Assembly: GCF_900177685.1 (NCBI RefSeq)
Contig: NZ_FXAY01000002.1
Span: forward strand, 682,001-746,000
Reading direction: 5' to 3'
DNA: 64,000 bases
Source of the DNA: Agreia pratensis
GTDB lineage: Bacteria; Actinomycetota; Actinomycetes; Actinomycetales; Microbacteriaceae
Part shown: positions 1-64,000 of the stretch, in pieces
How positions within the stretch are numbered: the first letter of the stretch is position 1
How the letters are laid out: each line of letters starts with the position of its first letter
The notes under the pieces: generated by a model
Told to the model about the DNA's origin: nothing
Database searches by the model: none
What the model saw: only the letters and a program-made list of their open reading frames with translations
Position numbers and translations under genes: made by a program

Positions 1-141
1 ATGAACATCCGCAACTTCGGACAGAAGTCGGTGGATGAGGTCAAGGACAAGCTCGTTGAGCTTGGCCTGTCGCTGAAGGACACGGTTCCCGGTTTCGACG
101 GAGCCCACTTCTACGGCGGCTACGACGACGAGAACATCTAG
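1..141 (+). CDS. rpoA: RNA polymerase alpha subunit, C-terminal end (partial)
   Basis: The window opens inside this gene; the first 46 codons are the end of the alpha C-terminal domain, reading [18 protein letters not shown] and closing on an acidic tail before TAG. The alpha CTD contacts promoter UP elements and activators. The ATG at base 1 is an internal methionine, not the start, because this motif is the last helix-hairpin-helix part of the alpha CTD. It is followed 57 bp later by rplQ, the usual bacterial order. The 5' part lies outside the window. Confidence 0.95.
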
Positions 142-198
142 TCGCGCCCCGATCGCCGACTCGAACCTACTTACCTGAACTGATTCTGGAGAAACACC

Positions 199-747
199 AT
201 GCCTAAGCCCACCAAGGGACCCCGCCTCGGTGGCGGACCGGCGCACGAGCGCCTGCTGCTCGCCAACCTGGCCGCTGCCCTCTTCACCCACAAGAGCATC
301 AAGACCACCGAGACGAAGGCCAAGCGCCTGCGTCCGGTCGCCGAGCGTCTGATCACGTTCGCGAAGCGCGGAGACCTGCACGCTCGTCGTCGCGTCCTCG
401 GTGTCATCGGTGACAAGAGCGTCGTGCACGAGCTCTTCACCGAGATCGCTCCGCTCGTCGCCGAGCGTGAGGGCGGCTACACCCGCATCACGAAGCTCGG
501 CTTCCGCAAGGGTGACAACGCCTCGATGGTTCAGATCGAGCTCGTTCTCGAGCCCGTCGTGAAGACGCCGTCGAAGTCGAAGTCGAAGAAGGCTGCCGAT
601 GCTCCCGTCGCCGCACCTGTCGAAGACGCCCCGGTCGAGGAGACCGAGACGATCGAAGAGAGCGCGCCCGTCGAAGACGAGGTCGTGACCGACGCCGCTG
701 CAGAGGTCGAAGCCGACGCAGCAGCAAAGGCCGACGACGCCAAGTAG
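199..747 (+). CDS. rplQ: 50S ribosomal protein L17
   Basis: The protein has 182 residues. The first ~120 match L17 ([20 protein letters not shown] near the start, [15 protein letters not shown] near the end of the core), a 50S protein near the peptide exit tunnel. It begins at ATG after a GGAGAAA ribosome binding site. Residues ~125-182 form a low-complexity tail, first Lys/Ser-rich and then Ala/Glu/Asp-rich, which E. coli L17 lacks but actinobacterial L17 proteins often carry. It follows rpoA as expected and is closed by a strong hairpin. Confidence 0.97.
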
Positions 748-761
748 TCAGCACCACCTGC

Positions 762-797
762 GAACGCCCCGCCATCCACTCGGATGACGGGGCGTTC
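762..797 (+). terminator. Hairpin terminator after rplQ
   Basis: Perfect 10-bp arms GAACGCCCCG / CGGGGCGTTC, extended by four more pairs after one mismatch, with a six-base loop, directly downstream of the rplQ stop. The tail is T-poor, as in most hairpins of this window. An in-frame ATG at 784 lies inside this hairpin, so it is not a credible truA start. Confidence 0.75.
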
Positions 798-840
798 TCG
801 CGTTCTATGCTCGTTGACGATGACCGACCGGAGAAGTGAT

Positions 841-1686
841 ATGACGCTCATGCCGAGTTCCGAAGACCTCGTTCGTGTACGCCTGGGCATCGCCTACGAC
901 GGCACGGCATTCTCCGGCTGGGCGAAGCAGCCCGCTCTGCGCACCGTTCAGGGTGTGCTCGAAGAGGCCCTCGACACCATCTATCACCGACATGGGCCCG
1001 CTCCGATGCTCGTGGTCGCAGGGCGAACGGATGCCGGGGTGCACGCGACAGGGCAGGTCGCACACCTCGATCTGACGCCGGCTCAGGCTGCGCGGGTGGC
1101 GCCCGCGGCTCTGGCTCGCCGCATCAACGGCGTGCTCGGCTCGACGTCGGATGTCGTGGTCACCTCGAGCGCGCCGGCCGATGAGCACTTCGATGCGCGC
1201 TTCGCGGCCACGTGGCGGCGTTACGAATATCGTCTGGCCGATGCGTCGACCGAGCGGAATCCACTTGAACGCACGTTCACCGCCGCGTACACCGGCGCTC
1301 TCGACGTCTCTCTGATGCATGACGCCGCTCAGAGCCTCCTCGGCCTGCGCGACTTCGCGTCGTTCTGCAAGCCGCGAGAGGGGGCGACGACCATCCGGTC
1401 TCTTCAATCGTTCACCTGGCACCGCGATGACGAGGGCGTGCTCGTGTCGAGGCTGCAGGCCGATGCGTTCTGTCACAGTATGGTGCGGGCACTGGTGGGG
1501 GCCTGTGTCGCTGTGGGGGAGGGGCGCTTCGACACGGTCGGACTCGTCTCGTTGAGCGACGCCCTCGAGCGAACGAGTGCCTTCAAGGTCATGCCAGCAC
1601 GCGGCCTGATCCTGCGTGAAGTGGGCTACCCGGAAGGCTCCGGTCTCGCCGACCGTGCCGCGCAGACCCGCGCCAAGCGCGCGTGA
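841..1686 (+). CDS. truA: tRNA pseudouridine(38-40) synthase TruA
   Basis: 281 residues, normal for TruA, which makes pseudouridine at positions 38-40 of the tRNA anticodon arm. The family motif GRTDAGVHA is present at ~61-69, with the catalytic aspartate at about residue 64. I chose ATG 841 because GGAG lies 7 nt upstream (830-833), while the more upstream in-frame ATG falls inside the rplQ terminator. It sits between rplQ and rplM, a common actinobacterial arrangement. Confidence 0.95.
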   Translation: MTLMPSSEDLVRVRLGIAYDGTAFSGWAKQPALRTVQGVLEEALDTIYHRHGPAPMLVVAGRTDAGVHATGQVAHLDLTPAQAARVAPAALARRINGVLGSTSDVVVTSSAPADEHFDARFAATWRRYEYRLADASTERNPLERTFTAAYTGALDVSLMHDAAQSLLGLRDFASFCKPREGATTIRSLQSFTWHRDDEGVLVSRLQADAFCHSMVRALVGACVAVGEGRFDTVGLVSLSDALERTSAFKVMPARGLILREVGYPEGSGLADRAAQTRAKRA

Positions 1687-1742
1687 TGTGCGCCCGACAG
1701 TCGCGGTGCGGCCGCAAATAGGCTAGTCTCGATTCTTGGTGT

Positions 1743-1864
1743 CCACGCAGCTTCGTGTGGCGCCCGAACTTGAGCCCTCCACGGGCCGCGTTCCCGGGCT
1801 TCTTGCCCGTGGTCGGCTGAGTCGATCGAGGAACACGCCACCGGAGTGGGATTTCACGGACTCC
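1743..1864 (+). promoter_or_regulatory. Possible structured leader of the rplM-rpsI mRNA
   Basis: The 206 bp between truA and rplM contain three potential RNA hairpins: 1743-1760 (six pairs including one G-U, six-base loop), 1779-1812 (perfect 8-bp arms CCACGGGC / GCCCGTGG) and 1843-1864 (GGAGT / ACTCC). They lie just upstream of the rplM start. This resembles ribosomal-protein leaders in general layout, but I cannot match it to a named Rfam family. Leader function is inference. Confidence 0.35.
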
Positions 1865-1892
1865 TCATTTCGACAAAGAAAGCAGTAATACT

Positions 1893-2339
1893 GTGACGCG
1901 CACTTATTCCCCCAAGATCAGCGAGGTCACCCGTAACTGGGTCATCATCGACGCCGAAGACGTAGTCCTCGGCCGCCTCGCCAGCCACGCAGCGGTCATC
2001 CTCCGCGGCAAGAACAAGGCCACCTTCACCCCCCACATGGACATGGGTGACTTCGTCATCATCATCAACGCCGAGAAGGTCGCCCTCACGGGTAAGAAGC
2101 TCGCGCAGAAGCTGGCATACCGCCACTCGGGTTACCCGGGCGGACTGTCTTCGGTGACGTACGCCGAGCTCCTCGAGAAGAACCCGACTCGCGCAATCGA
2201 GAAGGCTGTTCGCGGAATGCTCCCGAAGAACTCGATCGGTCGCGCCCAGCTGACGAAGCTCAAGGTGTACACCGGCTCCGAGCACCCTCACGCTGCCCAG
2301 CAGCCGACGCCGTACACCCTCGACCAGGTCGCCCAGTAG
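1893..2339 (+). CDS. rplM: 50S ribosomal protein L13
   Basis: 148 residues, typical of L13, an early-assembly 50S protein. It opens [20 protein letters not shown] and keeps the family blocks [17 protein letters not shown] and the HPH-containing C-terminal segment. The start is GTG at 1893 after a purine-rich AAAGAAAG stretch. It is followed 50 bp later by rpsI, the usual L13-S9 operon. Confidence 0.97.
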
Positions 2340-2389
2340 CGACCGGCCCAGACACTTCTTCTAAGACAAGCTAAGGATTCGTAACCATC

Positions 2390-2890
2390 GTGGCGAAGAT
2401 CGCAGACCAGATTGACGTTGCTCCCACCGAGGAGCAGCAGAGCTATTCCACCGAGACGCCCGCCGAGGCAGCCGCACAGGCAGCCCCGCGCCCCGCGCTC
2501 ACCGTTTCAGGAGCGGCCGTCGGCCGTCGCAAGCAGGCCATCGCCCGCGTGCGCCTCGTTCCCGGAGCCGGCACCATCACGGTCAACAGCCGTGAGTTCG
2601 CCGACTTCTTCCCGAACAAGCTGCACCAGCAGCTGATCACCGACCCGTTCAAGGTCCTCGATCTGCTGGGCAGCTACGACGTCGTCGCCAAGATCTCCGG
2701 CGGTGGCCCTTCCGGCCAGGCCGGCGCTCTTCGCCTGGGCATCGCCCGTGCGCTGAACGAGATCGACGAAGAGAACAACCGCGCGACGCTGAAGAAGGCG
2801 GGCTTCCTCAGCCGCGACGCTCGCGTCAAGGAGCGCAAGAAGGCCGGTCTCAAGAAGGCCCGCAAGGCTCCTCAGTTCTCGAAGCGCTAA
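2390..2890 (+). CDS. rpsI: 30S ribosomal protein S9
   Basis: 166 residues with a GTG start preceded by AAGGA. The S9 core begins around residue 40 ([19 protein letters not shown]) and ends with the basic tail [12 protein letters not shown] that reaches toward the P-site tRNA. The first ~38 residues are an acidic, Ala/Glu/Gln-rich extension, longer than the E. coli protein but common in actinobacterial S9. Co-transcribed with rplM. Confidence 0.97.
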
Positions 2891-2930
2891 TCGCAGTCGT
2901 TCCTCGACTGCCTTCGAATACAGCAACACA

Positions 2931-4295
2931 ATGCCTCCCCGTCTGTTCGGCACGGACGGCGTTCGCGGCCTCGCGAACGCCGACCTCACAGCCGACCTCG
3001 CACTCTCTCTTGCCCAAGCCACCGCGGTGGTTCTCGGTCAGGGGCGCAGTGCGGCCGCTCGCGCGGCGACGGGGAGGCGTCCTGTTGCGGTGGTCGCCCG
3101 CGACCCCCGCATCTCAGGAGAGTTCATTACGGCTGCGGTAGCCGCCGGTCTGGCCAGTTCCGGCGTCGACGTGCTCGATGCGGGAGTGATTCCCACACCC
3201 GCGATCGCGTTTCTGATCGCAGACATCGACGCCGACTTCGGTTTTATGATCTCGGCCTCGCACAACCCGGCTCCCGACAACGGCATCAAGATCTTCGCCC
3301 GCGGCGGCACGAAGCTGCCCGATGAGGTCGAAGATCGCATCGAAGCCGCCATGGCTGGCCCGAAAAAGGCGCCCACGGGCAAAGACGTCGGCCGTATCCG
3401 CCGCTTCGCGGATGCCGAAGATCGCTACGTCGTCCACCTCCTTGCGAGCCTCCCGCACCGTCTCGACGGCCTGCACGTCGTGCTCGACTGCGCCAACGGC
3501 GCGGCCGCCGGCGTGTCACCGCAGGTGTTCACGGATGCCGGTGCGCGCGTCACCGTGATCGGTGACGACCCCGACGGCCTCAACATCAACGATGGAGTGG
3601 GTTCCACTCACCTCGACAAACTGGCCGAAGCCGTGTTGCTGCACGGGGCCGATGTGGGCATCGCGCACGACGGCGATGCGGATCGTTGCCTGGCCGTCGA
3701 TCGCGACGGCAACATCGTCGACGGCGACCAGATCATGGCGATCCTCGCGATCGGCATGAACGAGCGCGGCGCTCTGCGCGACAGCACTCTCGTCGCCACG
3801 GTCATGAGCAACCTGGGCCTTCTGGTCGCGATGCGCCAGAACGGCATCGAGGTCATCCAGACGAGCGTGGGCGATCGCTACGTGCTCGAAGAGATGAACG
3901 CTCACAACTACTCGCTGGGCGGCGAGCAGTCCGGACACGTGATCATGAGTGACTTCGGCACCACCGGCGACGGCATCCTCACCGGCCTTCACCTCGTCGC
4001 CGAGATGGCCTGGCGCGGCAAGACGCTGGCCGAGTTGGCCGAGGTAATGACGGTGTTCCCGCAGATCATGGTCAACGTCAAGAACGTCGATCACCACGCC
4101 GTGCACACCGATGAGGTGCTCGCGGAGGCTGTGCGCGAGGCAGAAGCCGAGCTCGGCGACACAGGTCGTGTCCTCCTTCGCAAATCGGGCACGGAACCGC
4201 TCGTCCGGGTGATGGTCGAAGCTGCCGATCAGACGACGGCCGATCGAATCGCGCACTCGTTGGCAGACGTCGTACGCGAGCGTCTCGGCCTCTGA
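2931..4295 (+). CDS. glmM: Phosphoglucosamine mutase
   Basis: 454 residues. It converts glucosamine-6-phosphate to glucosamine-1-phosphate for UDP-GlcNAc and peptidoglycan synthesis. The phosphoserine loop SASHNP has its active serine at ~110, the metal-binding loop DGDADR is at ~247-252, the sugar-binding GGEQSGH motif is present, and the phosphate-binding [12 protein letters not shown] sits near the C-terminus. No clear Shine-Dalgarno precedes ATG 2931. It follows rpsI by 40 bp; glmS, acting one step earlier, lies 2 kb downstream. Confidence 0.96.
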
Positions 4296-4321
4296 GCCGT
4301 CCGCTGAACGCGCGTTCGGCG

Positions 4322-4327
4322 TAGCCT
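4322..4327 (+). promoter_or_regulatory. Putative -10 box of a leaderless promoter (SDR gene)
   Basis: TAGCCT lies 7 nt upstream of the ATG at 4335 with no Shine-Dalgarno between them. This fits a TAnnnT -10 element whose transcript would begin at the start codon. Part of a recurring pattern in this window. Confidence 0.4.
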
Positions 4328-4334
4328 TGGCGGC

Positions 4335-5183
4335 ATGAACGCATCTGCTGCCTCTTCGCTGCCGTTGGCCGGCCGCACGGCTCTGGTCACCGGCGTCTCG
4401 CGTCATCGGGGAATCGGACTCGGTGTAAGCCGTCGTCTCGCCGAACTCGGGGCGAGCGTCTTCGTGCAGCACTATTCTCCACACGACGCAGACCAGCCGT
4501 GGGGTGCAGACGACATCGACTCCGTGCGCGCAGCGATCCGGTCGGCATTGACTTCCGGCGCGGATTTCGGCGATTGGGGCCTCGACCTCGCGGAGCCGAC
4601 AGCGCCTCGCCGCCTGATCGACGCCGCGGTCGACGCGTTCGGCCACCTCGACATCCTCATCTGCAATCACGCGCGAAGTGGCGGAGATGGTTCCATCTTC
4701 GAGATGACTGCCGAGACTCTCGATACACATTGGTCCGTCAACGCGCGCTCCACACTGTTGCTGACCCGCTACTTCGCCGAACAGTTCGCCCCCGATTCGT
4801 TCGCTCCGATCGACGAGCTCGCGACGGGACGGGTGATCTGGATGACGTCAGGTCAGCACGAGGGACCCATGCCGGGGGAGGTGGCCTACGCCACGAGCAA
4901 GGCCGCTCTCGCGGGCATCACTCCGACAGTCGCCGCCGAGCTCCTGACACGCGGAATTCTGTTGAACACTGTGAATCCGGGGCCGGTGAACACCGGATAC
5001 CTCGACGACGAGCCGACCGACAGATCGGCGGAGATCAAAGAGGGCGTAAAGAACTCCATGCCCTTGGGTCGGTTCGGGCTGCCGAGCGATCCCGCCCGTC
5101 TGATCGCGTGGCTGGTCTCGGAAGAAGGCCGGTGGATGGTCGGTCAGGTTCTCACGAGCGACGGCGGCTTCTCGCTGAGCTGA
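4335..5183 (+). CDS. Short-chain dehydrogenase/reductase
   Basis: 282 residues of the classical SDR fold. A nucleotide-binding TGVSRHRGIG motif at ~19-28 is slightly longer than the usual TGxxxGIG. NHA follows strand 4, the candidate catalytic serine is in WMTSGQ, YATSK holds the catalytic Tyr and Lys, and there is a typical C-terminal GQVLTSDGG. These support an NAD(P)-dependent oxidoreductase acting on an unknown carbonyl or alcohol. It is a single gene, stop 14 bp from the end of convergent coaA, so context does not indicate the substrate. A 3-oxoacyl-ACP reductase role cannot be excluded. Confidence 0.85.
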   Translation: MNASAASSLPLAGRTALVTGVSRHRGIGLGVSRRLAELGASVFVQHYSPHDADQPWGADDIDSVRAAIRSALTSGADFGDWGLDLAEPTAPRRLIDAAVDAFGHLDILICNHARSGGDGSIFEMTAETLDTHWSVNARSTLLLTRYFAEQFAPDSFAPIDELATGRVIWMTSGQHEGPMPGEVAYATSKAALAGITPTVAAELLTRGILLNTVNPGPVNTGYLDDEPTDRSAEIKEGVKNSMPLGRFGLPSDPARLIAWLVSEEGRWMVGQVLTSDGGFSLS

Positions 5184-5197
5184 GCCGCGGAGTCGAT

Positions 5198-6154
5198 TCA
5201 GATCTTGCGCAGCAGGACCCTGTCGACGGCGTGCGTCGATGACTTGCGCAGCACCAGTGTGGCCCGCGATTTCGTGGGTTGAATGTTCTCGACGAGGTTC
5301 GGCTCGTTGATCGAGCGCCAGATCTCGGCGGCCGTCGAGCGGGCGTCGTCGTCGCTCAGACCGGCATAGCGATGAAAGAACGAGTTCGGGTTTGCGAAGG
5401 CCCCCCGCTTGAGAGCCAGGAAGCGATCGACGTACCACGTGGCGATATCGCTGGTGCGGGCATCCACATAGATGGAGAAGTCGAACAGGTCGCTCACCGC
5501 GAGACCCTGACCGGGCTGTGGGGGCTGAAGCACGTTGAGTCCCTCGACGATGAGGATATCGGGCTGTCTCACCACGATCTGGGCCTCGGGAACGATGTCG
5601 TACGCGAGGTGCGAATAGAACGGAGCGCGGACCTCGGGCACGCCGCTCTTGACCGCGCTGATGAAGCGCAGCAGGGCGCGCCTGTCGTAGGACTCGGGAA
5701 ACCCCTTGCGGTGCATGATGCCGCGCCGGGTGAGTTCGGCGTTGGGATAGAGGAAGCCGTCGGTCGCGACGAGCTCGACCCGCGGGGTGTCCGACCAGCG
5801 AGCCAACAGCTCACGCAGCAGGCGGGCGATCGTCGACTTGCCGACGGCCACCGACCCGGCGACACCGATCACGAAGGGTGTGGCGGTCTGTCTGTCTCCC
5901 AGATAGTCGCTGGTCGACGCGTGCAGTCTCTTGGCCCCGGCCGCGTACAGATTGAGCAGTCGGCTCAGCGGCAGATATACCTCGGCGACCTCGGTCATGT
6001 CGAGTGGTTCCCCGAGTCCGCGCAGCTGAACGATCTCCGTCTCGGAGAGCGGTTGGGGAGTCGAGGGCGCCAGATCGGCCCATTCTCTGCGGGCGATATC
6101 GCGGAAAGGAGTCGGGTGGCCCGTGGATTGGGGGGAATGCCCGGTGTCAGCCAT
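5198..6154 (-). CDS. coaA: Type I pantothenate kinase
   Basis: 318 residues, matching the ~316-residue bacterial type I enzyme that phosphorylates pantothenate in the first step of CoA synthesis. The P-loop [12 protein letters not shown] is at ~97-108 (Lys ~106), followed by [21 protein letters not shown] and VEGLNVLQ, all family motifs. A reading frame open far upstream overlaps glmS antisense. The real start is ATG at 6154, after GGGGAT on the minus strand and exactly where the family N-terminus begins. Divergent from glmS with only 48 bp between starts. Confidence 0.95.
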
Positions 6155-6190
6155 AGATCCCCTATTGTGCCCCACGCCCGATACAGGCCG

Positions 6191-6196
6191 TAAACT
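6191..6196 (+). promoter_or_regulatory. Putative -10 box of a leaderless glmS promoter
   Basis: TAAACT ends 6 nt before the glmS ATG at 6203, with no ribosome binding site between. Transcription would start at or next to the start codon. No convincing -35 element is seen. Confidence 0.45.
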
Positions 6197-6202
6197 CGAG
6201 GG

Positions 6203-8053
6203 ATGTGTGGAATCGTAGGTTATGTCGGTAACAACTCCAGTCTCGATGTACTGATGGGCGGGTTGGGTCGACTCGAATACCGAGGGTACGACTCCGCGGG
6301 CGTCGCGATCATCACCGAATCGGGCGAGCTGGTCACCCGCAAGCGGGCCGGCAAGCTGGCTGTCCTCGCCGCCGATCTCGAGGCATCCGCTCTCACCGAC
6401 GGCCGCACCGGCATCGGGCACACGCGCTGGGCAACCCATGGTGGGCCCACCGACGTGAACGCGCACCCGCACCTGAGTGCCGATGGTCGCATCGCGCTCA
6501 TCCACAACGGCATCATCGAGAACTTCGCCGGTCTCCGCGACGAACTGTTGGCCGACGGATACACCTTCGAGAGCGAGACCGACACCGAGGTCGCCGCCAA
6601 GCTCCTGGGCCGTGAGTACCTCGAGGGCGAGGGTGGCCTGGCCGCCGCGCTCGGCCGCGTCGTGGCACGTCTCGAGGGAGCCTTCACACTGCTGGCGCTT
6701 CACCAGGACGAGCCCGGCGTCGTCGTCGGTGCTCGCCGCAACTCCCCGCTCGTCATCGGCCTGGGCGACGGCGAGAACTTCCTCGGCTCCGACGTGGCCG
6801 CGTTCATCGAGCACACCCGCCGCGCGATGGAGATCGGACAGGATCAGATCGTCACGATCACTCCCGACTCCGTCTCGGTCACAGACTTCGCCGGCAACGG
6901 TGTCGAGGCTCACGAGTACGAGGTGTCGTGGGATGCCTCGGCCGTCGAGAAGGGCGGCTGGTCGAGCTTCATGGCGAAGGAGATCAGCGAGCAGCCCGAG
7001 GCCGTCTCCAACACCCTTCTGGGTCGCATCCACAACGACCACGTGGTTCTGGGCGAGCTCGAGGCAATCGACGAGCTGCTCACCGAGATCGACCGCATCG
7101 TGATCCTCGGATGTGGCACCGCGGCCTATTCGGCCATGCTCGGAAAGTACGCCATCGAGAAGTGGGCACGCATCCCGGTCGAGGTCGAGCTCTCGCACGA
7201 GTTCCGCTACCGCGACCCTGTGGTCAACGCATCGACGCTCGTGATCTCGATCAGCCAGTCCGGCGAGACCATGGACACTCTGGTGGCCGTGCAGGAGGCG
7301 AAGGCCAAGGGTGCTCGCACTCTGTCGATCTGCAACACGCAGGGCGCCACCATTCCGCGCGAGTCCGACGCCGTGATCTACACGCACGCCGGCCCCGAGG
7401 TCGCGGTCGCGTCGACCAAGGCCTTCATCGCTCAGATCACCGCGCTCTACCTCTTCGGTCTGCACCTCGCTCGTGTTCGCGCGACGCTCGACGACGAGAC
7501 CATCGCCACCTCGATCGTCGAGCTCCAGGCGATTCCCGACAAGATCCGTTGGGTGCTCGAGCAGCACGGCGAGATCACCGAGCTTGCGAACTGGATGAGC
7601 GACTCCCGTGCCGTGCTCTTCCTCGGCCGCCACGTCGGGTTCCCCGTCGCGCTGGAGGGCGCTCTGAAGCTCAAGGAGCTGGCGTACATCCACGCCGAGG
7701 GCTTCGCCGCTGGCGAGCTCAAGCATGGCCCGATCGCGCTGATCGAGCCGGGTCAGCCCGTGTTCGTCGTCGTGCCTAGTCCGCGCCACCCCAACTCGCT
7801 GCACGCCAAGGTCGTGTCGAACATCCAGGAGATCAAGGCTCGCGGCGCCAAGGTGCTCGCGATCGCCGAAGAGGGCGACGTCGCTGTGCTTCCGTACGCA
7901 TCAGATGTCTTCCGCATCCCGCTGGCGGGCCCGCTGTTCGAGCCGCTGCTCGCCGTCATCCCCCTGCAGATCTTCGCCATGGAACTCGCGACGGCCAAGG
8001 GACTCGACGTCGACCAGCCGCGCAACCTGGCCAAGTCCGTCACCGTCGAGTAG
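6203..8053 (+). CDS. glmS: Glutamine-fructose-6-phosphate aminotransferase (isomerizing)
   Basis: 616 residues. It makes glucosamine-6-phosphate from fructose-6-phosphate and glutamine, the entry step of amino-sugar and peptidoglycan synthesis. MCGIVGYVG places the catalytic cysteine at position 2, exposed after Met removal. A class II glutaminase domain (~1-220) with GHTRWATHG is followed by two SIS sugar-isomerase domains (~290-600) with [11 protein letters not shown] and ASTKAF, and the protein ends in LAKSVTVE, the typical C-terminus. I saw no glmS ribozyme in the short 5' region. Confidence 0.97.
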
Positions 8054-8062
8054 GTTTCGTCG

Positions 8063-8440
8063 GTGATCGTCGGCATCGGCGTCGACCTCGTCGACGTGCC
8101 TCGATTTGTGCGCTCGATCGATCGCACCCCGGGTCTCGTCGAGCGACTGTTCGCTGAGGGCGAACGCGGTCGTGCACCGCGCTCTCTCGCAGCGCGATTC
8201 GCCGCGAAGGAGGCGCTGATCAAGGCGCTCGGCGACTCGTCCGGGTTTCGCTGGCACGACATGGAAGTGGTGACCGATGACGACGGCAAGCCCTCGTTTC
8301 TGCTCGGTGGGCAGGTGGCCGAAACGGCTCGGGCTCGCGGCGTCGGGGCCATCCATCTCTCGCTCAGCCACGATGGCGACTCTGCATTCGCCTTCGTGAT
8401 CGCCGAGCGTGCCGAACAGAGTGGCAGCGCCGCGCGATGA
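8063..8440 (+). CDS. acpS: Holo-[acyl-carrier-protein] synthase
   Basis: 125 residues, normal for AcpS, which moves phosphopantetheine from CoA to acyl carrier protein. It opens MIVGIGVDLVDVPRF with the Mg-binding Asp8, and the second signature FAAKEALIKAL carries Glu50. It starts at GTG 8063, 9 bp after glmS, and its stop overlaps the alr start by 4 bp, so it is likely translated together with the genes that follow. CoA for this reaction depends on nearby coaA. Confidence 0.93.
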   Translation: MIVGIGVDLVDVPRFVRSIDRTPGLVERLFAEGERGRAPRSLAARFAAKEALIKALGDSSGFRWHDMEVVTDDDGKPSFLLGGQVAETARARGVGAIHLSLSHDGDSAFAFVIAERAEQSGSAAR

Positions 8441-9549
8441 CGACCCCCGATATCGGCACGACCTCGGCGCCCGACTCGGTCGCCACGATCGACCTCGCCG
8501 CAGTTCGTCACAACGTGGCCCGATTCGTCTCCCTCGCCGAGGGATCCCAGGTCATGACCGTCGTCAAGGCGAACGCGTACGGGCACGGCGCGGCCCCGAT
8601 CGCGCGTGCCGCACTCGACGGCGGAGCCACCTGGCTGGGCGTGGCCGATCTCGCTGAAGCTTTCGAGTTGAGGGATGCGGGAATCACGCAGCCCGTGCTC
8701 GCGTGGCTGCACGAGTCGCACGACGACTTCGCCGCAGCGATCGAGGCCGGCATCGACATCGGTGTGAGCGATCTCGGTCAGCTCACGTCGCTTGCCCATG
8801 CCCAGCGCGCTGTCGGGGGAGCCCCCGCGTCGGTGCACCTCAAGCTCGACACCGGTCTGGGACGCAACGGCGCAGACGAGTCGATCTGGGGCGCACTCTT
8901 CGACGAGGCGCGACGACGGGAGCTCTCCGGTCACGTGATCGTCAGGGGCATCTTCAGTCATCTCTCCAACGCTGACGACGACGAAGACGCGCGTCAGCTC
9001 GAGCGTCTGCATGTCGGCGTGGAGACCGCTCGACAGAGTGGTCTGCGGCCGCAGCTTCGGCATCTTGCCTCGACCGCCGCCGCGCTGCGATTGCCCGCCA
9101 CGCGGCTCGACCTCGTGCGTGTCGGCATCGGCGCATACGGACTGTCGCCTCTCGACCACGTGGGCTCTGCCGAACTCGATCTTCGCCCGGCGATGACTCT
9201 GCGCAGCACGATCGTCGCCGTCGCGCCGTCGTCCGACGCGGATTTCGTAGCCCGATCGGGCATCGTGCCCCTCGGCTACGGAGACGGTGTTCCTCCGCAG
9301 GCCGCAGGCCGCATCCACGTGACGGGCAGCGGCGGGCGATTTCTCGTGACGCGCATCGAATCCGACCACCTCGTCGTGGAGCCCGTCTCGGCTGGAACCG
9401 AGGTGGAACGCGGCGATCTCGTGACGCTGTTCGGTGATACGGCCGAGGGTGTCGCCTCCGCCGACGACTGGGCGCGGGCAGCCGACACGATCAACTACGA
9501 AATCGTCACTCGTCTGGGCGACCGGGTTGCCAGAGAGTTCATCGCATGA
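8437..9549 (+). CDS. alr: Alanine racemase, PLP-site subunit lacking the trans-donated catalytic tyrosine
   Basis: 370 residues with the fold-type III racemase layout. It keeps the PLP lysine in VVKANAYGHG (K44), plus R143, H175, H209, R228 in LVRVGIGAYG and Y354 in TINYE, equivalents of Geobacillus K39, R136, H166, H200, R219 and Y354. It lacks the segment VSYGATY holding the second catalytic base Y265: between VAV and PLGYGDG only 15 residues remain, about 11 fewer than expected. The CMDQ motif (M312, D313) is replaced by ESDH. In known racemases Y265, Y284 and M312 act in the partner's active site. The next gene, overlapping by 4 bp, supplies exactly those residues. Probably makes D-alanine only with that partner (inference). 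Confidence 0.88.
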   Translation: MTTPDIGTTSAPDSVATIDLAAVRHNVARFVSLAEGSQVMTVVKANAYGHGAAPIARAALDGGATWLGVADLAEAFELRDAGITQPVLAWLHESHDDFAAAIEAGIDIGVSDLGQLTSLAHAQRAVGGAPASVHLKLDTGLGRNGADESIWGALFDEARRRELSGHVIVRGIFSHLSNADDDEDARQLERLHVGVETARQSGLRPQLRHLASTAAALRLPATRLDLVRVGIGAYGLSPLDHVGSAELDLRPAMTLRSTIVAVAPSSDADFVARSGIVPLGYGDGVPPQAAGRIHVTGSGGRFLVTRIESDHLVVEPVSAGTEVERGDLVTLFGDTAEGVASADDWARAADTINYEIVTRLGDRVAREFIA

Positions 9550-10322
9550 GCCCGCTCGATTCCACTATCGACCCGACCGGCCTCGGCCGTGACGCCGCGA
9601 TCGACCTCGGCGTATTCCGCGCCAACGTGTCGATCCTCGCGGCTCGAGCCGTCGGCGGTCCGCTCGTGATCGACATGACCGCGGATGCGTATGGTCACGG
9701 ACTCGTTCGCCTCGCCCACGCCGCGGTGGAGTCCGGGGTCGACATTCTGAGCGTGCGCGATCAGGGGGACGCCCGGATGATCGCCGACGCCGGCATCGGA
9801 ATCGATGTGCGCTGCTGGCACACGTCGAGGTTCTCCATCCCGCCCGCGGGATCGGGCATCGCAGCGTTCGGTTTCGGTATGGAGCTCACCGACGGCGCGC
9901 CCGCCGGCATCGTTCCCGTGATGACCGTCTCCGCCCCGGTGCTCTCGGTCAAGAGGGTGCCGGAGGGGCACGGAGTCTCGTACGGATTCGTCTATCGGAC
10001 CCGGAAAGAGACCACCCTCGCGCTCGTTCCGCTCGGCTATGCAGACGGAATCCCACGCTCTGCGACAGGCTCGGGACGCATGGCGATCAACGGTCGCCAG
10101 TATCCGATCGCTGGACGCATCGCCATGGACCAGGTCGTGCTCGACGTGGGAGATGCGCCCGTGGTTCCGGGCGATCGCGCCATCGCATTCGGGCCAGGCC
10201 TAGAAGGAGAGCCGACCGCCGCGGATTGGGCGGAATGCTCCGGCTCGACGGCCGGCGAGATCCTCGCGCGTATAGGCCGTCGTGTTCCCCGCCGCTATAT
10301 CGACCGGGAGGTGGCGCGGTGA
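9546..10322 (+). CDS. Truncated alanine racemase paralogue lacking the PLP lysine but keeping the trans-acting residues
   Basis: 258 residues, ~110 shorter than Alr, with no frameshift. The N-terminus aligns as IDMTADAYGHG, so the PLP lysine is Thr45. The central barrel with the R136, H166, H200 and R219 equivalents is absent, and TINYE becomes STAGE (no Y354). The C-terminal domain is conserved: VSYGFVY (Y146, equivalent to catalytic Y265), PLGYADG (Y165, equivalent to Y284) and GRIAMDQ (M194/D195, equivalent to M312/D313). Alone it should not bind PLP or racemize. It overlaps alr by ATGA and tsaE by GTGA, indicating tight translational coupling. Likely an obligate partner of the upstream subunit (inference); a decaying duplicate is the alternative. 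Confidence 0.88.
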   Translation: MSPLDSTIDPTGLGRDAAIDLGVFRANVSILAARAVGGPLVIDMTADAYGHGLVRLAHAAVESGVDILSVRDQGDARMIADAGIGIDVRCWHTSRFSIPPAGSGIAAFGFGMELTDGAPAGIVPVMTVSAPVLSVKRVPEGHGVSYGFVYRTRKETTLALVPLGYADGIPRSATGSGRMAINGRQYPIAGRIAMDQVVLDVGDAPVVPGDRAIAFGPGLEGEPTAADWAECSGSTAGEILARIGRRVPRRYIDREVAR

Positions 10323-10813
10323 GCGCTCTGCACAGAGAACTCGTGATCGCGGATCCCGAGCAGATGGCGTCCCTCGCCCATGAGATGGCCGGGCTGCTCT
10401 CGGCCGGCGACGTGATTCTGCTCACCGGCGAGCTCGGCGCGGGCAAGACGACGTTCACGCGGGGTCTCGGCGAGGCGCTCGGGGTCCGCGGCGCGGTGAC
10501 GAGCCCCACCTTCGTCCTCGCCCGAACGCACCCCCGGTTGGATGCGGGCCAACCTCCGCTCGTGCATGTCGACGCCTACCGGCTCTCGAGCGCTGTCGAG
10601 CTCGATGACCTCGACATCGACTTCGACCGCTCCATCGTCGTTATCGAATGGGGCGCGGGCCTCGTCGAGGAACTCACCGACTCGTGGCTCTCGATCACCA
10701 TCGATCGGCCGCGCGGCGCATCCATTGATTCGGATGCCGAGGGCCGCGACGACGAGGAACCCATCGAACCACGCCGGGTCACCATCGACGGCGTCGGCCC
10801 ACGCTGGCAGTGA
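10319..10813 (+). CDS. tsaE: tRNA t6A biosynthesis ATPase TsaE
   Basis: 164 residues from GTG 10319, which overlaps the stop of the preceding gene in a GTGA junction. Walker A is GELGAGKTTFTRG at ~39-51, followed by the family block TSPTFVLARTH and a Walker-B-like VVIEWGAG. TsaE is the ATPase that cycles the TsaB-TsaD complex during threonylcarbamoyladenosine formation at tRNA A37. In-frame starts further upstream lie inside the racemase-like gene and were rejected. tsaB, rimI and tsaD follow. Confidence 0.93.
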   Translation: MSALHRELVIADPEQMASLAHEMAGLLSAGDVILLTGELGAGKTTFTRGLGEALGVRGAVTSPTFVLARTHPRLDAGQPPLVHVDAYRLSSAVELDDLDIDFDRSIVVIEWGAGLVEELTDSWLSITIDRPRGASIDSDAEGRDDEEPIEPRRVTIDGVGPRWQ

Positions 10814-10844
10814 GCGGAGGGGCCCCGACGCGCTCGCGGGCGAC

Positions 10845-10850
10845 TAACCT
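10845..10850 (+). promoter_or_regulatory. Putative -10 box of a leaderless tsaB promoter
   Basis: TAACCT ends 7 nt before the GTG start of tsaB at 10858, with no Shine-Dalgarno. It could give tsaB-rimI-tsaD a start independent of the upstream operon. Confidence 0.4.
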
Positions 10851-10857
10851 ATAACTC

Positions 10858-11475
10858 GTGCTTCTGGCCATCGACACCTCCGCGGGTACCTCCGTCGCCA
10901 TCGTCGACCCGTCGACCCGTGCCATCGTCATCGAGCGGTCGACTCCCGACACCATGAGACACGCCGAGGTCATCGGCACGCTGCTCGCCGAGGCCCTCTC
11001 GTTTGCGGGTATACGGCCCTCGGCTCTCGACGGTGTGGTCGTGGGAATGGGCCCCGGTCCGTTCACCGGCCTCAGGGTCGGCATCGCCGCCGCGCGCACC
11101 TTCGCCCTGGGGGCCGGCCTTCCGCTTCACCCCATGGTCAGCGCTGATGCCGTCGCCCGCCAGGAGGCGCTCACGGGCGCATCGGACACCGTCATGGTGG
11201 TCACCGATGCTCGCCGCAAAGAGGTCTTCTGGTCGCTGTACGACCTCTCGGCTGCCGAGCCGGTGCGTCTCGATGGGCCTGGGCTCGCCAAGCCCGATGC
11301 CCTTCCGCACTCCGACGCCCGAAGAGTGGATGCCGCGGAGATCCCCGCCGCCCAACTCGCGCTGGCGGCCGCGGGGCTCCTCGCAGCCGGACTCCCGCTC
11401 GCATCGGATGAGGCGCTCTACCTGCGCTCTCCCGACGTGACCATGCCATCCGGAATCAAACGGGTAACGCAGTGA
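10858..11475 (+). CDS. tsaB: tRNA t6A biosynthesis protein TsaB
   Basis: 205 residues of the ASKHA-fold TsaB family: LLAIDTSAGTSVAIVD at the start and VGMGPGPFTGLRVGIAAAR at ~61-79 are the defining motifs. TsaB dimerizes with TsaD and scaffolds the t6A complex rather than catalysing the transfer. It starts at GTG 10858, 44 bp after tsaE, and overlaps rimI by 4 bp. Confidence 0.94.
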   Translation: MLLAIDTSAGTSVAIVDPSTRAIVIERSTPDTMRHAEVIGTLLAEALSFAGIRPSALDGVVVGMGPGPFTGLRVGIAAARTFALGAGLPLHPMVSADAVARQEALTGASDTVMVVTDARRKEVFWSLYDLSAAEPVRLDGPGLAKPDALPHSDARRVDAAEIPAAQLALAAAGLLAAGLPLASDEALYLRSPDVTMPSGIKRVTQ

Positions 11476-11993
11476 GCTGGCAGCTGAGGCGAGCGGGTAT
11501 CGACGATCTCGACGCGATCATGCAGATCGAGACGAGCGTGTTCACGACCGACGCGTGGACGTCGGATGCTATGCGCGCGGATCTGGCGAGCGCGCACTGC
11601 TACTACCTCGTCGCGCTTGGCGCCGACGATTCGCCGAACAGCGCGACGATCGCGGGCTACGCGGGTCTGCTTGCGCCCCGGGGAGCCAAGGAAGGCGATA
11701 TTCAGACGATCGCCGTGGCGCCCGAAGCCCGGCGGCACGGTCTGGGCCGCGTGCTCATGACGAGTCTTATGAACGAAGCCAGGCGGCGGGGCGCTCGCGA
11801 GATCTTTCTCGAAGTGCGCGCCGACAACCCGAGTGCCGAGGCGTTGTACGCGTCGTTGGGCTTCGATCGACTCGGTGTGCGCCCCGGGTACTACCAGCCT
11901 GACAACGTCGATGCCATCGTGATGCGCGCCGCCGTCTCCGACTCCCAGACGCGCTGGGCCGGCATCGGCGACCCCGAGGAGATCGAATCGTGA
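11472..11993 (+). CDS. rimI: Ribosomal-protein-alanine N-acetyltransferase-like GNAT
   Basis: 173 residues of the GNAT fold. The acetyl-CoA site is [20 protein letters not shown] at ~77-96, and [18 protein letters not shown] is the usual RimI segment. RimI acetylates the N-terminus of ribosomal protein S18 in E. coli; genes in this tsaB-tsaD position are generally called rimI, but the substrate here is inferred. The GTG start overlaps the tsaB stop, and the gene end overlaps tsaD by 4 bp. Confidence 0.88.
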
Positions 11994-13081
11994 ACACTGA
12001 CAATCCTCTCGTTCTCGGCATCGAGACGTCGTGCGACGAGACCGGCGTGGGAATCGTGCGGGGCGCCACCCTGCTCAGCAATACCATCGCGTCATCCATG
12101 GACGAGCACGCCCGCTACGGGGGAGTCGTGCCCGAGGTCGCCGCGCGGGCGCACCTCGAGGCCATGACACCTGCCATCACCTCGGCGCTCGCCGATGCGG
12201 GGGTCACCCTCGACGAGATCGACGCCATCGCGGTGACGAGCGGTCCCGGTCTCGCGGGAGCACTGATGGTCGGCGTTGGAGCCGCGAAGGCACTCGCGCT
12301 CGCCATCGAGAAGCCGATCTACGCGGTGAACCACCTGGTCGGACACGTCGGCGCCGACGTGCTGAGGGCGCCCCAGCAGGAGTCCGATGAATCGAGCGAG
12401 GTGGATGGCGGCCGGATTCAGTACCCCACGATCGCCCTGCTCGTCTCGGGCGGACACACCTCCCTTCTGCTGGTGCGCGATCTGGTCTCCGATGTCGAGC
12501 TTCTCGGTGAAACGATCGACGATGCGGCGGGGGAGGCCTTCGACAAGGTCGCACGCCTGCTCGGGCTGCCCTACCCCGGCGGGCCCGAGATCGATCGCGC
12601 GGCTGTCGGCGGCAACCCGAAAGCCATCCGATTCCCCCGCGGACTGAGTCTGCCTAAAGATCACGATGCCCACCGCTACGATTTCTCCTTCTCCGGGCTC
12701 AAGACCGCGGTCGCCCGCTGGGTCGAGAAGAAACAGGATGCGGGCGAGGAGGTGCCGCTTGCCGATGTCGCTGCCAGCTTCCGCGAGGCGGTCGTCGATG
12801 TCCTGATCACGAAGGCGCTCGCGGCCTGTGCAGAATACGGTGTGCCTCGACTTCTGCTCGGTGGTGGAGTCGTGGCGAACGCTCGCGTTCGCGAGGTCGC
12901 CGCCGTGCGGGCCGAGGCCGCAGGCGTGGCCCTGCGCATCCCACCGCTCAGTCTCTGCACCGACAACGGTGCGATGATCGCCGCCCTCGGCGCGCAGCTC
13001 ATCATGGCGGGCCACGGGCCATCAGGGCTGGGCTTCGGGGCCGACTCGACTCTGCCGGTCACCGATATTCAGGTCGGATAG
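11990..13081 (+). CDS. tsaD: tRNA N6-adenosine threonylcarbamoyltransferase TsaD
   Basis: 363 residues. It transfers the threonylcarbamoyl group from TC-AMP to A37 of ANN-decoding tRNAs. [14 protein letters not shown] opens the ASKHA fold, VNHLVGH at ~113-119 carries the two metal-binding histidines (H115, H119), and [17 protein letters not shown] and [10 protein letters not shown] are family motifs. GTG start with a 4-bp overlap with rimI, so tsaB-rimI-tsaD is one coupled unit. Confidence 0.96.
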
Positions 13082-13084
13082 GCT
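13079..13084 (+). promoter_or_regulatory. Putative -10 box of a leaderless promoter
   Basis: TAGGCT overlaps the tsaD stop codon and ends 6 nt before the ATG at 13091. No ribosome binding site is present. Confidence 0.4.
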
Positions 13085-13090
13085 CGGTCC

Positions 13091-13420
13091 ATGTCGAGTC
13101 AGCCTGCCTACGCGCCATATTCGCCCGACCCTTCGGCGGTTCCTGCTGGCTTGCAGGCCGCGTCCCCTGTTCGCGAACGCCGCACGCTCAACATGCCGGC
13201 TCTCTTCTCTCTGATCACCGGGGTCTTGCTCATCTCGCCCGTCGCGATCGTTCTCGGCCACATCGGCATCGCACAGGTGAAACGACGTCGGCAGTCTGGC
13301 ATGATCCTTGCGGTCGTCGGTCTCGTTCTCGGGTATCTGGGCTTGATCGCGACAATCGGTGCCCTGGTCGCTCTCGTGATGTTCGTCAATTCCGGCCCTA
13401 CGCCGCAGACCACGTTCTAA
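13091..13420 (+). CDS. DUF4190-type small membrane protein
   Basis: 109 residues. A Pro/Ser/Ala-rich N-terminus (~1-30) precedes two hydrophobic helices (~36-58 and ~70-100) separated by GHIGIAQVKRRRQSG, matching the DUF4190 pattern of helix, glycine-containing basic loop, helix. No enzymatic motif. Function unknown; probably an integral membrane protein with a cytoplasmic proline-rich tail. The next gene has a similar architecture. Confidence 0.75.
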   Translation: MSSQPAYAPYSPDPSAVPAGLQAASPVRERRTLNMPALFSLITGVLLISPVAIVLGHIGIAQVKRRRQSGMILAVVGLVLGYLGLIATIGALVALVMFVNSGPTPQTTF

Positions 13421-13484
13421 GCCGATAGGCCCGATGAGCGGGGCCAATCGGGGTGTCCCGTAGATGTGGGTGACTGAGCTTCAG

Positions 13485-13490
13485 TAGTCT
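13485..13490 (+). promoter_or_regulatory. Putative -10 box of a leaderless promoter
   Basis: TAGTCT ends 6 nt before the ATG at 13497, with no Shine-Dalgarno between. Confidence 0.4.
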
Positions 13491-13496
13491 TATCCC

Positions 13497-14027
13497 ATGA
13501 CTGATCCCAATACCCCGTCGACCGAGGGCACGCCGTCGGTCCCGCCGCTGCCTCCTACGGCCCCGTCCACCCCGCCCGCACCCAGCTACGGTGCGCCGAG
13601 CGCTCCGTCGGCTCCGCCCGCCTACACGCCGCCCGCCGCTGAGCCGTCGACTCCGTCGTACGGGGCGCCCAGCTACCAGCAGGCTCCGCCGGCCAACCCC
13701 TACGCTCAGGCCCCGAACGCGGCTCCCTACGGACAGCCGTACTCGCCGGTCGCCTCGGCCCCGAAGACGCTCAGCCTCATCGGCATGATCGCCGGTATCC
13801 TCGGCCTGGTCATCTCGCTGTTCAGCGGCGGGTTCGGTCTGATCTTCTCTATCGGTGCAGTCGTTCTCGGATTCCTCGGCAAGAAGCGCGAACCGGCAGC
13901 CAAGGGCTTCTGGCTCACCGCGCTCATCACCGGTTTCGTCGGAATCGGCGTCACGTTGGTCTGGGTGATCATCTGGGTGCTCATCTTCGCTTCCGCGGCG
14001 GCTACGTCGAGCTACAACAGCTACTAA
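13497..14027 (+). CDS. Proline-rich DUF4190-like membrane protein
   Basis: 176 residues. Residues ~1-85 are Pro/Ala/Ser/Tyr-rich with repeated YGAPS-like units. Two membrane helices follow (~93-122 and ~138-168) around FLGKKREPAAKGFWL. The helix-basic loop-helix pattern resembles its upstream neighbour, suggesting a distant paralogue. Role unknown; such proline-rich tails often mediate protein contacts at the membrane (inference). A strong shared terminator follows. Confidence 0.75.
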   Translation: MTDPNTPSTEGTPSVPPLPPTAPSTPPAPSYGAPSAPSAPPAYTPPAAEPSTPSYGAPSYQQAPPANPYAQAPNAAPYGQPYSPVASAPKTLSLIGMIAGILGLVISLFSGGFGLIFSIGAVVLGFLGKKREPAAKGFWLTALITGFVGIGVTLVWVIIWVLIFASAAATSSYNSY

Positions 14028-14035
14028 GCCCTCTC

Positions 14036-14075
14036 AACGAAACGCCCTCCGTCGCATGGCGGAGGGCGTTTCGTT
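14036..14075. terminator. Bidirectional hairpin terminator
   Basis: Perfect 16-bp arms (AACGAAACGCCCTCCG and its complement) around an 8-base loop, located between two convergent genes. It has a T-containing tail on the plus strand (TCGTTCGTTA) and can serve both directions. Confidence 0.85.
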
Positions 14076-14091
14076 CGTTAAGACGTCGGGT

Positions 14092-15279
14092 CTACACCCG
14101 TTCGGCGAGGATCGCGGTGTGGCGGCCTGCCACCCGGGTCATTACGAGAGTGGCCTCCGCATCTCCCGACAGCGACAGCCGTCGGCGAAGCGCGGCCGGG
14201 TCGATGTCGACGCCGCGCTTCTTGATCTCGAGGCGACCGATGCCGCGTCGACGCAATTCTTTCTTGAGCTTCGACTCGTCGGTCGGCAGGGTGTCGAGAA
14301 CACGGAAGGCTGCGACGAACGGCGATGAGACGAGGTTGTCGGAGGTGAGATAGGCGATCTGCTCGCTCAGCATGTGAGCATCGAGAGAGCGGGCGAGGTC
14401 GCCGATCAGCCGAGCGCGGATCACCGATCCATCGGGCTCGTACAGATACGTTCCGAGTTCGGCCACGTCGGCGTCGACGCTGTCGCCCGCCGCGACCAGT
14501 TCGGCGCTGTTCCCGCCGCGCAGCACGAGGGCGCTGCGGGTGATGCCCGCACGGGCAAGGGCGCCGAACCACAGGCTGTTCTCCACCAGCTGGCCGTCCA
14601 CCGAGATCCACTGCGCCTCCGCCTCGTCGGGGATGAGCTCGCGATCGAAGCCTGGCCCGAGCTTGACGCCCGTGGGCAGTGTGCGCGCCACACCGAAGGC
14701 GAAGTCGAGCGGCGGAGAATAGTCGCGCGGGTCGGTCAGACGACGCGTCTCGGAGTGCCCTGATGTGCGCCGCGCCGGGTCGAGGTAGACGGATTCGACG
14801 CCGGCGAGGTCGTATTCGGCTGCGTCTCGGAGGCTGACGGTGACATTCGTGAAGGGCGCCAGATTGTATGAGGCGATCGCTGCCGTCACCTCGTCGAGTT
14901 CGACGGCCTGCACCTCGAGGTCGAGAGCAGCGAAGGCGAGGGCGTCGGCTCCGATGCCGCAGCCCAGATCCGCGACGCTCCGGATGCCGGCGGCCTGGTA
15001 TCGCCCGGCGTGCAGGGCGGCGACTCGCAGACGTGTGGCCTGTTCGAGGCCCGCTTCGGTGAACAGCATGCGCGAAGCGAACTCGCCGAATTTTGCCGTG
15101 GCCTTCGCCCGGAGCCGCGACTGTGTGAGCACCGCCGAGACGAGATCGGCTGGGTTGCCGTCGCGACGCAGATCGGCGACAGTCTTCACGATGTCGGTGG
15201 AATCGCTGTATTCGGGCAGTGAGTCGAGCAGCCGAAGGGCTGCCGAGGTCATCACAAGGCCGAGCTCGTCTTTGTTCAT
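14092..15279 (-). CDS. Class I SAM methyltransferase with THUMP-like domain
   Basis: 395 residues. The Rossmann SAM-binding motif VADLGCGIGADALAFA is at ~103-118, followed by an acidic strand (QAVELDE) and a YLDPARR motif at the position of the catalytic loop. The C-terminal ~75 residues (RRRGIGRLEIKKRGVDIDPAALRRRL) resemble the THUMP-like domain of an uncharacterized actinobacterial methyltransferase family. An RNA substrate is plausible, but nothing here proves it. Convergent to the preceding membrane gene. Confidence 0.82.
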   Translation of the reverse strand: MNKDELGLVMTSAALRLLDSLPEYSDSTDIVKTVADLRRDGNPADLVSAVLTQSRLRAKATAKFGEFASRMLFTEAGLEQATRLRVAALHAGRYQAAGIRSVADLGCGIGADALAFAALDLEVQAVELDEVTAAIASYNLAPFTNVTVSLRDAAEYDLAGVESVYLDPARRTSGHSETRRLTDPRDYSPPLDFAFGVARTLPTGVKLGPGFDRELIPDEAEAQWISVDGQLVENSLWFGALARAGITRSALVLRGGNSAELVAAGDSVDADVAELGTYLYEPDGSVIRARLIGDLARSLDAHMLSEQIAYLTSDNLVSSPFVAAFRVLDTLPTDESKLKKELRRRGIGRLEIKKRGVDIDPAALRRRLSLSGDAEATLVMTRVAGRHTAILAERV

Positions 15280-15343
15280 TCGCTGCGCCTGTTCACCCAG
15301 TCAGCCTAGACGGCAGTCGGTGCCGAGTCGGGTGCCACGACGG

Positions 15344-15370
15344 TTGGCACTCGGATTGACCGAGTGCCAG
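15344..15370 (+). promoter_or_regulatory. CIRCE operator 1 upstream of groES
   Basis: TTGGCACTC, nine bases, GAGTGCCAG: the HrcA-binding CIRCE layout with conserved GCACTC/GAGTGC arms. The spacer contains the candidate -35 TTGACC at 15356-15361, so a bound repressor would cover the promoter. Confidence 0.85.
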
Positions 15371-15385
15371 TTCACCCCCTAAACT
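15356..15385 (+). promoter_or_regulatory. groES promoter
   Basis: TTGACC (15356-15361) and TAAACT (15380-15385) separated by 18 bp. The predicted transcript start falls in the second CIRCE, so both operators could block initiation. Confidence 0.65.
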
Positions 15386-15389
15386 CGAC

Positions 15390-15416
15390 TTAGCACTCTC
15401 GGTGTGAGTGTGCTAA
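15390..15416 (+). promoter_or_regulatory. CIRCE operator 2 upstream of groES
   Basis: TTAGCACTC, nine bases, GTGTGCTAA: the canonical CIRCE with one mismatch in the right arm (GTG for GAG). It sits at the predicted start of transcription. Confidence 0.85.
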
Positions 15417-15444
15417 TCAGACGTGAAGAAAGAAGAGGTCAACC

Positions 15445-15741
15445 GTGTCGGTCTCCATCAAGCCGCTCGAGGATCGCATCGTCATCCGCCAGGTCGAGGC
15501 GGAGCAGACCACAGCCTCGGGCCTGGTCATTCCTGACACTGCTAAAGAGAAGCCCCAGGAGGGCGAGGTCGTGGCCGTGGGCCCCGGTCGCGTAGACGAC
15601 AATGGCAACCGCGTTCCGATCGACGTCGCTGTGGGCGACAAGGTCATCTACTCCAAGTACGGCGGAACCGAGGTCAAGTACGGCGGAGAAGACCTTCTCG
15701 TGCTGTCGGCTCGCGACGTGCTCGCCGTCGTGGTTCGCTGA
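15445..15741 (+). CDS. groES: Co-chaperonin GroES
   Basis: 98 residues, full length. [38 protein letters not shown] contains the mobile loop that docks on GroEL, and [25 protein letters not shown] is the typical end. GTG start after an AGAAGAGG purine stretch. Regulated by two CIRCE elements (HrcA heat-shock repression). It stands alone: no groEL follows, and a strong terminator comes 17 bp after the stop. Confidence 0.96.
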
Positions 15742-15757
15742 ACCTAGACAAACAGAC

Positions 15758-15793
15758 AAAGACCCGGGTGGCTCTGCCATCCGGGTCTTTTTT
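15758..15793 (+). terminator. Intrinsic terminator of groES
   Basis: A 15-bp stem (AAAGACCCGGGTGGC pairing across a 3-base loop, one G-U) followed by a run of T. The best canonical terminator in the window. Confidence 0.92.
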
Positions 15794-15828
15794 GTCGCCA
15801 GAGCCATTCGGGTAGTCCAGCCCGGAGG

Positions 15829-15834
15829 TAGCAT
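15829..15834 (+). promoter_or_regulatory. Putative -10 box of a leaderless rarD promoter
   Basis: TAGCAT ends 6 nt before GTG 15841, with no Shine-Dalgarno. Confidence 0.4.
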
Positions 15835-15840
15835 TCATCA

Positions 15841-16797
15841 GTGTCTCGCCCCGTCGTCCCTGCCGTCTCAGCCCCCGCCTCCGGTGACCAGCCGTCGCGT
15901 TCGGGCATCCTCTACGCCATAGGCGCCTATACGATGTGGGGTTTCCTCCCCGCCTACTTCCTCCTGCTTCTGCCTTCCGGTCCCTTCGAGATCGTGGCAG
16001 TGCGCATCTTCTTCTCGCTCGCTTTCTGCGTGGTGATCATCACAGCGACCCGCGCCTGGCCGGCTTTCATCGCCATCGTGCGGCAGCCTCGTCTGCTCTT
16101 CACGATGGGCCTCGCCGGCCTGCTGATCTACGTCAACTGGCAGACCTATGTGATCGGCGCCACGAGTGGCAATGTCGTCGAGACAGCACTCGGCTACTTC
16201 ATCAATCCGATCGTCACGATCCTGCTCGGCGTCGTCATTCTCGGAGAACGACTGCGCGTGGTGCAGTGGGTCGCCCTCGGCATCAGTGTGGTCGCCGTCG
16301 GCGTGCTGACAGTGGGCTTCGGATCCGTTCCGTGGATCGCCCTGATTCTGGCCTTCTCGTTCGGACTGTACGGCTTCGTCAAGAAGCGCATCGGCCCCGT
16401 GGTCGACCCGGTGTCGGGACTCACCCTCGAGACGTTGTGGCTTCTCCCGGTCGCCGCCGTGCAAACGGTCATCGTCTCTGCCACCCCGGCGGGGCTCGCC
16501 TTCGGCTCCTCGGGCACCGTGCACGTCGTTCTGATGGTCGGTGCGGGGGTCATCACCGCGGTTCCGCTGCTGCTCTTCGCATCGGCGGCGAAGAGGCTTC
16601 CGCTCATCTATATGGGGTTCATCCAATACATCGCACCGATCCTGCAATTCCTCTTCGGGGTCTTCATCATGCGAGAGCCGATGCCGCTCGAGCGGTGGGT
16701 TGGATTCGGGCTCGTCTGGCTCGCACTGATCGCGCTCACAATCGACATGGTCAGAACGAGCCGATCGGGGCGGATGCCTGTCGCTGAGCCGGTCTGA
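15841..16797 (+). CDS. rarD: RarD-type EamA-family transporter
   Basis: 318 residues with about ten hydrophobic segments arranged as two EamA repeats. RarD hallmarks are GILYAIGAYTMWGFLPAYF at the start, NWQTYVIGATSGNVVETALGYFINPI in the first half and GFIQYIAPILQFLFGVFIMREPM in the second. RarD proteins are drug/metabolite-superfamily permeases whose substrate is generally unproven. Monocistronic, likely from a leaderless promoter. Confidence 0.88.
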   Translation: MSRPVVPAVSAPASGDQPSRSGILYAIGAYTMWGFLPAYFLLLLPSGPFEIVAVRIFFSLAFCVVIITATRAWPAFIAIVRQPRLLFTMGLAGLLIYVNWQTYVIGATSGNVVETALGYFINPIVTILLGVVILGERLRVVQWVALGISVVAVGVLTVGFGSVPWIALILAFSFGLYGFVKKRIGPVVDPVSGLTLETLWLLPVAAVQTVIVSATPAGLAFGSSGTVHVVLMVGAGVITAVPLLLFASAAKRLPLIYMGFIQYIAPILQFLFGVFIMREPMPLERWVGFGLVWLALIALTIDMVRTSRSGRMPVAEPV

Positions 16798-16823
16798 CGG
16801 GGCAAAGGTAACGATTGGGTCGC

Positions 16824-16839
16824 GTTACACGCCCGTAAC
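16824..16839 (+). promoter_or_regulatory. GTTAC-N6-GTAAC inverted repeat upstream of the binding-protein gene
   Basis: GTTAC, six bases, GTAAC, with a further GTAAC at ~16808. The spacing resembles actinobacterial GlnR a/b half-sites, and the gene downstream encodes an amino-acid-type uptake component. GlnR binding is inference from pattern only. Confidence 0.3.
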
Positions 16840-16937
16840 AGGAATGTATTGTCGGTGCGACTTTGGGCCGTTAGCTTTACAGGACGGCCAACTTCGTTAC
16901 GCCGTGCACCACAAAACAATCACATTCAAGGAGCATC

Positions 16938-18206
16938 ATGGGCGTATTCGCCAAGACCGGTTCCCGGTCGCTGAAGACCACCCTCGGTGGCGCGGCCATT
17001 CTGGGAATCAGCGCGCTCGTTCTCGTCGGCTGCTCGAGCGGCTCGACCAGCGGCGGCAGCGACTCCGGTGACCTGTCCCTCAAGATCGGCACGATTCTTC
17101 CGCAGACCGGTACGCTCGCCGTGCTCGGCCCGCCCGAGATCGCGGGCGTCGACCTTGCCGCGAAAGACATCAACGATGCCAAGGCCGGCATCTCGATCGA
17201 CGTCACGCAGAAGGACTCGGGCGACACCACGACCGACATCGCAACGCAGTCGGCCACCTCGCTCATCGCCGACGGTGTCTCCGCCGTCATCGGTGCGGCC
17301 TCCTCGGGCGTCTCGAAGACGTTCATCGATCAGGTCACCCAGGCCGGTGTCGTTCAGATCTCGCCCGCCAACACCTCGCCCGACTTCACGTCGTACGAAG
17401 ACGACGGATACTACTGGCGCACCGCCCCGTCCGACGTTCTCCAGGGTCGTATCCTCGGAAACAAGATCGTCAAGGACGGCAAGACCAACGTCTCGATCCT
17501 CTACATGAACGACGCCTACGGCACCGGTCTTGAGAAGAACGTCAAGGAGGCCCTCGAGGCCGGCGGAGCGAAGGTCGGCGCAGAAGAGACCTTCGAGCCG
17601 GCTTCCACCGACTTCAACTCGGCGCTCACGAGCGTTCTCGCCACCGACCCCGACGCGCTGGTCGTCATCTCGTTCGACGAGATCAAGACCATCGCCGAGC
17701 AGCTCGCAGCCAAGGGCTTCGACTTCTCGAAGCTCTACGGAGCTGACGGAAACTACGGCGTGATCACCGACAAGGACACCAACGTCGACATCGCCGGCGC
17801 GCAGTTCACCAACCCCGGTGTCGAGGCCAAGGCCGAGTTCCAGGAGAAGCTGCAGGCACTCGTCAAGGATCAGGGCAGCGACCCGCTGACCGTGTTCAGC
17901 TACGCGGCCGAGTCCTACGACGCGACAACGCTGCTGGCTCTGGCCTCCCTTCAGGGCGGCGCGACCGACGGCGCGACCATCAAGGACAACCTGCAGGCGG
18001 TCTCTGAAAAGGGCACCAAGTGCGAGTCGTTCAAGGACTGCGCCAAGCTGATCAAGGACGGCACTGACATCGACTACGACGGCATCTCCGGTCCGATCAC
18101 CTTCGACAAGAACGGTGACCCGACCGAGGCCTACGTCTCGATCTACAAGTACTCGACCGGCAACAAGACGTCGTTCGAAGAGCAGGTCTTCGGCAAGCTC
18201 GACTAA
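16938..18206 (+). CDS. Branched-chain amino-acid-type ABC transporter substrate-binding lipoprotein
   Basis: 422 residues. A lipoprotein signal peptide ends in LVLVGC (Cys ~32), then a Ser/Gly linker and a periplasmic-binding-protein type I fold: LKIGTILPQTGTLAVLGPPEIAGVDLAAKDIN is typical of LivJ/LivK-like receptors. It captures a substrate outside the membrane for the LivHMGF-type complex encoded convergently downstream. AAGGAG precedes ATG 16938. The ligand could be an amino acid, urea or short amide; the sequence does not decide. Confidence 0.88.
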   Translation: MGVFAKTGSRSLKTTLGGAAILGISALVLVGCSSGSTSGGSDSGDLSLKIGTILPQTGTLAVLGPPEIAGVDLAAKDINDAKAGISIDVTQKDSGDTTTDIATQSATSLIADGVSAVIGAASSGVSKTFIDQVTQAGVVQISPANTSPDFTSYEDDGYYWRTAPSDVLQGRILGNKIVKDGKTNVSILYMNDAYGTGLEKNVKEALEAGGAKVGAEETFEPASTDFNSALTSVLATDPDALVVISFDEIKTIAEQLAAKGFDFSKLYGADGNYGVITDKDTNVDIAGAQFTNPGVEAKAEFQEKLQALVKDQGSDPLTVFSYAAESYDATTLLALASLQGGATDGATIKDNLQAVSEKGTKCESFKDCAKLIKDGTDIDYDGISGPITFDKNGDPTEAYVSIYKYSTGNKTSFEEQVFGKLD

Positions 18207-18226
18207 TTCCTCGAAGAGGAGTAGCG

Positions 18227-18254
18227 AGGGGCTCGGTCTTCGGACCGGGCCCCT
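18227..18254. terminator. UUCG-loop terminator between convergent transport genes
   Basis: A 12-bp stem AGGGGCTCGGTC / GACCGGGCCCCT (one G-U) closed by a TTCG tetraloop, followed by TCGTTTATG. It lies between the binding-protein gene and the convergent lipoprotein gene. Confidence 0.85.
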
Positions 18255-18290
18255 TCGTTTATGCTTCAGGACGCCTCAGAGGCGTCGTCG

Positions 18291-19172
18291 TCAGCTCCAG
18301 CGACAGAAGTCATGAGCGATGTAGTCGTAGATCTGGCCGCGCACTGCGTCGCTGACGCCCACGTAGAACGTGCCGGTGCCGCCCTGACTCGTCGAGACCT
18401 GTACCGGAAAGAACGTTCCGCGCTTGTCTTCAGCGACCGTGTGCGTGTTGCAGTTGTTCGGCACGATGTCGAGCGTGACCAGGGCGGGATCACTCTGAGC
18501 AGAGAACGTTTTGCCCACCGGCCAGAAGTCGGTCGCGGGCGGCCTGATCAGCACGGTGCGCCCGAGTGATTCCACCGTCACTGTTCCAGCCGCGCCCGAT
18601 GATGCGCGAGGCGTGATCGCGACGTCGAGCTGGGCGGTCGGGGTGCCGGCGACATCCACCACGCGCAGCGTTTCAGACGGCACGATGTCGACGATCGAGA
18701 GGGTGGTCTCCTCGAGGCAGTCTTGCGCGTGCACGCGCGCGATGGCGCCGAAGGCGTCGCCGGGCGTCACGACGGCCTCTCCGGACTGCCCATCCGGCAT
18801 CCGAAACTGGAGCCTCACACGAGTGTCTTCAGCTGTTCCTGGGGCGCACACGGTGTCTTCGAGCGTCACCTTCAGGTCGCGCGTCACGCCCGTCGGTATT
18901 TCCGAGCTGCGCTCCGTCGACGTGTCCGCCGCGAAGACGGCGCTCTCCAGGGTCGCGCGGGTGACCGTGATCTCGTCCTCGCCGTCGTTGGTGACGGAGA
19001 TCTCGAGGCGCCGGGGGCCGTAGTCGTCGCGATTCTGATGGATGCCGACGGTCACACCATCGGGGAGCGCCTCGAGCGGCGGTGCTGCCTGGCACGCGGA
19101 GAGGCCCAGCACCCCGGCCGCCACGACGCCCGAGAGGGCGATGCGTGGGCCTCGGGTACTGGGCCTCTTCAT
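18291..19172 (-). CDS. Predicted lipoprotein of unknown function at the end of the liv operon
   Basis: 293 residues. A signal peptide ends in the lipobox LSAC (Cys ~27). The mature part has a beta-rich, immunoglobulin-like composition with paired cysteines (VCAPGTAED, QDCLEE, NNCNTH, DFCRWS) and no catalytic motif. It starts 11 bp after the LivF-like stop on the same strand, so it probably belongs to the transporter operon and may be an extracellular accessory. I do not recognise the family. Confidence 0.75.
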   Translation of the reverse strand: MKRPSTRGPRIALSGVVAAGVLGLSACQAAPPLEALPDGVTVGIHQNRDDYGPRRLEISVTNDGEDEITVTRATLESAVFAADTSTERSSEIPTGVTRDLKVTLEDTVCAPGTAEDTRVRLQFRMPDGQSGEAVVTPGDAFGAIARVHAQDCLEETTLSIVDIVPSETLRVVDVAGTPTAQLDVAITPRASSGAAGTVTVESLGRTVLIRPPATDFWPVGKTFSAQSDPALVTLDIVPNNCNTHTVAEDKRGTFFPVQVSTSQGGTGTFYVGVSDAVRGQIYDYIAHDFCRWS

Positions 19173-19183
19173 GGTGCGGGTCG

Positions 19184-19954
19184 TCAGCCACCCACCGTCG
19201 GCGTCGAGGTGGTGACCTCGTTCGTCGTGGCGAGAGTGCCGAGGTAGAGCTCGATGACCTTGGGGTCATTCATCAGTTCGCGGCCAGGGCCCTCGTACGC
19301 GTCCTTGCCCTGATCGAGCACGTAGCCGCGATCACAGATCTGTAGCGCGCGACGGGCATTCTGCTCGACGATCATGATCGAGACGCCGGCACGGTTGATG
19401 CGCTGCACGTTCACGAAGGTCTCGTCCTGGCGCATGGGGGAGAGGCCTGCACTCGGCTCATCGAGGAGGAGCATGCTCGGGTCCATCATCAGTGCCCTCG
19501 ACATGGCGACCATCTGCCGCTCGCCTCCCGAGAGAGACCCGGCGCGCTGCTTGAGTCGCTTCGACAGCTCGGGAAACAGATCTTCGACGAACGCTAGACG
19601 TGTCTTGAAGAGTTTGGGCTTCTGATACATGCCCATCTCGAGGTTCTCTTCGATGGTGAGCGAGGGAAAGACGTTGTTGTTCTGAGGCACGAAGCCCACG
19701 CCCTTGGAGACCAGCTTGTCTGCCTTCAGCCCGGTGATGTCCTCACCGTTCAGTTCGACGGAGCCGCTGCGGATGTTCACGAGGCCGAAGATCGCCTTGA
19801 GCAGTGTGGACTTGCCGGCACCGTTGGGGCCGATGATGCCGACGAGCTCCCCGCGCTTCACATAGACGTTGGAGCCGTTGAGGATGTTCACGCCTGGAAC
19901 GTATCCGGCGAAGAGCTCCTTGGTGACGAGGACGCGATCGGTCTCGGTGCTCAC
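19184..19954 (-). CDS. livF: Branched-chain amino-acid-type ABC transporter ATP-binding protein (LivF-like)
   Basis: 256 residues. Walker A GPNGAGKST at ~39-47, signature LSGGERQMVAMSRALMMDPSMLLLDEPSAGLSP with Walker B and catalytic Glu. These are LivF-type ATPase features. It overlaps the livG stop by 4 bp and powers uptake together with the LivG-like subunit. Confidence 0.92.
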   Translation of the reverse strand: MSTETDRVLVTKELFAGYVPGVNILNGSNVYVKRGELVGIIGPNGAGKSTLLKAIFGLVNIRSGSVELNGEDITGLKADKLVSKGVGFVPQNNNVFPSLTIEENLEMGMYQKPKLFKTRLAFVEDLFPELSKRLKQRAGSLSGGERQMVAMSRALMMDPSMLLLDEPSAGLSPMRQDETFVNVQRINRAGVSIMIVEQNARRALQICDRGYVLDQGKDAYEGPGRELMNDPKVIELYLGTLATTNEVTTSTPTVGG

Positions 19955-20952
19955 TTTTTTTCCTCTCCGTCGACCGGGGTCGACGCGGCATCGGTGCTGT
20001 GCGCGGGCTCGTGGGTCGGCACGGCTATGCCGGCCGCCTCCGCATCCTGTTCCACCTCGGAGCGGATCAGGTCGGATTCCATCTCCTCCGCCACCTCGAG
20101 CTGGCCCTCGATGGTGCCGAGGTCGCTCGCGTGGTGGGCGCCGAGGTAGGCATCGATCACGGCGGGATCGGACATCACGGTAGACGGGGGGCCTTCGGCT
20201 ACGACCTTGCCCTCCGCCATCACGACCACCCAGTCGGCGATCGTGTTGACCATGTGCATGTCGTGCTCGACGAAGAGCACGGTCATGCCCTCGTCTTTCA
20301 GGTTGACGATGTGTCCCAACAGCGACTGGGTGAGTGCTGGGTTGACCCCGGCCATCGGCTCATCGAGCATCACCAGTTCGGGGCTCGACATCAGAGCGCG
20401 GGCCATTTCGAGCAGCTTCTTCTGCCCGCCGGACAGGCTCGACGCGTAGTCGTCTTTCTTGGTGTCGAGCTTGAACTTGGCCAACAGCTGCATCGCACGC
20501 TCGGTGATCTCATCTTCTTTGGCCTTCCACAGCGGCTTGAAGAGAGAGATGAAGATGTTCTCCCCGCCCTGCTTCGTGGCGCCCAGACGCATGTTCTCGA
20601 GAACGGTCATTCCGCTCAGCGCCTTCGTGAGCTGGAACGTGCGAACCATGCCCATGCGGGAGACCTTGAATGCCGGAACACCCGCGAGGCTCTTGCCTTT
20701 GAACGTCCAGTTGCCCGTGTTCGGCTTGTCGAAGCCGGTGAGCAGGTTGAAGAACGTCGTCTTGCCGGCGCCGTTCGGGCCGATGAGAGCGGTGATCGAA
20801 CCACGCGGGATCTCGAGGTGGGCCACGTCGACGGCCGTGAGACCGCCGAAGCGACGGCTCACTGCGTGCGCGACGACGATGGGGTCTTTCTTCTTGACGC
20901 CCGGAACGATCACATCGTCTGTGATGTCGGATACGAGAGTTTTTTCAGGCAA
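19951..20952 (-). CDS. livG: Branched-chain amino-acid-type ABC transporter ATP-binding protein (LivG-like)
   Basis: 333 residues. Walker A GPNGAGKTTFFNLLTGFDKPNTG, signature SLSGGQKKLLEMARALMSSPELVMLDEPMAGVNP. LivG-specific features include the long insert before the signature. The last ~70 residues (EGQLEVAEEMESDLIRSEVEQDAEAAG...) are an acidic extension not needed for an ATPase; its role is unknown. It overlaps livM by 8 bp and livF by 4 bp, so the cluster is tightly coupled. Confidence 0.92.
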   Translation of the reverse strand: MPEKTLVSDITDDVIVPGVKKKDPIVVAHAVSRRFGGLTAVDVAHLEIPRGSITALIGPNGAGKTTFFNLLTGFDKPNTGNWTFKGKSLAGVPAFKVSRMGMVRTFQLTKALSGMTVLENMRLGATKQGGENIFISLFKPLWKAKEDEITERAMQLLAKFKLDTKKDDYASSLSGGQKKLLEMARALMSSPELVMLDEPMAGVNPALTQSLLGHIVNLKDEGMTVLFVEHDMHMVNTIADWVVVMAEGKVVAEGPPSTVMSDPAVIDAYLGAHHASDLGTIEGQLEVAEEMESDLIRSEVEQDAEAAGIAVPTHEPAHSTDAASTPVDGEEKK

Positions 20953-21922
20953 AGTGCAGATCCTTCTTCTTGCCGAAGATTCCTTGCGGACGGAATATCA
21001 CGAGGAGCATCAGAGCGACGCCGACGATGATGAATCGGATCGGACCGGTCTGGGTCGTCGTGAGCGGGAGGACTCCGGCTTCGATGCCGAGGCTGAGGAG
21101 CCCGTCGGTGAGCGACAGTGTGACCCAGAAGAGTATCGATCCCACGACCGGCCCGAAGACGGTCGCTGCTCCACCGAGCAGCATGATCGTGTAGAGGAAG
21201 AACGTCAGCTGGGTGCCGTAGTTATCGGGTTGTAGAGACCGCGGCAGGATGAAGACGACTCCGGCAAGACCACCGAGCACGCCACCGAGGATCAGCGCCT
21301 GGATCTTGTAGGAGAAGACGTTCTTGCCGAGCGAGCGCACGGCGTCTTCGTCTTCGCGGATACCCATGATGACCCGGCCCCACGGACTGCGCATCAGAAG
21401 GAAGACGAGCAGACAGGCGAGCGCGACGAGGCCCCAGCCCACGATGCGGACCCACCACTGGTCCTGGTTGTAGACCAGGGGAGTGCCCATCAGGCCCCAT
21501 CGGCCCTCGGGAAGGGGATTCACGTCGTTGAACGCGCGGGCTGCGCCGTTGATGCCCTCCGAACCGCCCGTGACGTCGGAGAACTCCGGCGTCTTCACGG
21601 ATAGCCGGATGATCTCCGCGGCAGCGATGGTCACGATACTCAGATAGTCAGCCCTGAGTCTCAGCGTGGGTATACCGAGGATGAGAGCGAAGACGGTGGC
21701 CGCCAGGATAGCGGCGAGGAACGACGCCCACAGCGGCCAATCGTAGATGACCGATGTGATCGCGAACGCGTAGCCGCCGACGGCCATGAAGCCCGCCTGC
21801 CCGAAGTTGAGGAGGCCGGTGAAACCGAAGTGGATCACGAGGCCGATCGTGGCCAAGGCGTATGCCGCCACGGTGGGGTCGAATATCTGCCCGATTGTGA
21901 GCCAGATGAAATTGCCGTTCAT
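20945..21922 (-). CDS. livM: Branched-chain amino-acid-type ABC transporter permease (LivM-like)
   Basis: 325 residues with about nine membrane helices. GLLNFGQAGFMAVGGYAFAIT near the N-terminus and the cytoplasmic EAA-like segment SPWGRVIMGIREDEDAVRSLGKNVFSYK are LivM signatures. It ends FRPQGIFGKKKDLHFA. It pairs with the LivH-like protein to form the channel. ATG start; livH ends 11 bp upstream. Confidence 0.92.
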   Translation of the reverse strand: MNGNFIWLTIGQIFDPTVAAYALATIGLVIHFGFTGLLNFGQAGFMAVGGYAFAITSVIYDWPLWASFLAAILAATVFALILGIPTLRLRADYLSIVTIAAAEIIRLSVKTPEFSDVTGGSEGINGAARAFNDVNPLPEGRWGLMGTPLVYNQDQWWVRIVGWGLVALACLLVFLLMRSPWGRVIMGIREDEDAVRSLGKNVFSYKIQALILGGVLGGLAGVVFILPRSLQPDNYGTQLTFFLYTIMLLGGAATVFGPVVGSILFWVTLSLTDGLLSLGIEAGVLPLTTTQTGPIRFIIVGVALMLLVIFRPQGIFGKKKDLHFA

Positions 21923-21933
21923 AAGGACCTTCC

Positions 21934-23355
21934 CTAGCCGACGCGCTCTTTACGGCCCAGGATGCCCTGGGGCCGAACGAGCAGGATGATGATCATGAGC
22001 ACGAGCGGGGCGACGAACTTGAGGTTCTCCGGGATCCAGAGCGTCGACAGGTTCATGATGAGGCCGATGATCACGGCTCCCACGAGCGCGCCATAGGCCG
22101 AACCGAGGCCACCGAGTGTGATCGCCGCGAAGATCAGCAGCAGGATCGACGCTCCGGTGTCCCAGCGGAGCGACTGGTAGTAACCCACGTAGACGCCGGC
22201 CAGAGCTGCGAGCGCACCCGAACCGACCCACACGACTCGAATGACCCGCTCGACGTTGATGCCCGAGGCCGAGGCCAGGGCACGGTTGTCGGACACGGCG
22301 CGCATGGCCTTGCCGATCTTGGTCTTCGTGAGCACCAGAGCAACACCCAGGATGACGACGATCGCTATGACCGCGCCCGCCACGTCGGTGAACTTCAGGC
22401 TGACCGACCCGATCACGAGGAAGGGCTTCGTGCTGTTGGGAAGGGTGAGACGGTCGGGCCCGAAGAGAAGAACGAACACGTAGCGCAGCGCGAGCGAGAG
22501 TCCGATGGTGACGATCATCATCGGGATCAGACCGAGGCCGCGCTTGCGGAGAGGCCGCCAGATGCCGGCATCCTGCGCCCATCCGAACAGCCCGCCGAGG
22601 ATCATCGCCGCAGGGATCGCGATGACGGCCGGCAGCCCCATGACTCCGGAGAACAGGTAGGCCATCAGAGCGCCGAAGGTCACCAGCTCGCCGTGGGCGA
22701 AGTTGTTGAGTCCTGTCGTTCCATAGATAAGGGATGCACCGATGGCCGCGAGTGCGATCAGCAGACCGAAGATCAGGCCGGTGACCAGCTGCGGCCAGAA
22801 TCGCAGCCAGAAGGTGTCGACCGTGACCGGAGCGGTCGTGGTGCCCGCTCCAGCGTCGCCGGTCGCGCCGGGCGTCGGCGTGGAGGTCGACTCGTCGGAG
22901 GGGGCGGCGACCGCGCCCTTCGCGTTGTCGGGCGACAGGAAGAAGATGGCGGGCACCTCTGTATTGCCCTCGAACACCTCGACCTTTGCCGGGTTCGTCG
23001 ACGGGCGTGGATAGCCGGTCTCGGCCGGGAGGGCGTCTTCGTCGATGGTGACCGTGTAGGTACCGGGTTCACTTACGGGGATGACGGCCTTGCCGTCTGC
23101 GCCGGTGACCCCCGTTTCAGCGCCGCCATCGCCGTCGACGCTGATCGAAACGTTTGGCACACCGACTTTGTCTGCGTCGGTGCGCACCCAGACCAGGATC
23201 GATTGCTCGGTTGCGGTGGATGTGGAAGCGGTCGTCTCAGCAGCTGATGCGCCGAGGGCGGATCCTCCGAGGACGACGGATAGACAGAGAACGACAGACG
23301 CGATGAGCATCGCGATCAATCGAGCCGACTGCCCGGGTCTTATGCCAGCGAGCAA
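21934..23355 (-). CDS. livH: LivH-like ABC permease with an N-terminal secreted beta domain
   Basis: 473 residues. The C-terminal ~290 are a LivH permease (GASLIYGTTGLNNFAHGELVTFGAL, KAMRAVSDNRALASASGI, LVRPQGILGRKERVG). Ahead of it are a signal peptide (~1-39, ending GASA), a beta-rich domain (~48-135; VWVRTDADKVGVPNVSISVDG, DGKAVIPVSEPGTYTVTID) resembling carboxypeptidase-regulatory/SpaA-like folds, and a Thr/Pro/Ala linker. Typical LivH is ~290-300 residues. I placed the start at TTG 23355 because an AGGAGG site (23363-23368) lies 7 nt upstream; further upstream starts lack both this site and a signal sequence. The extra domain may contact the binding protein (inference). Confidence 0.85.
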   Translation of the reverse strand: MLAGIRPGQSARLIAMLIASVVLCLSVVLGGSALGASAAETTASTSTATEQSILVWVRTDADKVGVPNVSISVDGDGGAETGVTGADGKAVIPVSEPGTYTVTIDEDALPAETGYPRPSTNPAKVEVFEGNTEVPAIFFLSPDNAKGAVAAPSDESTSTPTPGATGDAGAGTTTAPVTVDTFWLRFWPQLVTGLIFGLLIALAAIGASLIYGTTGLNNFAHGELVTFGALMAYLFSGVMGLPAVIAIPAAMILGGLFGWAQDAGIWRPLRKRGLGLIPMMIVTIGLSLALRYVFVLLFGPDRLTLPNSTKPFLVIGSVSLKFTDVAGAVIAIVVILGVALVLTKTKIGKAMRAVSDNRALASASGINVERVIRVVWVGSGALAALAGVYVGYYQSLRWDTGASILLLIFAAITLGGLGSAYGALVGAVIIGLIMNLSTLWIPENLKFVAPLVLMIIILLVRPQGILGRKERVG

Positions 23356-23362
23356 GGGTGCA

Positions 23363-23368
23363 CCTCCT
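23363..23368 (-). promoter_or_regulatory. Shine-Dalgarno that fixes the LivH-like TTG start
   Basis: AGGAGG on the minus strand, 7 nt before TTG 23355. Its position shows translation begins at this TTG rather than at any of the upstream in-frame codons. Confidence 0.75.
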
Positions 23369-23424
23369 GTGGGAAGCCTCGGACGTATCCGGGCTCCGTA
23401 TCTATGGTCGAGCGACGTTGCTAG

Positions 23425-25068
<1,644 letters not shown>

Positions 25069-25084
25069 CCTCTCGCTCGACCGG

Positions 25085-25090
25085 TAGGGT
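25085..25090 (+). promoter_or_regulatory. Putative -10 box of a leaderless promoter (guaB3-like gene)
   Basis: TAGGGT ends 6 nt before GTG 25097, with no Shine-Dalgarno. Confidence 0.4.
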
Positions 25091-25096
25091 TGTCGG

Positions 25097-26221
25097 GTGA
25101 GTATGGAAATCGAAATCGGCCGCAACAAGCGGGGCCGTCGCGTCTACGCATTCGACGACATCGCGGTGGTGCCCTCGCGGCGCACCCGCGACCCGCAGGA
25201 TGTCTCGATCAACTGGACGATCGACGCCTATCACTTCGAGATGCCCGTGCTGGCGGCGCCCATGGATTCCGTGGTCTCACCGGCCACGGCCATCCGTATG
25301 GGGCAGCTCGGAGGCCTCGGGGTGCTCGACCTCGAGGGCGTGTGGACACGCTATGAGAACCCCGAGCCGATCCTCGAAGAGATCCGTTCGCTCGATGCGG
25401 CAACGTCCACGGCGCGCATGCGCGAGATCTACGCCGAGCCGATCAAACCCGAACTCGTCACGGCCCGCCTCGCCGAGATCCGGGCCGCGGGCGTCACCGT
25501 CGCTGCCGCCCTGTCGCCGCAACGCACGCAGGAGCTCTACGAGACGGTCGTCGCCGCGGGCGTCGACCTCTTCGTGATCCGTGGAACGACCGTGTCGGCG
25601 GAGCACGTCTCGAAGAGCACCGAACCGCTCAACCTCAAGAAGTTCATCTACGAGCTCGACGTTCCTGTCATCGTCGGAGGTGCCGCGACCTACACGGCCG
25701 CTCTGCACCTCATGCGCACCGGCGCTGCCGGAGTGCTCGTCGGTTTCGGCGGGGGAGCCGCCTCGACCACCCGAGCAACCCTCGGCATCCACGCCCCCAT
25801 GGCCACCGCTGTCGCCGATGTCGCCGGTGCACGCCGCGACTACATGGACGAGTCGGGCGGACGCTACGTGCACGTCATCGCCGATGGTGGCCTCGGCACC
25901 TCGGGCGACATCGTGAAGGCCATCTCGGTCGGCGCAGACGCTGTGATGCTGGGCACCGCCCTGGCTCGCGCGACAGACGCGCCCGGTGGCGGCTACCACT
26001 GGGGCAGCGAGGCTCATCACACTCAGCTTCCCCGCGGCAACCGGGTGCACGTCGGCCAGGTCGCGCCGCTCGAGGAGATCCTCAACGGTCCGTCGCCCGT
26101 CGCCGACGGAACGGCCAACCTCATGGGTGCGCTTCGACGCTCGATGGCGACGACGGGATACTCCGACCTCAAGGAATTCCAGCGCATCGACGTGGTCGTC
26201 GCGCCGTATCTCGCCCACTGA
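25097..26221 (+). CDS. guaB3: GuaB3 family IMP dehydrogenase-related protein
   Basis: 374 residues, IMPDH-like TIM barrel without CBS domains. AFDDIAVVPSRRTRDPQDVSINW and AAPMDSVVSPATA correspond to IMPDH motifs. At the catalytic loop the sequence reads GFGGGAASTTRATLG, with serine where IMPDH has cysteine, and the whole protein contains no cysteine. Classical IMPDH chemistry therefore looks impossible. The function of actinobacterial GuaB3 is not established to my knowledge; a regulatory or GMP-reductase-like role is only speculation. It directly follows guaB. Confidence 0.88.
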   Translation: MSMEIEIGRNKRGRRVYAFDDIAVVPSRRTRDPQDVSINWTIDAYHFEMPVLAAPMDSVVSPATAIRMGQLGGLGVLDLEGVWTRYENPEPILEEIRSLDAATSTARMREIYAEPIKPELVTARLAEIRAAGVTVAAALSPQRTQELYETVVAAGVDLFVIRGTTVSAEHVSKSTEPLNLKKFIYELDVPVIVGGAATYTAALHLMRTGAAGVLVGFGGGAASTTRATLGIHAPMATAVADVAGARRDYMDESGGRYVHVIADGGLGTSGDIVKAISVGADAVMLGTALARATDAPGGGYHWGSEAHHTQLPRGNRVHVGQVAPLEEILNGPSPVADGTANLMGALRRSMATTGYSDLKEFQRIDVVVAPYLAH

Positions 26222-26236
26222 TCGATAGCCTCCGGG

Positions 26237-26242
26237 TAAACT
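26237..26242 (+). promoter_or_regulatory. Putative -10 box of the glpD promoter
   Basis: TAAACT at the right distance for a short 5' leader carrying the GAGGAGG ribosome site before ATG 26279. No clear -35. Confidence 0.35.
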
Positions 26243-26278
26243 GAGGCCACCGATTCTCTATGACGAGGAGGCCTGAAA

Positions 26279-28009
26279 ATGGCTGAAGCGAACAGTGTGT
26301 CCAGGTCTACGAAGCTGGGCCCCGAAGAACGTGAAGCCGCGATCGAGGCACTGAAGAACAAAGAACTCGACATTCTGGTCGTGGGCGGAGGCATCGTCGG
26401 CGCAGGCGCCGCACTCGATGCTGCGACCCGCGGACTCCGCGTCGGAATCGTCGAAGCCCGCGACTGGTCGAGTGGAACGAGTTCGCGCTCTTCGAAGCTG
26501 GTGCACGGCGGTGTTCGCTACCTCGAACAGCTCAACTTCCGCCTCGTGCGCGAAGCCCTGATCGAGCGCGGCCTCCTGCTGCAGCGCATCGCCCCGCACC
26601 TCGTCAAGCCTGTGCGCTTCCTCATTCCGCTCAAGCGCCGTTTCATTGACCGCTTCTACATCGGCGCCGGCATGGTGCTGTACGACCTCTTCTCCTATAC
26701 CGGAGGCCGCCCGCCCGGCGTTCCCCACCACCGCCACCTCACCCGCGGCCAGGTTCAGCGCGCGATCCCGAGTATGGCTCACGACGCACTCATCGGTGGC
26801 ATCACGTACTACGACGCGCAGGTCGACGATGCGCGCTACGGCGCCTCCGTCGTGCGCACCGCGTCGTTCTACGGAGCCCACGCGGCGAGCCGGGTGCGCG
26901 TCGAGGGATTCATCAAGGTCGGGCAGCGGGTCGTCGGGGTTCATGCCCACGACCTGCAGACCGGTGAGAAGTTCGACATTCGCGCGAAGCAGGTCGTCAA
27001 CGCCACGGGGGTCTGGACCGACGACACCCAGGCGATGGTCGGAGAACGCGGACAATTCAAGGTGCGGGCGTCGAAGGGCATCCACCTCGTCGTGCCGCGC
27101 GACCGGTTCCAGTCCTCCATGGGACTGCTTCTGCGCACGGAGAAGAGCGTGCTCTTCGTCATCCCGTGGGGTCGGCACTGGCTGGTGGGTACTACGGACA
27201 CCGACTGGCACCTCGACAAGGCTCACCCCGCCGCGACCGCGGCCGACATCGACTATGTGCTCGAGCACGTCAACACGGTGCTGAACGTGCCCCTCACCCG
27301 CGACGACGTCGAGGGTGTCTACGCGGGCCTTCGTCCGCTGCTTGCCGGAGAGAGTGACCAAACGTCGAAGCTGTCGCGCGAACACCTCGTCGCGCACTCG
27401 GTTCCGGGCCTCGTCGTGATCGCCGGTGGCAAGTGGACCACCTACCGTGTGATGGCCAAAGACGCGATCGACGCCGCTGTCTCTGCGCTCGACGGCAAGA
27501 TCGCCGGAAGCGTCACCGAGGACATCGCGCTGCTCGGTGCGGAGGGCTACCAGGCCGCGTGGAACAAGCGCAGCAAGATCGCCCGCAAGTTCGGTGTGCA
27601 CACCGTGCGTATCGAGCACCTGCTCAACCGCTTCGGCACGCTGACCGACGAACTGCTCGATCTCATCTCGTCGAACCCTGAACTCGCCGAACCCCTTCCG
27701 GGCGCCGACGACTACCTCGCGGCCGAGGTCGTCTACGCTGCCAGTCACGAAGGCGCCCTGCATCTCGAAGACGTGCTCGCGCGTCGAACTCGCATCTCGA
27801 TCGAGGCATGGGACAGGGGAGTCTCTGCGGCGCCGGTCGCGGCCCGACTCATGGCCGGAGTGCTCGGCTGGGACGAAGCTCGCATCGAGCGGGAGGTCGC
27901 GAACTACCTCCGCCGGGTGGCGGCGGAGCGTGCGAGCCAGGAGCAGCCCGACGACGAATCAGCCGATCGCATCCGGCTCGAGGCTCCGGACATCGCGGCA
28001 GAGGTGTAG
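26279..28009 (+). CDS. glpD: Glycerol-3-phosphate dehydrogenase/oxidase
   Basis: 576 residues. It oxidizes glycerol-3-phosphate to dihydroxyacetone phosphate at the membrane using FAD. The FAD Rossmann motif VVGGGIVGAGAALDAATRGL is at ~37-56, followed by SSGTSSRSSKLVHGGVRYLEQ (GlpD signature), WTDDTQAMVG, TTDTDW and GGKWTTYR. A C-terminal DAO_C-like domain follows. A strong GAGGAGG site precedes ATG 26279. A hairpin closes the transcript. Confidence 0.95.
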   Translation: MAEANSVSRSTKLGPEEREAAIEALKNKELDILVVGGGIVGAGAALDAATRGLRVGIVEARDWSSGTSSRSSKLVHGGVRYLEQLNFRLVREALIERGLLLQRIAPHLVKPVRFLIPLKRRFIDRFYIGAGMVLYDLFSYTGGRPPGVPHHRHLTRGQVQRAIPSMAHDALIGGITYYDAQVDDARYGASVVRTASFYGAHAASRVRVEGFIKVGQRVVGVHAHDLQTGEKFDIRAKQVVNATGVWTDDTQAMVGERGQFKVRASKGIHLVVPRDRFQSSMGLLLRTEKSVLFVIPWGRHWLVGTTDTDWHLDKAHPAATAADIDYVLEHVNTVLNVPLTRDDVEGVYAGLRPLLAGESDQTSKLSREHLVAHSVPGLVVIAGGKWTTYRVMAKDAIDAAVSALDGKIAGSVTEDIALLGAEGYQAAWNKRSKIARKFGVHTVRIEHLLNRFGTLTDELLDLISSNPELAEPLPGADDYLAAEVVYAASHEGALHLEDVLARRTRISIEAWDRGVSAAPVAARLMAGVLGWDEARIEREVANYLRRVAAERASQEQPDDESADRIRLEAPDIAAEV

Positions 28010-28024
28010 TAGCTCCTTCGACCG

Positions 28025-28055
28025 GCGCACGGAGCGGTCGCGCCATTCCGTGCGC
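28025..28055 (+). terminator. Hairpin after glpD
   Basis: Perfect 9-bp arms GCGCACGGA / TCCGTGCGC around a 13-base loop, just downstream of the glpD stop; no T tract. TAGAAT at 28059-28064 right after it is a likely -10 for the next operon. Confidence 0.6.
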
Positions 28056-28058
28056 GGG

Positions 28059-28064
28059 TAGAAT
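28059..28064 (+). promoter_or_regulatory. Putative -10 box of the antiporter operon
   Basis: TAGAAT about 45 bp before ATG 28109, giving a short leader with the ribosome site GAGGAG. Confidence 0.4.
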
Positions 28065-28108
28065 GAGGTAGTCCGCCCGCACGATGCAGCTACCCGAGGA
28101 GTTCAGTC

Positions 28109-28642
28109 ATGGTCGATGTCCGACGGGTCAAGCTCCCCGGCGTCGGTGTACTGCACACCTTCATCACGGCAGACGGCGGCAAGGTCGGAGTCATCGCTCA
28201 CCGCTCGGGTCACAGCGATCTGATCACGTTCTCCGACGAAGACAACACCTCAGACGCGGCCAAGGTGTCGCTGCGTCTCAGCGAAGACGAGGCGCGAACT
28301 CTCGCCGAGCTCCTGGGCGGCACGCAGATCACCGAGTCGCTCACGGCGCTCGACCAGATCCCCGGTCTGAGCATCGACTGGTTCACTGTCGACTACGAAG
28401 ACCACATCGCAGGGCAGCCTCTGGGCAATACGGCAGAACGCGACATCGTCGGCCTCACGGTCGTCGCCGTCGTGCGCGGCGAGTCGGCGAACCCCGCCCC
28501 CGCCCCCGACTTCAAGGTCTTCCCCGGCGACACCCTCGTTGTCGCCGGGTCACCCGAGAAGGTCGCGAAGGCCTTCAACTTCTTCCGCACGGGCGAGATG
28601 CGCTCCAAGAGCGGCGCCGCCGACGGCTCTCCCGGGCGTTAG
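28109..28642 (+). CDS. khtT: KhtT-like TrkA-C regulatory subunit of a cation/proton antiporter
   Basis: 177 residues. The N-terminal ~70 residues match the KhtT-type start (VDVRRVKLPGVGVLHTFITADGGKVGVIAHRSG). A TrkA-C (RCK-C) domain at ~75-165 (IAGQPLGNTAERDIVGLTVVAVVRG...FKVFPGDTLVVAGSPEKV) probably binds a nucleotide such as c-di-AMP in relatives. It ends 3 bp before the antiporter gene. In Bacillus, KhtT controls KhtU K+/H+ exchange; the cation here is inferred. Confidence 0.82.
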   Translation: MVDVRRVKLPGVGVLHTFITADGGKVGVIAHRSGHSDLITFSDEDNTSDAAKVSLRLSEDEARTLAELLGGTQITESLTALDQIPGLSIDWFTVDYEDHIAGQPLGNTAERDIVGLTVVAVVRGESANPAPAPDFKVFPGDTLVVAGSPEKVAKAFNFFRTGEMRSKSGAADGSPGR

Positions 28643-28645
28643 GCG

Positions 28646-30091
28646 ATGCACTTCGGGCCCGATCTCCTCATTCTGGGCGCCCTGTTCATCATCGCCTACG
28701 TGCTCGGCCGGCTCGGCAAGAGCATCGGTCTTCCCGCGATTCCGATCTACATGGCCGTCGGACTGCTGGCGAGCCCGAACTTCCATCTCTTCCCCCTCGA
28801 GTTCGTTCACACGGAGTACATCGAACTCATGGCCGTGTTCGGCCTCGTCCTGCTGCTGTTCAACCTCGGTCTCGAGTTCGATCAAGACGAGTTCTTCTCT
28901 AACGCGGGAAAGCTGATCATCTCGGGCGGCTCCTACATCGCGCTCAACATGGGCGCGGGGTTTGCGTTCGGCTTCATGCTCGGATGGGGAACGCGCGAAG
29001 CCCTCATCGTGGCGGGCATCACGGCCACGAGTTCCAGCGCGATCGTCACGAAACTGCTCATCGAACTCAAGCGCCTGGCCAATCCCGAGACGCCGATGAT
29101 CCTCGGCGTCACCGTCGTCGAAGACATCTTCATCGCCATCTACCTCGCGATCGTGTCGGTCGTGCTGTCGGGCGAGACGGAGATCTGGCCTGTCGTGGGC
29201 AAGCTGGGCATCGCGTTCCTTTTCCTCATCGTGATGTTCACCGTGGCCCGGTGGGGCGGACGGGTCGTGTCGCGGCTGTTCCGCACCAAAGACGACGAGC
29301 TCTTCACGATCCTGTTCTTCGGCCTGGCGATCATGTTCGGCGGCATCGGCGAGATCCTCGGTGTCACGGATGCGATCGGCGCGTTCCTGATCGGTCTCGT
29401 GTTGGGCGCGACCAGATACCGCAATCGCATCGAGAACATCGCTATACCGTTGCGTGACGTTTTCGGCGCCTTCTTCTTCCTCAACTTCGGGCTCGGCCTC
29501 GATCCCACCAAGTTTGCCCCGGTGATCGTGCCCGTTCTCGGGGCTGTGCTGATGACGGTGGTCTTGAACGCCGGAGCGGGCCAGTTCGTGGCGTGGCTGA
29601 ACAAGCTCGGTCCCCGTGCCGGAATCAACGCCAGCGTGATTCTGCAGAACAGGGGAGAATTCGCCCTCATCCTCGCGACACTCTCGTTGTCTGCGGGACT
29701 CGACGAACGCATCCAGCCATTCGCCGGTCTCTACGTTCTGATCATGGCGATCATGGGCCCGATCCTCGCAGCGAACTCCGAGAAGATCTCGTCGTTCATT
29801 CTTCGCCCCAGATCCGCCGCGGCAAAGGCGAGGGGCGCGCAGAAGAGTCGCGATCCGATGCTCGACGAAGAGATCGCGCTCGTCGCCGCCGTCACCGCAG
29901 GGCAAGACGTGTCGCTGCCGAGGGCGGACGACGATTCGGAGCCCACACTCGATACGACGCCGCGCGGTCAGGCTGTTTCGCAGGAACCGGTGACGGGCGA
30001 TGTGGATGCCCTCATTCAGCAGGCCATGCGGCAATCCGATGACCTCGGACCCCGCGATCGCGCTCCGCGCGAGAGAGACAGCGAATATTGA
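28646..30091 (+). CDS. khtU: CPA2-family cation:proton antiporter (KhtU-like)
   Basis: 481 residues with ~12 helices at ~1-385 and a charged cytoplasmic tail. LLLFNLGLEFDQDEFF, ITATSSSAIVTKLL, GVTVVEDIFIAIYLA and NRGEFALILATL are CPA2/KefB-type motifs; the VEDI aspartate is a candidate ion-binding site. Unlike Kef there is no TrkA-N domain; the soluble partner is the upstream TrkA-C protein. Likely potassium and pH homeostasis. The stop overlaps the next start by 4 bp. Confidence 0.87.
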   Translation: MHFGPDLLILGALFIIAYVLGRLGKSIGLPAIPIYMAVGLLASPNFHLFPLEFVHTEYIELMAVFGLVLLLFNLGLEFDQDEFFSNAGKLIISGGSYIALNMGAGFAFGFMLGWGTREALIVAGITATSSSAIVTKLLIELKRLANPETPMILGVTVVEDIFIAIYLAIVSVVLSGETEIWPVVGKLGIAFLFLIVMFTVARWGGRVVSRLFRTKDDELFTILFFGLAIMFGGIGEILGVTDAIGAFLIGLVLGATRYRNRIENIAIPLRDVFGAFFFLNFGLGLDPTKFAPVIVPVLGAVLMTVVLNAGAGQFVAWLNKLGPRAGINASVILQNRGEFALILATLSLSAGLDERIQPFAGLYVLIMAIMGPILAANSEKISSFILRPRSAAAKARGAQKSRDPMLDEEIALVAAVTAGQDVSLPRADDDSEPTLDTTPRGQAVSQEPVTGDVDALIQQAMRQSDDLGPRDRAPRERDSEY

Positions 30092-30915
30092 CCCTGTTCA
30101 GCGTCATGCGGCGACCGCGATGGATCGCCGCCCTCGTCCTCGCCCTCGCCATCGCCGCGATCTTCGCCGGCCTCGGCCAATGGCAACTCGAGCGCGCCGT
30201 CTCGAGTGGTCAGGTCGATGACCGGCCCACCGAGACCGTGAAGCCGCTCTCGGAGGTCGCTTCTCCGCAGCAGCCGGTTCTCGCCGTCGAGGCTGCGCAG
30301 AAAGTGCAGACCCAGGGCATCTTCGAACCCGCCGACTACGGGATCCTGGCAGACAGGCTGAACGGAGAGCGCTCGGGATACTGGGTCATTGCGCACCTCG
30401 CGGTCGACGAACCCGGTGCCCCGGCTCTCGCTGTGGCTCTCGGGTGGGCTCCCGATCGCGACGCGGCCATCGCCGTGCGCGACAGGCTGGCTGCCCAGCC
30501 CCGCGCATCCGGCCCCGTCGCGGTCGAGGGGCGCTATATCGACCCTGACGCGCCCACCGTCGACGACGCTGAAAAGGCCAAGGGCGGCGACTACGACCTC
30601 ACGACCATGAGCCCGGCCGCGCTGGTCAACGTCTGGACGGCCCTCACCGATTCGACGGACGTCTACGGTGGCTACGTCATCTCGAGCTCGGCGCCTGACG
30701 GGCTGGACGTCATTGCCGCGCCCGAGCCCGATCGCTCTGTCGAACTCAACTGGCTCAACATCTTCTACGCCGCTGAATGGGTGATCTTCGCGGGCTTCGC
30801 CGTCTTCCTCTGGTATCGCCTCGCCCGCGACGCCTGGGAGCGCGAGCTGGAAGAGCTCGAGGAAGCGGAGAGCGACCTCGACGACCGGAGCCTCGTCGAG
30901 CACGGAATACACTAG
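30088..30915 (+). CDS. SURF1 family protein
   Basis: 275 residues with the SURF1 topology: one helix at ~12-28 (WIAALVLALAIAAIFAGLGQWQLERA), a large extracytoplasmic domain and a second helix at ~224-245 (WVIFAGFAVFLWYRLA). WQLERA and VALGWAPD fit the family, which assists cytochrome c oxidase maturation. Start taken as TTG 30088, overlapping the antiporter stop (TTGA); ATG 30106 is an alternative. Its link to the antiporter operon may be only positional. Confidence 0.85.
   Translation: MTLFSVMRRPRWIAALVLALAIAAIFAGLGQWQLERAVSSGQVDDRPTETVKPLSEVASPQQPVLAVEAAQKVQTQGIFEPADYGILADRLNGERSGYWVIAHLAVDEPGAPALAVALGWAPDRDAAIAVRDRLAAQPRASGPVAVEGRYIDPDAPTVDDAEKAKGGDYDLTTMSPAALVNVWTALTDSTDVYGGYVISSSAPDGLDVIAAPEPDRSVELNWLNIFYAAEWVIFAGFAVFLWYRLARDAWERELEELEEAESDLDDRSLVEHGIH
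30908..30913 (+). promoter_or_regulatory. Putative -10 box of a leaderless promoter (DUF3817 gene)
   Basis: TACACT ends 6 nt before ATG 30920, with no Shine-Dalgarno. It may give the DUF3817-guaA pair its own transcript. Confidence 0.4.
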
Positions 30916-30919
30916 AGAC

Positions 30920-31372
30920 ATGGCCCTCGAACCCAAACCCCGCGACTTTCCGCGCATCCGAAGCGCGGTCAAGCTCTACCGGGTCTCGTCCATCATCACC
31001 GGTGTGATGCTGCTGCTTCTGTGCCTCGAGGTCGTGCTCAAGTACGTTCCGGTATTCGGCGTCGAGCTCGAGCTCGGCGGACCTCAGGGCTTTCTTGCGC
31101 TCGTGCCTGCGGGCACCGTCACAGCGGTCAACCTCTCCACGGGCATCCTCATCGCCCACGGCTGGTTCTACGTTCTGTACCTGTTCGCCGACTTCCAGCT
31201 CTGGAGCCGCATGCGGTGGCCTTTCTGGAAATTCGTGCTCATCGCTCTCGGCGGCATCGTGCCGCTGCTCTCCTTCTTCCTCGAGGTCAGAATCGCCCGC
31301 GAAGTGAAGACATACCTGGCCGGCCGCGAGGCCGAGCTGTCCGCATCCGCCCCCGTGGAGGTCACCCATTAG
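30920..31372 (+). CDS. DUF3817 membrane protein
   Basis: 150 residues with three hydrophobic helices (~22-42, ~68-95, ~107-125). [23 protein letters not shown] and [21 protein letters not shown] match the DUF3817 family of actinobacterial membrane proteins of unknown function. Its stop codon overlaps the probable guaA start, and its last codons contain the guaA ribosome site, so guaA is likely translated by coupling to it. Confidence 0.85.
31357..31361 (+). promoter_or_regulatory. Shine-Dalgarno for the guaA ATT start
   Basis: GGAGG, 6 nt before ATT 31368. It is the only strong ribosome site near the 5' end of guaA, and it points to the ATT codon. Confidence 0.65.
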
Positions 31373-32957
31373 CACGCCCAGCCCCGACAGCCAGTCCCGG
31401 CCTGTCCTCGTCGTCGACTTCGGCGCGCAGTACGCCCAGCTCATCGCCCGTCGGGTGCGCGAGGCCAGCGTCTACTCCGAAGTCGTTCCTTCGTCGATCA
31501 CCGCTGAGGAGGTCGCCGCCAAGTCACCCGTGGGAATCGTGCTGTCGGGAGGCCCGTCGAGCGTCTATGAGCCTGGCTCGCCCGAGCTCGACCCCGCGAT
31601 CTTCGACCTCGGCGTGCCTGTGCTCGGCATCTGCTACGGATTCCAGGTCATGGCTCGCGCACTCGGTGGCGAGGTGGCCAACACGGGACTCCGCGAGTAC
31701 GGGTCGACCGACATGACGGTCACCGGCGAGGGCGGATCGCTCCTCGGCGGCCAGCCTGAGTCGCAGACGGTGTGGATGAGTCACGGCGATTCGGTGTCGA
31801 AGGCGCCTGAGGGCTTCGAGGTTCTCGCCAGCACATCGTCGACTCCTGTTGCGGCGTTCGGTTCGAAGGAACGACGCATGTACGGGGTGCAATGGCACCC
31901 TGAGGTGAAGCACTCGGAGTTCGGCCAGCGTGTGCTCGAGAACTTCCTGCACGACACCGCAGGCATCCCCGCAGACTGGACAAGCAACAACGTCATCACC
32001 GATCAGGTCGCTCTGATCAAGAAGCAGGTCGGCGACGGCAAGGTCATCTGCGCTCTCTCGGGCGGAGTCGACTCCTCGGTGGCGGGCGCGATCGTTCATC
32101 AGGCGGTCGGCGATCAACTCACCTGCGTCTTCGTCGACCACGGCCTTCTGCGCCAGGGCGAGCGCGAGCAGGTCGAGATCGACTACGTCGCATCGACCGG
32201 CGTCCGGCTCATCACGATCGACGCGCGCGATCAGTTCATGGACGCCCTCGCCGGTGTGACTGACCCCGAGCAGAAGCGCAAGATCATCGGCCGGGAGTTC
32301 ATTCGAAGCTTCGAGGCTGCCGCTGAGGCTCTCGTGCTCGAGGCTGCTGCGACCGACGGTGAGCCCGTCAAATTCCTCGTGCAGGGAACTCTGTACCCCG
32401 ACGTCGTCGAGTCCGGCGGCGGGACCGGTACCGCCAACATCAAGAGCCATCACAACGTCGGAGGCCTTCCCGAAGATCTCCAGTTCGAGCTCGTCGAGCC
32501 GCTTCGGGCTCTCTTCAAAGACGAGGTGCGTGCCATCGGGCGTGAGCTCGGGCTTCCCGAGGCCATTGTGGGACGCCAGCCGTTCCCTGGTCCCGGCCTC
32601 GGCATCCGGATCGTCGGTGAGGTCACGTGGGAGCGGCTCGAGTTGCTTCGTCAGGCCGACGCCATCGTGCGTGCCGAATTGACCGCGGCTGGTCTCGACG
32701 ACGAGATCTGGCAGTGCCCGGTCGTGCTTCTGGCCGACGTGCGTTCTGTCGGTGTTCAGGGTGACGGCCGCACCTACGGTCACCCGATCGTGCTGCGCCC
32801 CGTCTCGAGTGAAGACGCGATGACCGCCGATTGGACTCGACTGCCCTACGACCTTCTCGCCCGCATCTCGAACCGCATCACCAATGAGGTCGACGGCGTG
32901 AACCGCGTCGTGCTCGACGTGACCAGCAAGCCGCCGGGAACGATCGAGTGGGAGTAA
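31368..32957 (+). CDS. guaA: GMP synthase (glutamine-hydrolysing), with an apparent ATT start
   Basis: 529 residues if begun at ATT 31368. It converts XMP to GMP. The class I glutaminase domain has [31 protein letters not shown] (catalytic Cys) and QWHPEVKH. The ATP-pyrophosphatase domain has [12 protein letters not shown], and the C-terminus is KPPGTIEWE. The first ATG/GTG/TTG in frame is GTG 31455, which would delete the essential first strand [10 protein letters not shown]. Upstream to the in-frame stop at 31305 the only possible initiator is ATT 31368, which overlaps the DUF3817 stop and has GGAGG 6 nt before it. A base error is the main alternative. Confidence 0.93.
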
Positions 32958-32966
32958 CGCCCGGAC

Positions 32967-34073
32967 TCAGCTGACCCGGGCCGCTGCGCCCCGTGGAGTT
33001 CTCCACGGGCGCCGCAGCGACATGCGCGCGAAGACCCATTCGAGCGGACCCTGTGCGAAGCGCAGTCGCCACAGGACGGCGAATACGAGCGAACCGATCG
33101 TGAGGCCGAGGAACAGTGCCCACGAGAACGCGTCGTCGGGTTCCTCCGGGTGCAGCGCGCCGACCACTGCGATGGCGAGTACCTGCGCGGTGTAGATGCT
33201 GAGAGGCATCGCTCCGGCCGCGATCAGGGGTGAAAAGACCGTGCGAGCGACGGTGTTTCTCACGCGCCCGACACCGGCGATGAGAAGCCCGACCACCGCG
33301 AGGGCGAGCGCTCCGGAGGAGATCGCCTCCATGGTCGTGTCGGTGTGCGCCACGACGGGTTCGCCGAACGTGTTCGACAAACCGTATCCGAGAGCGGCGG
33401 CGGTGAAGCCTCCGATGATCATGGTGAGCTGAACTCGAGGGCGAGTGACCCCGAACCTGGCGACGGCGAGGCCCGCGAGCACGTACGCCAGCCACACCGG
33501 TGCGGGATAGTACGAGTCGAGCCAGGACAGGGGGACGGCCAGGAGGTTGTCTGCGGAAATCGGCAGTGCTCCGTCCCACGCGGTGACGGCGACGAGCGCC
33601 TCGACGACGGCCGGTCCGATGAGCGCGCAGACGAGAGCCGCAGCAGCCAGCACCCAGCGGTTCACGAAGAGCAGCGGCACACAGACGAGGAACATGAATC
33701 CGTAGGAGTCGAGGATGATCGCGATGTTGGTCTCGAGTAGCCAGATGCCGAGGCCGAGCGCGATCAGAAGAAGTGCCCGGATGACGATCGACAGTCGGGC
33801 GCGGGTCCGTGATGCTGCCGCAGCACGGGCGAGCGGATGCTCTCCTCCCGTCATCAACCCGAGAGAGATTCCCGCGAGGGTGGCGAACAGGATCGAGCTG
33901 CGGCCGTCGTAGAACGAATTGCCGTCGCCCGGCAGAGTGTGGGCGGCGAGCATGCCGAGAATGGCCAGCCCGCGCGCTGCGTCGAGACCCGGGATGCGCG
34001 TGACATCGGGTCGAGGAACGACGACGGCGGGGCCGCCCTGAAGGACGGCCCCGCCGTTGATGTCTGCCGACAC
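32967..34073 (-). CDS. Multi-pass acyltransferase-like membrane protein (HGSNAT/DUF418 type)
   Basis: 368 residues with ~10 helices. RIPGLDAARGLAILGMLAAH near the start and the repeated hydrophobic segments resemble the heparan-glucosaminide acetyltransferase-like/DUF418 membrane families. Such proteins may transfer acyl groups across the membrane; no substrate is indicated. The start is GTG 34073 after GGAG, 14 nt past the BI-1 stop. A perfect 10-bp GC hairpin (34026-34055) lies in its first codons. It probably forms an operon with the BI-1 gene. Confidence 0.72.
   Translation of the reverse strand: MSADINGGAVLQGGPAVVVPRPDVTRIPGLDAARGLAILGMLAAHTLPGDGNSFYDGRSSILFATLAGISLGLMTGGEHPLARAAAASRTRARLSIVIRALLLIALGLGIWLLETNIAIILDSYGFMFLVCVPLLFVNRWVLAAAALVCALIGPAVVEALVAVTAWDGALPISADNLLAVPLSWLDSYYPAPVWLAYVLAGLAVARFGVTRPRVQLTMIIGGFTAAALGYGLSNTFGEPVVAHTDTTMEAISSGALALAVVGLLIAGVGRVRNTVARTVFSPLIAAGAMPLSIYTAQVLAIAVVGALHPEEPDDAFSWALFLGLTIGSLVFAVLWRLRFAQGPLEWVFARMSLRRPWRTPRGAAARVS
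34026..34055 (-). terminator. GC hairpin just after the Bax-inhibitor-1 gene
   Basis: GGCGGGGCCG / CGGCCCCGCC arms with a 10-base loop, inside the first codons of the downstream acyltransferase-like gene. No T tract. It could attenuate transcription from the BI-1 gene into the next gene, or simply be coding sequence. Confidence 0.4.
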
Positions 34074-34087
34074 GTTGCTCCGAGAAG

Positions 34088-34873
34088 CTAGTTGCGGAAG
34101 ATCGCGATGAGACGAAGCAACTCGACGTAGAGCCACACGAGCGTGACCGTCAGACCGAAGGCTGCCGACCATCCGTACTTGCGCGGCGCTCCCGTCTTGA
34201 CACCCCGCTGAACGAAGTCGAAGTCGAGTACCAGCGAGTAGGCCGCCATGATCACGGCGAGCACGCCGATGATGATGCCGAAGATTCCGGAGCGGAGGCC
34301 GAACACGTTGTCGGCGGGGAATACGCCGGCGATCATGAGCACGAAGTTGAGCAGCGAGAAGACCGCGTAGCCGATCATGGCGATCAGGAAGATCTTGGTG
34401 GCCCGCTTGGACGCGCGGATTTTACCGTTGGCGAAGAGCGCCAGCGTGGTACCGAAGACGGCGAGCGTGGCGAGCACGGCCTGCACGACGATGCCCTCGT
34501 ACTTGGTCTCGAAGAACGCCGAGATTCCTCCGACGAAGAGACCTTCTGCCGCGGCGTAAGCGATGATCAGCGCCGGCGACGGCTCGCGCTTGAAGGAGTT
34601 GACGAGGCCGAGCACGAGGCCGACGAGGGCCCCGACGATGAACAGGCCGGGCACGATCCAGCCGACGACGGCGCCGGCAAGCAGCACGCCGAACAGCAGC
34701 GCGGTCTTGACGATCGCGTCGTCGTAGGTCATGCGCGAGGTGTCGGCCGGTGTGGCAGACGGGCGCTCGTAGAGATCTTGCAGCTGTGTGCTCGACATCG
34801 TAGGCGCAGCATCAGCAGCGCCCTTTCCGTTGAAGACAGGGTTGCGTGTGAACGCGGGGTTCGCCGACGGCAT
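34088..34873 (-). CDS. Bax inhibitor-1/YccA family membrane protein
   Basis: 261 residues. A soluble N-terminus of ~55 residues is followed by seven hydrophobic helices. EGLFVGGISAFFETKYEGIVVQAVLATLAVFGTTLALF and SLVLDFDFVQRGVKTGAPRKYGW with a final LVWLYVELLRLIAIFRN match the actinobacterial BI-1/YccA family. Related proteins form pH-sensitive calcium leak channels; the physiological role here is unknown. Confidence 0.9.
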   Translation of the reverse strand: MPSANPAFTRNPVFNGKGAADAAPTMSSTQLQDLYERPSATPADTSRMTYDDAIVKTALLFGVLLAGAVVGWIVPGLFIVGALVGLVLGLVNSFKREPSPALIIAYAAAEGLFVGGISAFFETKYEGIVVQAVLATLAVFGTTLALFANGKIRASKRATKIFLIAMIGYAVFSLLNFVLMIAGVFPADNVFGLRSGIFGIIIGVLAVIMAAYSLVLDFDFVQRGVKTGAPRKYGWSAAFGLTVTLVWLYVELLRLIAIFRN

Positions 34874-34988
34874 GAGTTCCTCTTGTACGTAGGTGGACGG
34901 AGTTCAAATCTACCGGGTCGACGCGCAGTCCTGCCCGTGAATGTGGCCATTTCGCAGGGTTTTCGCGCAGGGCGGAGTCGATCCCGGC

Positions 34989-34994
34989 TACCGT
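34989..34994 (+). promoter_or_regulatory. Putative -10 box of a leaderless promoter (glycerophosphodiesterase)
   Basis: TACCGT ends 6 nt before GTG 35001, with no ribosome site. Confidence 0.4.
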
Positions 34995-35000
34995 GGTGGC

Positions 35001-36059
35001 GTGACTTCACCCCGTCTGCCCCTCGTCATCGGACATCGAGGTGCCCCTGGGTACCGCCCCGAACACACCAGCCCGTCGTACGAGCTGGCCATCGCACTCG
35101 GCGCCGATGCGGTCGAACCCGACATCGTCGCATCCAGAGACGGAATTCTCGTGCTGAGGCACGAGAACGAGATCTCAGGGACCACCGACGTTGCGTCGCG
35201 CGCCGAATTCGCGGCACGCCGCACCACGAAGACCATCGACGGGGCGCGGCAGACGGGCTGGTTCACCGAGGACTTCAGCTGGGCCGAGTTGCAGACGCTG
35301 CGCAGTCGCGAGCGTCTGCCGAAGATCAGACAGTCGAGCGCATCGTTCGATCTGCAGTCACCGATCATGCGCCTGTCTGACCTGCTGCACCTGCTCGATC
35401 GCGCCGGCGACGAGTCGGGCCGTGCGATCGGGCTCGTGGCGGAGATCAAGCACGCCACGTACTTCGAGTCCATCGGGCTCTCGCTCGATGAGTTGGTAGC
35501 TGCCGAGTTGACGGACGCAGGATGGAATTCCGGTGACGGCCGTCTCACCGTCGAATCGTTCGAGAAGACGGTGCTCGATCAGCTGAGGGGCCGTGGTATC
35601 CGGTCGAAGAATGTCTTTCTGCTCGAGGCGGCCGGCTCGCCACCCGACCTGGTCGCCCGGTTCGGCTCGGCCGCAGACAGCTACGCGTCGTTCCTCACCC
35701 CTGACGGGCTCCGGATGCTGCGGCGCGACGTCGAGGGCATCAGCGTCGACAGGCAGATGATTCGTCCCCGGACGAATGCGGAGTCAGGGACCGTCTCGTC
35801 GGTGCTCGTCGATGATGCGCACGCCGCGGGTCTCGAGATCTACTGCTGGACTCTTCGGCCAGAGAACAGGTTCCTCGATCGTGCGTTCCGTCGAGGCAGC
35901 GACCCATCGTCTTTCGGCGACTGGCAGAGAGACTTCGCACTGGTTCTCGCTGCAGGCGTCGACGGGGTGTTCGCCGACCATGCCGATCTCGCGATCGCCG
36001 CGAGGGATGCGGTGGTGACGTCGTTCTCGTCGCGTGGAACTGTCGGAGGTTCGGCTTAA
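35001..36059 (+). CDS. Glycerophosphodiester phosphodiesterase
   Basis: 352 residues of the GDPD TIM barrel, hydrolysing glycerophosphodiesters to glycerol-3-phosphate and an alcohol. VIGHRGAPGYRPEHTSPSYELAIALGADAVEPDIV contains the catalytic His, Arg and metal ligands (PEHT replaces the common PENT), LRHENEIS the second His, and VDGVFADH the end of the barrel. No signal peptide, so probably cytoplasmic. I used GTG 35001, since the family N-terminus begins there; an in-frame start 60 bp upstream adds unrelated residues. GlpD could use its product. Confidence 0.9.
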   Translation: MTSPRLPLVIGHRGAPGYRPEHTSPSYELAIALGADAVEPDIVASRDGILVLRHENEISGTTDVASRAEFAARRTTKTIDGARQTGWFTEDFSWAELQTLRSRERLPKIRQSSASFDLQSPIMRLSDLLHLLDRAGDESGRAIGLVAEIKHATYFESIGLSLDELVAAELTDAGWNSGDGRLTVESFEKTVLDQLRGRGIRSKNVFLLEAAGSPPDLVARFGSAADSYASFLTPDGLRMLRRDVEGISVDRQMIRPRTNAESGTVSSVLVDDAHAAGLEIYCWTLRPENRFLDRAFRRGSDPSSFGDWQRDFALVLAAGVDGVFADHADLAIAARDAVVTSFSSRGTVGGSA

Positions 36060-36071
36060 ACTGGAGCCGAC

Positions 36072-38486
36072 ATGACAAGCCTCTTCGATCTCCCCTCGAC
36101 CGATTCCGGCGCCCCCGGCCTGAAGCCCGTCATTCTCGACGGGCAAGGGCAGAGTGCTGGGCAGAGCGACCTGCTCGATGGCCTCAATCCCGAGCAACGC
36201 GAGGCGGTCGAATACCGTGGGCCCGCGCTGCTGATCGTCGCGGGCGCCGGGTCGGGTAAGACCCGCGTTCTCACTCACCGCGTGGCGAGTCTGATCGAGA
36301 GCCGCGAAGCCTGGCCGAGCCAGATCCTGGCGATCACCTTCACGAACAAGGCCGCAGCCGAGATGCGCGAGCGCGTCGAACAACTGTTGGGCCAGGCATC
36401 TCAGGGCATGTGGATCTCGACCTTCCACTCTGCGTGCGTGCGCATTCTGCGCAGAGAGGCCGAGAACTTCGGCTTTACCAAGAGCTTCACCATCTACGAT
36501 TCGGCCGACAGCCGTGTGCTGATCAAGCGCATCATCAAGGAGCTCCAGGCCGACACCTTCGGCTTCACTGTCGGCTCTGTCTCGGCCAAGATCTCGAAGC
36601 TCAAGAACGAACTCGCAGACGTCGAGAGCTACGCGCGCACCGCGAACTTCGCCGACCCCCAAGAGGCGCTGTTCGTCGAGATCTTCCGTCAATACACGCG
36701 CAGCCTGCAGGCGGCCAATGCTTTCGACTTCGACGACCTGATCAGCCAGACCGTCTTCCTGTTCCGCGCCTTCCCTCGCGTGGCTGAGCAGTACCGCCGC
36801 CGTTTCCGGCACATCCTCGTCGATGAGTACCAAGACACGAACCACGCGCAGTACTCGCTCATCCACGAGCTCACCCTGTCGCCGGGGTCTGTCGACCCCG
36901 GGCAGCCACCCGTCGAGGGCGCGTCGCTCACCGTCGTCGGTGACTCCGATCAGTCGATCTATGCGTTTCGCGGGGCCGATATTCGCAACATCGTCGAGTT
37001 CGAACGCGACTATCCGGGCGCCAAGGTCGTGCTGCTCGAACAGAACTACCGGTCGACCCAGAACATCCTCTCGGCTGCTAACGCCGTGATCTCGAACAAC
37101 TTCGACCGCAAAGACAAGAAGTTGTGGACCGCGATCGGCGACGGCGACAGGATTCTCGGCTACACGGGCTATTCCGGCCACGACGAGGCGCAGTTCGTCG
37201 CAGACGAGATCGCCAAGCTGCACGACGCGGGAACGGCATATAAAGACATCGCCGTCTTCTACCGAACGAATGCGCAGACCCGTGCGCTCGAAGAGATCTT
37301 CATCAGATCGGCGCTTCCATATCGAGTGCTCGGCGGCACGAAGTTCTACGAGCGGGCCGAGATCAAAGACGTCATGGCCTACCTGATCTCCGTCGCCAAT
37401 CCGCAGGATGCGTTGGCGCTCAGGCGCATCCTGAACAGCCCCAAGCGCGGAATCGGCCCTGCGACCGAGACCCAGCTCGCGAGCTTCGCCGAGGCGAACG
37501 AGATCAGCTATCGCGAGGCGATGCGCCGGGCGCCTTCGCTCGGGCTCGGACCAAAGGTCACATCGGCGATTCTGCAGTTGGCCGGTCTGCTCGACGAGGC
37601 GTCCGAACTCATCGATCCGGAGCGTGAACAGGGCCCTGCGCCCGTGTTCGATGTTCTCGCCCTTCTGCTCGAGAAGAGCGGTTACCTCACAGCTCTGCGG
37701 GCAAAGCGCGACCCACAAGACGAAGCGCGGGCCGAGAACGTCGAAGAACTACTCGCGGTCACGAAAGAGTTCGGCAAGAACAACCCCGACGGCGGCCTCA
37801 TCGACTTTCTCACCGAGGTGTCGTTGGTCGCAGCAGTCGACGACCTCGACGACTCCAGTGGAACGGTGTCGTTGATGACGCTGCACACCGCCAAAGGTCT
37901 CGAATTCGAGGCGGTGTTCCTCACCGGCATCGAAGAAGATCTGCTGCCGCACCGCATGTCGGCGAACGAACCGGGTGGCCCCGCCGAGGAACGCCGCCTG
38001 TTCTACGTCGGCATCACCCGTGCACGCAAGCGTCTCTACCTCTCGCTCGCCATGACCCGTGCCCAATACGGCGAGACGGCAGTGGCGATGCCCAGCAGAT
38101 ATCTGCAGGAGATCCCGGCCGAGCTGATCGAGTGGGTGCAGTCTCCCGGCATGGCCACGTCGCGCGGAGGCACGCAGCCTCGCGCGCTGAATGCGAACCG
38201 CTCGTCTCGTCAGGGCTGGGGATCGACCGGATCTCAGTCGACGAGCGACTTCCCCGCTCTGCCGCCGCGTCCGAAGGCGGAGTGGGCGAACACGATCACC
38301 AACAAGGTACGAGACAACGGCGACCTCGAGCTGGCCCCGGGCGATCGCATCCGGCACAGCGATTTCGGAGAGGGCCGGGTGAACCAGGTCACGGGCGAGG
38401 GCACGAAACGGGTGGCACATGTGCTGTTCGAGAGCGCCGGAGCCAAGAAGCTGCTGATCAAGATCGCCCCCATCGAGAAGATCTAG
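36072..38486 (+). CDS. pcrA: ATP-dependent DNA helicase PcrA/UvrD
   Basis: 804 residues, superfamily 1 helicase for nucleotide-excision and replication-linked repair. LNPEQREAVEYRGPALLIVAGAGSGKTRVLTHR gives the Q motif and Walker A, ILVDEYQDTNHAQY is motif II, VVGDSDQSIYAFRGAD motif III, LEQNYRS motif IV, LMTLHTAKGLEFEAVFL motif V, and EERRLFYVGITRARKRLYLS motif VI. The C-terminal ~50 residues (GDRIRHSDFGEGRV...KLLIKIAPIEKI) are the Tudor-like RNA-polymerase-binding domain of PcrA. An 18-bp tandem duplication spans the stop codon. Confidence 0.96.
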   Translation: MTSLFDLPSTDSGAPGLKPVILDGQGQSAGQSDLLDGLNPEQREAVEYRGPALLIVAGAGSGKTRVLTHRVASLIESREAWPSQILAITFTNKAAAEMRERVEQLLGQASQGMWISTFHSACVRILRREAENFGFTKSFTIYDSADSRVLIKRIIKELQADTFGFTVGSVSAKISKLKNELADVESYARTANFADPQEALFVEIFRQYTRSLQAANAFDFDDLISQTVFLFRAFPRVAEQYRRRFRHILVDEYQDTNHAQYSLIHELTLSPGSVDPGQPPVEGASLTVVGDSDQSIYAFRGADIRNIVEFERDYPGAKVVLLEQNYRSTQNILSAANAVISNNFDRKDKKLWTAIGDGDRILGYTGYSGHDEAQFVADEIAKLHDAGTAYKDIAVFYRTNAQTRALEEIFIRSALPYRVLGGTKFYERAEIKDVMAYLISVANPQDALALRRILNSPKRGIGPATETQLASFAEANEISYREAMRRAPSLGLGPKVTSAILQLAGLLDEASELIDPEREQGPAPVFDVLALLLEKSGYLTALRAKRDPQDEARAENVEELLAVTKEFGKNNPDGGLIDFLTEVSLVAAVDDLDDSSGTVSLMTLHTAKGLEFEAVFLTGIEEDLLPHRMSANEPGGPAEERRLFYVGITRARKRLYLSLAMTRAQYGETAVAMPSRYLQEIPAELIEWVQSPGMATSRGGTQPRALNANRSSRQGWGSTGSQSTSDFPALPPRPKAEWANTITNKVRDNGDLELAPGDRIRHSDFGEGRVNQVTGEGTKRVAHVLFESAGAKKLLIKIAPIEKI

Positions 38487-38508
38487 CGTCTCGAGAAGAT
38501 CTAGCGTC
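38473..38508 (+). repeat. 18-bp perfect tandem duplication across the pcrA stop
   Basis: Two consecutive copies of an 18-base unit starting TCGAGAAGATC and containing the TAG stop. The second copy is 3' of the functional stop, so the protein is unchanged. Confidence 0.9.
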
Positions 38509-38526
38509 TGCTCGCAGCCGCGCGGT

Positions 38527-39327
38527 CTACGTCGACACAGCCCTCAGCGTGCGGTCGCGGGGCAGATGCCTCAGCGCACGCGGCAGTCGCGGATACACGA
38601 AGCGGGTGATCGCCACCAGGCCGTTGAACAGCCGCCGTCGCCCCGGTGACCACGGCAACTGGAACGCAACCCGAACCGACTCGGGCAGAAGCCCCGACGT
38701 GACCAGTCGAGCGACAGGCATGGCCACTCTGAGCCAGAGCGGGCCCGCAACAGGGTGGAGGAGGGCCGTGGCGACCCGCCTCGTCGTCTCGTCTGCGACC
38801 AGTGTCTCGAGCTCGCTCGAGAAGTACGCACGAAATGCAGCTCTGTCTGCGGGCCACATCTCTCGGGGAACCTGGAGTGCGGTTCCGAGCACCGCGTAGT
38901 CCTGGTAGATCTGGTCGGCAGATGCATCGTCGAGGCGCCCGTAGACGCGTTCGTGCATGTCTATCGCCGAGTCGTAGAGCGTGGCTGCAACCCACAGCTG
39001 CAGGTGCGGATCGAAGGCGGAGTACGACGGGCCGGAGGCATCCGCTACCCCGCGCACCGGCCCGTGCGCACGAGAGACCGACCGAACTACAGCGTCGACG
39101 TGCTGCGGGTCGCCGTAGACGACGGTGTACACATAGTCGAGGGTGCGCACGAGCCGATCGAGTGGACGGGTGGCGAAGTCGCTGTGTTCGGCCACCCCGC
39201 GCCCGACTGCCGGATTCGCGAGCTGCAGCAGGATCGCGCGCCCTCCGGCGCCGACGAGCACCGATTCCGCGGCGATGTCTCGGATGCCCAGCGTGCCGAG
39301 CCGTGCACGTGACGGGGTATGGGCCAC
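38527..39327 (-). CDS. Oxygenase MpaB family protein (DUF2236)
   Basis: 266 residues. ESVLVGAGGRAILLQLANPAVGRGVAEHSDF, RTLDYVYTVVYGD, YSAFDPHLQLWVAATLYDSAIDMHERVYG and an all-alpha layout fit the DUF2236/MpaB family, some members of which are heme-dependent oxygenases. No specific substrate is indicated. GTG 39327 is the start because GGAGG (39334-39338 on minus) lies 6 nt upstream; longer in-frame starts have no ribosome site. Convergent with pcrA. Confidence 0.85.
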   Translation of the reverse strand: MAHTPSRARLGTLGIRDIAAESVLVGAGGRAILLQLANPAVGRGVAEHSDFATRPLDRLVRTLDYVYTVVYGDPQHVDAVVRSVSRAHGPVRGVADASGPSYSAFDPHLQLWVAATLYDSAIDMHERVYGRLDDASADQIYQDYAVLGTALQVPREMWPADRAAFRAYFSSELETLVADETTRRVATALLHPVAGPLWLRVAMPVARLVTSGLLPESVRVAFQLPWSPGRRRLFNGLVAITRFVYPRLPRALRHLPRDRTLRAVST

Positions 39328-39386
39328 GGGGTTCCTCCCTCTCGGGCATCGGATGCGGCGCGGGATCGGAGAGGAACCCCGACGGC

Positions 39387-40943
39387 TCAGTCTGTCGTCG
39401 GCTGCCTGACGCCCATCGTCAGCCGACGACGCCACAGTACCCCGACACCGAGGAGGGTACCCAGAGAGAGCGCGGCGCCTGCGGTCAGGAGCAGGGTGCC
39501 GGTGCCGGCATTTCCGGTCTCAGCGAGCACGGGTGCCGCTGCCGGCGCGGCGGGTGCAGGAGGCGTCTCCGGCGTGGGCGGCGGAGCGACGAAGGTGACC
39601 TCGCTGGCCGTGCCGAAAGCCGACTGCCACGGCAGGATCCGAGTTCCTCCCTGTTCGACCGGCGTTCGGGAGGGGCTGATGCGCTCGACCCACACGAAGT
39701 AGCCGCTGCTGGGAAGGACGCAGTCTGGTGTCCGATAGGTGCCGGGGCCGGTCTCGATGCGCACCTCGACCGTGCAAACGACCGGAGCGCCGGCCGGCGG
39801 TTCAGCTGCAGGCTCGATCGGATCACTGAACGGCCCGAGGAGCGAACTCTCGACCACGACCGGGATGGGCAGCATGCCGTTCTCGTCGACAGCGGGGACG
39901 GCGCCGGCAGCAGGGGGAGTCGACGGGTGGTAGACGCCCCAGTCGGGCAACAGATCGTCGCGGCTCTCGTCGACGAGTGCAGAGACGACGAGCTCATCGC
40001 TGATCGCCGCTCCCGCTCCCGCCGTCGCCGCGCTGGTCTTCGTGGACACAACGGGCTGGAACTTCTTGGTCGACGGAACGGTGGAGGTGATGGTGGCGCT
40101 GCCCGAGGCGGTGCCTGGGCGGGCGACGAGTACCTGCTGGACGTCGTCACCGGCGTGGCCGGCCGTGAACCCGGAACCATAGGGGAGGTCGTTGTAGCGC
40201 ACCGTTGCCGCGATCGACGATGTCGGGTCGGTGCCCGTCGTCGTGATGGAGAGTGTCTCCCCGTTCGATACAGTGCGTTCCGCCTTTCCATCGTCGAAGA
40301 CGGCCCCGGACAGGCTCATCGTGCCCGAGTGGCTGCCAGGCGCCAGCGCCGTCGGCCCGGTCGCCAGAAAGTCGACTGTCAAACCGCTCGTGACGGTCAT
40401 GCGGCCGTCGTCGTCTGCGGCGGTCAGCGAGACGGAGCCCGTGACCGCCCTCGACGCACCCGACGGCGCATCTGCCGCCGCGAGAAGTTGGCTGCTTTTG
40501 TCGAGGACAGCCTGCCCGGAGGCGCCCGCCCGCTGGGCGTAGGACTCGGGGCTGCGGCCGTCGAGGCCTGCGATTCTCCAGGTCGCCAGCTGCCCGCCTG
40601 CAGCCTCGGTGGGATCCGCTGACGGTGCGGCAGTGCGTGAGATGTAGGCGAGGCGAGCGAGATCGTCTGGGGCGAAGCGGCCGAGCGCTGTCGCATCGAC
40701 GAACTGATAGTCGTGCCCCGTGGGGGCCTTCTTGCCCACTTCGAGGCAGAAGACGAGCGAGCCGTCGTCGAGCCGGTACGAGCCGATCCATGAGAAACCG
40801 TTCTCGGAGAGATAGCCGACTCCGTGCCCTGTGGACACGGCGGCGGTTGCGGGAGGGGCACCCGAGAGGAGTAGCCCGAGGGTCGTCGCGACCGTGGTGA
40901 GTGCGGTGAGTATGGCGGCGGACCGCCGGCGTGGTTGTGTCAT
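39387..40943 (-). CDS. LAxTG-anchored surface protein with a thioester (TQxA-like) domain
   Basis: 518 residues. Signal peptide (~1-35, ending ATA). The N-terminal domain has LVFCLEVGKKAPTGHDYQF and, ~60 residues on, GGQLATWRIAGL, the Cys and Gln positions of class I thioester domains that link covalently to host or surface targets. A long Ser/Thr/Ala-rich beta region follows, then a Pro-rich stalk, LAETG, a hydrophobic helix and WRRR. LAxTG is the sorting signal used by class E sortases in actinobacteria. No sortase gene is in this window. ATG 40943 is chosen with GAGGG upstream; GTG 40952 is possible. Confidence 0.82.
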   Translation of the reverse strand: MTQPRRRSAAILTALTTVATTLGLLLSGAPPATAAVSTGHGVGYLSENGFSWIGSYRLDDGSLVFCLEVGKKAPTGHDYQFVDATALGRFAPDDLARLAYISRTAAPSADPTEAAGGQLATWRIAGLDGRSPESYAQRAGASGQAVLDKSSQLLAAADAPSGASRAVTGSVSLTAADDDGRMTVTSGLTVDFLATGPTALAPGSHSGTMSLSGAVFDDGKAERTVSNGETLSITTTGTDPTSSIAATVRYNDLPYGSGFTAGHAGDDVQQVLVARPGTASGSATITSTVPSTKKFQPVVSTKTSAATAGAGAAISDELVVSALVDESRDDLLPDWGVYHPSTPPAAGAVPAVDENGMLPIPVVVESSLLGPFSDPIEPAAEPPAGAPVVCTVEVRIETGPGTYRTPDCVLPSSGYFVWVERISPSRTPVEQGGTRILPWQSAFGTASEVTFVAPPPTPETPPAPAAPAAAPVLAETGNAGTGTLLLTAGAALSLGTLLGVGVLWRRRLTMGVRQPTTD

Positions 40944-41083
40944 GCCGATCACCCTCGCGGCTCGGGTCGGAGCCGTGGGGCCGGTGCTCTGCCTCGGTGG
41001 AGTGCGCCCTCGAGCACGGGGCTGTGGAGGACGAGGCGTCGGCCGAGCCTCGCAGGTGGCCCTCTTCTTCGGGCGGTAAGGTG

Positions 41084-41129
41084 GCAGACGGCGAAAGTCT
41101 GCGGCGGAGCAGCCAAATCTGTTAGCCGC
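41084..41129 (+). promoter_or_regulatory. Possible structured leader upstream of sucC
   Basis: Hairpin GCAGAC/GTCTGC at 41084-41102, with an alternative pairing GCGGC (41101) to GCCGC (41125-41129), within the ~250-bp gap before sucC. I could not match it to a known riboswitch. TAAGGT at 41077-41082 could be the -10 box. Confidence 0.25.
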
Positions 41130-41194
41130 AGCTCGCAGGAGTACTCAGGAGCCGAGCACAAACCCCCGTGCCGGCTGAGACCTAAGCGGATTGG

Positions 41195-42364
41195 ATGAGC
41201 GTGGATCTGTTCGAATACCAGGCACGAGACCTGTTTGAAAGCTATGGGGTTCCGGTTCTTCCGGGAATCGTGGCGGACACCCCGGAAGAGGTGCGTGCCG
41301 CGGCGGAGAAGCTCGGTGGCGTGACGGTGGTCAAGGCGCAGGTCAAGGTCGGTGGCCGAGGCAAGGCTGGCGGCGTCAAGGTCGCTAAAGACCCGCAGGC
41401 CGCGTTCGAGGCGGCTCAGTCGATTCTGGGACTCGACATCAAGGGCCACGTGGTGAAGCGGGTCATGGTTGCGGGCGGTGCTCGCATCGCCGAGGAGTTC
41501 TACTTCTCGGTCCTACTCGACCGGGCCAACCGGTCGTACCTCTCGCTCACCAGCTACGAGGGCGGCATGGAGATCGAACAGCTCGCGGTCGAGCGCCCCG
41601 AAGCCCTGGCTCGCATCGAGGTCGACCCGATTGCGGGAATCGATCTCGAGACGGCCAAGTCGATCGCGGTCGCGGCCAAGTTCCCCGCCGAGTTGGTAGA
41701 CAAGGTCGCTCCGGTCTTCGTGAAGCTGTGGGATGTCTACACCGGTGAAGACGCCACGCTCGTCGAGGTGAACCCTCTCGTGCTCACCGAAGAGGGCGAC
41801 ATCATCGCGCTCGACGGCAAGGTGACGCTCGATGAGAATGCCGGATTCCGGCACCCTCAGCACGAGGCATTGGAAGACAAGGACGCGGCAGACCCGCTGG
41901 AGGCCAAGGCCAAGGCCGCCGACCTCAACTACGTCAAGCTCGACGGCGAGGTGGGAATCATCGGCAACGGCGCCGGACTCGTGATGTCGACGCTCGACGT
42001 CGTCTCCTACGCGGGAGAGAAGTACAACGGTGTGAAACCGGCCAACTTCCTCGACATCGGTGGCGGAGCCTCCGCAGCGGTGATGGCCGCGGGCCTCGAC
42101 GTCATCCTCGGCGACGCCCAGGTCAAGAGCGTCTTCGTCAACGTCTTCGGCGGAATCACCGCGTGCGACGCAGTGGCCAACGGAATCATCGGCGCGCTCG
42201 AGGTGCTCGGCGACACCGCCACGAAGCCCCTCGTCGTTCGTCTCGACGGCAACAAGGTCGACGAAGGCCGTGCGATCCTCGCTGCGGCCAACCACCCGCT
42301 CGTCACTCTGGCGACCACCATGGACGAGGGCGCCGACAAGGCCGCCGAACTCGCCTCCCTCTGA
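41195..42364 (+). CDS. sucC: Succinate-CoA ligase [ADP-forming] subunit beta
   Basis: 389 residues. [21 protein letters not shown] opens the ATP-grasp fold; [25 protein letters not shown] and [17 protein letters not shown] are family motifs. With SucD it interconverts succinyl-CoA and succinate with ATP synthesis in the TCA cycle. It begins at ATG 41195 without a strong ribosome site. sucD follows 34 bp later. Confidence 0.96.
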
Positions 42365-42398
42365 CGATTCCTCGCGAGAAGTAAGGACCACAAAAAGA

Positions 42399-43286
42399 AT
42401 GTCGATTTTCCTCAACAAGGATTCCAAGGTCATCGTGCAGGGAATCACCGGCGGCGAGGGCACCAAGCACACCGCCCTGATGCTCGCCGCGGGCACCAAG
42501 ATCGTGGGCGGAGTGAACGCTCGTAAGGCGGGAACCACCGTCACCCACGGCGACCTCGAACTGCCGGTCTTCGGAACCGTCGCCGAGGCCATCTCCACGA
42601 CCGGCGCCGATGTCTCGATCGCCTTCGTTCCGCCGGCGTTCGCGAAGGACGCGATCATCGAGGCGATCGATGCAGAGATCCCGCTGCTGGTCGTCATCAC
42701 CGAGGGCATCCCCGTGCAGGACGCGGCCGAAGCCTGGGCGTACGCCAAGCAGAAGGGCAACAAGACGCGCATCATCGGTCCGAACTGCCCCGGCATCATT
42801 ACCCCCGGCGAGTCACTCGTGGGCATCACCCCGGCGAACATCACGGGCAAGGGTCCGATCGGTCTCGTTTCCAAGTCGGGAACTCTGACCTACCAGATGA
42901 TGTTCGAGCTGCGTGATCTCGGTTTCTCGACCGCTATCGGAATCGGCGGAGACCCCATCATCGGCACCACGCACATCGATGCGCTCGCGGCATTCGAGGC
43001 CGACCCCGAGACGAAGGCGATCGTGATGATCGGTGAGATCGGTGGAGACGCAGAGGAACGCGCCGCGGAGTTCATCAAGGCTCATGTCACGAAGCCTGTC
43101 GTGGGATACGTCGCCGGTTTCACCGCTCCCGAGGGCAAGACCATGGGCCACGCCGGCGCCATCGTCTCTGGCAGTGCGGGAACGGCGCAGGCGAAGAAGG
43201 AGGCCCTCGAGGCCGCCGGCGTGCGTGTCGGCAAGACGCCGAGCGAAACCGCTGCGCTGCTGCGTGAGGTCTACGCGGCTCTCTGA
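42399..43286 (+). CDS. sucD: Succinate-CoA ligase subunit alpha
   Basis: 295 residues from ATG 42399 after [31 protein letters not shown] is the N-terminal CoA-binding fold, [14 protein letters not shown] and [10 protein letters not shown] are conserved, and [21 protein letters not shown] holds the phosphohistidine. An in-frame start 129 bp upstream lies inside sucC and was rejected. Ends in a strong terminator. Confidence 0.96.
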
Positions 43287-43303
43287 TTCCCCGCACAACC
43301 CGC

Positions 43304-43340
43304 GGCGGGCATCCTCTTCTTTATGATGAGGGTGCCCGCC
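43304..43340 (+). terminator. Terminator of sucCD
   Basis: A 13-bp stem from GGCGGGCATCCTC to its partner arm, one T-G pair, 11-base loop, 17 bp after the sucD stop. It also rules out upstream start codons for the next gene. Confidence 0.75.
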
Positions 43341-43373
43341 GTTCGTGCACGCCGCGCGGGCAGGGAGGAAGGG

Positions 43374-43919
43374 GTGTCGATGTCCGATTCTCTGGGGGCA
43401 AACCCGGCCGAAGAGCCGGCCGTGCAGTCCAGCCGGTGGCAGCGCATCCGGCACGCTCTGGTCACGCCGGAGCTGATCTACGGAACGATCATCAGTTCGG
43501 CCGTGATCGCGGTCGCCGATGAAGACGACGACGATTTCGACGTGTTCGTCGTGACGGTCGTCAGCATGGTCGTGTTCTGGGCGGCCCACGTATTCGCGAC
43601 CGCCGTGGCGAATCACGGCCTCCGCAACGGTCGGATCATCGGAATGGGCCAAGCCTTTCGCGAGGGGGTGCATCATTCGAAAGGGCTTCTGTACGCGTCG
43701 ATCATCCCCCTGGTCTTCCTCATCCTCGGCGCGACAGGATTGCTCGACGAAGACGCCGCCTATTTCATCGCTCTTCTGGCCGGCACGGTCTTGCTGGGAG
43801 TTCTGGGCTGGCTGGCCTTTGCAGACAGGGGTAGCCGGTGGCCCGCGCGGCTGCTCGGCGGCCTGGGAACGGGCCTGTTCGGACTGGTCATCATCGTGTT
43901 CAAGACGGTCCTCCACTAG
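43374..43919 (+). CDS. Hypothetical membrane protein
   Basis: 181 residues from GTG 43374, placed 5 nt after a GGAGG site; ATG 43380 two codons on is the alternative. Four hydrophobic helices (~35-50, ~61-80, ~105-125, ~130-175 region) with an acidic DEDDDDFD loop between the first two. HHSKGLLYASIIPLVFLILGATGLLDEDAA follows the second helix. I do not recognise a family or function. It is monocistronic between sucCD and the PerM-like gene. Confidence 0.65.
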   Translation: MSMSDSLGANPAEEPAVQSSRWQRIRHALVTPELIYGTIISSAVIAVADEDDDDFDVFVVTVVSMVVFWAAHVFATAVANHGLRNGRIIGMGQAFREGVHHSKGLLYASIIPLVFLILGATGLLDEDAAYFIALLAGTVLLGVLGWLAFADRGSRWPARLLGGLGTGLFGLVIIVFKTVLH

Positions 43920-43971
43920 AGCGGCGAGGTGAGGTGTCGACTCAGCCGACACGGGGTACGCTCGGCACGGC

Positions 43972-45294
43972 ATGAATCGACCATTTACCGCATTCCTCGC
44001 GTTCCTCGACGCGCTCCTCGTCGGGGCAATCGGCCTCGGGATCCTCCTGATTCCGCTGACGATCCTCTGGCTGACCCAGTTCGAGCTTGCGGTCGACTAC
44101 GGCGCTTTCTGGCGCGTGGCGGCCAACTTCTGGCTGCTCGGAAACGGCGTCGATCTGCTCGTCACCATCGATCCGACGCTCGCACTGCAACTCGCTCTGC
44201 AGGGTGCGGGCGTGCCCTTCGACATCGGCTTCGCTCCTCTGGGCGTGGCCGTGCTGACGGTGCTGCTCGGCTGGCGATCTGGGCGCCGCCTCGCCGACTC
44301 GGATCATCGCCTGCTCGGCGCCGCCGTGGGCGTTCTGACCGTCGCGGCGATCGGATGGCTGGTCGCCAGCGGGGCCGGCTCCGACAGTGCCCGGCCGTCG
44401 GTTGTACAGGCGTTGGTCTTCCCCGCGGTCATCTACGCGATAGGCATGGCGACCAGCCTCTTCACCCGCGCTGACTTCTCGACCGCCACCGATCCCGCGG
44501 GCCAGGCCGTCGACATCCTCGCCCGTAGTCTTCGGGGGATCGTGGATCGGGTGCCGACACCCGTCGCGACCGTCATCTCTCTCGGAGCTCGGGGAGGCGC
44601 AATGGCGGTCGCCGGTGTCATGGGCGTCGCCGGACTTCTGGTCTGTGTGCTGATTCTGGGGCATTACGGGCAGATCATCTCGCTGTACGAATCCCTCCAG
44701 TCGCAGCTCGTGGGCGGTATCGCTCTGACCGTCGGTCAACTCTCGATCGTGCCGAACATGGTCATCTGGGCGGCCTCGTGGTTGCTCGGCCCCGGATTCG
44801 CCCTCGGCACAGGCAGCGTCGTGTCGCCCCTGGGAACACAGGTGGGTCTGATTCCTGCGCTGCCGATTCTCGGCGCGCTGCCGCAGGGGGCTCCGGCGCT
44901 CGGCTATGCGGTGATCGTGGTTCCGGTCGTCGTCGGCTTCGCAGTGGGCGTTCTTCTCAAGCCCCGGTTGACGTCGGCGGGCACTGCGTCGTCGCCGGTG
45001 GTTCTTGTGCTCTCGGGCATCATGGTCGGCATCGTCGGCGCCAGCATGCTCGCCCTGCTCGCCATCTGGTCCGGCGGAGCCGCAGGACCTGGGCGGCTTG
45101 TCGACGTCGGCCCGGATCCGGCCGCCGTGTGGCTCTGGTCGGCGCTCGAACTCGCTCCCAGCGCCGTGCTCGGACTCACCGTAGGGCTCACCCGACGCCT
45201 GTTCTCGTCGTCTTCCGGAGGCGTCGGGGCGGGGCGCGCTGCTGAGGGCGACGGCGACCGCACGAGCGCCGAGGCGGATACCAATAAACTGTGA
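43972..45294 (+). CDS. PerM/DUF6350-like membrane protein
   Basis: 440 residues with ~9-10 membrane helices ([36 protein letters not shown] at the start) and a Ser/Gly-rich cytoplasmic tail. The gene lies directly before purN-purH, the position of the mycobacterial divisome-associated protein PerM. The topology and this synteny support the DUF6350/PerM assignment; a role in cell division is inferred from that relative. A TACGCT box lies 9 nt before ATG 43972. Confidence 0.75.
45285..45290 (+). promoter_or_regulatory. Putative -10 box of a leaderless purN promoter
   Basis: TAAACT ends 6 nt before GTG 45297, within the last codons of the preceding gene. The fixed spacing helps choose GTG 45297 over GTG 45291, which the box directly abuts. 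Confidence 0.45.
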
Positions 45295-45296
45295 CG

Positions 45297-45890
45297 GTGC
45301 TGTCGCTGGTCGTACTCATCTCCGGCGGAGGATCCAACCTCCGCGCCCTCCTCGACGCGCAGTCGGACGCCGAATTTCCGGCGCGGATCGTCGCGGTCGG
45401 AGCCGACAATGACGCAGCCGGTCTGAGTCACGCCGAAGAGTTCGGAGTGCCCACGTTCACGGTGCCACCCACGTCGTTCGAGTCGCGCGCCGCGTGGGGA
45501 GACGAGCTTCTCGAACAGATCGAGGTGTGGAACCCCGACCTGGTGGTCTGCGCCGGCTTCATGCGCATTCTTCCCCCTCGGGTCGTCTCTGCCCTCTCTC
45601 CATTTCTCATCAATACGCACCCGGCACTCTTGCCCGCCTTTCCTGGCGCCCACGCGGTGAGAGACGCTCTGGCGGCGGGTGTCTCACAGACCGGCGTCAC
45701 CGTGCACATCGTCGACGAAGGCGTCGACACCGGTCCGGTCATCGTGCAGGAGGCCGTGACGATCGAGCCCGGCGACACCGAATCAGAACTTCACGAACGA
45801 ATCAAGACGATCGAGCGCCGTCTGCTTACCCAGGCCGTGCTCGACATCGCGAACAGCAGAGTCAACCTCAGGGAGCTAGCCACAGCATGA
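45297..45890 (+). CDS. purN: Phosphoribosylglycinamide formyltransferase
   Basis: 197 residues. It transfers formyl from 10-formyl-THF to GAR in purine synthesis. [19 protein letters not shown] is the phosphate-binding start, [10 protein letters not shown] and [20 protein letters not shown] contain the catalytic Asn-His, and [10 protein letters not shown] the Asp. GTG 45297 is preferred because a TAAACT box sits 6 nt before it. It overlaps purH by 4 bp. Confidence 0.95.
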
Positions 45891-47494
45891 GCGGTCCAAT
45901 CCACGATCCGAACCTCTACACCCACCGCGACGTCGTGCGCATCGAGCGCGCACTGATCTCGGTGAGCGACAAGACCGGGCTTCTCGAGCTCGCAGCGGCC
46001 CTTGCCGATTCCGGGGTCGAGATCGTGTCGACGGGTTCGACAGCGAAGACGATCGCCGACGCCGGCTTCCCCGTCACGGAGGTGAGCCAGGTCACGGGCT
46101 TCCCGGAGTCTCTCGACGGGCGCGTCAAGACGCTGCACCCCGCCGTGCACGCCGGAATCCTCGCCGACCTCCGACTCGAGTCGCACAAGGCTCAGCTCGA
46201 CGAGCTCGGCATCCGCGCGTTCCAGCTCGTCGTGGTGAACCTGTATCCGTTCCGCGAGACCGTCGCCTCGGGAGCCGAGAGCTCCGCCGTGATCGAGCAG
46301 ATCGACATCGGAGGACCCGCGCTCGTGCGTGCGTCGGCCAAGAACCACGCCAATGTGGCGATCGCCGTGTCGCCGTCGAGTTATGCCGGCATCATCGAAT
46401 CGCTGCCCGCTGGAACCACGTTCGAGAGTCGTCGGGCCCTTGCAGCCGAGGCGTTCGCTCACACAGCCGCTTACGACACGGCAGTGGCCGCGTGGTTCGC
46501 CGACACGACGACGGATGGCGAAGCTGTCGACACGGCCGGTCTCGGCGACGCAGTCACGATCGAGGGCACCCGGTCGGCCACCCTGCGCTACGGCGAGAAC
46601 TCGCACCAGCCTGCCGCGCTCTATGTTCGTGAGAACGGCGCGGGCATCGCGCAGGCGACCCAGCTGCACGGCAAGGAGATGTCGTACAACAACTACGTCG
46701 ATGCCGACGCTGCCGTGCGTGCGGCCTTCGACTTCTCCGAACCGGCCGTCGCCATCATCAAGCATGCGAACCCGTGCGGCATCGCCGTTGCACAGCCGAC
46801 CGACGACGACGCGATCGCGGGCGCTCACGCCCGGGCTCACGCCTGCGACCCCGTCTCCGCATTCGGTGGCGTGATCGCGGCCAATCGCACGGTGACGCGC
46901 GCCATGGCCGAAGGTGTCGCCGAGATCTTCACCGAGGTTCTTGTGGCCCCCGACTTCGAGCCCGAAGCGCTCGAGATCCTGCAGATCAAGAAGAACCTGC
47001 GACTGTTGAAGCTTCCCGCCGGGTTCCGCCGAGATGAGACGGAGATCCGTCAGATCAGCGGGGGCTTCTTGGCGCAGAAGCCCGACGGGTTCGACGGCTT
47101 CAGCTCGGTGAAGTGGCAGCGCGTCGCGGGAAAGCACGTCGACGACGCCACGCTTGCCGACCTCGAGTTCGCCTGGAAGGCGTGCCGCTCGGTGAAGTCC
47201 AATGCCATCCTCCTCGCGTCCGACGGCGCATCCGTCGGTGTCGGCATGGGGCAGGTCAACCGAGTCGACTCCTGCCATCTGGCCGTGACGCGCGCGGGTG
47301 ACCGTGCCGCTGGATCCGTCGCGGCATCCGACGCCTTCTTCCCGTTCGCCGACGGTCTGCAGGTTCTCATCGACGCTGGCGTCACGGCGGTCGTTCAGCC
47401 GGGAGGGTCGGTTCGCGATGCCGAGGTGATCGAGGCTGCGCAGGCGGCAGGCGTCACGATGTACTTCACAGGGGAACGCCACTTCTTCCACTAG
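45887..47494 (+). CDS. purH: Bifunctional AICAR formyltransferase/IMP cyclohydrolase
   Basis: 535 residues. [39 protein letters not shown] is the MGS-like IMP cyclohydrolase domain; [13 protein letters not shown] is its active-site segment. [28 protein letters not shown] and [15 protein letters not shown] define the formyltransferase half, ending in [13 protein letters not shown] 45887 overlaps the purN stop (ATGA). An in-frame open stretch upstream is antisense-style overlap inside purN and is not part of the gene. Confidence 0.96.
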
Positions 47495-47538
47495 AAACCC
47501 TCGACGTGCGTACAGTAACCCGAAGTAAGGTCGCACCC

Positions 47539-48747
47539 ATGCCCCTCCTCCGACCGAGACCGGTCATCGCATCCGCGGTGGCGGCGCTGCTCGTCGCAGC
47601 GATCACCCACCTCGCCACGATGCTGTCGTTCTTCGTCGGCAGCAACCCGCAGTCGGGCGTGCTGCTGCAGATCAACAACTTCTTCGTGCCGTCCACCCTT
47701 GTCTTGCTCGTGCTTGTCTTCGTGTTCGCCATGGTCACCCGGCTGACACGCTGGTACACGGCGGTCATCGCCGGTCTCGTGTCGGGTGTCCTCGCGGCCG
47801 TCGTGGGCACGGGCATCCAGACTCTGCTGCAGGGCAACGCGCTCGACGGCCCGGTCATCGCCTACGTTCTCAGTACCCTCGGCAACATCAATCTCATCTT
47901 CGTGTTGACCGCCACCGTGGCAACGGCCACGCTCGGTCGCCGGGTGCACTCGGCCCTCAGTGATTTCGAGGTGCCGCCGCGCGCAGTGTCGGGAACGGTT
48001 CTGGTGCGACGGCCATCCGACAATCTCGCCGAGGGCATCGTGACGCATCTCGAACGCACCGAGGTCGACACGGAACTCGCCGATGAGCAGTGGGAATCGT
48101 ACGTGGCCGCCCTGATCGGGGCCGGGTGGAAGCCCGTCGAGGTCGAGCGTGCCGACGGGCTTGCCGATTCGGTGTTCATCGAGGACTCCGTCGTGATGTT
48201 CGGCCGCCTCGCCGTACTCGCGAGCCCTGCGGCACCGACCCGCGTCGCAGAGATCGACGAGGTGGAGAAGAGCGTTCGCTCGCTCGGCCTCGACGTCACA
48301 CGTATCGTTCAGCCTGGAACCCTCGACGGGGGAGATGTGCTGAAGATCGAGAAGCGTGTCTACGTCGGACGCGGGGGTCGCACGAACGCCGAGGGAATTC
48401 GGCAGCTCCGCCACATTCTGAGCCCTCTGGGTTACACCGTGATCGCCGTGCCGATCTCGAAGGTGCTGCATCTCAAGAGCGCCGTCACGGCACTGCCCGA
48501 CGGCACGGTCATCGGATATCCGCCGGTGGTCGACGACCCCAAGATCTTCGACCGATTCCTCGCCGTTCCCGAGGAGGCGGGGGCCCACGTCGTGATACTC
48601 GCCGACGACACGGTGCTGATGTCGTCGGCCGCGCCCGAGTCTGCTCAGCTGATCGAGAGTCTCGGATACAGGGTGATCGCCGTCGACATCTCGGAATTCG
48701 AGAAGCTCGAGGCCTGTGTGACGTGCCTCTCGGTGCGCGTGCGCTGA
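47539..48747 (+). CDS. Membrane-anchored dimethylarginine dimethylaminohydrolase-like protein
   Basis: 402 residues. Four hydrophobic helices fill ~9-140 (VIASAVAALLVAAITHLATML, STLVLLVLVFVFAMV, AVIAGLVSGVLAAVVGTGI, LIFVLTATVATATLG). From ~150 follows a DDAH-type amidinotransferase fold: LVRRPSDNLAEGIVTHLERTEVDTE, LDGGDVLKI, HLKSAVTALPDG (His ~311) and TCLSVRVR (catalytic Cys ~396). DDAH hydrolyses methylated arginines to citrulline; soluble DDAH lacks the membrane part. Start ATG 47539 has TAAGG 8 nt upstream. Confidence 0.85.
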   Translation: MPLLRPRPVIASAVAALLVAAITHLATMLSFFVGSNPQSGVLLQINNFFVPSTLVLLVLVFVFAMVTRLTRWYTAVIAGLVSGVLAAVVGTGIQTLLQGNALDGPVIAYVLSTLGNINLIFVLTATVATATLGRRVHSALSDFEVPPRAVSGTVLVRRPSDNLAEGIVTHLERTEVDTELADEQWESYVAALIGAGWKPVEVERADGLADSVFIEDSVVMFGRLAVLASPAAPTRVAEIDEVEKSVRSLGLDVTRIVQPGTLDGGDVLKIEKRVYVGRGGRTNAEGIRQLRHILSPLGYTVIAVPISKVLHLKSAVTALPDGTVIGYPPVVDDPKIFDRFLAVPEEAGAHVVILADDTVLMSSAAPESAQLIESLGYRVIAVDISEFEKLEACVTCLSVRVR

Positions 48748-48846
48748 AGTGCGCGCTGGACGTTGCGCGAAAGCATGACTCGCGAGTAGCCTAAAAGGCT
48801 GCCCGGAATCGGGTGGATCCCCACCCCCTTCTCTCGAGGTCTCTTC

Positions 48847-50640
48847 GTGTCAACGCCCCCGCCCCCGTCCACCCTGGCCTCCCTCGGCAGGCTGTATCGC
48901 TATGCGAAGCCGGCGATGCCGCGCATCTATGTGGCGATCGTGGCGTCCCTGCTGGCGAGCCTCGTGGCGCTGGCGATTCCGCAGGTGCTGCAGTGGCTGA
49001 TCGACGGACCTCTGACGGGAACCGACGTCTCGCTGGTGTGGTTCTCTGTGGGCCTCGTGCTCGCTTTGGGCGTCGCGGAGGCGGGACTGATCGCGCTGCG
49101 CCGCTGGCTGGTGCTGACCCCGGGAACCCATGTCGAGGCGCACATGCGAAACAGCCTCTACCGACAGCTGCAGCGCCTTCCCGTCGCTTTTCACGACCGG
49201 TGGCCGAGCGGACAGCTTCTGTCGCGCGCGATCGGCGACCTCAACCTGATTCGTCGGTGGATGGCGTTCGGCTTCGTGATCCTCATTGTGAACTCGCTGA
49301 CGCTCGTGATCGGGTTCGTGATTCTGGTCTCGCTCAATTGGATCCTCGGGATGATCTTCGTCGTCGCGTCGGTTCCCGTGCTGATCTACGGGTACGCGTT
49401 CGAGAAGCGCTACTCGCGTGCGGCTCGGCGCGGACAGGATCAGCAGGGCGACCTGGCGACGGCCGTCGAAGAGAGTGTGCACGGCATCCGGGTGCTCAAG
49501 GCGTTCGGGCGCGGATCGCACGCTCTCAAGCGGTTCGAGACGCAGGCCGAAGAACTGCAGGGCACAGAGCTCGAGAAAGCCCGTGCTGTTGCCGGCATCT
49601 GGTTGTGGCTTCTCCTCGTTCCCGACGTCGCGTTCGCAGTGGCCCTCGTCGTCGGCGTATGGCTGGCCCAGTCCGGCTCATCGAGCGTGGGTGAACTCGT
49701 GGCTTTCTTCGCGACGGGCACGGTGCTTCTCTTCCCGATTCAGTCGATGGGGTACTTCCTCGCCATGACGATCGACGCGAAGACCGCGACCAACCGTTTC
49801 TTCGAAGTGATGGACGAGGTCAACACGATCGTCGACCCGATCTCGCCGAAGACGATCGAGAAGCCCCAGGGGCGACTGGTCTTCTCGGATGCGCACTTCC
49901 GCTACCAGGATTCGCCGAGCCGCTTTCCCGATCTGCTCGATGGAATCGACCTCGTGATCGAGCCGGGCGAGACGATGGCCCTCGTCGGTCTGACCGGGTC
50001 GGGCAAGACGACGCTCACTGCTCTGCCGACGCGTCTCTACGACGTCACCGGGGGCTCGGTGTCCCTCGACGGCGTCGACGTTCGCGATCTCGCGCTCGAC
50101 GAGTTGCGTGCCCACATCGCGATGGCGTTCGAAGACGCGACGCTCTTCTCGGCGACGGTTCGCGAGAATGTGCTGCTGGGCAGACCGGATGCGACGGAGG
50201 CCGATCTCGAGGAGGCGCTCGACATCGCACAGGCCCAGTTCGCCTTCGACCTGCCGAACGGGCTCGACACCCGTGTCGGCGAGGAGGGGCTGAGTCTGTC
50301 TGGAGGACAGCGACAGCGCCTCGCTCTCGCCCGTGCGGTCGCTGCTCGGCCATCGGTGCTCGTACTCGACGACCCTCTCTCGGCTCTCGACGTGACGACC
50401 GAGCAGTTGGTCGAGGCGGCTCTTCGTCGGGTCCTCGCGTCGACGACGGCCTTGATCGTTGCTCACCGCCCCTCGACGGTGTCTCTCGCAGACAGGGTCG
50501 CGCTCATGCAAGACGGGCGCATCACAGCGGTCGGCACCCACAGTGAACTCATCGCGAGCAACGCGCACTACCGCTTCGTGATCTCGAGTCTCGACAATCA
50601 GACGCAGGCTCAGCCTGCACACACGGAGAACGTCTCATGA
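48847..50640 (+). CDS. ABC exporter half-transporter with degenerate catalytic site
   Basis: 597 residues: six-helix exporter domain (~20-320), NBD with Walker [10 protein letters not shown] (~381), signature [14 protein letters not shown] (~484), Walker [14 protein letters not shown] with Asp in place of the catalytic Glu, and H-loop AHRPSTV. That D-for-E change marks the inactive member of heterodimeric type IV exporters such as TM287/288 or BmrCD. The partner overlaps its stop by ATGA. GTG start. Export substrate unknown; multidrug or lipid export is plausible. Confidence 0.9.
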
Positions 50641-52451
50641 GCCAGACCAGCGTCACCGGCACCAGCGGAGAGGAGCGCGACGACTTCTCGCGCGCCGAGA
50701 GCCGTCAGATCCGCAGCCGCAGCCTCCGCCTCCTCGGCTCGCTGCTCGAACCCCTGCGCGCACGTCTCGTCGTCGGCATCGTCGTGATCATCGTGTCGAC
50801 GGCCGCTCAGGTCGCCGGCCCCGCTTTGATCGCGTTCGGTATCGACAGGGGCCTGCCTTCCCTGATGAAGAACGATTGGATGCCGCTGGCGCTCGCCGGT
50901 GCCGCATACCTCGCAACCGGCGTGATCGGTGCCGCCCTGGTCGCCTGGTTCACGGTCCTCTCCGCTCGCATCAGCCAGGCTGTGTTGCTCGATCTGCGGC
51001 GCAGGGTCTTTCTCCAGACGCAGCGGCTCAGTCTCGAGTTCCATGAGAGTTACACCTCGGGCCGCATCATCTCGCGCCAGACGAGCGACCTCGATTCGAT
51101 CCGTGAACTGCTCGACTCGGGAATCAACAACCTGGTGCAGGGCGCGCTGTACATGGTCTTCGTCGGCCTAGCGCTGCTTCTGGTCGACCCGCTGAGCGCG
51201 GCGGTGCTTCTGGTGTCGCTCGTGCCTCTGGCGATCCTCACTCGCTGGTTCCAGCTTCGATCGCAGCGGGTGTTCAGGCAGACGCGAACGGCGTCGGCCA
51301 ATGTCATTGTCAAGTTCGTCGAGACGATGACGGGCATCCGAGCGGTGAAGGCGTTCCGCACCGAGACTCGCAACGAGGGCGATTTCGGTGAACTGGTCGA
51401 AGACTATCGCCAGGTCAATGCTCGCGTGATCCGGCTTTTCGGCATCTACAACCCAGGTCTCGTACTCATCGGCAACGTGACCGTCGCTGTCGTGCTGCTC
51501 GTGGGAGGCCTGCGTGTGTTCGAGGGCCAGCTTGCCGTGGGTGCGCTGCTCGCCGTGGTGCTCTACACTCGCCGCTTCTTCGATCCGATGGAGGACATGG
51601 CGATGTTCTACAACTCCTATCAGTCGGCGGCGGCGGCCCTCGAGAAGATCTCCGGTGTTCTCGAGGAGCAGCCGAGCGTGCCCGATCCGGCCGCACCGAT
51701 CGATCTGTGGACCTCGAAGGGGCATGTGCGGTTCTCCGACGTGGAGTTCGCCTATGCCGGAGATCGTGTCATTCTGCCGACGTTCGACCTCGACATCCCG
51801 GCGGGTCAGACGGTCGCCCTCGTCGGGTCGACAGGCGCCGGCAAGTCCACGCTGGCGAAACTGGTGTCGCGGTTCTACGACCCGAGCACGGGCGAGGTCT
51901 CGCTCGACGGCATCGATCTGCGATCGCTGCATCCGAAAGATCTGCGCCGGGCCATCGTCATGGTGACGCAGGAGGCATACCTCTTCTCCGGCACCGTCGC
52001 GGACAACATCGCCATCGGCAAGCCCGATGCGTCATTCGACGAGATCACCGCCGCTGCGAGAGCGGTCGGCGCCCACGAATTCATCGAAGGGCTGCCGAAT
52101 GGCTATGAAACCGATGTGAACAAGCGGGGAGGGCGTGTCTCGGCGGGCCAGCGGCAGCTGATCTCGTTCGCGCGGGCGTTCCTCGCTGACCCGGCGGTCC
52201 TCATCCTCGACGAGGCGACGGCGTCGCTCGACATACCGAGCGAGCGGCTCGTGCAGAATGCGCTGCAGACACTGTTGGCCGACCGCACGGCGATCATCAT
52301 CGCGCACAGGCTGTCGACCGTGGCGATCGCAGACCGCGTTCTAGTGATGGAACACGGCCGGATCGTCGAAGACGGAACACCGGCGGACCTCATTGCAGGA
52401 ACGGGTCGATTCGCGGCGCTTCACGCCTCCTGGCGTGAATCGTTGGCGTAA
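50637..52451 (+). CDS. ABC exporter half-transporter, catalytically competent partner
   Basis: 604 residues: exporter domain (~50-340; [28 protein letters not shown]), NBD with Walker [10 protein letters not shown] (~396-404), a variant signature [16 protein letters not shown] (~501), Walker [13 protein letters not shown] with a normal Glu, and H-loop AHRLSTV. In the heterodimer its intact Walker B pairs with the LSGGQ of the upstream subunit to form the working ATP site, while its weak signature pairs with the upstream Asp site. The 4-bp overlap supports one complex. Confidence 0.9.
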
Positions 52452-52458
52452 GCGAGGC

Positions 52459-52863
52459 CTACGGAGTCCAGGCGTAGATGTTCTGCCCGGCTACGTAGAT
52501 GTGCCACGCTCCCGAGCAGGTGATGGCGGCGTCGGTCGGAATGGACTCTGCCCACCAGGTGTCGTCGAGGGCCGGCGTGCTGGGGCTGGTGCACTCGGTG
52601 CCGATCGGCGCGGCCAGGGGAGCCGGGATGCTGTATCCGAGGATCTTGGTGTTGTCGGTCGTGTTGGTCTTGATGCGGATCGTGGTGGCATCGGCCTGCA
52701 CGAAGTCGGGCAGAGCGACGCTGTCGGTCGCTCCCGCGGCCTCGGGCTGGGTCGCGTAGATTGCGCTCTCGATGGGCGGGTTGATCGCATTCGCCAGCGT
52801 GCACCCTGACAGGAGCGCGGTCATGGCGAGGATGGGGGCGGCAACAAGCAGACGACGCTTCAC
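52459..52863 (-). CDS. Small predicted lipoprotein
   Basis: 134 residues from GTG 52863 with AAGGAG upstream. Lipoprotein signal VAAPILAMTALLSGC (Cys ~21) followed by a short soluble domain with Cys residues in GTECTSPS and ITCSGAW and a C-terminal YVAGQNIYAWTP. No family recognised. Upstream in-frame codons run into the ATL gene and lack a ribosome site. Confidence 0.7.
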   Translation of the reverse strand: MKRRLLVAAPILAMTALLSGCTLANAINPPIESAIYATQPEAAGATDSVALPDFVQADATTIRIKTNTTDNTKILGYSIPAPLAAPIGTECTSPSTPALDDTWWAESIPTDAAITCSGAWHIYVAGQNIYAWTP

Positions 52864-52892
52864 TGCTGCTCCTTTTTTCGTTGGCGTACGGC

Positions 52893-53231
52893 TTAGGTCG
52901 GGGGTTCCGTCGGAATCCACCGTGCTACAGCGTAGTCGACACGGTAGCCACAGCCTGTCGCCGTGCGCACGAGCGGGGTGGATTCGGCCAGGTAATGCTC
53001 GCGGGCGCGTGCTTCGTGGCCCGTCGGCGGATGTCCTCCGGACCGGAGCACCCGCCACCACGGATGACCCGAGCCGGACTGGCGCAGAACGGTGCCGACT
53101 GCTCGTGATGCGCGAGAGCCGAGCATGGCGGCGAGGTCGCCATAACTGAGCACATGGCCGGGAGGAATCGAATCGACGAGGTCGAGTACATCGAGAGCGA
53201 ACTCGTGGCCTGCCCCGGCGGACGGCGCCAT
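52893..53231 (-). CDS. Alkyltransferase-like (ATL) DNA-repair protein
   Basis: 112 residues of the MGMT C-terminal DNA-binding fold: DLVDSIPPGHVLSYGDLAAMLGSRASRAVGTVLRQSG. Where O6-alkylguanine transferases have PCHR, this has PWWR (Trp58), so it cannot accept an alkyl group. In known ATL proteins this change gives a damage sensor that flips out O6-alkylguanine and recruits nucleotide-excision repair. Its partner here is unknown. It ends 29 bp before the lipoprotein gene. Confidence 0.85.
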   Translation of the reverse strand: MAPSAGAGHEFALDVLDLVDSIPPGHVLSYGDLAAMLGSRASRAVGTVLRQSGSGHPWWRVLRSGGHPPTGHEARAREHYLAESTPLVRTATGCGYRVDYAVARWIPTEPPT

Positions 53232-53239
53232 GGCAGGGG

Positions 53240-53692
53240 TTAGAGAGAAAGCGCGGCGATGGTCTCGCCGTACTGCGTCTCTCCGATGCTGGAGAAGCCG
53301 AGGCGGTAGAAGAAGGCTTCGGGGCCGTCTTCGCCGGGCTCGAACATCACCGTGATGCGGTCGTAGCCCCGGGAGCGCGCCTCATCGGCTAGCGAGAGAA
53401 CAGCGAAGCGGCCCACGCCTCTGCCCTGAGCTGCCGCTGCGACGTTGATGCTCCAGATGCAGCCCTTGAACTCTTCGTGGTCGCTCTCGGGGTCGAAGTT
53501 GCCCTGAATGAACCCCACAACCTCGTCGTCGTCGAGCACGACGCGCGGCCACGCGGTGATCGGGTTGACGTAGGCCTCGGCGATCGAATGCGAAACGGGT
53601 GCCACGTATTGCTCTTGACCGGGCTTGAGCGTGAGCGAATTCGCCGCCACGATGTTGCTCGCCGACAACTCAACCAGTCTCAGTTCACCCAT
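53240..53692 (-). CDS. GNAT family N-acetyltransferase
   Basis: 150 residues. The acetyl-CoA loop is INVAAAAQGRGVGRFAVLSLADEARSRGYDRITVMFEPGEDGPEAFFYRLGF. The overall pattern resembles diamine/spermidine acetyltransferase-like GNATs, but the substrate is not determined. A TAGCCT box lies 6 nt upstream of the ATG. It ends 8 bp before the ATL start; icd is divergent upstream. Confidence 0.85.
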   Translation of the reverse strand: MGELRLVELSASNIVAANSLTLKPGQEQYVAPVSHSIAEAYVNPITAWPRVVLDDDEVVGFIQGNFDPESDHEEFKGCIWSINVAAAAQGRGVGRFAVLSLADEARSRGYDRITVMFEPGEDGPEAFFYRLGFSSIGETQYGETIAALSL

Positions 53693-53698
53693 GGGGCA

Positions 53699-53704
53699 AG
53701 GCTA
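53699..53704 (-). promoter_or_regulatory. Putative -10 box of a leaderless promoter (GNAT gene)
   Basis: TAGCCT on the minus strand ends 6 nt before the GNAT ATG at 53692. Confidence 0.4.
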
Positions 53705-53732
53705 GCCCGCCTCGAACGCGCCCGCCACCTTC

Positions 53733-53772
53733 ATATCTACGAAGAGATATATATCTCGACGTAGAGATATAT
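53733..53772. promoter_or_regulatory. AT-rich inverted-repeat operator array upstream of icd
   Basis: Four ATATCT/AGATAT half-sites in alternating orientation: ATATCT at 53733-53738, AGATAT at 53745-53750, ATATCTC at 53751-53757 and GAGATAT at 53764-53770. The right pair forms a perfect 9-bp palindrome (ATATATCTC, six bases, GAGATATAT) at 53749-53772. It stands out in GC-rich surroundings and covers the region just upstream of a TAAGCT box (53784-53789). A PadR- or MarR-type regulator site is possible; the protein is unknown. Confidence 0.55.
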
Positions 53773-53824
53773 CGGTGAACGGCTAAGCTGTGGAGCAGTC
53801 CGAAAACACGCGAAGGAGTGGCCG

Positions 53825-55039
53825 TTGTCCAAGATCAAGGTTGAAGGAACCGTCGTCGAACTCGACGGAGACGAGATGACACGAATCATCTGGCAGGCGA
53901 TCAAGGACACTCTGATCCATCCCTACCTCGACATCGATCTCGAGTACTACGACCTTGGCATCGAGAACCGCGACGCGACCGACGACCAGGTCACGATCGA
54001 CGCGGCCCACGCCATCCAGAAGCACGGGGTCGGCGTGAAGTGCGCCACGATCACGCCCGACGAGGCGCGCGTGGAGGAGTTCGGCCTCAAGAAGATGTGG
54101 AAGTCGCCGAACGGCACGATCCGCAACATCCTCGGCGGTGTCATCTTCCGCGAGCCCATCATCATCTCGAACATCCCGCGTCTCGTGCCCGGATGGAACA
54201 AGCCGATCATCATCGGTCGTCACGCGTTCGGCGACCAGTACCGCGCCACGGACTTCGTGTTCAAGGGCAAGGGCAAGCTCACGGTGGAGTTCACGCCGGA
54301 AGACGGCTCGGAGCCGATGAAGTTCGAGGTCTACGACGCGCCCGACGACGGCATCGCACAGGTCCAGTACAATCAGGACGCCTCGATTCGCGACTTCGCC
54401 CGCTCGAGCCTCAACTACGGCCTCAGCCGCAACTACCCGGTCTACCTGTCGACGAAGAACACGATCCTCAAGGCATACGACGGTCGCTTCAAGGACATCT
54501 TCGAGGAGATCTTCGAGACCGAGTTCAAAGAGAAGTTCGAGGCTGCAGGCCTCACCTACGAACACCGCCTCATCGACGACATGGTCGCCTCGGCCATGAA
54601 GTGGGAGGGCGGTTACGTGTGGGCGTGCAAGAACTACGACGGAGACGTGCAGTCGGACACCGTCGCCCAGGGCTTCGGCTCGTTGGGTCTGATGACGAGC
54701 GTGCTCAGCGTGCCCGACGGATCGGTCGTCGAGGCGGAGGCCGCGCACGGCACCGTCACGCGCCACTACCGTATGCACCAGCAGGGCAAGCCCACGTCGA
54801 CCAACCCGATCGCCTCGATTTACGCCTGGACCCGGGGTCTGTCGCACCGTGCGAAGCTCGACGGCAATCCGGCCCTCGCCGAATTCGCCGAGACTCTCGA
54901 AGATGTCGTCATCAAGAGCGTCGAGGCCGGCCACATGACGAAGGACCTGGCGCTTCTCGTCGGTCCCGAGCAGAAGTGGGAGACGACCGAGGAGTTCCTC
55001 GACACGCTCGACAAGAACCTCGCGGCTCGTCTGGCCTAG
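53825..55039 (+). CDS. icd: NADP-dependent isocitrate dehydrogenase (homodimeric, eukaryote-like type)
   Basis: 404 residues. It converts isocitrate to 2-oxoglutarate with [57 protein letters not shown] (substrate loop), [13 protein letters not shown], and [31 protein letters not shown] are those of the type II eukaryotic-like IDH, distinct from E. coli Icd. TTG 53825 start behind AAGGAG. A palindrome array upstream suggests specific regulation. Ends in a long hairpin. Confidence 0.95.
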
Positions 55040-55055
55040 CGAACGTCTGCAGAAC

Positions 55056-55099
55056 GAATCGGCGCCGTGCTTCCCGCGAGGGAGGCACGGCGCCGATTC
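55056..55099. terminator. Long bidirectional hairpin terminator between icd and nagA
   Basis: A ~20-bp stem (GAATCGGCGCCGTGC arm perfect over 15 bp, then more pairs) closed by GCGA, 16 bp after the icd stop, followed by CGTTAATC. It lies between convergent genes. Confidence 0.85.
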
Positions 55100-55119
55100 C
55101 GTTAATCAGGCGGCCACCG

Positions 55120-56268
55120 TCACACCAGGCGGAGACCGTTCGCGAACACCGCTGTGGATCTCCATCGCTCATCGAGCAGTACAGCGTCGGCGGCGTAGCC
55201 GGGGCGCAGATAGCCCAGCCGCTCGTCGAGCCCCAGGGCGCGCGCGGGGCTCGCCGTGACGGCCCGAACGGCCAGGACGGGATCGATCTGGGCGAGCTCG
55301 ATCGCATTGCCCAGGGCGACGTCCTGCGTGAGGGTCGATCCAGCCAGAGTGTCGGTGCCGCTCAGCATCGCCTCACCCTGCGACACGGTGACATCGAGCG
55401 AGCCGAGCCGGTACTCACCGTCGGGGGCTCCCGCCGCCGCCATGGCGTCGGTGACCAGAACGATGCGATGAGGCGCCGCCAGAAAGGCAAGCCGAACGAC
55501 CTCGGGGTGAACGTGCACGCCGTCGAGGATCAGCTCGAGGGCGACTCGCGGGTCTTCGAACGCCGCTATCACCGGACCGGGAGCTCGGTGGTGGATGGCC
55601 CGCATGGCATTGAACGCGTGGGTCAGAACCGTGGCGCCACGATCGAAAGCCTCTTTGGTGATGTCGAGCCCCGCGTCGGTGTGCCCGACCGCAACGACGA
55701 CGCCTGAGTCCACGAACCGCTCGATGGCGTCGAGCGCGCCCGGCAGCTCGGGCGCGATCGTGACCTGCCTCAGGGCGCCGCCGGATGCCTGCAGCAGCGT
55801 CTCGACGGATGCCGGGTCGGGCGCGATCAGGTGGTGGGGCTCGTGAGCGCCGCGATGCAGCGGAGAGAGGAAGGGGCCCTCGAGATGAGCGCCGAGGACG
55901 AGCGGGTCGCGTGAGGCCAAGTCTGCGATACCGCGGAGGCTCTCGGCAAGAAGCTCAAGGGGATTCGTCACGAGGCTGAGTACAGACCGGGTCGTTCCAT
56001 GAACTCGGTGCACGGCGAGGGCCGTGCTGATGGCCTCTGCGCCGTCGTCGAACGAGGATCCTCCTCCGCCGTGCGCGTGGAGGTCGATGAATCCAGGGGT
56101 CAGCCAGCGGCCGCGTGCGTCGACCCGTGCGTTCTCTGCAACCGACGGTGCGAGGGCCTGCCAGCTGTCTCCGGTGCCCGTCGTGGCGATGGTGTCGCCG
56201 ACCAGCAGCATCCAGAAGTCGTCGACGATTCCGTCGGCATCGAGCTTTCGAGCGCCGTGCAGCAGCAT
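55120..56268 (-). CDS. nagA: N-acetylglucosamine-6-phosphate deacetylase
   Basis: 382 residues of the amidohydrolase TIM barrel. TPGFIDLHAHGGGGSSFDDG carries the metal-type HxH, AHLEGPFLSPLHRGAHEP the metal Glu, GHTDAG and LTHAFNAMRAIHHRAPG the His ligands, and VLVTDAMAAAG the catalytic Asp. It recycles amino sugars back to glucosamine-6-P, opposite in direction to glmS. ATG 56268 overlaps the upstream stop by 1 bp (TGATG); the longer in-frame reading lies within the DUF2568 gene and was rejected. Confidence 0.92.
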   Translation of the reverse strand: MLLHGARKLDADGIVDDFWMLLVGDTIATTGTGDSWQALAPSVAENARVDARGRWLTPGFIDLHAHGGGGSSFDDGAEAISTALAVHRVHGTTRSVLSLVTNPLELLAESLRGIADLASRDPLVLGAHLEGPFLSPLHRGAHEPHHLIAPDPASVETLLQASGGALRQVTIAPELPGALDAIERFVDSGVVVAVGHTDAGLDITKEAFDRGATVLTHAFNAMRAIHHRAPGPVIAAFEDPRVALELILDGVHVHPEVVRLAFLAAPHRIVLVTDAMAAAGAPDGEYRLGSLDVTVSQGEAMLSGTDTLAGSTLTQDVALGNAIELAQIDPVLAVRAVTASPARALGLDERLGYLRPGYAADAVLLDERWRSTAVFANGLRLV

Positions 56269-56630
56269 CAGCTGAGTTCTTTGCGGCCCGAGATCACGCC
56301 GCTGATGGTCGCGGCGACGCCGAAGACCGCGGCGACGACCGGCTGCCCGAGTGCGAGCCAGGAGAGCGCCGCCGATCCCATGATGACGATCTCGATGAGT
56401 GCTTTGCCGAACGCGTCGAGCTTCACGACGGCGCGGGGTGAGCGGAACAGCGCCCACAGCAGGATCGCGAACAGGGGGGTGCCGATGCAGAGCACGATGT
56501 TGAGCCATGGCCCGGGCCACGCGAGGAATCCCCAGATGCCGAGGCTCACGAACGCGAACAGTTCGAGTACGAACCGAATCACGTCGGCGGTGCCGATTCT
56601 GCCGACGGCGGTCTCTGTCTCGTGATTCAC
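56268..56630 (-). CDS. YrdB/DUF2568 family membrane protein
   Basis: 120 residues with four hydrophobic helices (IRFVLELFAFVSLGIWGFLAW, LNIVLCIGTPLFAILLWALF, LIEIVIMGSAALSWLALG, PVVAAVFGVAATISGVI). This matches the DUF2568/YrdB family of small membrane proteins of unknown function. GTG start at 56630 with TACGCT 7 nt upstream. It is translationally coupled to nagA by a one-base overlap. Confidence 0.82.
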   Translation of the reverse strand: MNHETETAVGRIGTADVIRFVLELFAFVSLGIWGFLAWPGPWLNIVLCIGTPLFAILLWALFRSPRAVVKLDAFGKALIEIVIMGSAALSWLALGQPVVAAVFGVAATISGVISGRKELS

Positions 56631-56637
56631 GGTTCCC

Positions 56638-56643
56638 AGCGTA
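56638..56643 (-). promoter_or_regulatory. Putative -10 box of a leaderless promoter (DUF2568-nagA)
   Basis: TACGCT on minus ends 7 nt before GTG 56630, with no Shine-Dalgarno. Confidence 0.4.
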
Positions 56644-56652
56644 CCGACCGTG

Positions 56653-57522
56653 TCAGCGGAAGATGATCGTGCGGGCGCCGTCTTGCAGCACCCGGTGCTC
56701 CGAGAACCACTTGACGGCTTGAGTCAGCGTGCGGCTCTCTTCGTCTTGACCGATGGAGACGAGTTCGGAGGCCGTGCGCGAGTGGTCGACCCGCACAACA
56801 TTCTGTTCGATGATCGGGCCTTCGTCGAGATCGCTCGTCACGAAGTGCGCCGTAGCGCCGATGAGCTTCACGCCGCGCGCGTGGGCCTGTTTGTAGGGAT
56901 TCGCGCCCTTGAATCCGGGCAGGAACGAGTGGTGGATGTTGATGGCCCGGCCAGCGAGAGCGGCACAGAGCTCGGGGGAGAGGATCTGCATGTACCGCGC
57001 GAGCACAACGAGTTCGATGTCGTGCTGCTCGACCACCTCGAGAACCCGACGCTCGAACGCGGCCTTGCCCGCGGCATCCGTGACCGGCATCGACTCGAAC
57101 GCGACGCCGTAGAACCCGGCCAGCTCGGCGAGAACCGAGTGGTTGCTCAAGACCAGGGGGATATCGACGGCGAGCTGGCCCGCACGCTGACGGAACAGCA
57201 GGTCGTTGAGACAGTGCGCAGCCGTGGATCCGAGAACGAGGGTGCGCAGGGGGCGACCGACGACATCGAGCTGCCAGTGCATGTCGTAGCGCTCGATCAC
57301 GGGAGCGAGTGCTGATTCGAAGACGGATCGATCGGAGTCGGACTCGACCTGCAGACGCATGAAGAATCGGCCTGTATCGGCGCTCGAGAACTGCTGGCTC
57401 TCGGTGATATTGCCGCCCGACTCCACGACCGCGCCGCTCACGGCGTGCACGATGCCGGGGAGGTCGGCGCAGACGAAGGTCAACACCCAATGGGAACTCG
57501 TCAACGCTCTCGCCTCTTCCAT
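56653..57522 (-). CDS. purU: Formyltetrahydrofolate deformylase
   Basis: 289 residues: N-terminal ACT domain (~10-85; VLTFVCADLPGIVHAVSGAVVESGGNI) and a formyl_trans domain (~90-285) with ARYMQILSPELC, INIHHSFLPGFKGANPYKQA and TSDLDEGPIIEQ, the Asn-His-Asp active site. It hydrolyses 10-formyl-THF to formate and THF. ATG 57522 has GGGAGG upstream. Its presence with glyA, folD, purN and purH shows a balanced one-carbon pool. Confidence 0.94.
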   Translation of the reverse strand: MEEARALTSSHWVLTFVCADLPGIVHAVSGAVVESGGNITESQQFSSADTGRFFMRLQVESDSDRSVFESALAPVIERYDMHWQLDVVGRPLRTLVLGSTAAHCLNDLLFRQRAGQLAVDIPLVLSNHSVLAELAGFYGVAFESMPVTDAAGKAAFERRVLEVVEQHDIELVVLARYMQILSPELCAALAGRAINIHHSFLPGFKGANPYKQAHARGVKLIGATAHFVTSDLDEGPIIEQNVVRVDHSRTASELVSIGQDEESRTLTQAVKWFSEHRVLQDGARTIIFR

Positions 57523-57720
57523 ACGATTCTGCCTCCCGATACACTAGCTGGTGGCCGACGGATATCGTTCGGCCCCGGGCATGCACGACGTCGTCATCGG
57601 TTCCTGAGGTCGATTCCCCGTCGTGCGGCGTCGTCCGATCCTTCCGATGCCGCCCTCGTCAGGTCGGCGTGACGCCGCCTCTGTTCGCCTTCTTTCGTTA
57701 GTTTGGTTCGTTCTTTCTCA

Positions 57721-58965
57721 GTGACTCAGCCGTTCACCTCTCCTATCGCCGTCGTTCCCTCGGGCGCACCAGGGCGTCCGTTTCCGTGGGGAGGACTCCT
57801 CGTTCTCGCCTCGGCCGTTTTTCTCTCGGTGACCGCCGAGATGCTGCCCACCGGCCTGCTGCCCGAGATGAGCACCGAGCTCGGGGTCGGTGAGTCGCAG
57901 GTGGGTCTTCTCGTCTCGGTCTTCGCATTCGCCGTGGTGCTCACGAGCATCCCGCTGTCACGACTGACCCGCAGCGTGTCGCGGCACCGCCTCATCGTGC
58001 TCGTTCTCATCGTGGTCTCTCTTTCGAGCGCGGTCACCGCCATCGCTCCGACCTTCGAGATCCTCGTCGGTGCTCGCATCGTCGGGGGTATGGCTCACGG
58101 ACTCTTCTGGGCCGTCATGGGCGCGTACTCGGGATATCTGGTTCCCAAGGAGCACCTCGGGCGGGCCGTCGCAATCACCACAGGCGGCGGCACCCTCGCG
58201 TTCGTGCTCGGTGTGCCTCTCGGCACCGTTCTAGGCCAGGCGATCGGGTGGCGCAGCGCCTTCGGTGCGATCGCCGTTCTCTGCATCATCGGCGCCGCGC
58301 TGATGCTCTGGCTGCTGCCCCGTGTGGAACGCCCGGCCAAGTCCGATGCGCTGCCCGAGCGGCATCCGTCGGGCCGGCGAAAGCTGGATGCGACGGTTCC
58401 CGCAGTGGCCCTGCTGTGCCTGCTGGCCGCGGTCATCATGATCGGTCACTACTCGTTCTACACCTTCATCGCTCCCTATCTCACGGGCGAACTCGGTGTC
58501 GATTCCAGCCACGTCGGCCTACTGCTCGCGATCTTCGGGCTGGCGGGTGCGGGAGGACTTCTGCTCGCCGGCACGGTGTTCGGTCGTCGGCCCACTCTCG
58601 GCGTCGTCATCGGGGTCGCGGTGACCGCCGTCTCCGTGACCGTCATGGCGGTGTGTGCAGCCAACCCCGTCATCGCGATTCCTGCATTCGTGCTGTGGGG
58701 TCTCGTCTTCGGAACTCTGCCGCCGCTTCTCGGGGCCCGGTTGCTGCACGTCGCGTCGGTCGATATTCGTGACACCGCCAGCGCCTTCTACTCGACGTCG
58801 TTCAACATCGGCATTGGTGGGGGAGCGCTCGTGGGTGCAGCGCTGCTCGACGGGTTCGGCTTGACGTCGCTGCCCGTCGCCTATCTCATCACTCTGGCGT
58901 TGGCGGGAGTCCTTCTCATGGCCGCGGAGGTCACGTCTCGGCGCAGGGCTGCACGCGTCAGCTGA
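57721..58965 (+). CDS. MFS efflux transporter (AraJ/PbuE-like DHA1 type)
   Basis: 414 residues with 12 helices. ASAVFLSVTAEMLPTGLLPEMSTELGVGESQVGLLVSVFAF at the start and GARIVGGMAHGLFWAVMGAYSGYLVPKEHLGRAVAITTGGGTLAFVLGVPLGTVLGQAIGWRSAFG (motif C-type) identify a DHA1 exporter of sugars, purines or drugs. The start is uncertain: GTG 57721 is the conservative choice, TTG 57703 the alternative; neither has a clear ribosome site. Its end overlaps the convergent sigma gene by 8 bp. Confidence 0.85.
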   Translation: MTQPFTSPIAVVPSGAPGRPFPWGGLLVLASAVFLSVTAEMLPTGLLPEMSTELGVGESQVGLLVSVFAFAVVLTSIPLSRLTRSVSRHRLIVLVLIVVSLSSAVTAIAPTFEILVGARIVGGMAHGLFWAVMGAYSGYLVPKEHLGRAVAITTGGGTLAFVLGVPLGTVLGQAIGWRSAFGAIAVLCIIGAALMLWLLPRVERPAKSDALPERHPSGRRKLDATVPAVALLCLLAAVIMIGHYSFYTFIAPYLTGELGVDSSHVGLLLAIFGLAGAGGLLLAGTVFGRRPTLGVVIGVAVTAVSVTVMAVCAANPVIAIPAFVLWGLVFGTLPPLLGARLLHVASVDIRDTASAFYSTSFNIGIGGGALVGAALLDGFGLTSLPVAYLITLALAGVLLMAAEVTSRRRAARVS

Positions 58966-60799
58966 TCGTGTACGAGACGAGTCGGGTCAGACCGTATCGT
59001 CCTGATTCCGGGTCGACGTAACGCATCCCGAGCGCGATCGGCCCCGGGGCCAGTGATCCGTAGGTCTCCGACCACATCCCGGCGGCGTCGAGCGTATGGA
59101 CGTCGGGGCGTATCTCGCCGTTGACGATGCGCTGGAAACTCGCGCCCGGTGCTCCGATCACGGTGACGTCATAGTCGTCGCCGAGCGTGATCGTCGAACC
59201 TTCGATGGGGTTCTGAACAACAGGCGGGTCGAGGACAACGAGACGCTCGGGGGCACTCGACTGGGAGGGGATGCCGTCGACCAACTGCCGAACGACCACC
59301 TGACGACCGGCGGGGTCGCCCGTCATGCCCGAGCCGAAATCGGAGATCGCCCAGGCTCCCGTGCCGTCTGCGGTCGTGGACGCGAGGACAGTGCCGGTGG
59401 CATCGAGAATCTGCACGGACGCCAGAGCGTCGGCGGTGCCGCTGAAGAGGGGAAATGTGAGGTGGTCGGACGTCTGCACGACGGTGACCGTGGGAACCGC
59501 CGGCCCCGGTTCCGGCTCGACCGGCGGGGTGGGTGGCGCCTGCACCACGACAGGATCGGACGCGGTGACGGGATCCGGCTGAACGGGCGGGCTCGGCTCC
59601 GTCGGCCGTGCCGGATGCGCAGAGTCGTCAGGCGAAGGAGCTGGCTCTGTCGGCGGTGCCGGTGTGCTGCTCGGGTGCTGATCGGCGGCGGGCGGCGCTG
59701 CGACCTTGCTGATGTCTGTCGACGAGTCGCTCGAGGCTGCTGAGGAGCCGCTCGAGTCGGAGGTCGTGCCCGCGGGTGGGTTCCAGAGCCCGGGACCGAG
59801 AGTCACCGCTGCGACGAGCCCGGCGGCCAGCGCCAATGCTCCGACGATGCGCCCGACGATGCTCGCCGCGCCGATTCCCGCGCCGCCGCCAGAGGAAGAA
59901 GACGACGAGGACGAGCGGGCCGGCGCCACGGTGCTCGGCGAGCCGCCGCCGACGATTCTGGGCATGGCGGCGGCTGCCGTCATTCCGCCCGCCGTGCCGC
60001 TGCCGGCCTGGAGCCATGACAAGAATCCCGCGGCTCCTGAGACGCCGGCGGCCAGGGGGAGAAGAACGAGAGCCAGGCGTGACCCGACCTGTCGTGCCTC
60101 ATCTGCGACGATCGAGCACGATGTGCAGCCGGTGAGGTGATCACGCACGCGCTTCGACTCTCGTGGGCCCAAGGTTCCGCGGGTGAACGAACCGAGACGC
60201 TCGATTGCTACCGCGCACTCGGGGTCGGTCGTGCGCTTGAGGTGGGCTTGGATCCAGGCCTGTCGCAGGCCCTCGCGTGCGCGGTAGGTCAGAGCCGAGA
60301 CCGCGTTGGCCTTCATGCCGAGGAGGGGCGCGATCTCTGCAGAGGTGAGCTGTTCGACCTCGCTGTACCAGAGCGCCTCCTGCCAACGCGTGGGCAGGCT
60401 ACGGAACGCCGTCACCGTGAGGCTCCTGTCGAGTGCGGCGAGAGAGGCGTCTTCTTCTGTCGACGGATCGGCGATGAGGTCGAGATCTTCGCTGGCGTCG
60501 GCGCTCTTGGCTCGGGCCCACTGCATCGACACGTTGCGGATCGTGGTGAAGAGGTAGGGGCGGAAAGCTGCGGTCGGCCCACCACCCGCTGAAATGGCCT
60601 GGAATACCCGAGCGAATGCCTCGGAGAGGAGATCGTCTGCATCGAAGCGATGGCTTCGTGCCACCGCTCGGCCGGCGCGGGAGTGGCGAGCCCACAACTC
60701 ACTGAACGCGGCTGAGTCACCCTCGCGGGTGTATTCGACCAGCTCCATGTCCGACGCGTCGCGGAGCGATCGGAACTGCGGATCGAGGTGGGCGGCCAT
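58958..60799 (-). CDS. ECF sigma factor fused to anti-sigma zinc finger, membrane helices and extracellular Ig-like region
   Basis: 613 residues. Sigma-2 (~20-95; DADDLLSEAFARVFQAI, FRPYLFTTIRNVSMQWARA), sigma-4 (~125-180; LPTRWQEALWYSEVEQLTSAEIAPLLGMKANAVSALTYRAREGLRQAW), then a zinc-binding ZAS motif (Cys195, H221-x3-C225-x2-C228 in DHLTGCTSC), two hydrophobic helices (~243-263, ~314-334), a Pro/Thr/Ser-rich stretch and Ig-like modules (FSGTADALASVQILDATGTVLASTTADGTGAWAIS). Sigma and anti-sigma normally come from two genes. ATG 60799 has AGGAG about 10 nt upstream; GTG 60808 is possible. No separate anti-sigma gene is adjacent. Confidence 0.87.
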   Translation of the reverse strand: MAAHLDPQFRSLRDASDMELVEYTREGDSAAFSELWARHSRAGRAVARSHRFDADDLLSEAFARVFQAISAGGGPTAAFRPYLFTTIRNVSMQWARAKSADASEDLDLIADPSTEEDASLAALDRSLTVTAFRSLPTRWQEALWYSEVEQLTSAEIAPLLGMKANAVSALTYRAREGLRQAWIQAHLKRTTDPECAVAIERLGSFTRGTLGPRESKRVRDHLTGCTSCSIVADEARQVGSRLALVLLPLAAGVSGAAGFLSWLQAGSGTAGGMTAAAAMPRIVGGGSPSTVAPARSSSSSSSSGGGAGIGAASIVGRIVGALALAAGLVAAVTLGPGLWNPPAGTTSDSSGSSAASSDSSTDISKVAAPPAADQHPSSTPAPPTEPAPSPDDSAHPARPTEPSPPVQPDPVTASDPVVVQAPPTPPVEPEPGPAVPTVTVVQTSDHLTFPLFSGTADALASVQILDATGTVLASTTADGTGAWAISDFGSGMTGDPAGRQVVVRQLVDGIPSQSSAPERLVVLDPPVVQNPIEGSTITLGDDYDVTVIGAPGASFQRIVNGEIRPDVHTLDAAGMWSETYGSLAPGPIALGMRYVDPESGRYGLTRLVSYTIS

Positions 60800-60934
60800 C
60801 AGGCGCACACTCCTTTTATCAAGGGGAAATGGGACAGGAATCCAGGGGTCCCCATTCCCCCCTCACGTTTAACGACACGCGAGGGCGGCGTCTATGACGC
60901 CACTTGTACCAGAAATCTTACTGGATGCCTGTTG

Positions 60935-60940
60935 TAGGCT
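60935..60940 (+). promoter_or_regulatory. Putative -10 box of the glyA-folD transcript
   Basis: TAGGCT just upstream of the riboswitch would place the RNA start near 60947, at the 5' edge of the aptamer. No clear -35. Confidence 0.45.
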
Positions 60941-60945
60941 TCCTT

Positions 60946-61023
60946 CTGTCGCAACTGGCGTTCAGATGGTCACCATCGGGAAGCGACTGACACGAATTCG
61001 GCCGCGCGCCTGGGTCGATCCGG
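60946..61023 (+). ncRNA. ZTP (pfl) riboswitch upstream of glyA-folD
   Basis: The leader contains GCAACTGGCG (60951-60960), a short ATGG/CCAT hairpin, GGGAAGCG (60978-60985) and, after a spacer, GCGCGCCTGGGT (61004-61015). This is the order and wording of the ZTP/pfl riboswitch (RF01750), which senses the folate-stress alarmone ZTP and switches on one-carbon genes. A following CCGTCG/CGGCGG pairing (61037-61053) could be the expression-platform terminator. Together with glyA-folD downstream the assignment is strong. Confidence 0.85.
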
Positions 61024-61090
61024 ATACTGCATCACCCCGTCGTTTGCGCGGCGGCATCATTTCCGTTTCTGTCACTTTTAGGAGCCAGCC

Positions 61091-62374
61091 TTGTCTGATC
61101 ACACGTCCTCCTCGTTCAACGAGCCCCTCGAGATAGTCGATCCCGAGATCTACGCCGTTCTCGAGAAAGAACTCGGTCGCCAGCGCGACACGCTCGAGAT
61201 GATCGCCAGCGAGAACTTCGTTCCGCGAGCCGTGCTGCAGTCGCAGGGCTCTGTTCTCACGAACAAATACGCGGAAGGGTATCCGGGGCGCCGCTACTAC
61301 GGTGGCTGCGAATTCGTCGACATCGCCGAGGAATTGGCCATCGCCCGGGCGAAGAGCCTCTTCGGAGCCGAGTACGCCAACGTGCAGCCGCACTCCGGGG
61401 CGACAGCGAATGCTGCCGTGCTCTCGGCCATCGCCACTCCGGGAGACACCATCCTCGGACTCGAGCTGAGCCACGGTGGACACCTCACCCACGGCATGAA
61501 GCTCAATTTCTCCGGCAAGCTCTACAACGCGGTGTCCTACGGGGTCGACCCCGAGACGTTCCTCGTCGACATGAACGTGGTGCGCGACAAGGCCCTCGAG
61601 CACCGCCCGCAGGTCATCATCGCGGGCTGGTCGGCGTACCCGCGCCACCTCGACTTCGCGGCTTTCCGTGCCATCGCCGATGAGGTCGGCGCCAAGCTCT
61701 GGGTCGACATGGCGCACTTCGCCGGTCTCGTCGCAGCGGGCCTCCACCCGTCACCGGTACCCTTCGCCGATGTCGTCTCGTCCACCGTGCACAAGACCAT
61801 CGGTGGTCCGCGTTCCGGGTTCATCATCAGCCGCGATACCGAGCTGGCGAAGAAGCTCAACTCGAACGTCTTCCCAGGCCAGCAGGGCGGTCCGCTGATG
61901 CACGTCATCGCTGCCAAGGCGACGGCTTTCAAGTTGGCAGCCGAGCCCGAATTCCGTGACCGCCAGCAGCGCACCATCGACGGCGCGCGCATCGTCGCCG
62001 AGCGCCTGACCGCCGAAGACTCGCGCGCCGGTGGCCTCGACGTGCTCACTGGTGGAACAGAGGTGCACCTCGTTCTCGCCGATCTGCGCAACTCGCCCCT
62101 CGACGGGCAGCAGGCCGAAGACGTGCTGCACGAGGTGGGCATCACGGTCAACCGCAACTCCGTGCCGTTCGATCCTCGCCCCCCGATGGTCACGTCCGGG
62201 CTGCGCATCGGCACGCCCGCGCTCGCGACTCGTGGATTCGGAGACGTCGAGTTCACCGAGGTCGCCGACATCATCGCCGAGTCGCTCAAGCCGGGCGCCG
62301 ACACGGCTGCACTGCGCTCCCGCGTCTCCACCCTGACCGAGGCATTCCCCCTCTACCCGGGACTCGTCCAGTGA
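61091..62374 (+). CDS. glyA: Serine hydroxymethyltransferase
   Basis: 427 residues. It interconverts serine and glycine, charging THF to 5,10-methylene-THF. [53 protein letters not shown] is the classic N-terminal signature, and [16 protein letters not shown] carries the PLP lysine (~235). TTG 61091 start behind GGAG. Controlled by the upstream ZTP riboswitch and coupled to folD by a 4-bp overlap. Confidence 0.97.
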
Positions 62375-63255
62375 CGGCCGTCGTCCTCGACGGCGTCGCC
62401 ACAGCCTCGGCCATCAAGGCCGAGCTCGCGCAGCGCGTCGCAGAGCTGAAGAAGCAGGGCATCCACCCGGGCCTCGGAACGCTTCTGGTCGGCGACGATC
62501 CCGCATCCCGTTCGTACGTCGCGGGCAAGCACCGCGACTGCGCCGAGGTCGGCATCGAGTCGATCCGAGTGGATCTTCCGGCCACTGCGAGCGAACACGA
62601 TGTGCGAGACGCCATCGCTGCGCTGAACGCCGATCCGCTCGTCACGGGCTATATCGTGCAACTTCCGCTGCCGAACGGCATCGATGAGAACGCGATGCTC
62701 GAACTCATCGATCCGGCCAAAGACGCCGATGGCCTCCATCCGACGAACCTCGGGCGTCTCGTGCTCACAGTCGATCCCGCGTCGAGCACCGGACGCCCCG
62801 CGCCATTGCCCTGCACGCCCGCCGGAATCGTAGAGATGCTGCGTCGGTACGACGTTCCGCTGAGCGGCCAGCACGTGGTGATCGTCGGTCGCGGCCTCAC
62901 CGTCGGTCGTCCGCTGGGGCTTCTGCTCACACGCAAGGGCATCGACGCCACGGTCACACTCACGCATTCGCGCACGCGCGATCTCGAGGCCGAGGTCCGT
63001 CGGGCCGACATCGTCATCGCGGCGGTCGGGGTGCCCGGGCTGATCAAGGCCGAATGGATCAAGCCCGGTGCCGCAGTGCTCGACGTGGGCATCAGCCGAG
63101 TCGTCGATGCTGAGACGGGCAAAGCCAGGCTGCGCGGTGACGTCGATCCCGGCGTGGCCGATGTCGCCGGGTTCCTGTCACCGGTTCCGGGTGGAGTAGG
63201 TCCCATGACTCGGGCGCTGCTCGTGCAGAACGTGGTCGACGCCGCGACGCCGTAG
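62371..63255 (+). CDS. folD: Bifunctional methylene-THF dehydrogenase/methenyl-THF cyclohydrolase
   Basis: 294 residues. It makes 10-formyl-THF from methylene-THF in two steps. [14 protein letters not shown] has the catalytic Lys and the Tyr of the YxxxK motif, [49 protein letters not shown] and [17 protein letters not shown] are family motifs, and it ends with [17 protein letters not shown] 62371 overlaps the glyA stop. Its product feeds purN/purH and is removed by purU. Confidence 0.96.
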
Positions 63256-63297
63256 TCGAGGCGATTGGGCACGACCCCACCAATGAAGGAGGAACGC

Positions 63298-63435
63298 ATG
63301 ACGAACCAACATCCCATCCCTCGCGATCCGGGCAAGAAGACGGTCGACGAGAAAGAGGACACCGTTCTCGAAGAGATCGAGGACTCGCTGCCGACCGATC
63401 CGGAGCCGACCGACGGGCCTGCGCCCGCCGCATGA
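63298..63435 (+). CDS. 45-residue acidic protein
   Basis: A short ORF starting ATG 63298, 7 nt or less after an AAGGAGG ribosome site, giving MTNQHPIPRDPGKKTVDEK and continuing with an acidic EDTVLEEIEDSLPTDPEPTDG tail. It is soluble, rich in Glu/Asp/Pro, and has no recognised domain. The ideal ribosome site and its place right after folD suggest it is expressed; function unknown. Confidence 0.65.
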   Translation: MTNQHPIPRDPGKKTVDEKEDTVLEEIEDSLPTDPEPTDGPAPAA

Positions 63436-63487
63436 CTCAGGTTTCGCCCGGCTCCGGCATCCGGATGCTCGGGGCCGGGCGACACCG

Positions 63488-63493
63488 TAGGCT
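63488..63493 (+). promoter_or_regulatory. Putative -10 box of a leaderless promoter (aldose epimerase)
   Basis: TAGGCT ends 6 nt before GTG 63500, with no Shine-Dalgarno. Confidence 0.4.
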
Positions 63494-63499
63494 TGTGCC

Positions 63500-64000
63500 G
63501 TGAGAGCAGCGACAGGCACCCAATTTTCCGTAGCGTTCGGCGATTCCCGAGCAACGATCACTGAGCTGGCGGCGGGCCTGCGAGGCCTTGTGCTGAACGG
63601 CGTCGAGGTGGTTCGTGAGTACCCCGAGCAGTCGTTGCCGCCCATGGGCCAGGGCATCGTTCTCGTTCCCTGGCCGAATCGCATCGCCAAGGGCGCTTGG
63701 GTACTCGACGGGGTCAAGCAGCAACTCGACATCACTGAGCCCTCGACGGGCAATGCCACTCACGGGCTGCTCCGCAACACGGCCTACTCGGTTGCCGAAG
63801 AGGGCGAGGGATTCCTCACCCTCCGTGCCCGCGTCTTTCCTCAGCACGGCTACCCGTTTCTGCTCGACACCTCGGTGAGCTACGAGATTAGCGAAGCGGG
63901 ACTCACTGTGACGCACGCCATCACGAACGAGTCGGATTCGCCCGCTCCGGTAGCGGTCGGTGCGCATCCGTACTTCGTCATCGGTTCCACTCCGGCCGAG
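63500..64000 (+). CDS. Aldose 1-epimerase family protein (partial, runs off the window)
   Basis: 167 codons are visible from GTG 63500 to the window end with no stop. MGQGIVLVPWPNRIAKGAWVLDG, NATHGLLRNTAY (first His) and PAPVAVGAHPYF (second His region) match GalM-type mutarotases, which interconvert sugar anomers. The actinobacterial members are often of uncertain sugar specificity. The 3' end is missing. Confidence 0.85.
   Translation, partial: MRAATGTQFSVAFGDSRATITELAAGLRGLVLNGVEVVREYPEQSLPPMGQGIVLVPWPNRIAKGAWVLDGVKQQLDITEPSTGNATHGLLRNTAYSVAEEGEGFLTLRARVFPQHGYPFLLDTSVSYEISEAGLTVTHAITNESDSPAPVAVGAHPYFVIGSTPAE

Follow-up and report, generated by a model that had tools for sequence, protein, structure and literature searches.

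Textbooks present alanine racemase as a homodimer, and it has long been studied as a target for antibacterials. The Alr/DadX family (EC 5.1.1.1; PF01168 with PF00842, TIGR00492), which includes the structures from S. lavendulae (1vfh) and S. coelicolor (5fac), has active sites that are shared between the two subunits. According to the active-site description in PMC3146814, a site takes the PLP lysine, Arg136, His166, Arg219, Ile352 and Tyr354 from its own subunit and Tyr265', Tyr284', Arg290' and Arg309' from the partner. PMC4517790 places the M312-D313 pair, Met as well as Asp, on the primed side. The entryway Ile is primed in PMC4517790 and unprimed in PMC3146814; the latter source is followed here, with residues numbered as in Geobacillus Alr. 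The gene pair described below has the fold and the PLP lysine in common with this family, likewise the glmS-acpS-tsaE locus and, as predicted, an inter-subunit site with Tyr265' as the second base. In the enzymes covered by these sources each chain of the homodimer bears both halves of the site, whereas in the present pair the halves are found on different gene products. The second of these, called beta here, is unlike Alr chains in lacking the PLP lysine and the central barrel.

Other racemases of the same fold, namely Bar, BsrV, lysine racemase (4dza) and VanT, act on substrates other than alanine, as is proposed below for a second pair linked to murT; they differ from the split pairs in being single racemase chains according to PDB lists. 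The deoxyhypusine synthase heterotetramer is an enzyme in which an active subunit is joined by a catalytically dead paralogue. The same holds for trypanosome AdoMetDC and its prozyme (PMC5201418). In such enzymes a homomer has become an obligate heteromer after duplication of its gene, as is suggested here. They lie outside the Alr family, and AdoMetDC-prozyme works by relief of autoinhibition, whereas the residue pattern of the present pair points to one shared site. A description of a heteromeric or split alanine racemase was not found among the open-licence papers listed, though one may exist elsewhere; within that scope, the statement in a preliminary description of this DNA that no alanine racemase of this kind is known holds.

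The window, the whole stretch of 64,000 nucleotides of Agreia pratensis that was analysed, carries the two genes on its forward strand. Alpha (8437..9549, 370 aa) and beta (9546..10322, 258 aa) were both characterised by open reading frame, Pfam matches, residue columns and predicted structure. They overlap by 4 nt in an ATGA (9546..9549, + strand) that forms the alpha stop and the beta start, from which translational coupling may be expected. Directly 5' of alpha lies acpS (8063..8440, + strand), with an ATGA overlap to the alpha start, preceded by glmS (6203..8053, + strand, named by reading), which marks the housekeeping alr locus. Directly 3' of beta lies tsaE (10319..10813, + strand); its start, read from the sequence within an open frame of 10226-10813, forms a GTGA overlap with the beta stop. 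It is followed by tsaB, again named by reading, and by other genes of the same strand. The order glmS-acpS-alpha-beta-tsaE is thus that of the alr locus, where a single alr gives glmS-acpS-alr-tsaE.

Alpha matches Ala_racemase_N completely (profile 1-220 of 220, PF01168, 206 bits), and its Ala_racemase_C match (PF00842) begins at profile position 33. Beta matches Ala_racemase_N at 1-75 of 220 and Ala_racemase_C completely (1-127). Against the curated cut-off of TIGR00492 (168 bits), alpha lies above with 232 bits and beta below with 127 bits. The two chains were folded separately, as single chains. AlphaFold predicted alpha with a pLDDT of 94.3 and a pTM of 0.91, and its closest PDB chain by Foldseek was S. 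lavendulae Alr 1vfh (TM 0.91, 40% identity). The beta model (pLDDT 88.1, pTM 0.85) comprises the first barrel strands and helices plus the C-domain and aligns to 1vfh with a TM of 0.86 and an rmsd of 2.6 over 372 alignment columns; its low-confidence residues are 1-4, 94-96 and 113-116, the last two stretches lying at the deletion.

The PLP-lysine motif (K44) and a complete N-terminal barrel are present in alpha, together with R143, H175, H209 and R228 of the own-subunit side and T351/I352/Y354 in the C-domain. Beta has Thr45 in place of the PLP lysine, and its central barrel is deleted, with about 120 barrel residues gone. It carries the residues of the other side: Y146 (Y265), Y165 (Y284), R171 (R290), R191 (R309) and M194/D195 (M312/D313). 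A Tyr265-bearing C-terminal domain in the same chain as the barrel is absent from alpha, and barrel and Tyr265 domain come together only in the pair. The preliminary description had reported two overlapping genes with complementary half-sites, and open frames, overlap and residues were all recovered as it gave them. Its further claim, that the losses fall on exactly the two sides of the subunit division, stood for the VSYG (Tyr265) segment, which is missing as a whole from alpha, and for R290 and M312, which are gone along with the glycine of the GR motif. It did not stand for the Y284 equivalent, R309 and the Asp at 313, which alpha retains in 7/7 Agreia genomes.

Eight Agreia genomes were searched with PF00842 and PF01168, among them the window's own genome, which is 99.9% complete. 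That genome has four PF00842 matches, one in each gene of the window pair and one in each gene of another pair, which lies on contig 6. The same was found in seven of the eight genomes, each with exactly four matches, all within two pairs; the eighth (G125) has two matches, which are two complete racemases in tandem. A separate complete alr was not detected by the PF00842 search in the window's genome or in the other six pair-bearing ones. With PF01168, the window's genome gave two extra matches, YggS beside ftsZ and LysA beside hom (both named by reading). Across the eight genomes no strong PF01168 match was found besides the pairs and the tandem, the rest reaching at most 66 bits; G121 and G122 each have one additional weak match (28 and 31 bits). 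A D-amino-acid transaminase above the curated cut-off was found in 0/8 Agreia genomes, the best match scoring 64 bits where the cut-off is 277. As class IV aminotransferases with such lower scores are present, another source of D-Ala is possible. The window's genome also contains a gene of the D-Ala-D-Ala-ligase family (219 bits).

The second pair lies directly 3' of murT and gatD (Pfam MurT_C, Mur_ligase_M and GATase_3). Its gene order is beta then alpha, again with an ATGA overlap, and its alpha has Glu at the position of Alr Tyr354. Among named relatives, this locus is closest to that of Agreia bicolorata VKM Ac-1804 (81% identity over the best segment), followed by that of Agreia sp. Leaf283 (73%). 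The A. bicolorata locus (L125) agrees with that of G120, a genome of the same genus, in every piece compared.

For the distribution of such pairs, 120 genomes of the family Microbacteriaceae were searched, and 119 had a racemase match. From this sample and the other Agreia genomes 80 regions were fetched, and 142 alr-like domains were aligned. Among these regions, 46 loci have one alpha and one beta, 7 of the window kind and 39 of the murT kind. At least 34 of the murT-kind loci fall within the 120-genome sample, where genomes with two scattered matches were fetched in part. The murT-kind alpha of locus L078 is interrupted by a contig end. A scan of named genomes added 14 pair loci among the best 80 of 585 relatives. 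All 14 have titles that name Microbacteriaceae or genera of this family. Pooling gave 60 pairs, 56 of them different by alpha core sequence. The 230 alr-like rows, leaving fusion halves aside, divide into 110 with K39 and Y265, 60 with K39 only, 60 with Y265 only and none with neither.

Synteny of the window-kind pairs, of fusions of alpha and beta and of tandem loci is that of single alr genes. Within the fetched stretch, glmS was found at 7/7 window-kind pairs, 5/5 fusions and 14/14 tandem loci, and tsaE at 25 of these 26 loci. At murT-kind loci, murT was detected in 27/39 and gatD in 26/39; neither was seen in the other 12/39 within the fetched stretch, which is short in a few cases. Of the first 46 pairs, 41 have a start codon placed so as to give the 4-nt overlap. 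The lengths of the betas vary (INTERMEDIATES): the murT-kind betas of L056 and L064 are nearly full length but lack the PLP lysine, those of L053 and L058 are of intermediate length, and others, for example L068, L069, L071 and L073, comprise little beyond the C-domain. In five genomes (L080-L084) a single open frame of 669-796 codons at the alr locus encodes both alpha and beta; its alpha half has Y354, and its beta half has Y265 but no PLP lysine. In four of these five (G020, G100, G049 and G119) the fused frame holds every Ala_racemase_C match of its genome.

Beyond the family, 149 genomes of the order were scanned, 139 of them outside Microbacteriaceae. An Ala_racemase_C match was present in 134/139, with two or more in 13 among the matches listed. 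An adjacent pair was found in 0/13 of these multi-match genomes, again among the matches listed; the count covers genomes with several matches, so that a pair with a sub-threshold alpha could escape it. Three of the 13 (G199, G227 and G254) have a single open frame with the domain match in two pieces.

The division of residues was followed through the 56 different pairs. As the alpha and beta classes were set by K39 (56/56 alphas, 0/56 betas) and Y265 (0/56 alphas, 56/56 betas), the independent tests are the other columns and the one-to-one adjacency. On the own-subunit side, R136 is present in 56/56 alphas and 3/56 betas, H166 in 56/56 and 0/56, H200 in 56/56 and 1/56, and R219 in 56/56 and 2/56. 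On the partner side, M312 was seen in 1/56 alphas (locus L061) and 56/56 betas, the GR-motif glycine in 2/56 and 56/56, R290 in 4/56 and 56/56, R309 in 14/56 and 53/56, Y284 in 17/56 and 49/56 (the other 7 betas have Phe), and D313 in 40/56 and 52/56. All 7 window-kind alphas have Ile352 and Tyr354 and none of the 7 betas of this kind has either, even though the C-domain is common to both subunits. The same division was seen when all columns were taken in which at least 93% of 87 complete Tyr354 racemases, a set with repeats, agree. Thus, within the C-domain each protein keeps its own side, with three other-side residues not yet lost from the window alpha; among murT-kind alphas Y284, R309 and D313 are kept in 10/49, 7/49 and 33/49. 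The K39/Y265 split holds in 7/7 window-kind pairs of Agreia and in 49/49 different murT-kind pairs, and a division that recurs in this way is more than chance.

On these residue columns, the partition agrees with the own-subunit/other-subunit split of published structures, and the match across 56 pairs supports the heterodimer with one complete site that the preliminary description had predicted. Its expectation that relatives would have the two states side by side was also borne out: wherever alpha or beta is present both are (60/60 loci), and no alpha was found to have lost its beta (0/60 alpha-bearing loci). Another finding that would have spoken against it, a complete alr elsewhere, did not appear in 7/7 pair-bearing Agreia genomes, where PF00842 is confined to the two pairs. 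It had not foreseen that another such pair would be present, that alpha and beta would be fused in some genomes, that the two halves would trace back to different tandem racemases, or that the window alpha would retain Y284, R309 and D313.

Taken as a whole, the window pair is very probably one enzyme, an alanine racemase that is an obligate alpha-beta heteromer with a single active site and whose assembly, single-site stoichiometry, catalysis and substrate we infer. PLP would be bound on K44 of alpha, which would also give R143, H175, H209, R228 and the gate Y354. Beta, a racemase without the PLP lysine and most of the barrel, would dock its C-domain on the mouth of the alpha barrel in the manner of the second subunit of ordinary Alr homodimers. 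There it would give the second catalytic base, Tyr146 (Tyr265'), along with Tyr165, Arg171, Arg191, Met194 and Asp195. An alpha-beta dimer would have one working site; alpha2 would be without the second base and beta2 without PLP, and from the residue content a working homodimer of either chain is unlikely. The ATGA overlap may hold production of the two proteins in step.

Two other readings give beta no catalytic part. Alpha could by itself be an active homodimeric racemase or PLP enzyme that works without Tyr265, with beta as a regulatory or stabilising partner. Its score above the TIGR00492 cut-off and its complete barrel would fit, and dead paralogues that activate an active one have a precedent in the system of PMC5201418. 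However, a purely regulatory partner would not need the partner-site residues Y265, M312 and R290 that beta keeps in 56/56 pairs, and the alphas have lost the same residues in 56/56, 55/56 and 52/56 cases, which makes this reading improbable. The missing lysine and barrel residues of beta would also suit a decaying pseudogene copy beside a partly damaged alr. Against this, dN/dS of the window genes in comparison with six further genomes of Agreia (Nei-Gojobori with Jukes-Cantor) is 0.08-0.18 for beta, below the 0.15-0.29 of alpha; both genes are under purifying selection, and beta with these values is not a relic. Moreover, beta is open and overlaps alpha in 7/7 Agreia genomes with the window pair, its architecture is repeated in 49 further different pairs, and in five genomes it is in one open frame with alpha, so that decay is a very remote explanation. 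Sequencing error was rejected because the split is seen in 7 genomes, and a second complete alr because PF00842 matches are confined to the pairs in the 7 Agreia genomes.

The substrate is a separate matter. The window pair is quite likely to make D-Ala, an assignment drawn from its place at the alr locus and from Tyr354, the alanine-type substrate gate, which is present in 7/7 window alphas; interconversion of alanine is suggested by these two features together with the lack of another alr. The pair could instead have another substrate, with D-Ala coming from the murT-linked pair or by a different route: two heteromeric racemases are present, their substrates were read from residue 354 and synteny alone, and beta appears to descend from an Asp354 racemase. 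We consider this unlikely, since the window alpha has the same Tyr354 as complete alr1 genes at the same locus and lies at that locus itself, whereas murT-kind alphas have Asp in 24/49 and Glu in 24/49 cases, the remaining one ending before residue 354. Furthermore, PMC4517790 reports reduced activity for a related alanine racemase whose native Gln at this position was exchanged for Asp or Glu.

The origin of the preferred alpha-beta enzyme can be approached from alr loci that carry two complete racemase genes one after the other. Fourteen such tandem loci were fetched, of which four are named and two are repeats by identical rows. They include Agreia genome G125, Subtercola, Herbiconiux, Planctomonas and Frigoribacterium, and in them alr1, with Tyr354, precedes alr2, whose residue 354 is Asp, Glu or Ala. 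In focused trees the N-domain of the window alpha groups with alr1, and its placement with alr2 was rejected (AU p 0.0006). The C-domain of the window beta lies inside alr2 (support 100/96), and a clade with alr1 was rejected (AU p 0.03); a weaker test, with complete alr2 alone as a clade and beta outside, was not (p 0.168). Larger trees gave the same placement of both. AU tests on two sets of large quick trees rejected nothing and were dropped as evidence; in one set the constrained searches beat the free search in all three tests, and the other gave p 0.393 and 0.066. From the tree placements, the best reading of the window pair is a former alr1-alr2 tandem that has kept its gene order and whose two paralogues, by reciprocal decay, became a single heteromer, each losing the parts that its partner provides. 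Its ancestor would be a tandem of complete alr1 (Tyr354) and alr2 (Asp354), the former becoming alpha and the latter beta. In murT-kind pairs, alpha falls on the alr2 side (83/87), but a clade of complete alr2 alone was not rejected (p 0.245), and beta could form a clade with alr2 (p 0.291) or alr1 (p 0.218), neither being rejected.

The peptidoglycan of Agreia is described in PMC5945732 as type B2gamma with L-DAB connected to D-Orn; a cell with such a wall has to be supplied with D-Ala as well as D-Orn. The probable product of the murT-linked pair is D-ornithine or a similar diamino acid of the wall. Position 354 is faced by the substrate side chain according to PMC4517790, and an acidic residue there, beside peptidoglycan genes, makes a basic amino acid the somewhat favoured substrate. 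Among the 14 named murT-kind alphas, Glu is found in 10 (both Agreia, all 7 Microbacterium and one Microbacteriaceae bacterium) and Asp in 4 (Leifsonia aquatica, Pseudolysinimonas, Gulosibacter and one MAG). Microbacterium walls contain D-Orn, L-Lys or DAB depending on the species, as stated in PMC10757982. For Cryobacterium, PMC7033078 gives a B2gamma wall with DAB, and the three fetched loci of this genus (L140, L156 and L191) have complete Tyr354 racemases only, which speaks against a simple rule linking the murT-linked pair to wall type.

A common history of both pairs may be put forward tentatively. A mixed alr1/alr2 dimer with two different sites could have come first, followed by reciprocal decay into two single-site heteromers with opposite halves. 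The window pair would then combine the alr1 barrel with the Tyr265 domain of alr2, for D-Ala, and the murT-linked pair an alr2-side barrel with, perhaps, an alr1-side Tyr265 domain, for the D-diamino acid of type-B2 walls. If true, Agreia would depend wholly on split enzymes for its D-Ala and D-Orn, and the diamino acid would be read by the Asp or Glu at residue 354.

Among the papers listed on the D-diamino acid of type-B peptidoglycan, none was seen to name a racemase for it, and the murT-linked pair is a candidate. Agreia appears to make the D-Ala of its wall with a single active site that is spread over two mutually dependent proteins. As the two catalytic bases are apparently encoded by two genes, each half-site could be changed or titrated alone. 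The change is also polarised within the genus, with complete tandem genes in one Agreia genome and split ones in seven others, and Agreia thus offers a clean case in which to test how an obligate heteromer evolves from a homomer.

In five other genomes of the family, alr is replaced by a single open frame of 669–796 codons at the alr locus (L080, L081, L082, L083, and L084), a natural fusion of alpha, the K39 side, with beta, the Tyr265 side. In two genomes with such a fusion, G049 and G119, all matches of the genome to Ala_racemase_C (PF00842) fall in the fusion. Full-length Ala_racemase_N matches were additionally seen in an open frame of 363 codons (G049:C1:1119628-1120299) and in one of 395 codons (G119:C1:1168504-1169175), and a PF00842 match was absent from both.

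Complete racemases occur in tandem at the alr locus of L047, L096–L104, L126, L128, L131, and L157, where alr1 carries Tyr354 and alr2 carries Asp, Glu, or Ala at this substrate-gate position, and mixed dimers are possible. His354 was observed in complete racemases of L115, L118, and L124, around which glmS and tsaE were not found within the fetched stretch. In one other family, the Ala_racemase_C match lies in two pieces within single alr frames (G199:C18, G227:C11, and G254:C12), as if an insertion had occurred.

The window's genome contains a second D-Ala-D-Ala-ligase-like match (G000:C9:123567-124163, 136 bits). It also holds a second racemase pair, ordered beta-alpha and with Glu354, which follows murT and gatD (murT, gatD and the pair together at L007:1108-5070, equal to G000:C6:337107-341069) and is a candidate for the diamino-acid racemase of type-B peptidoglycan.
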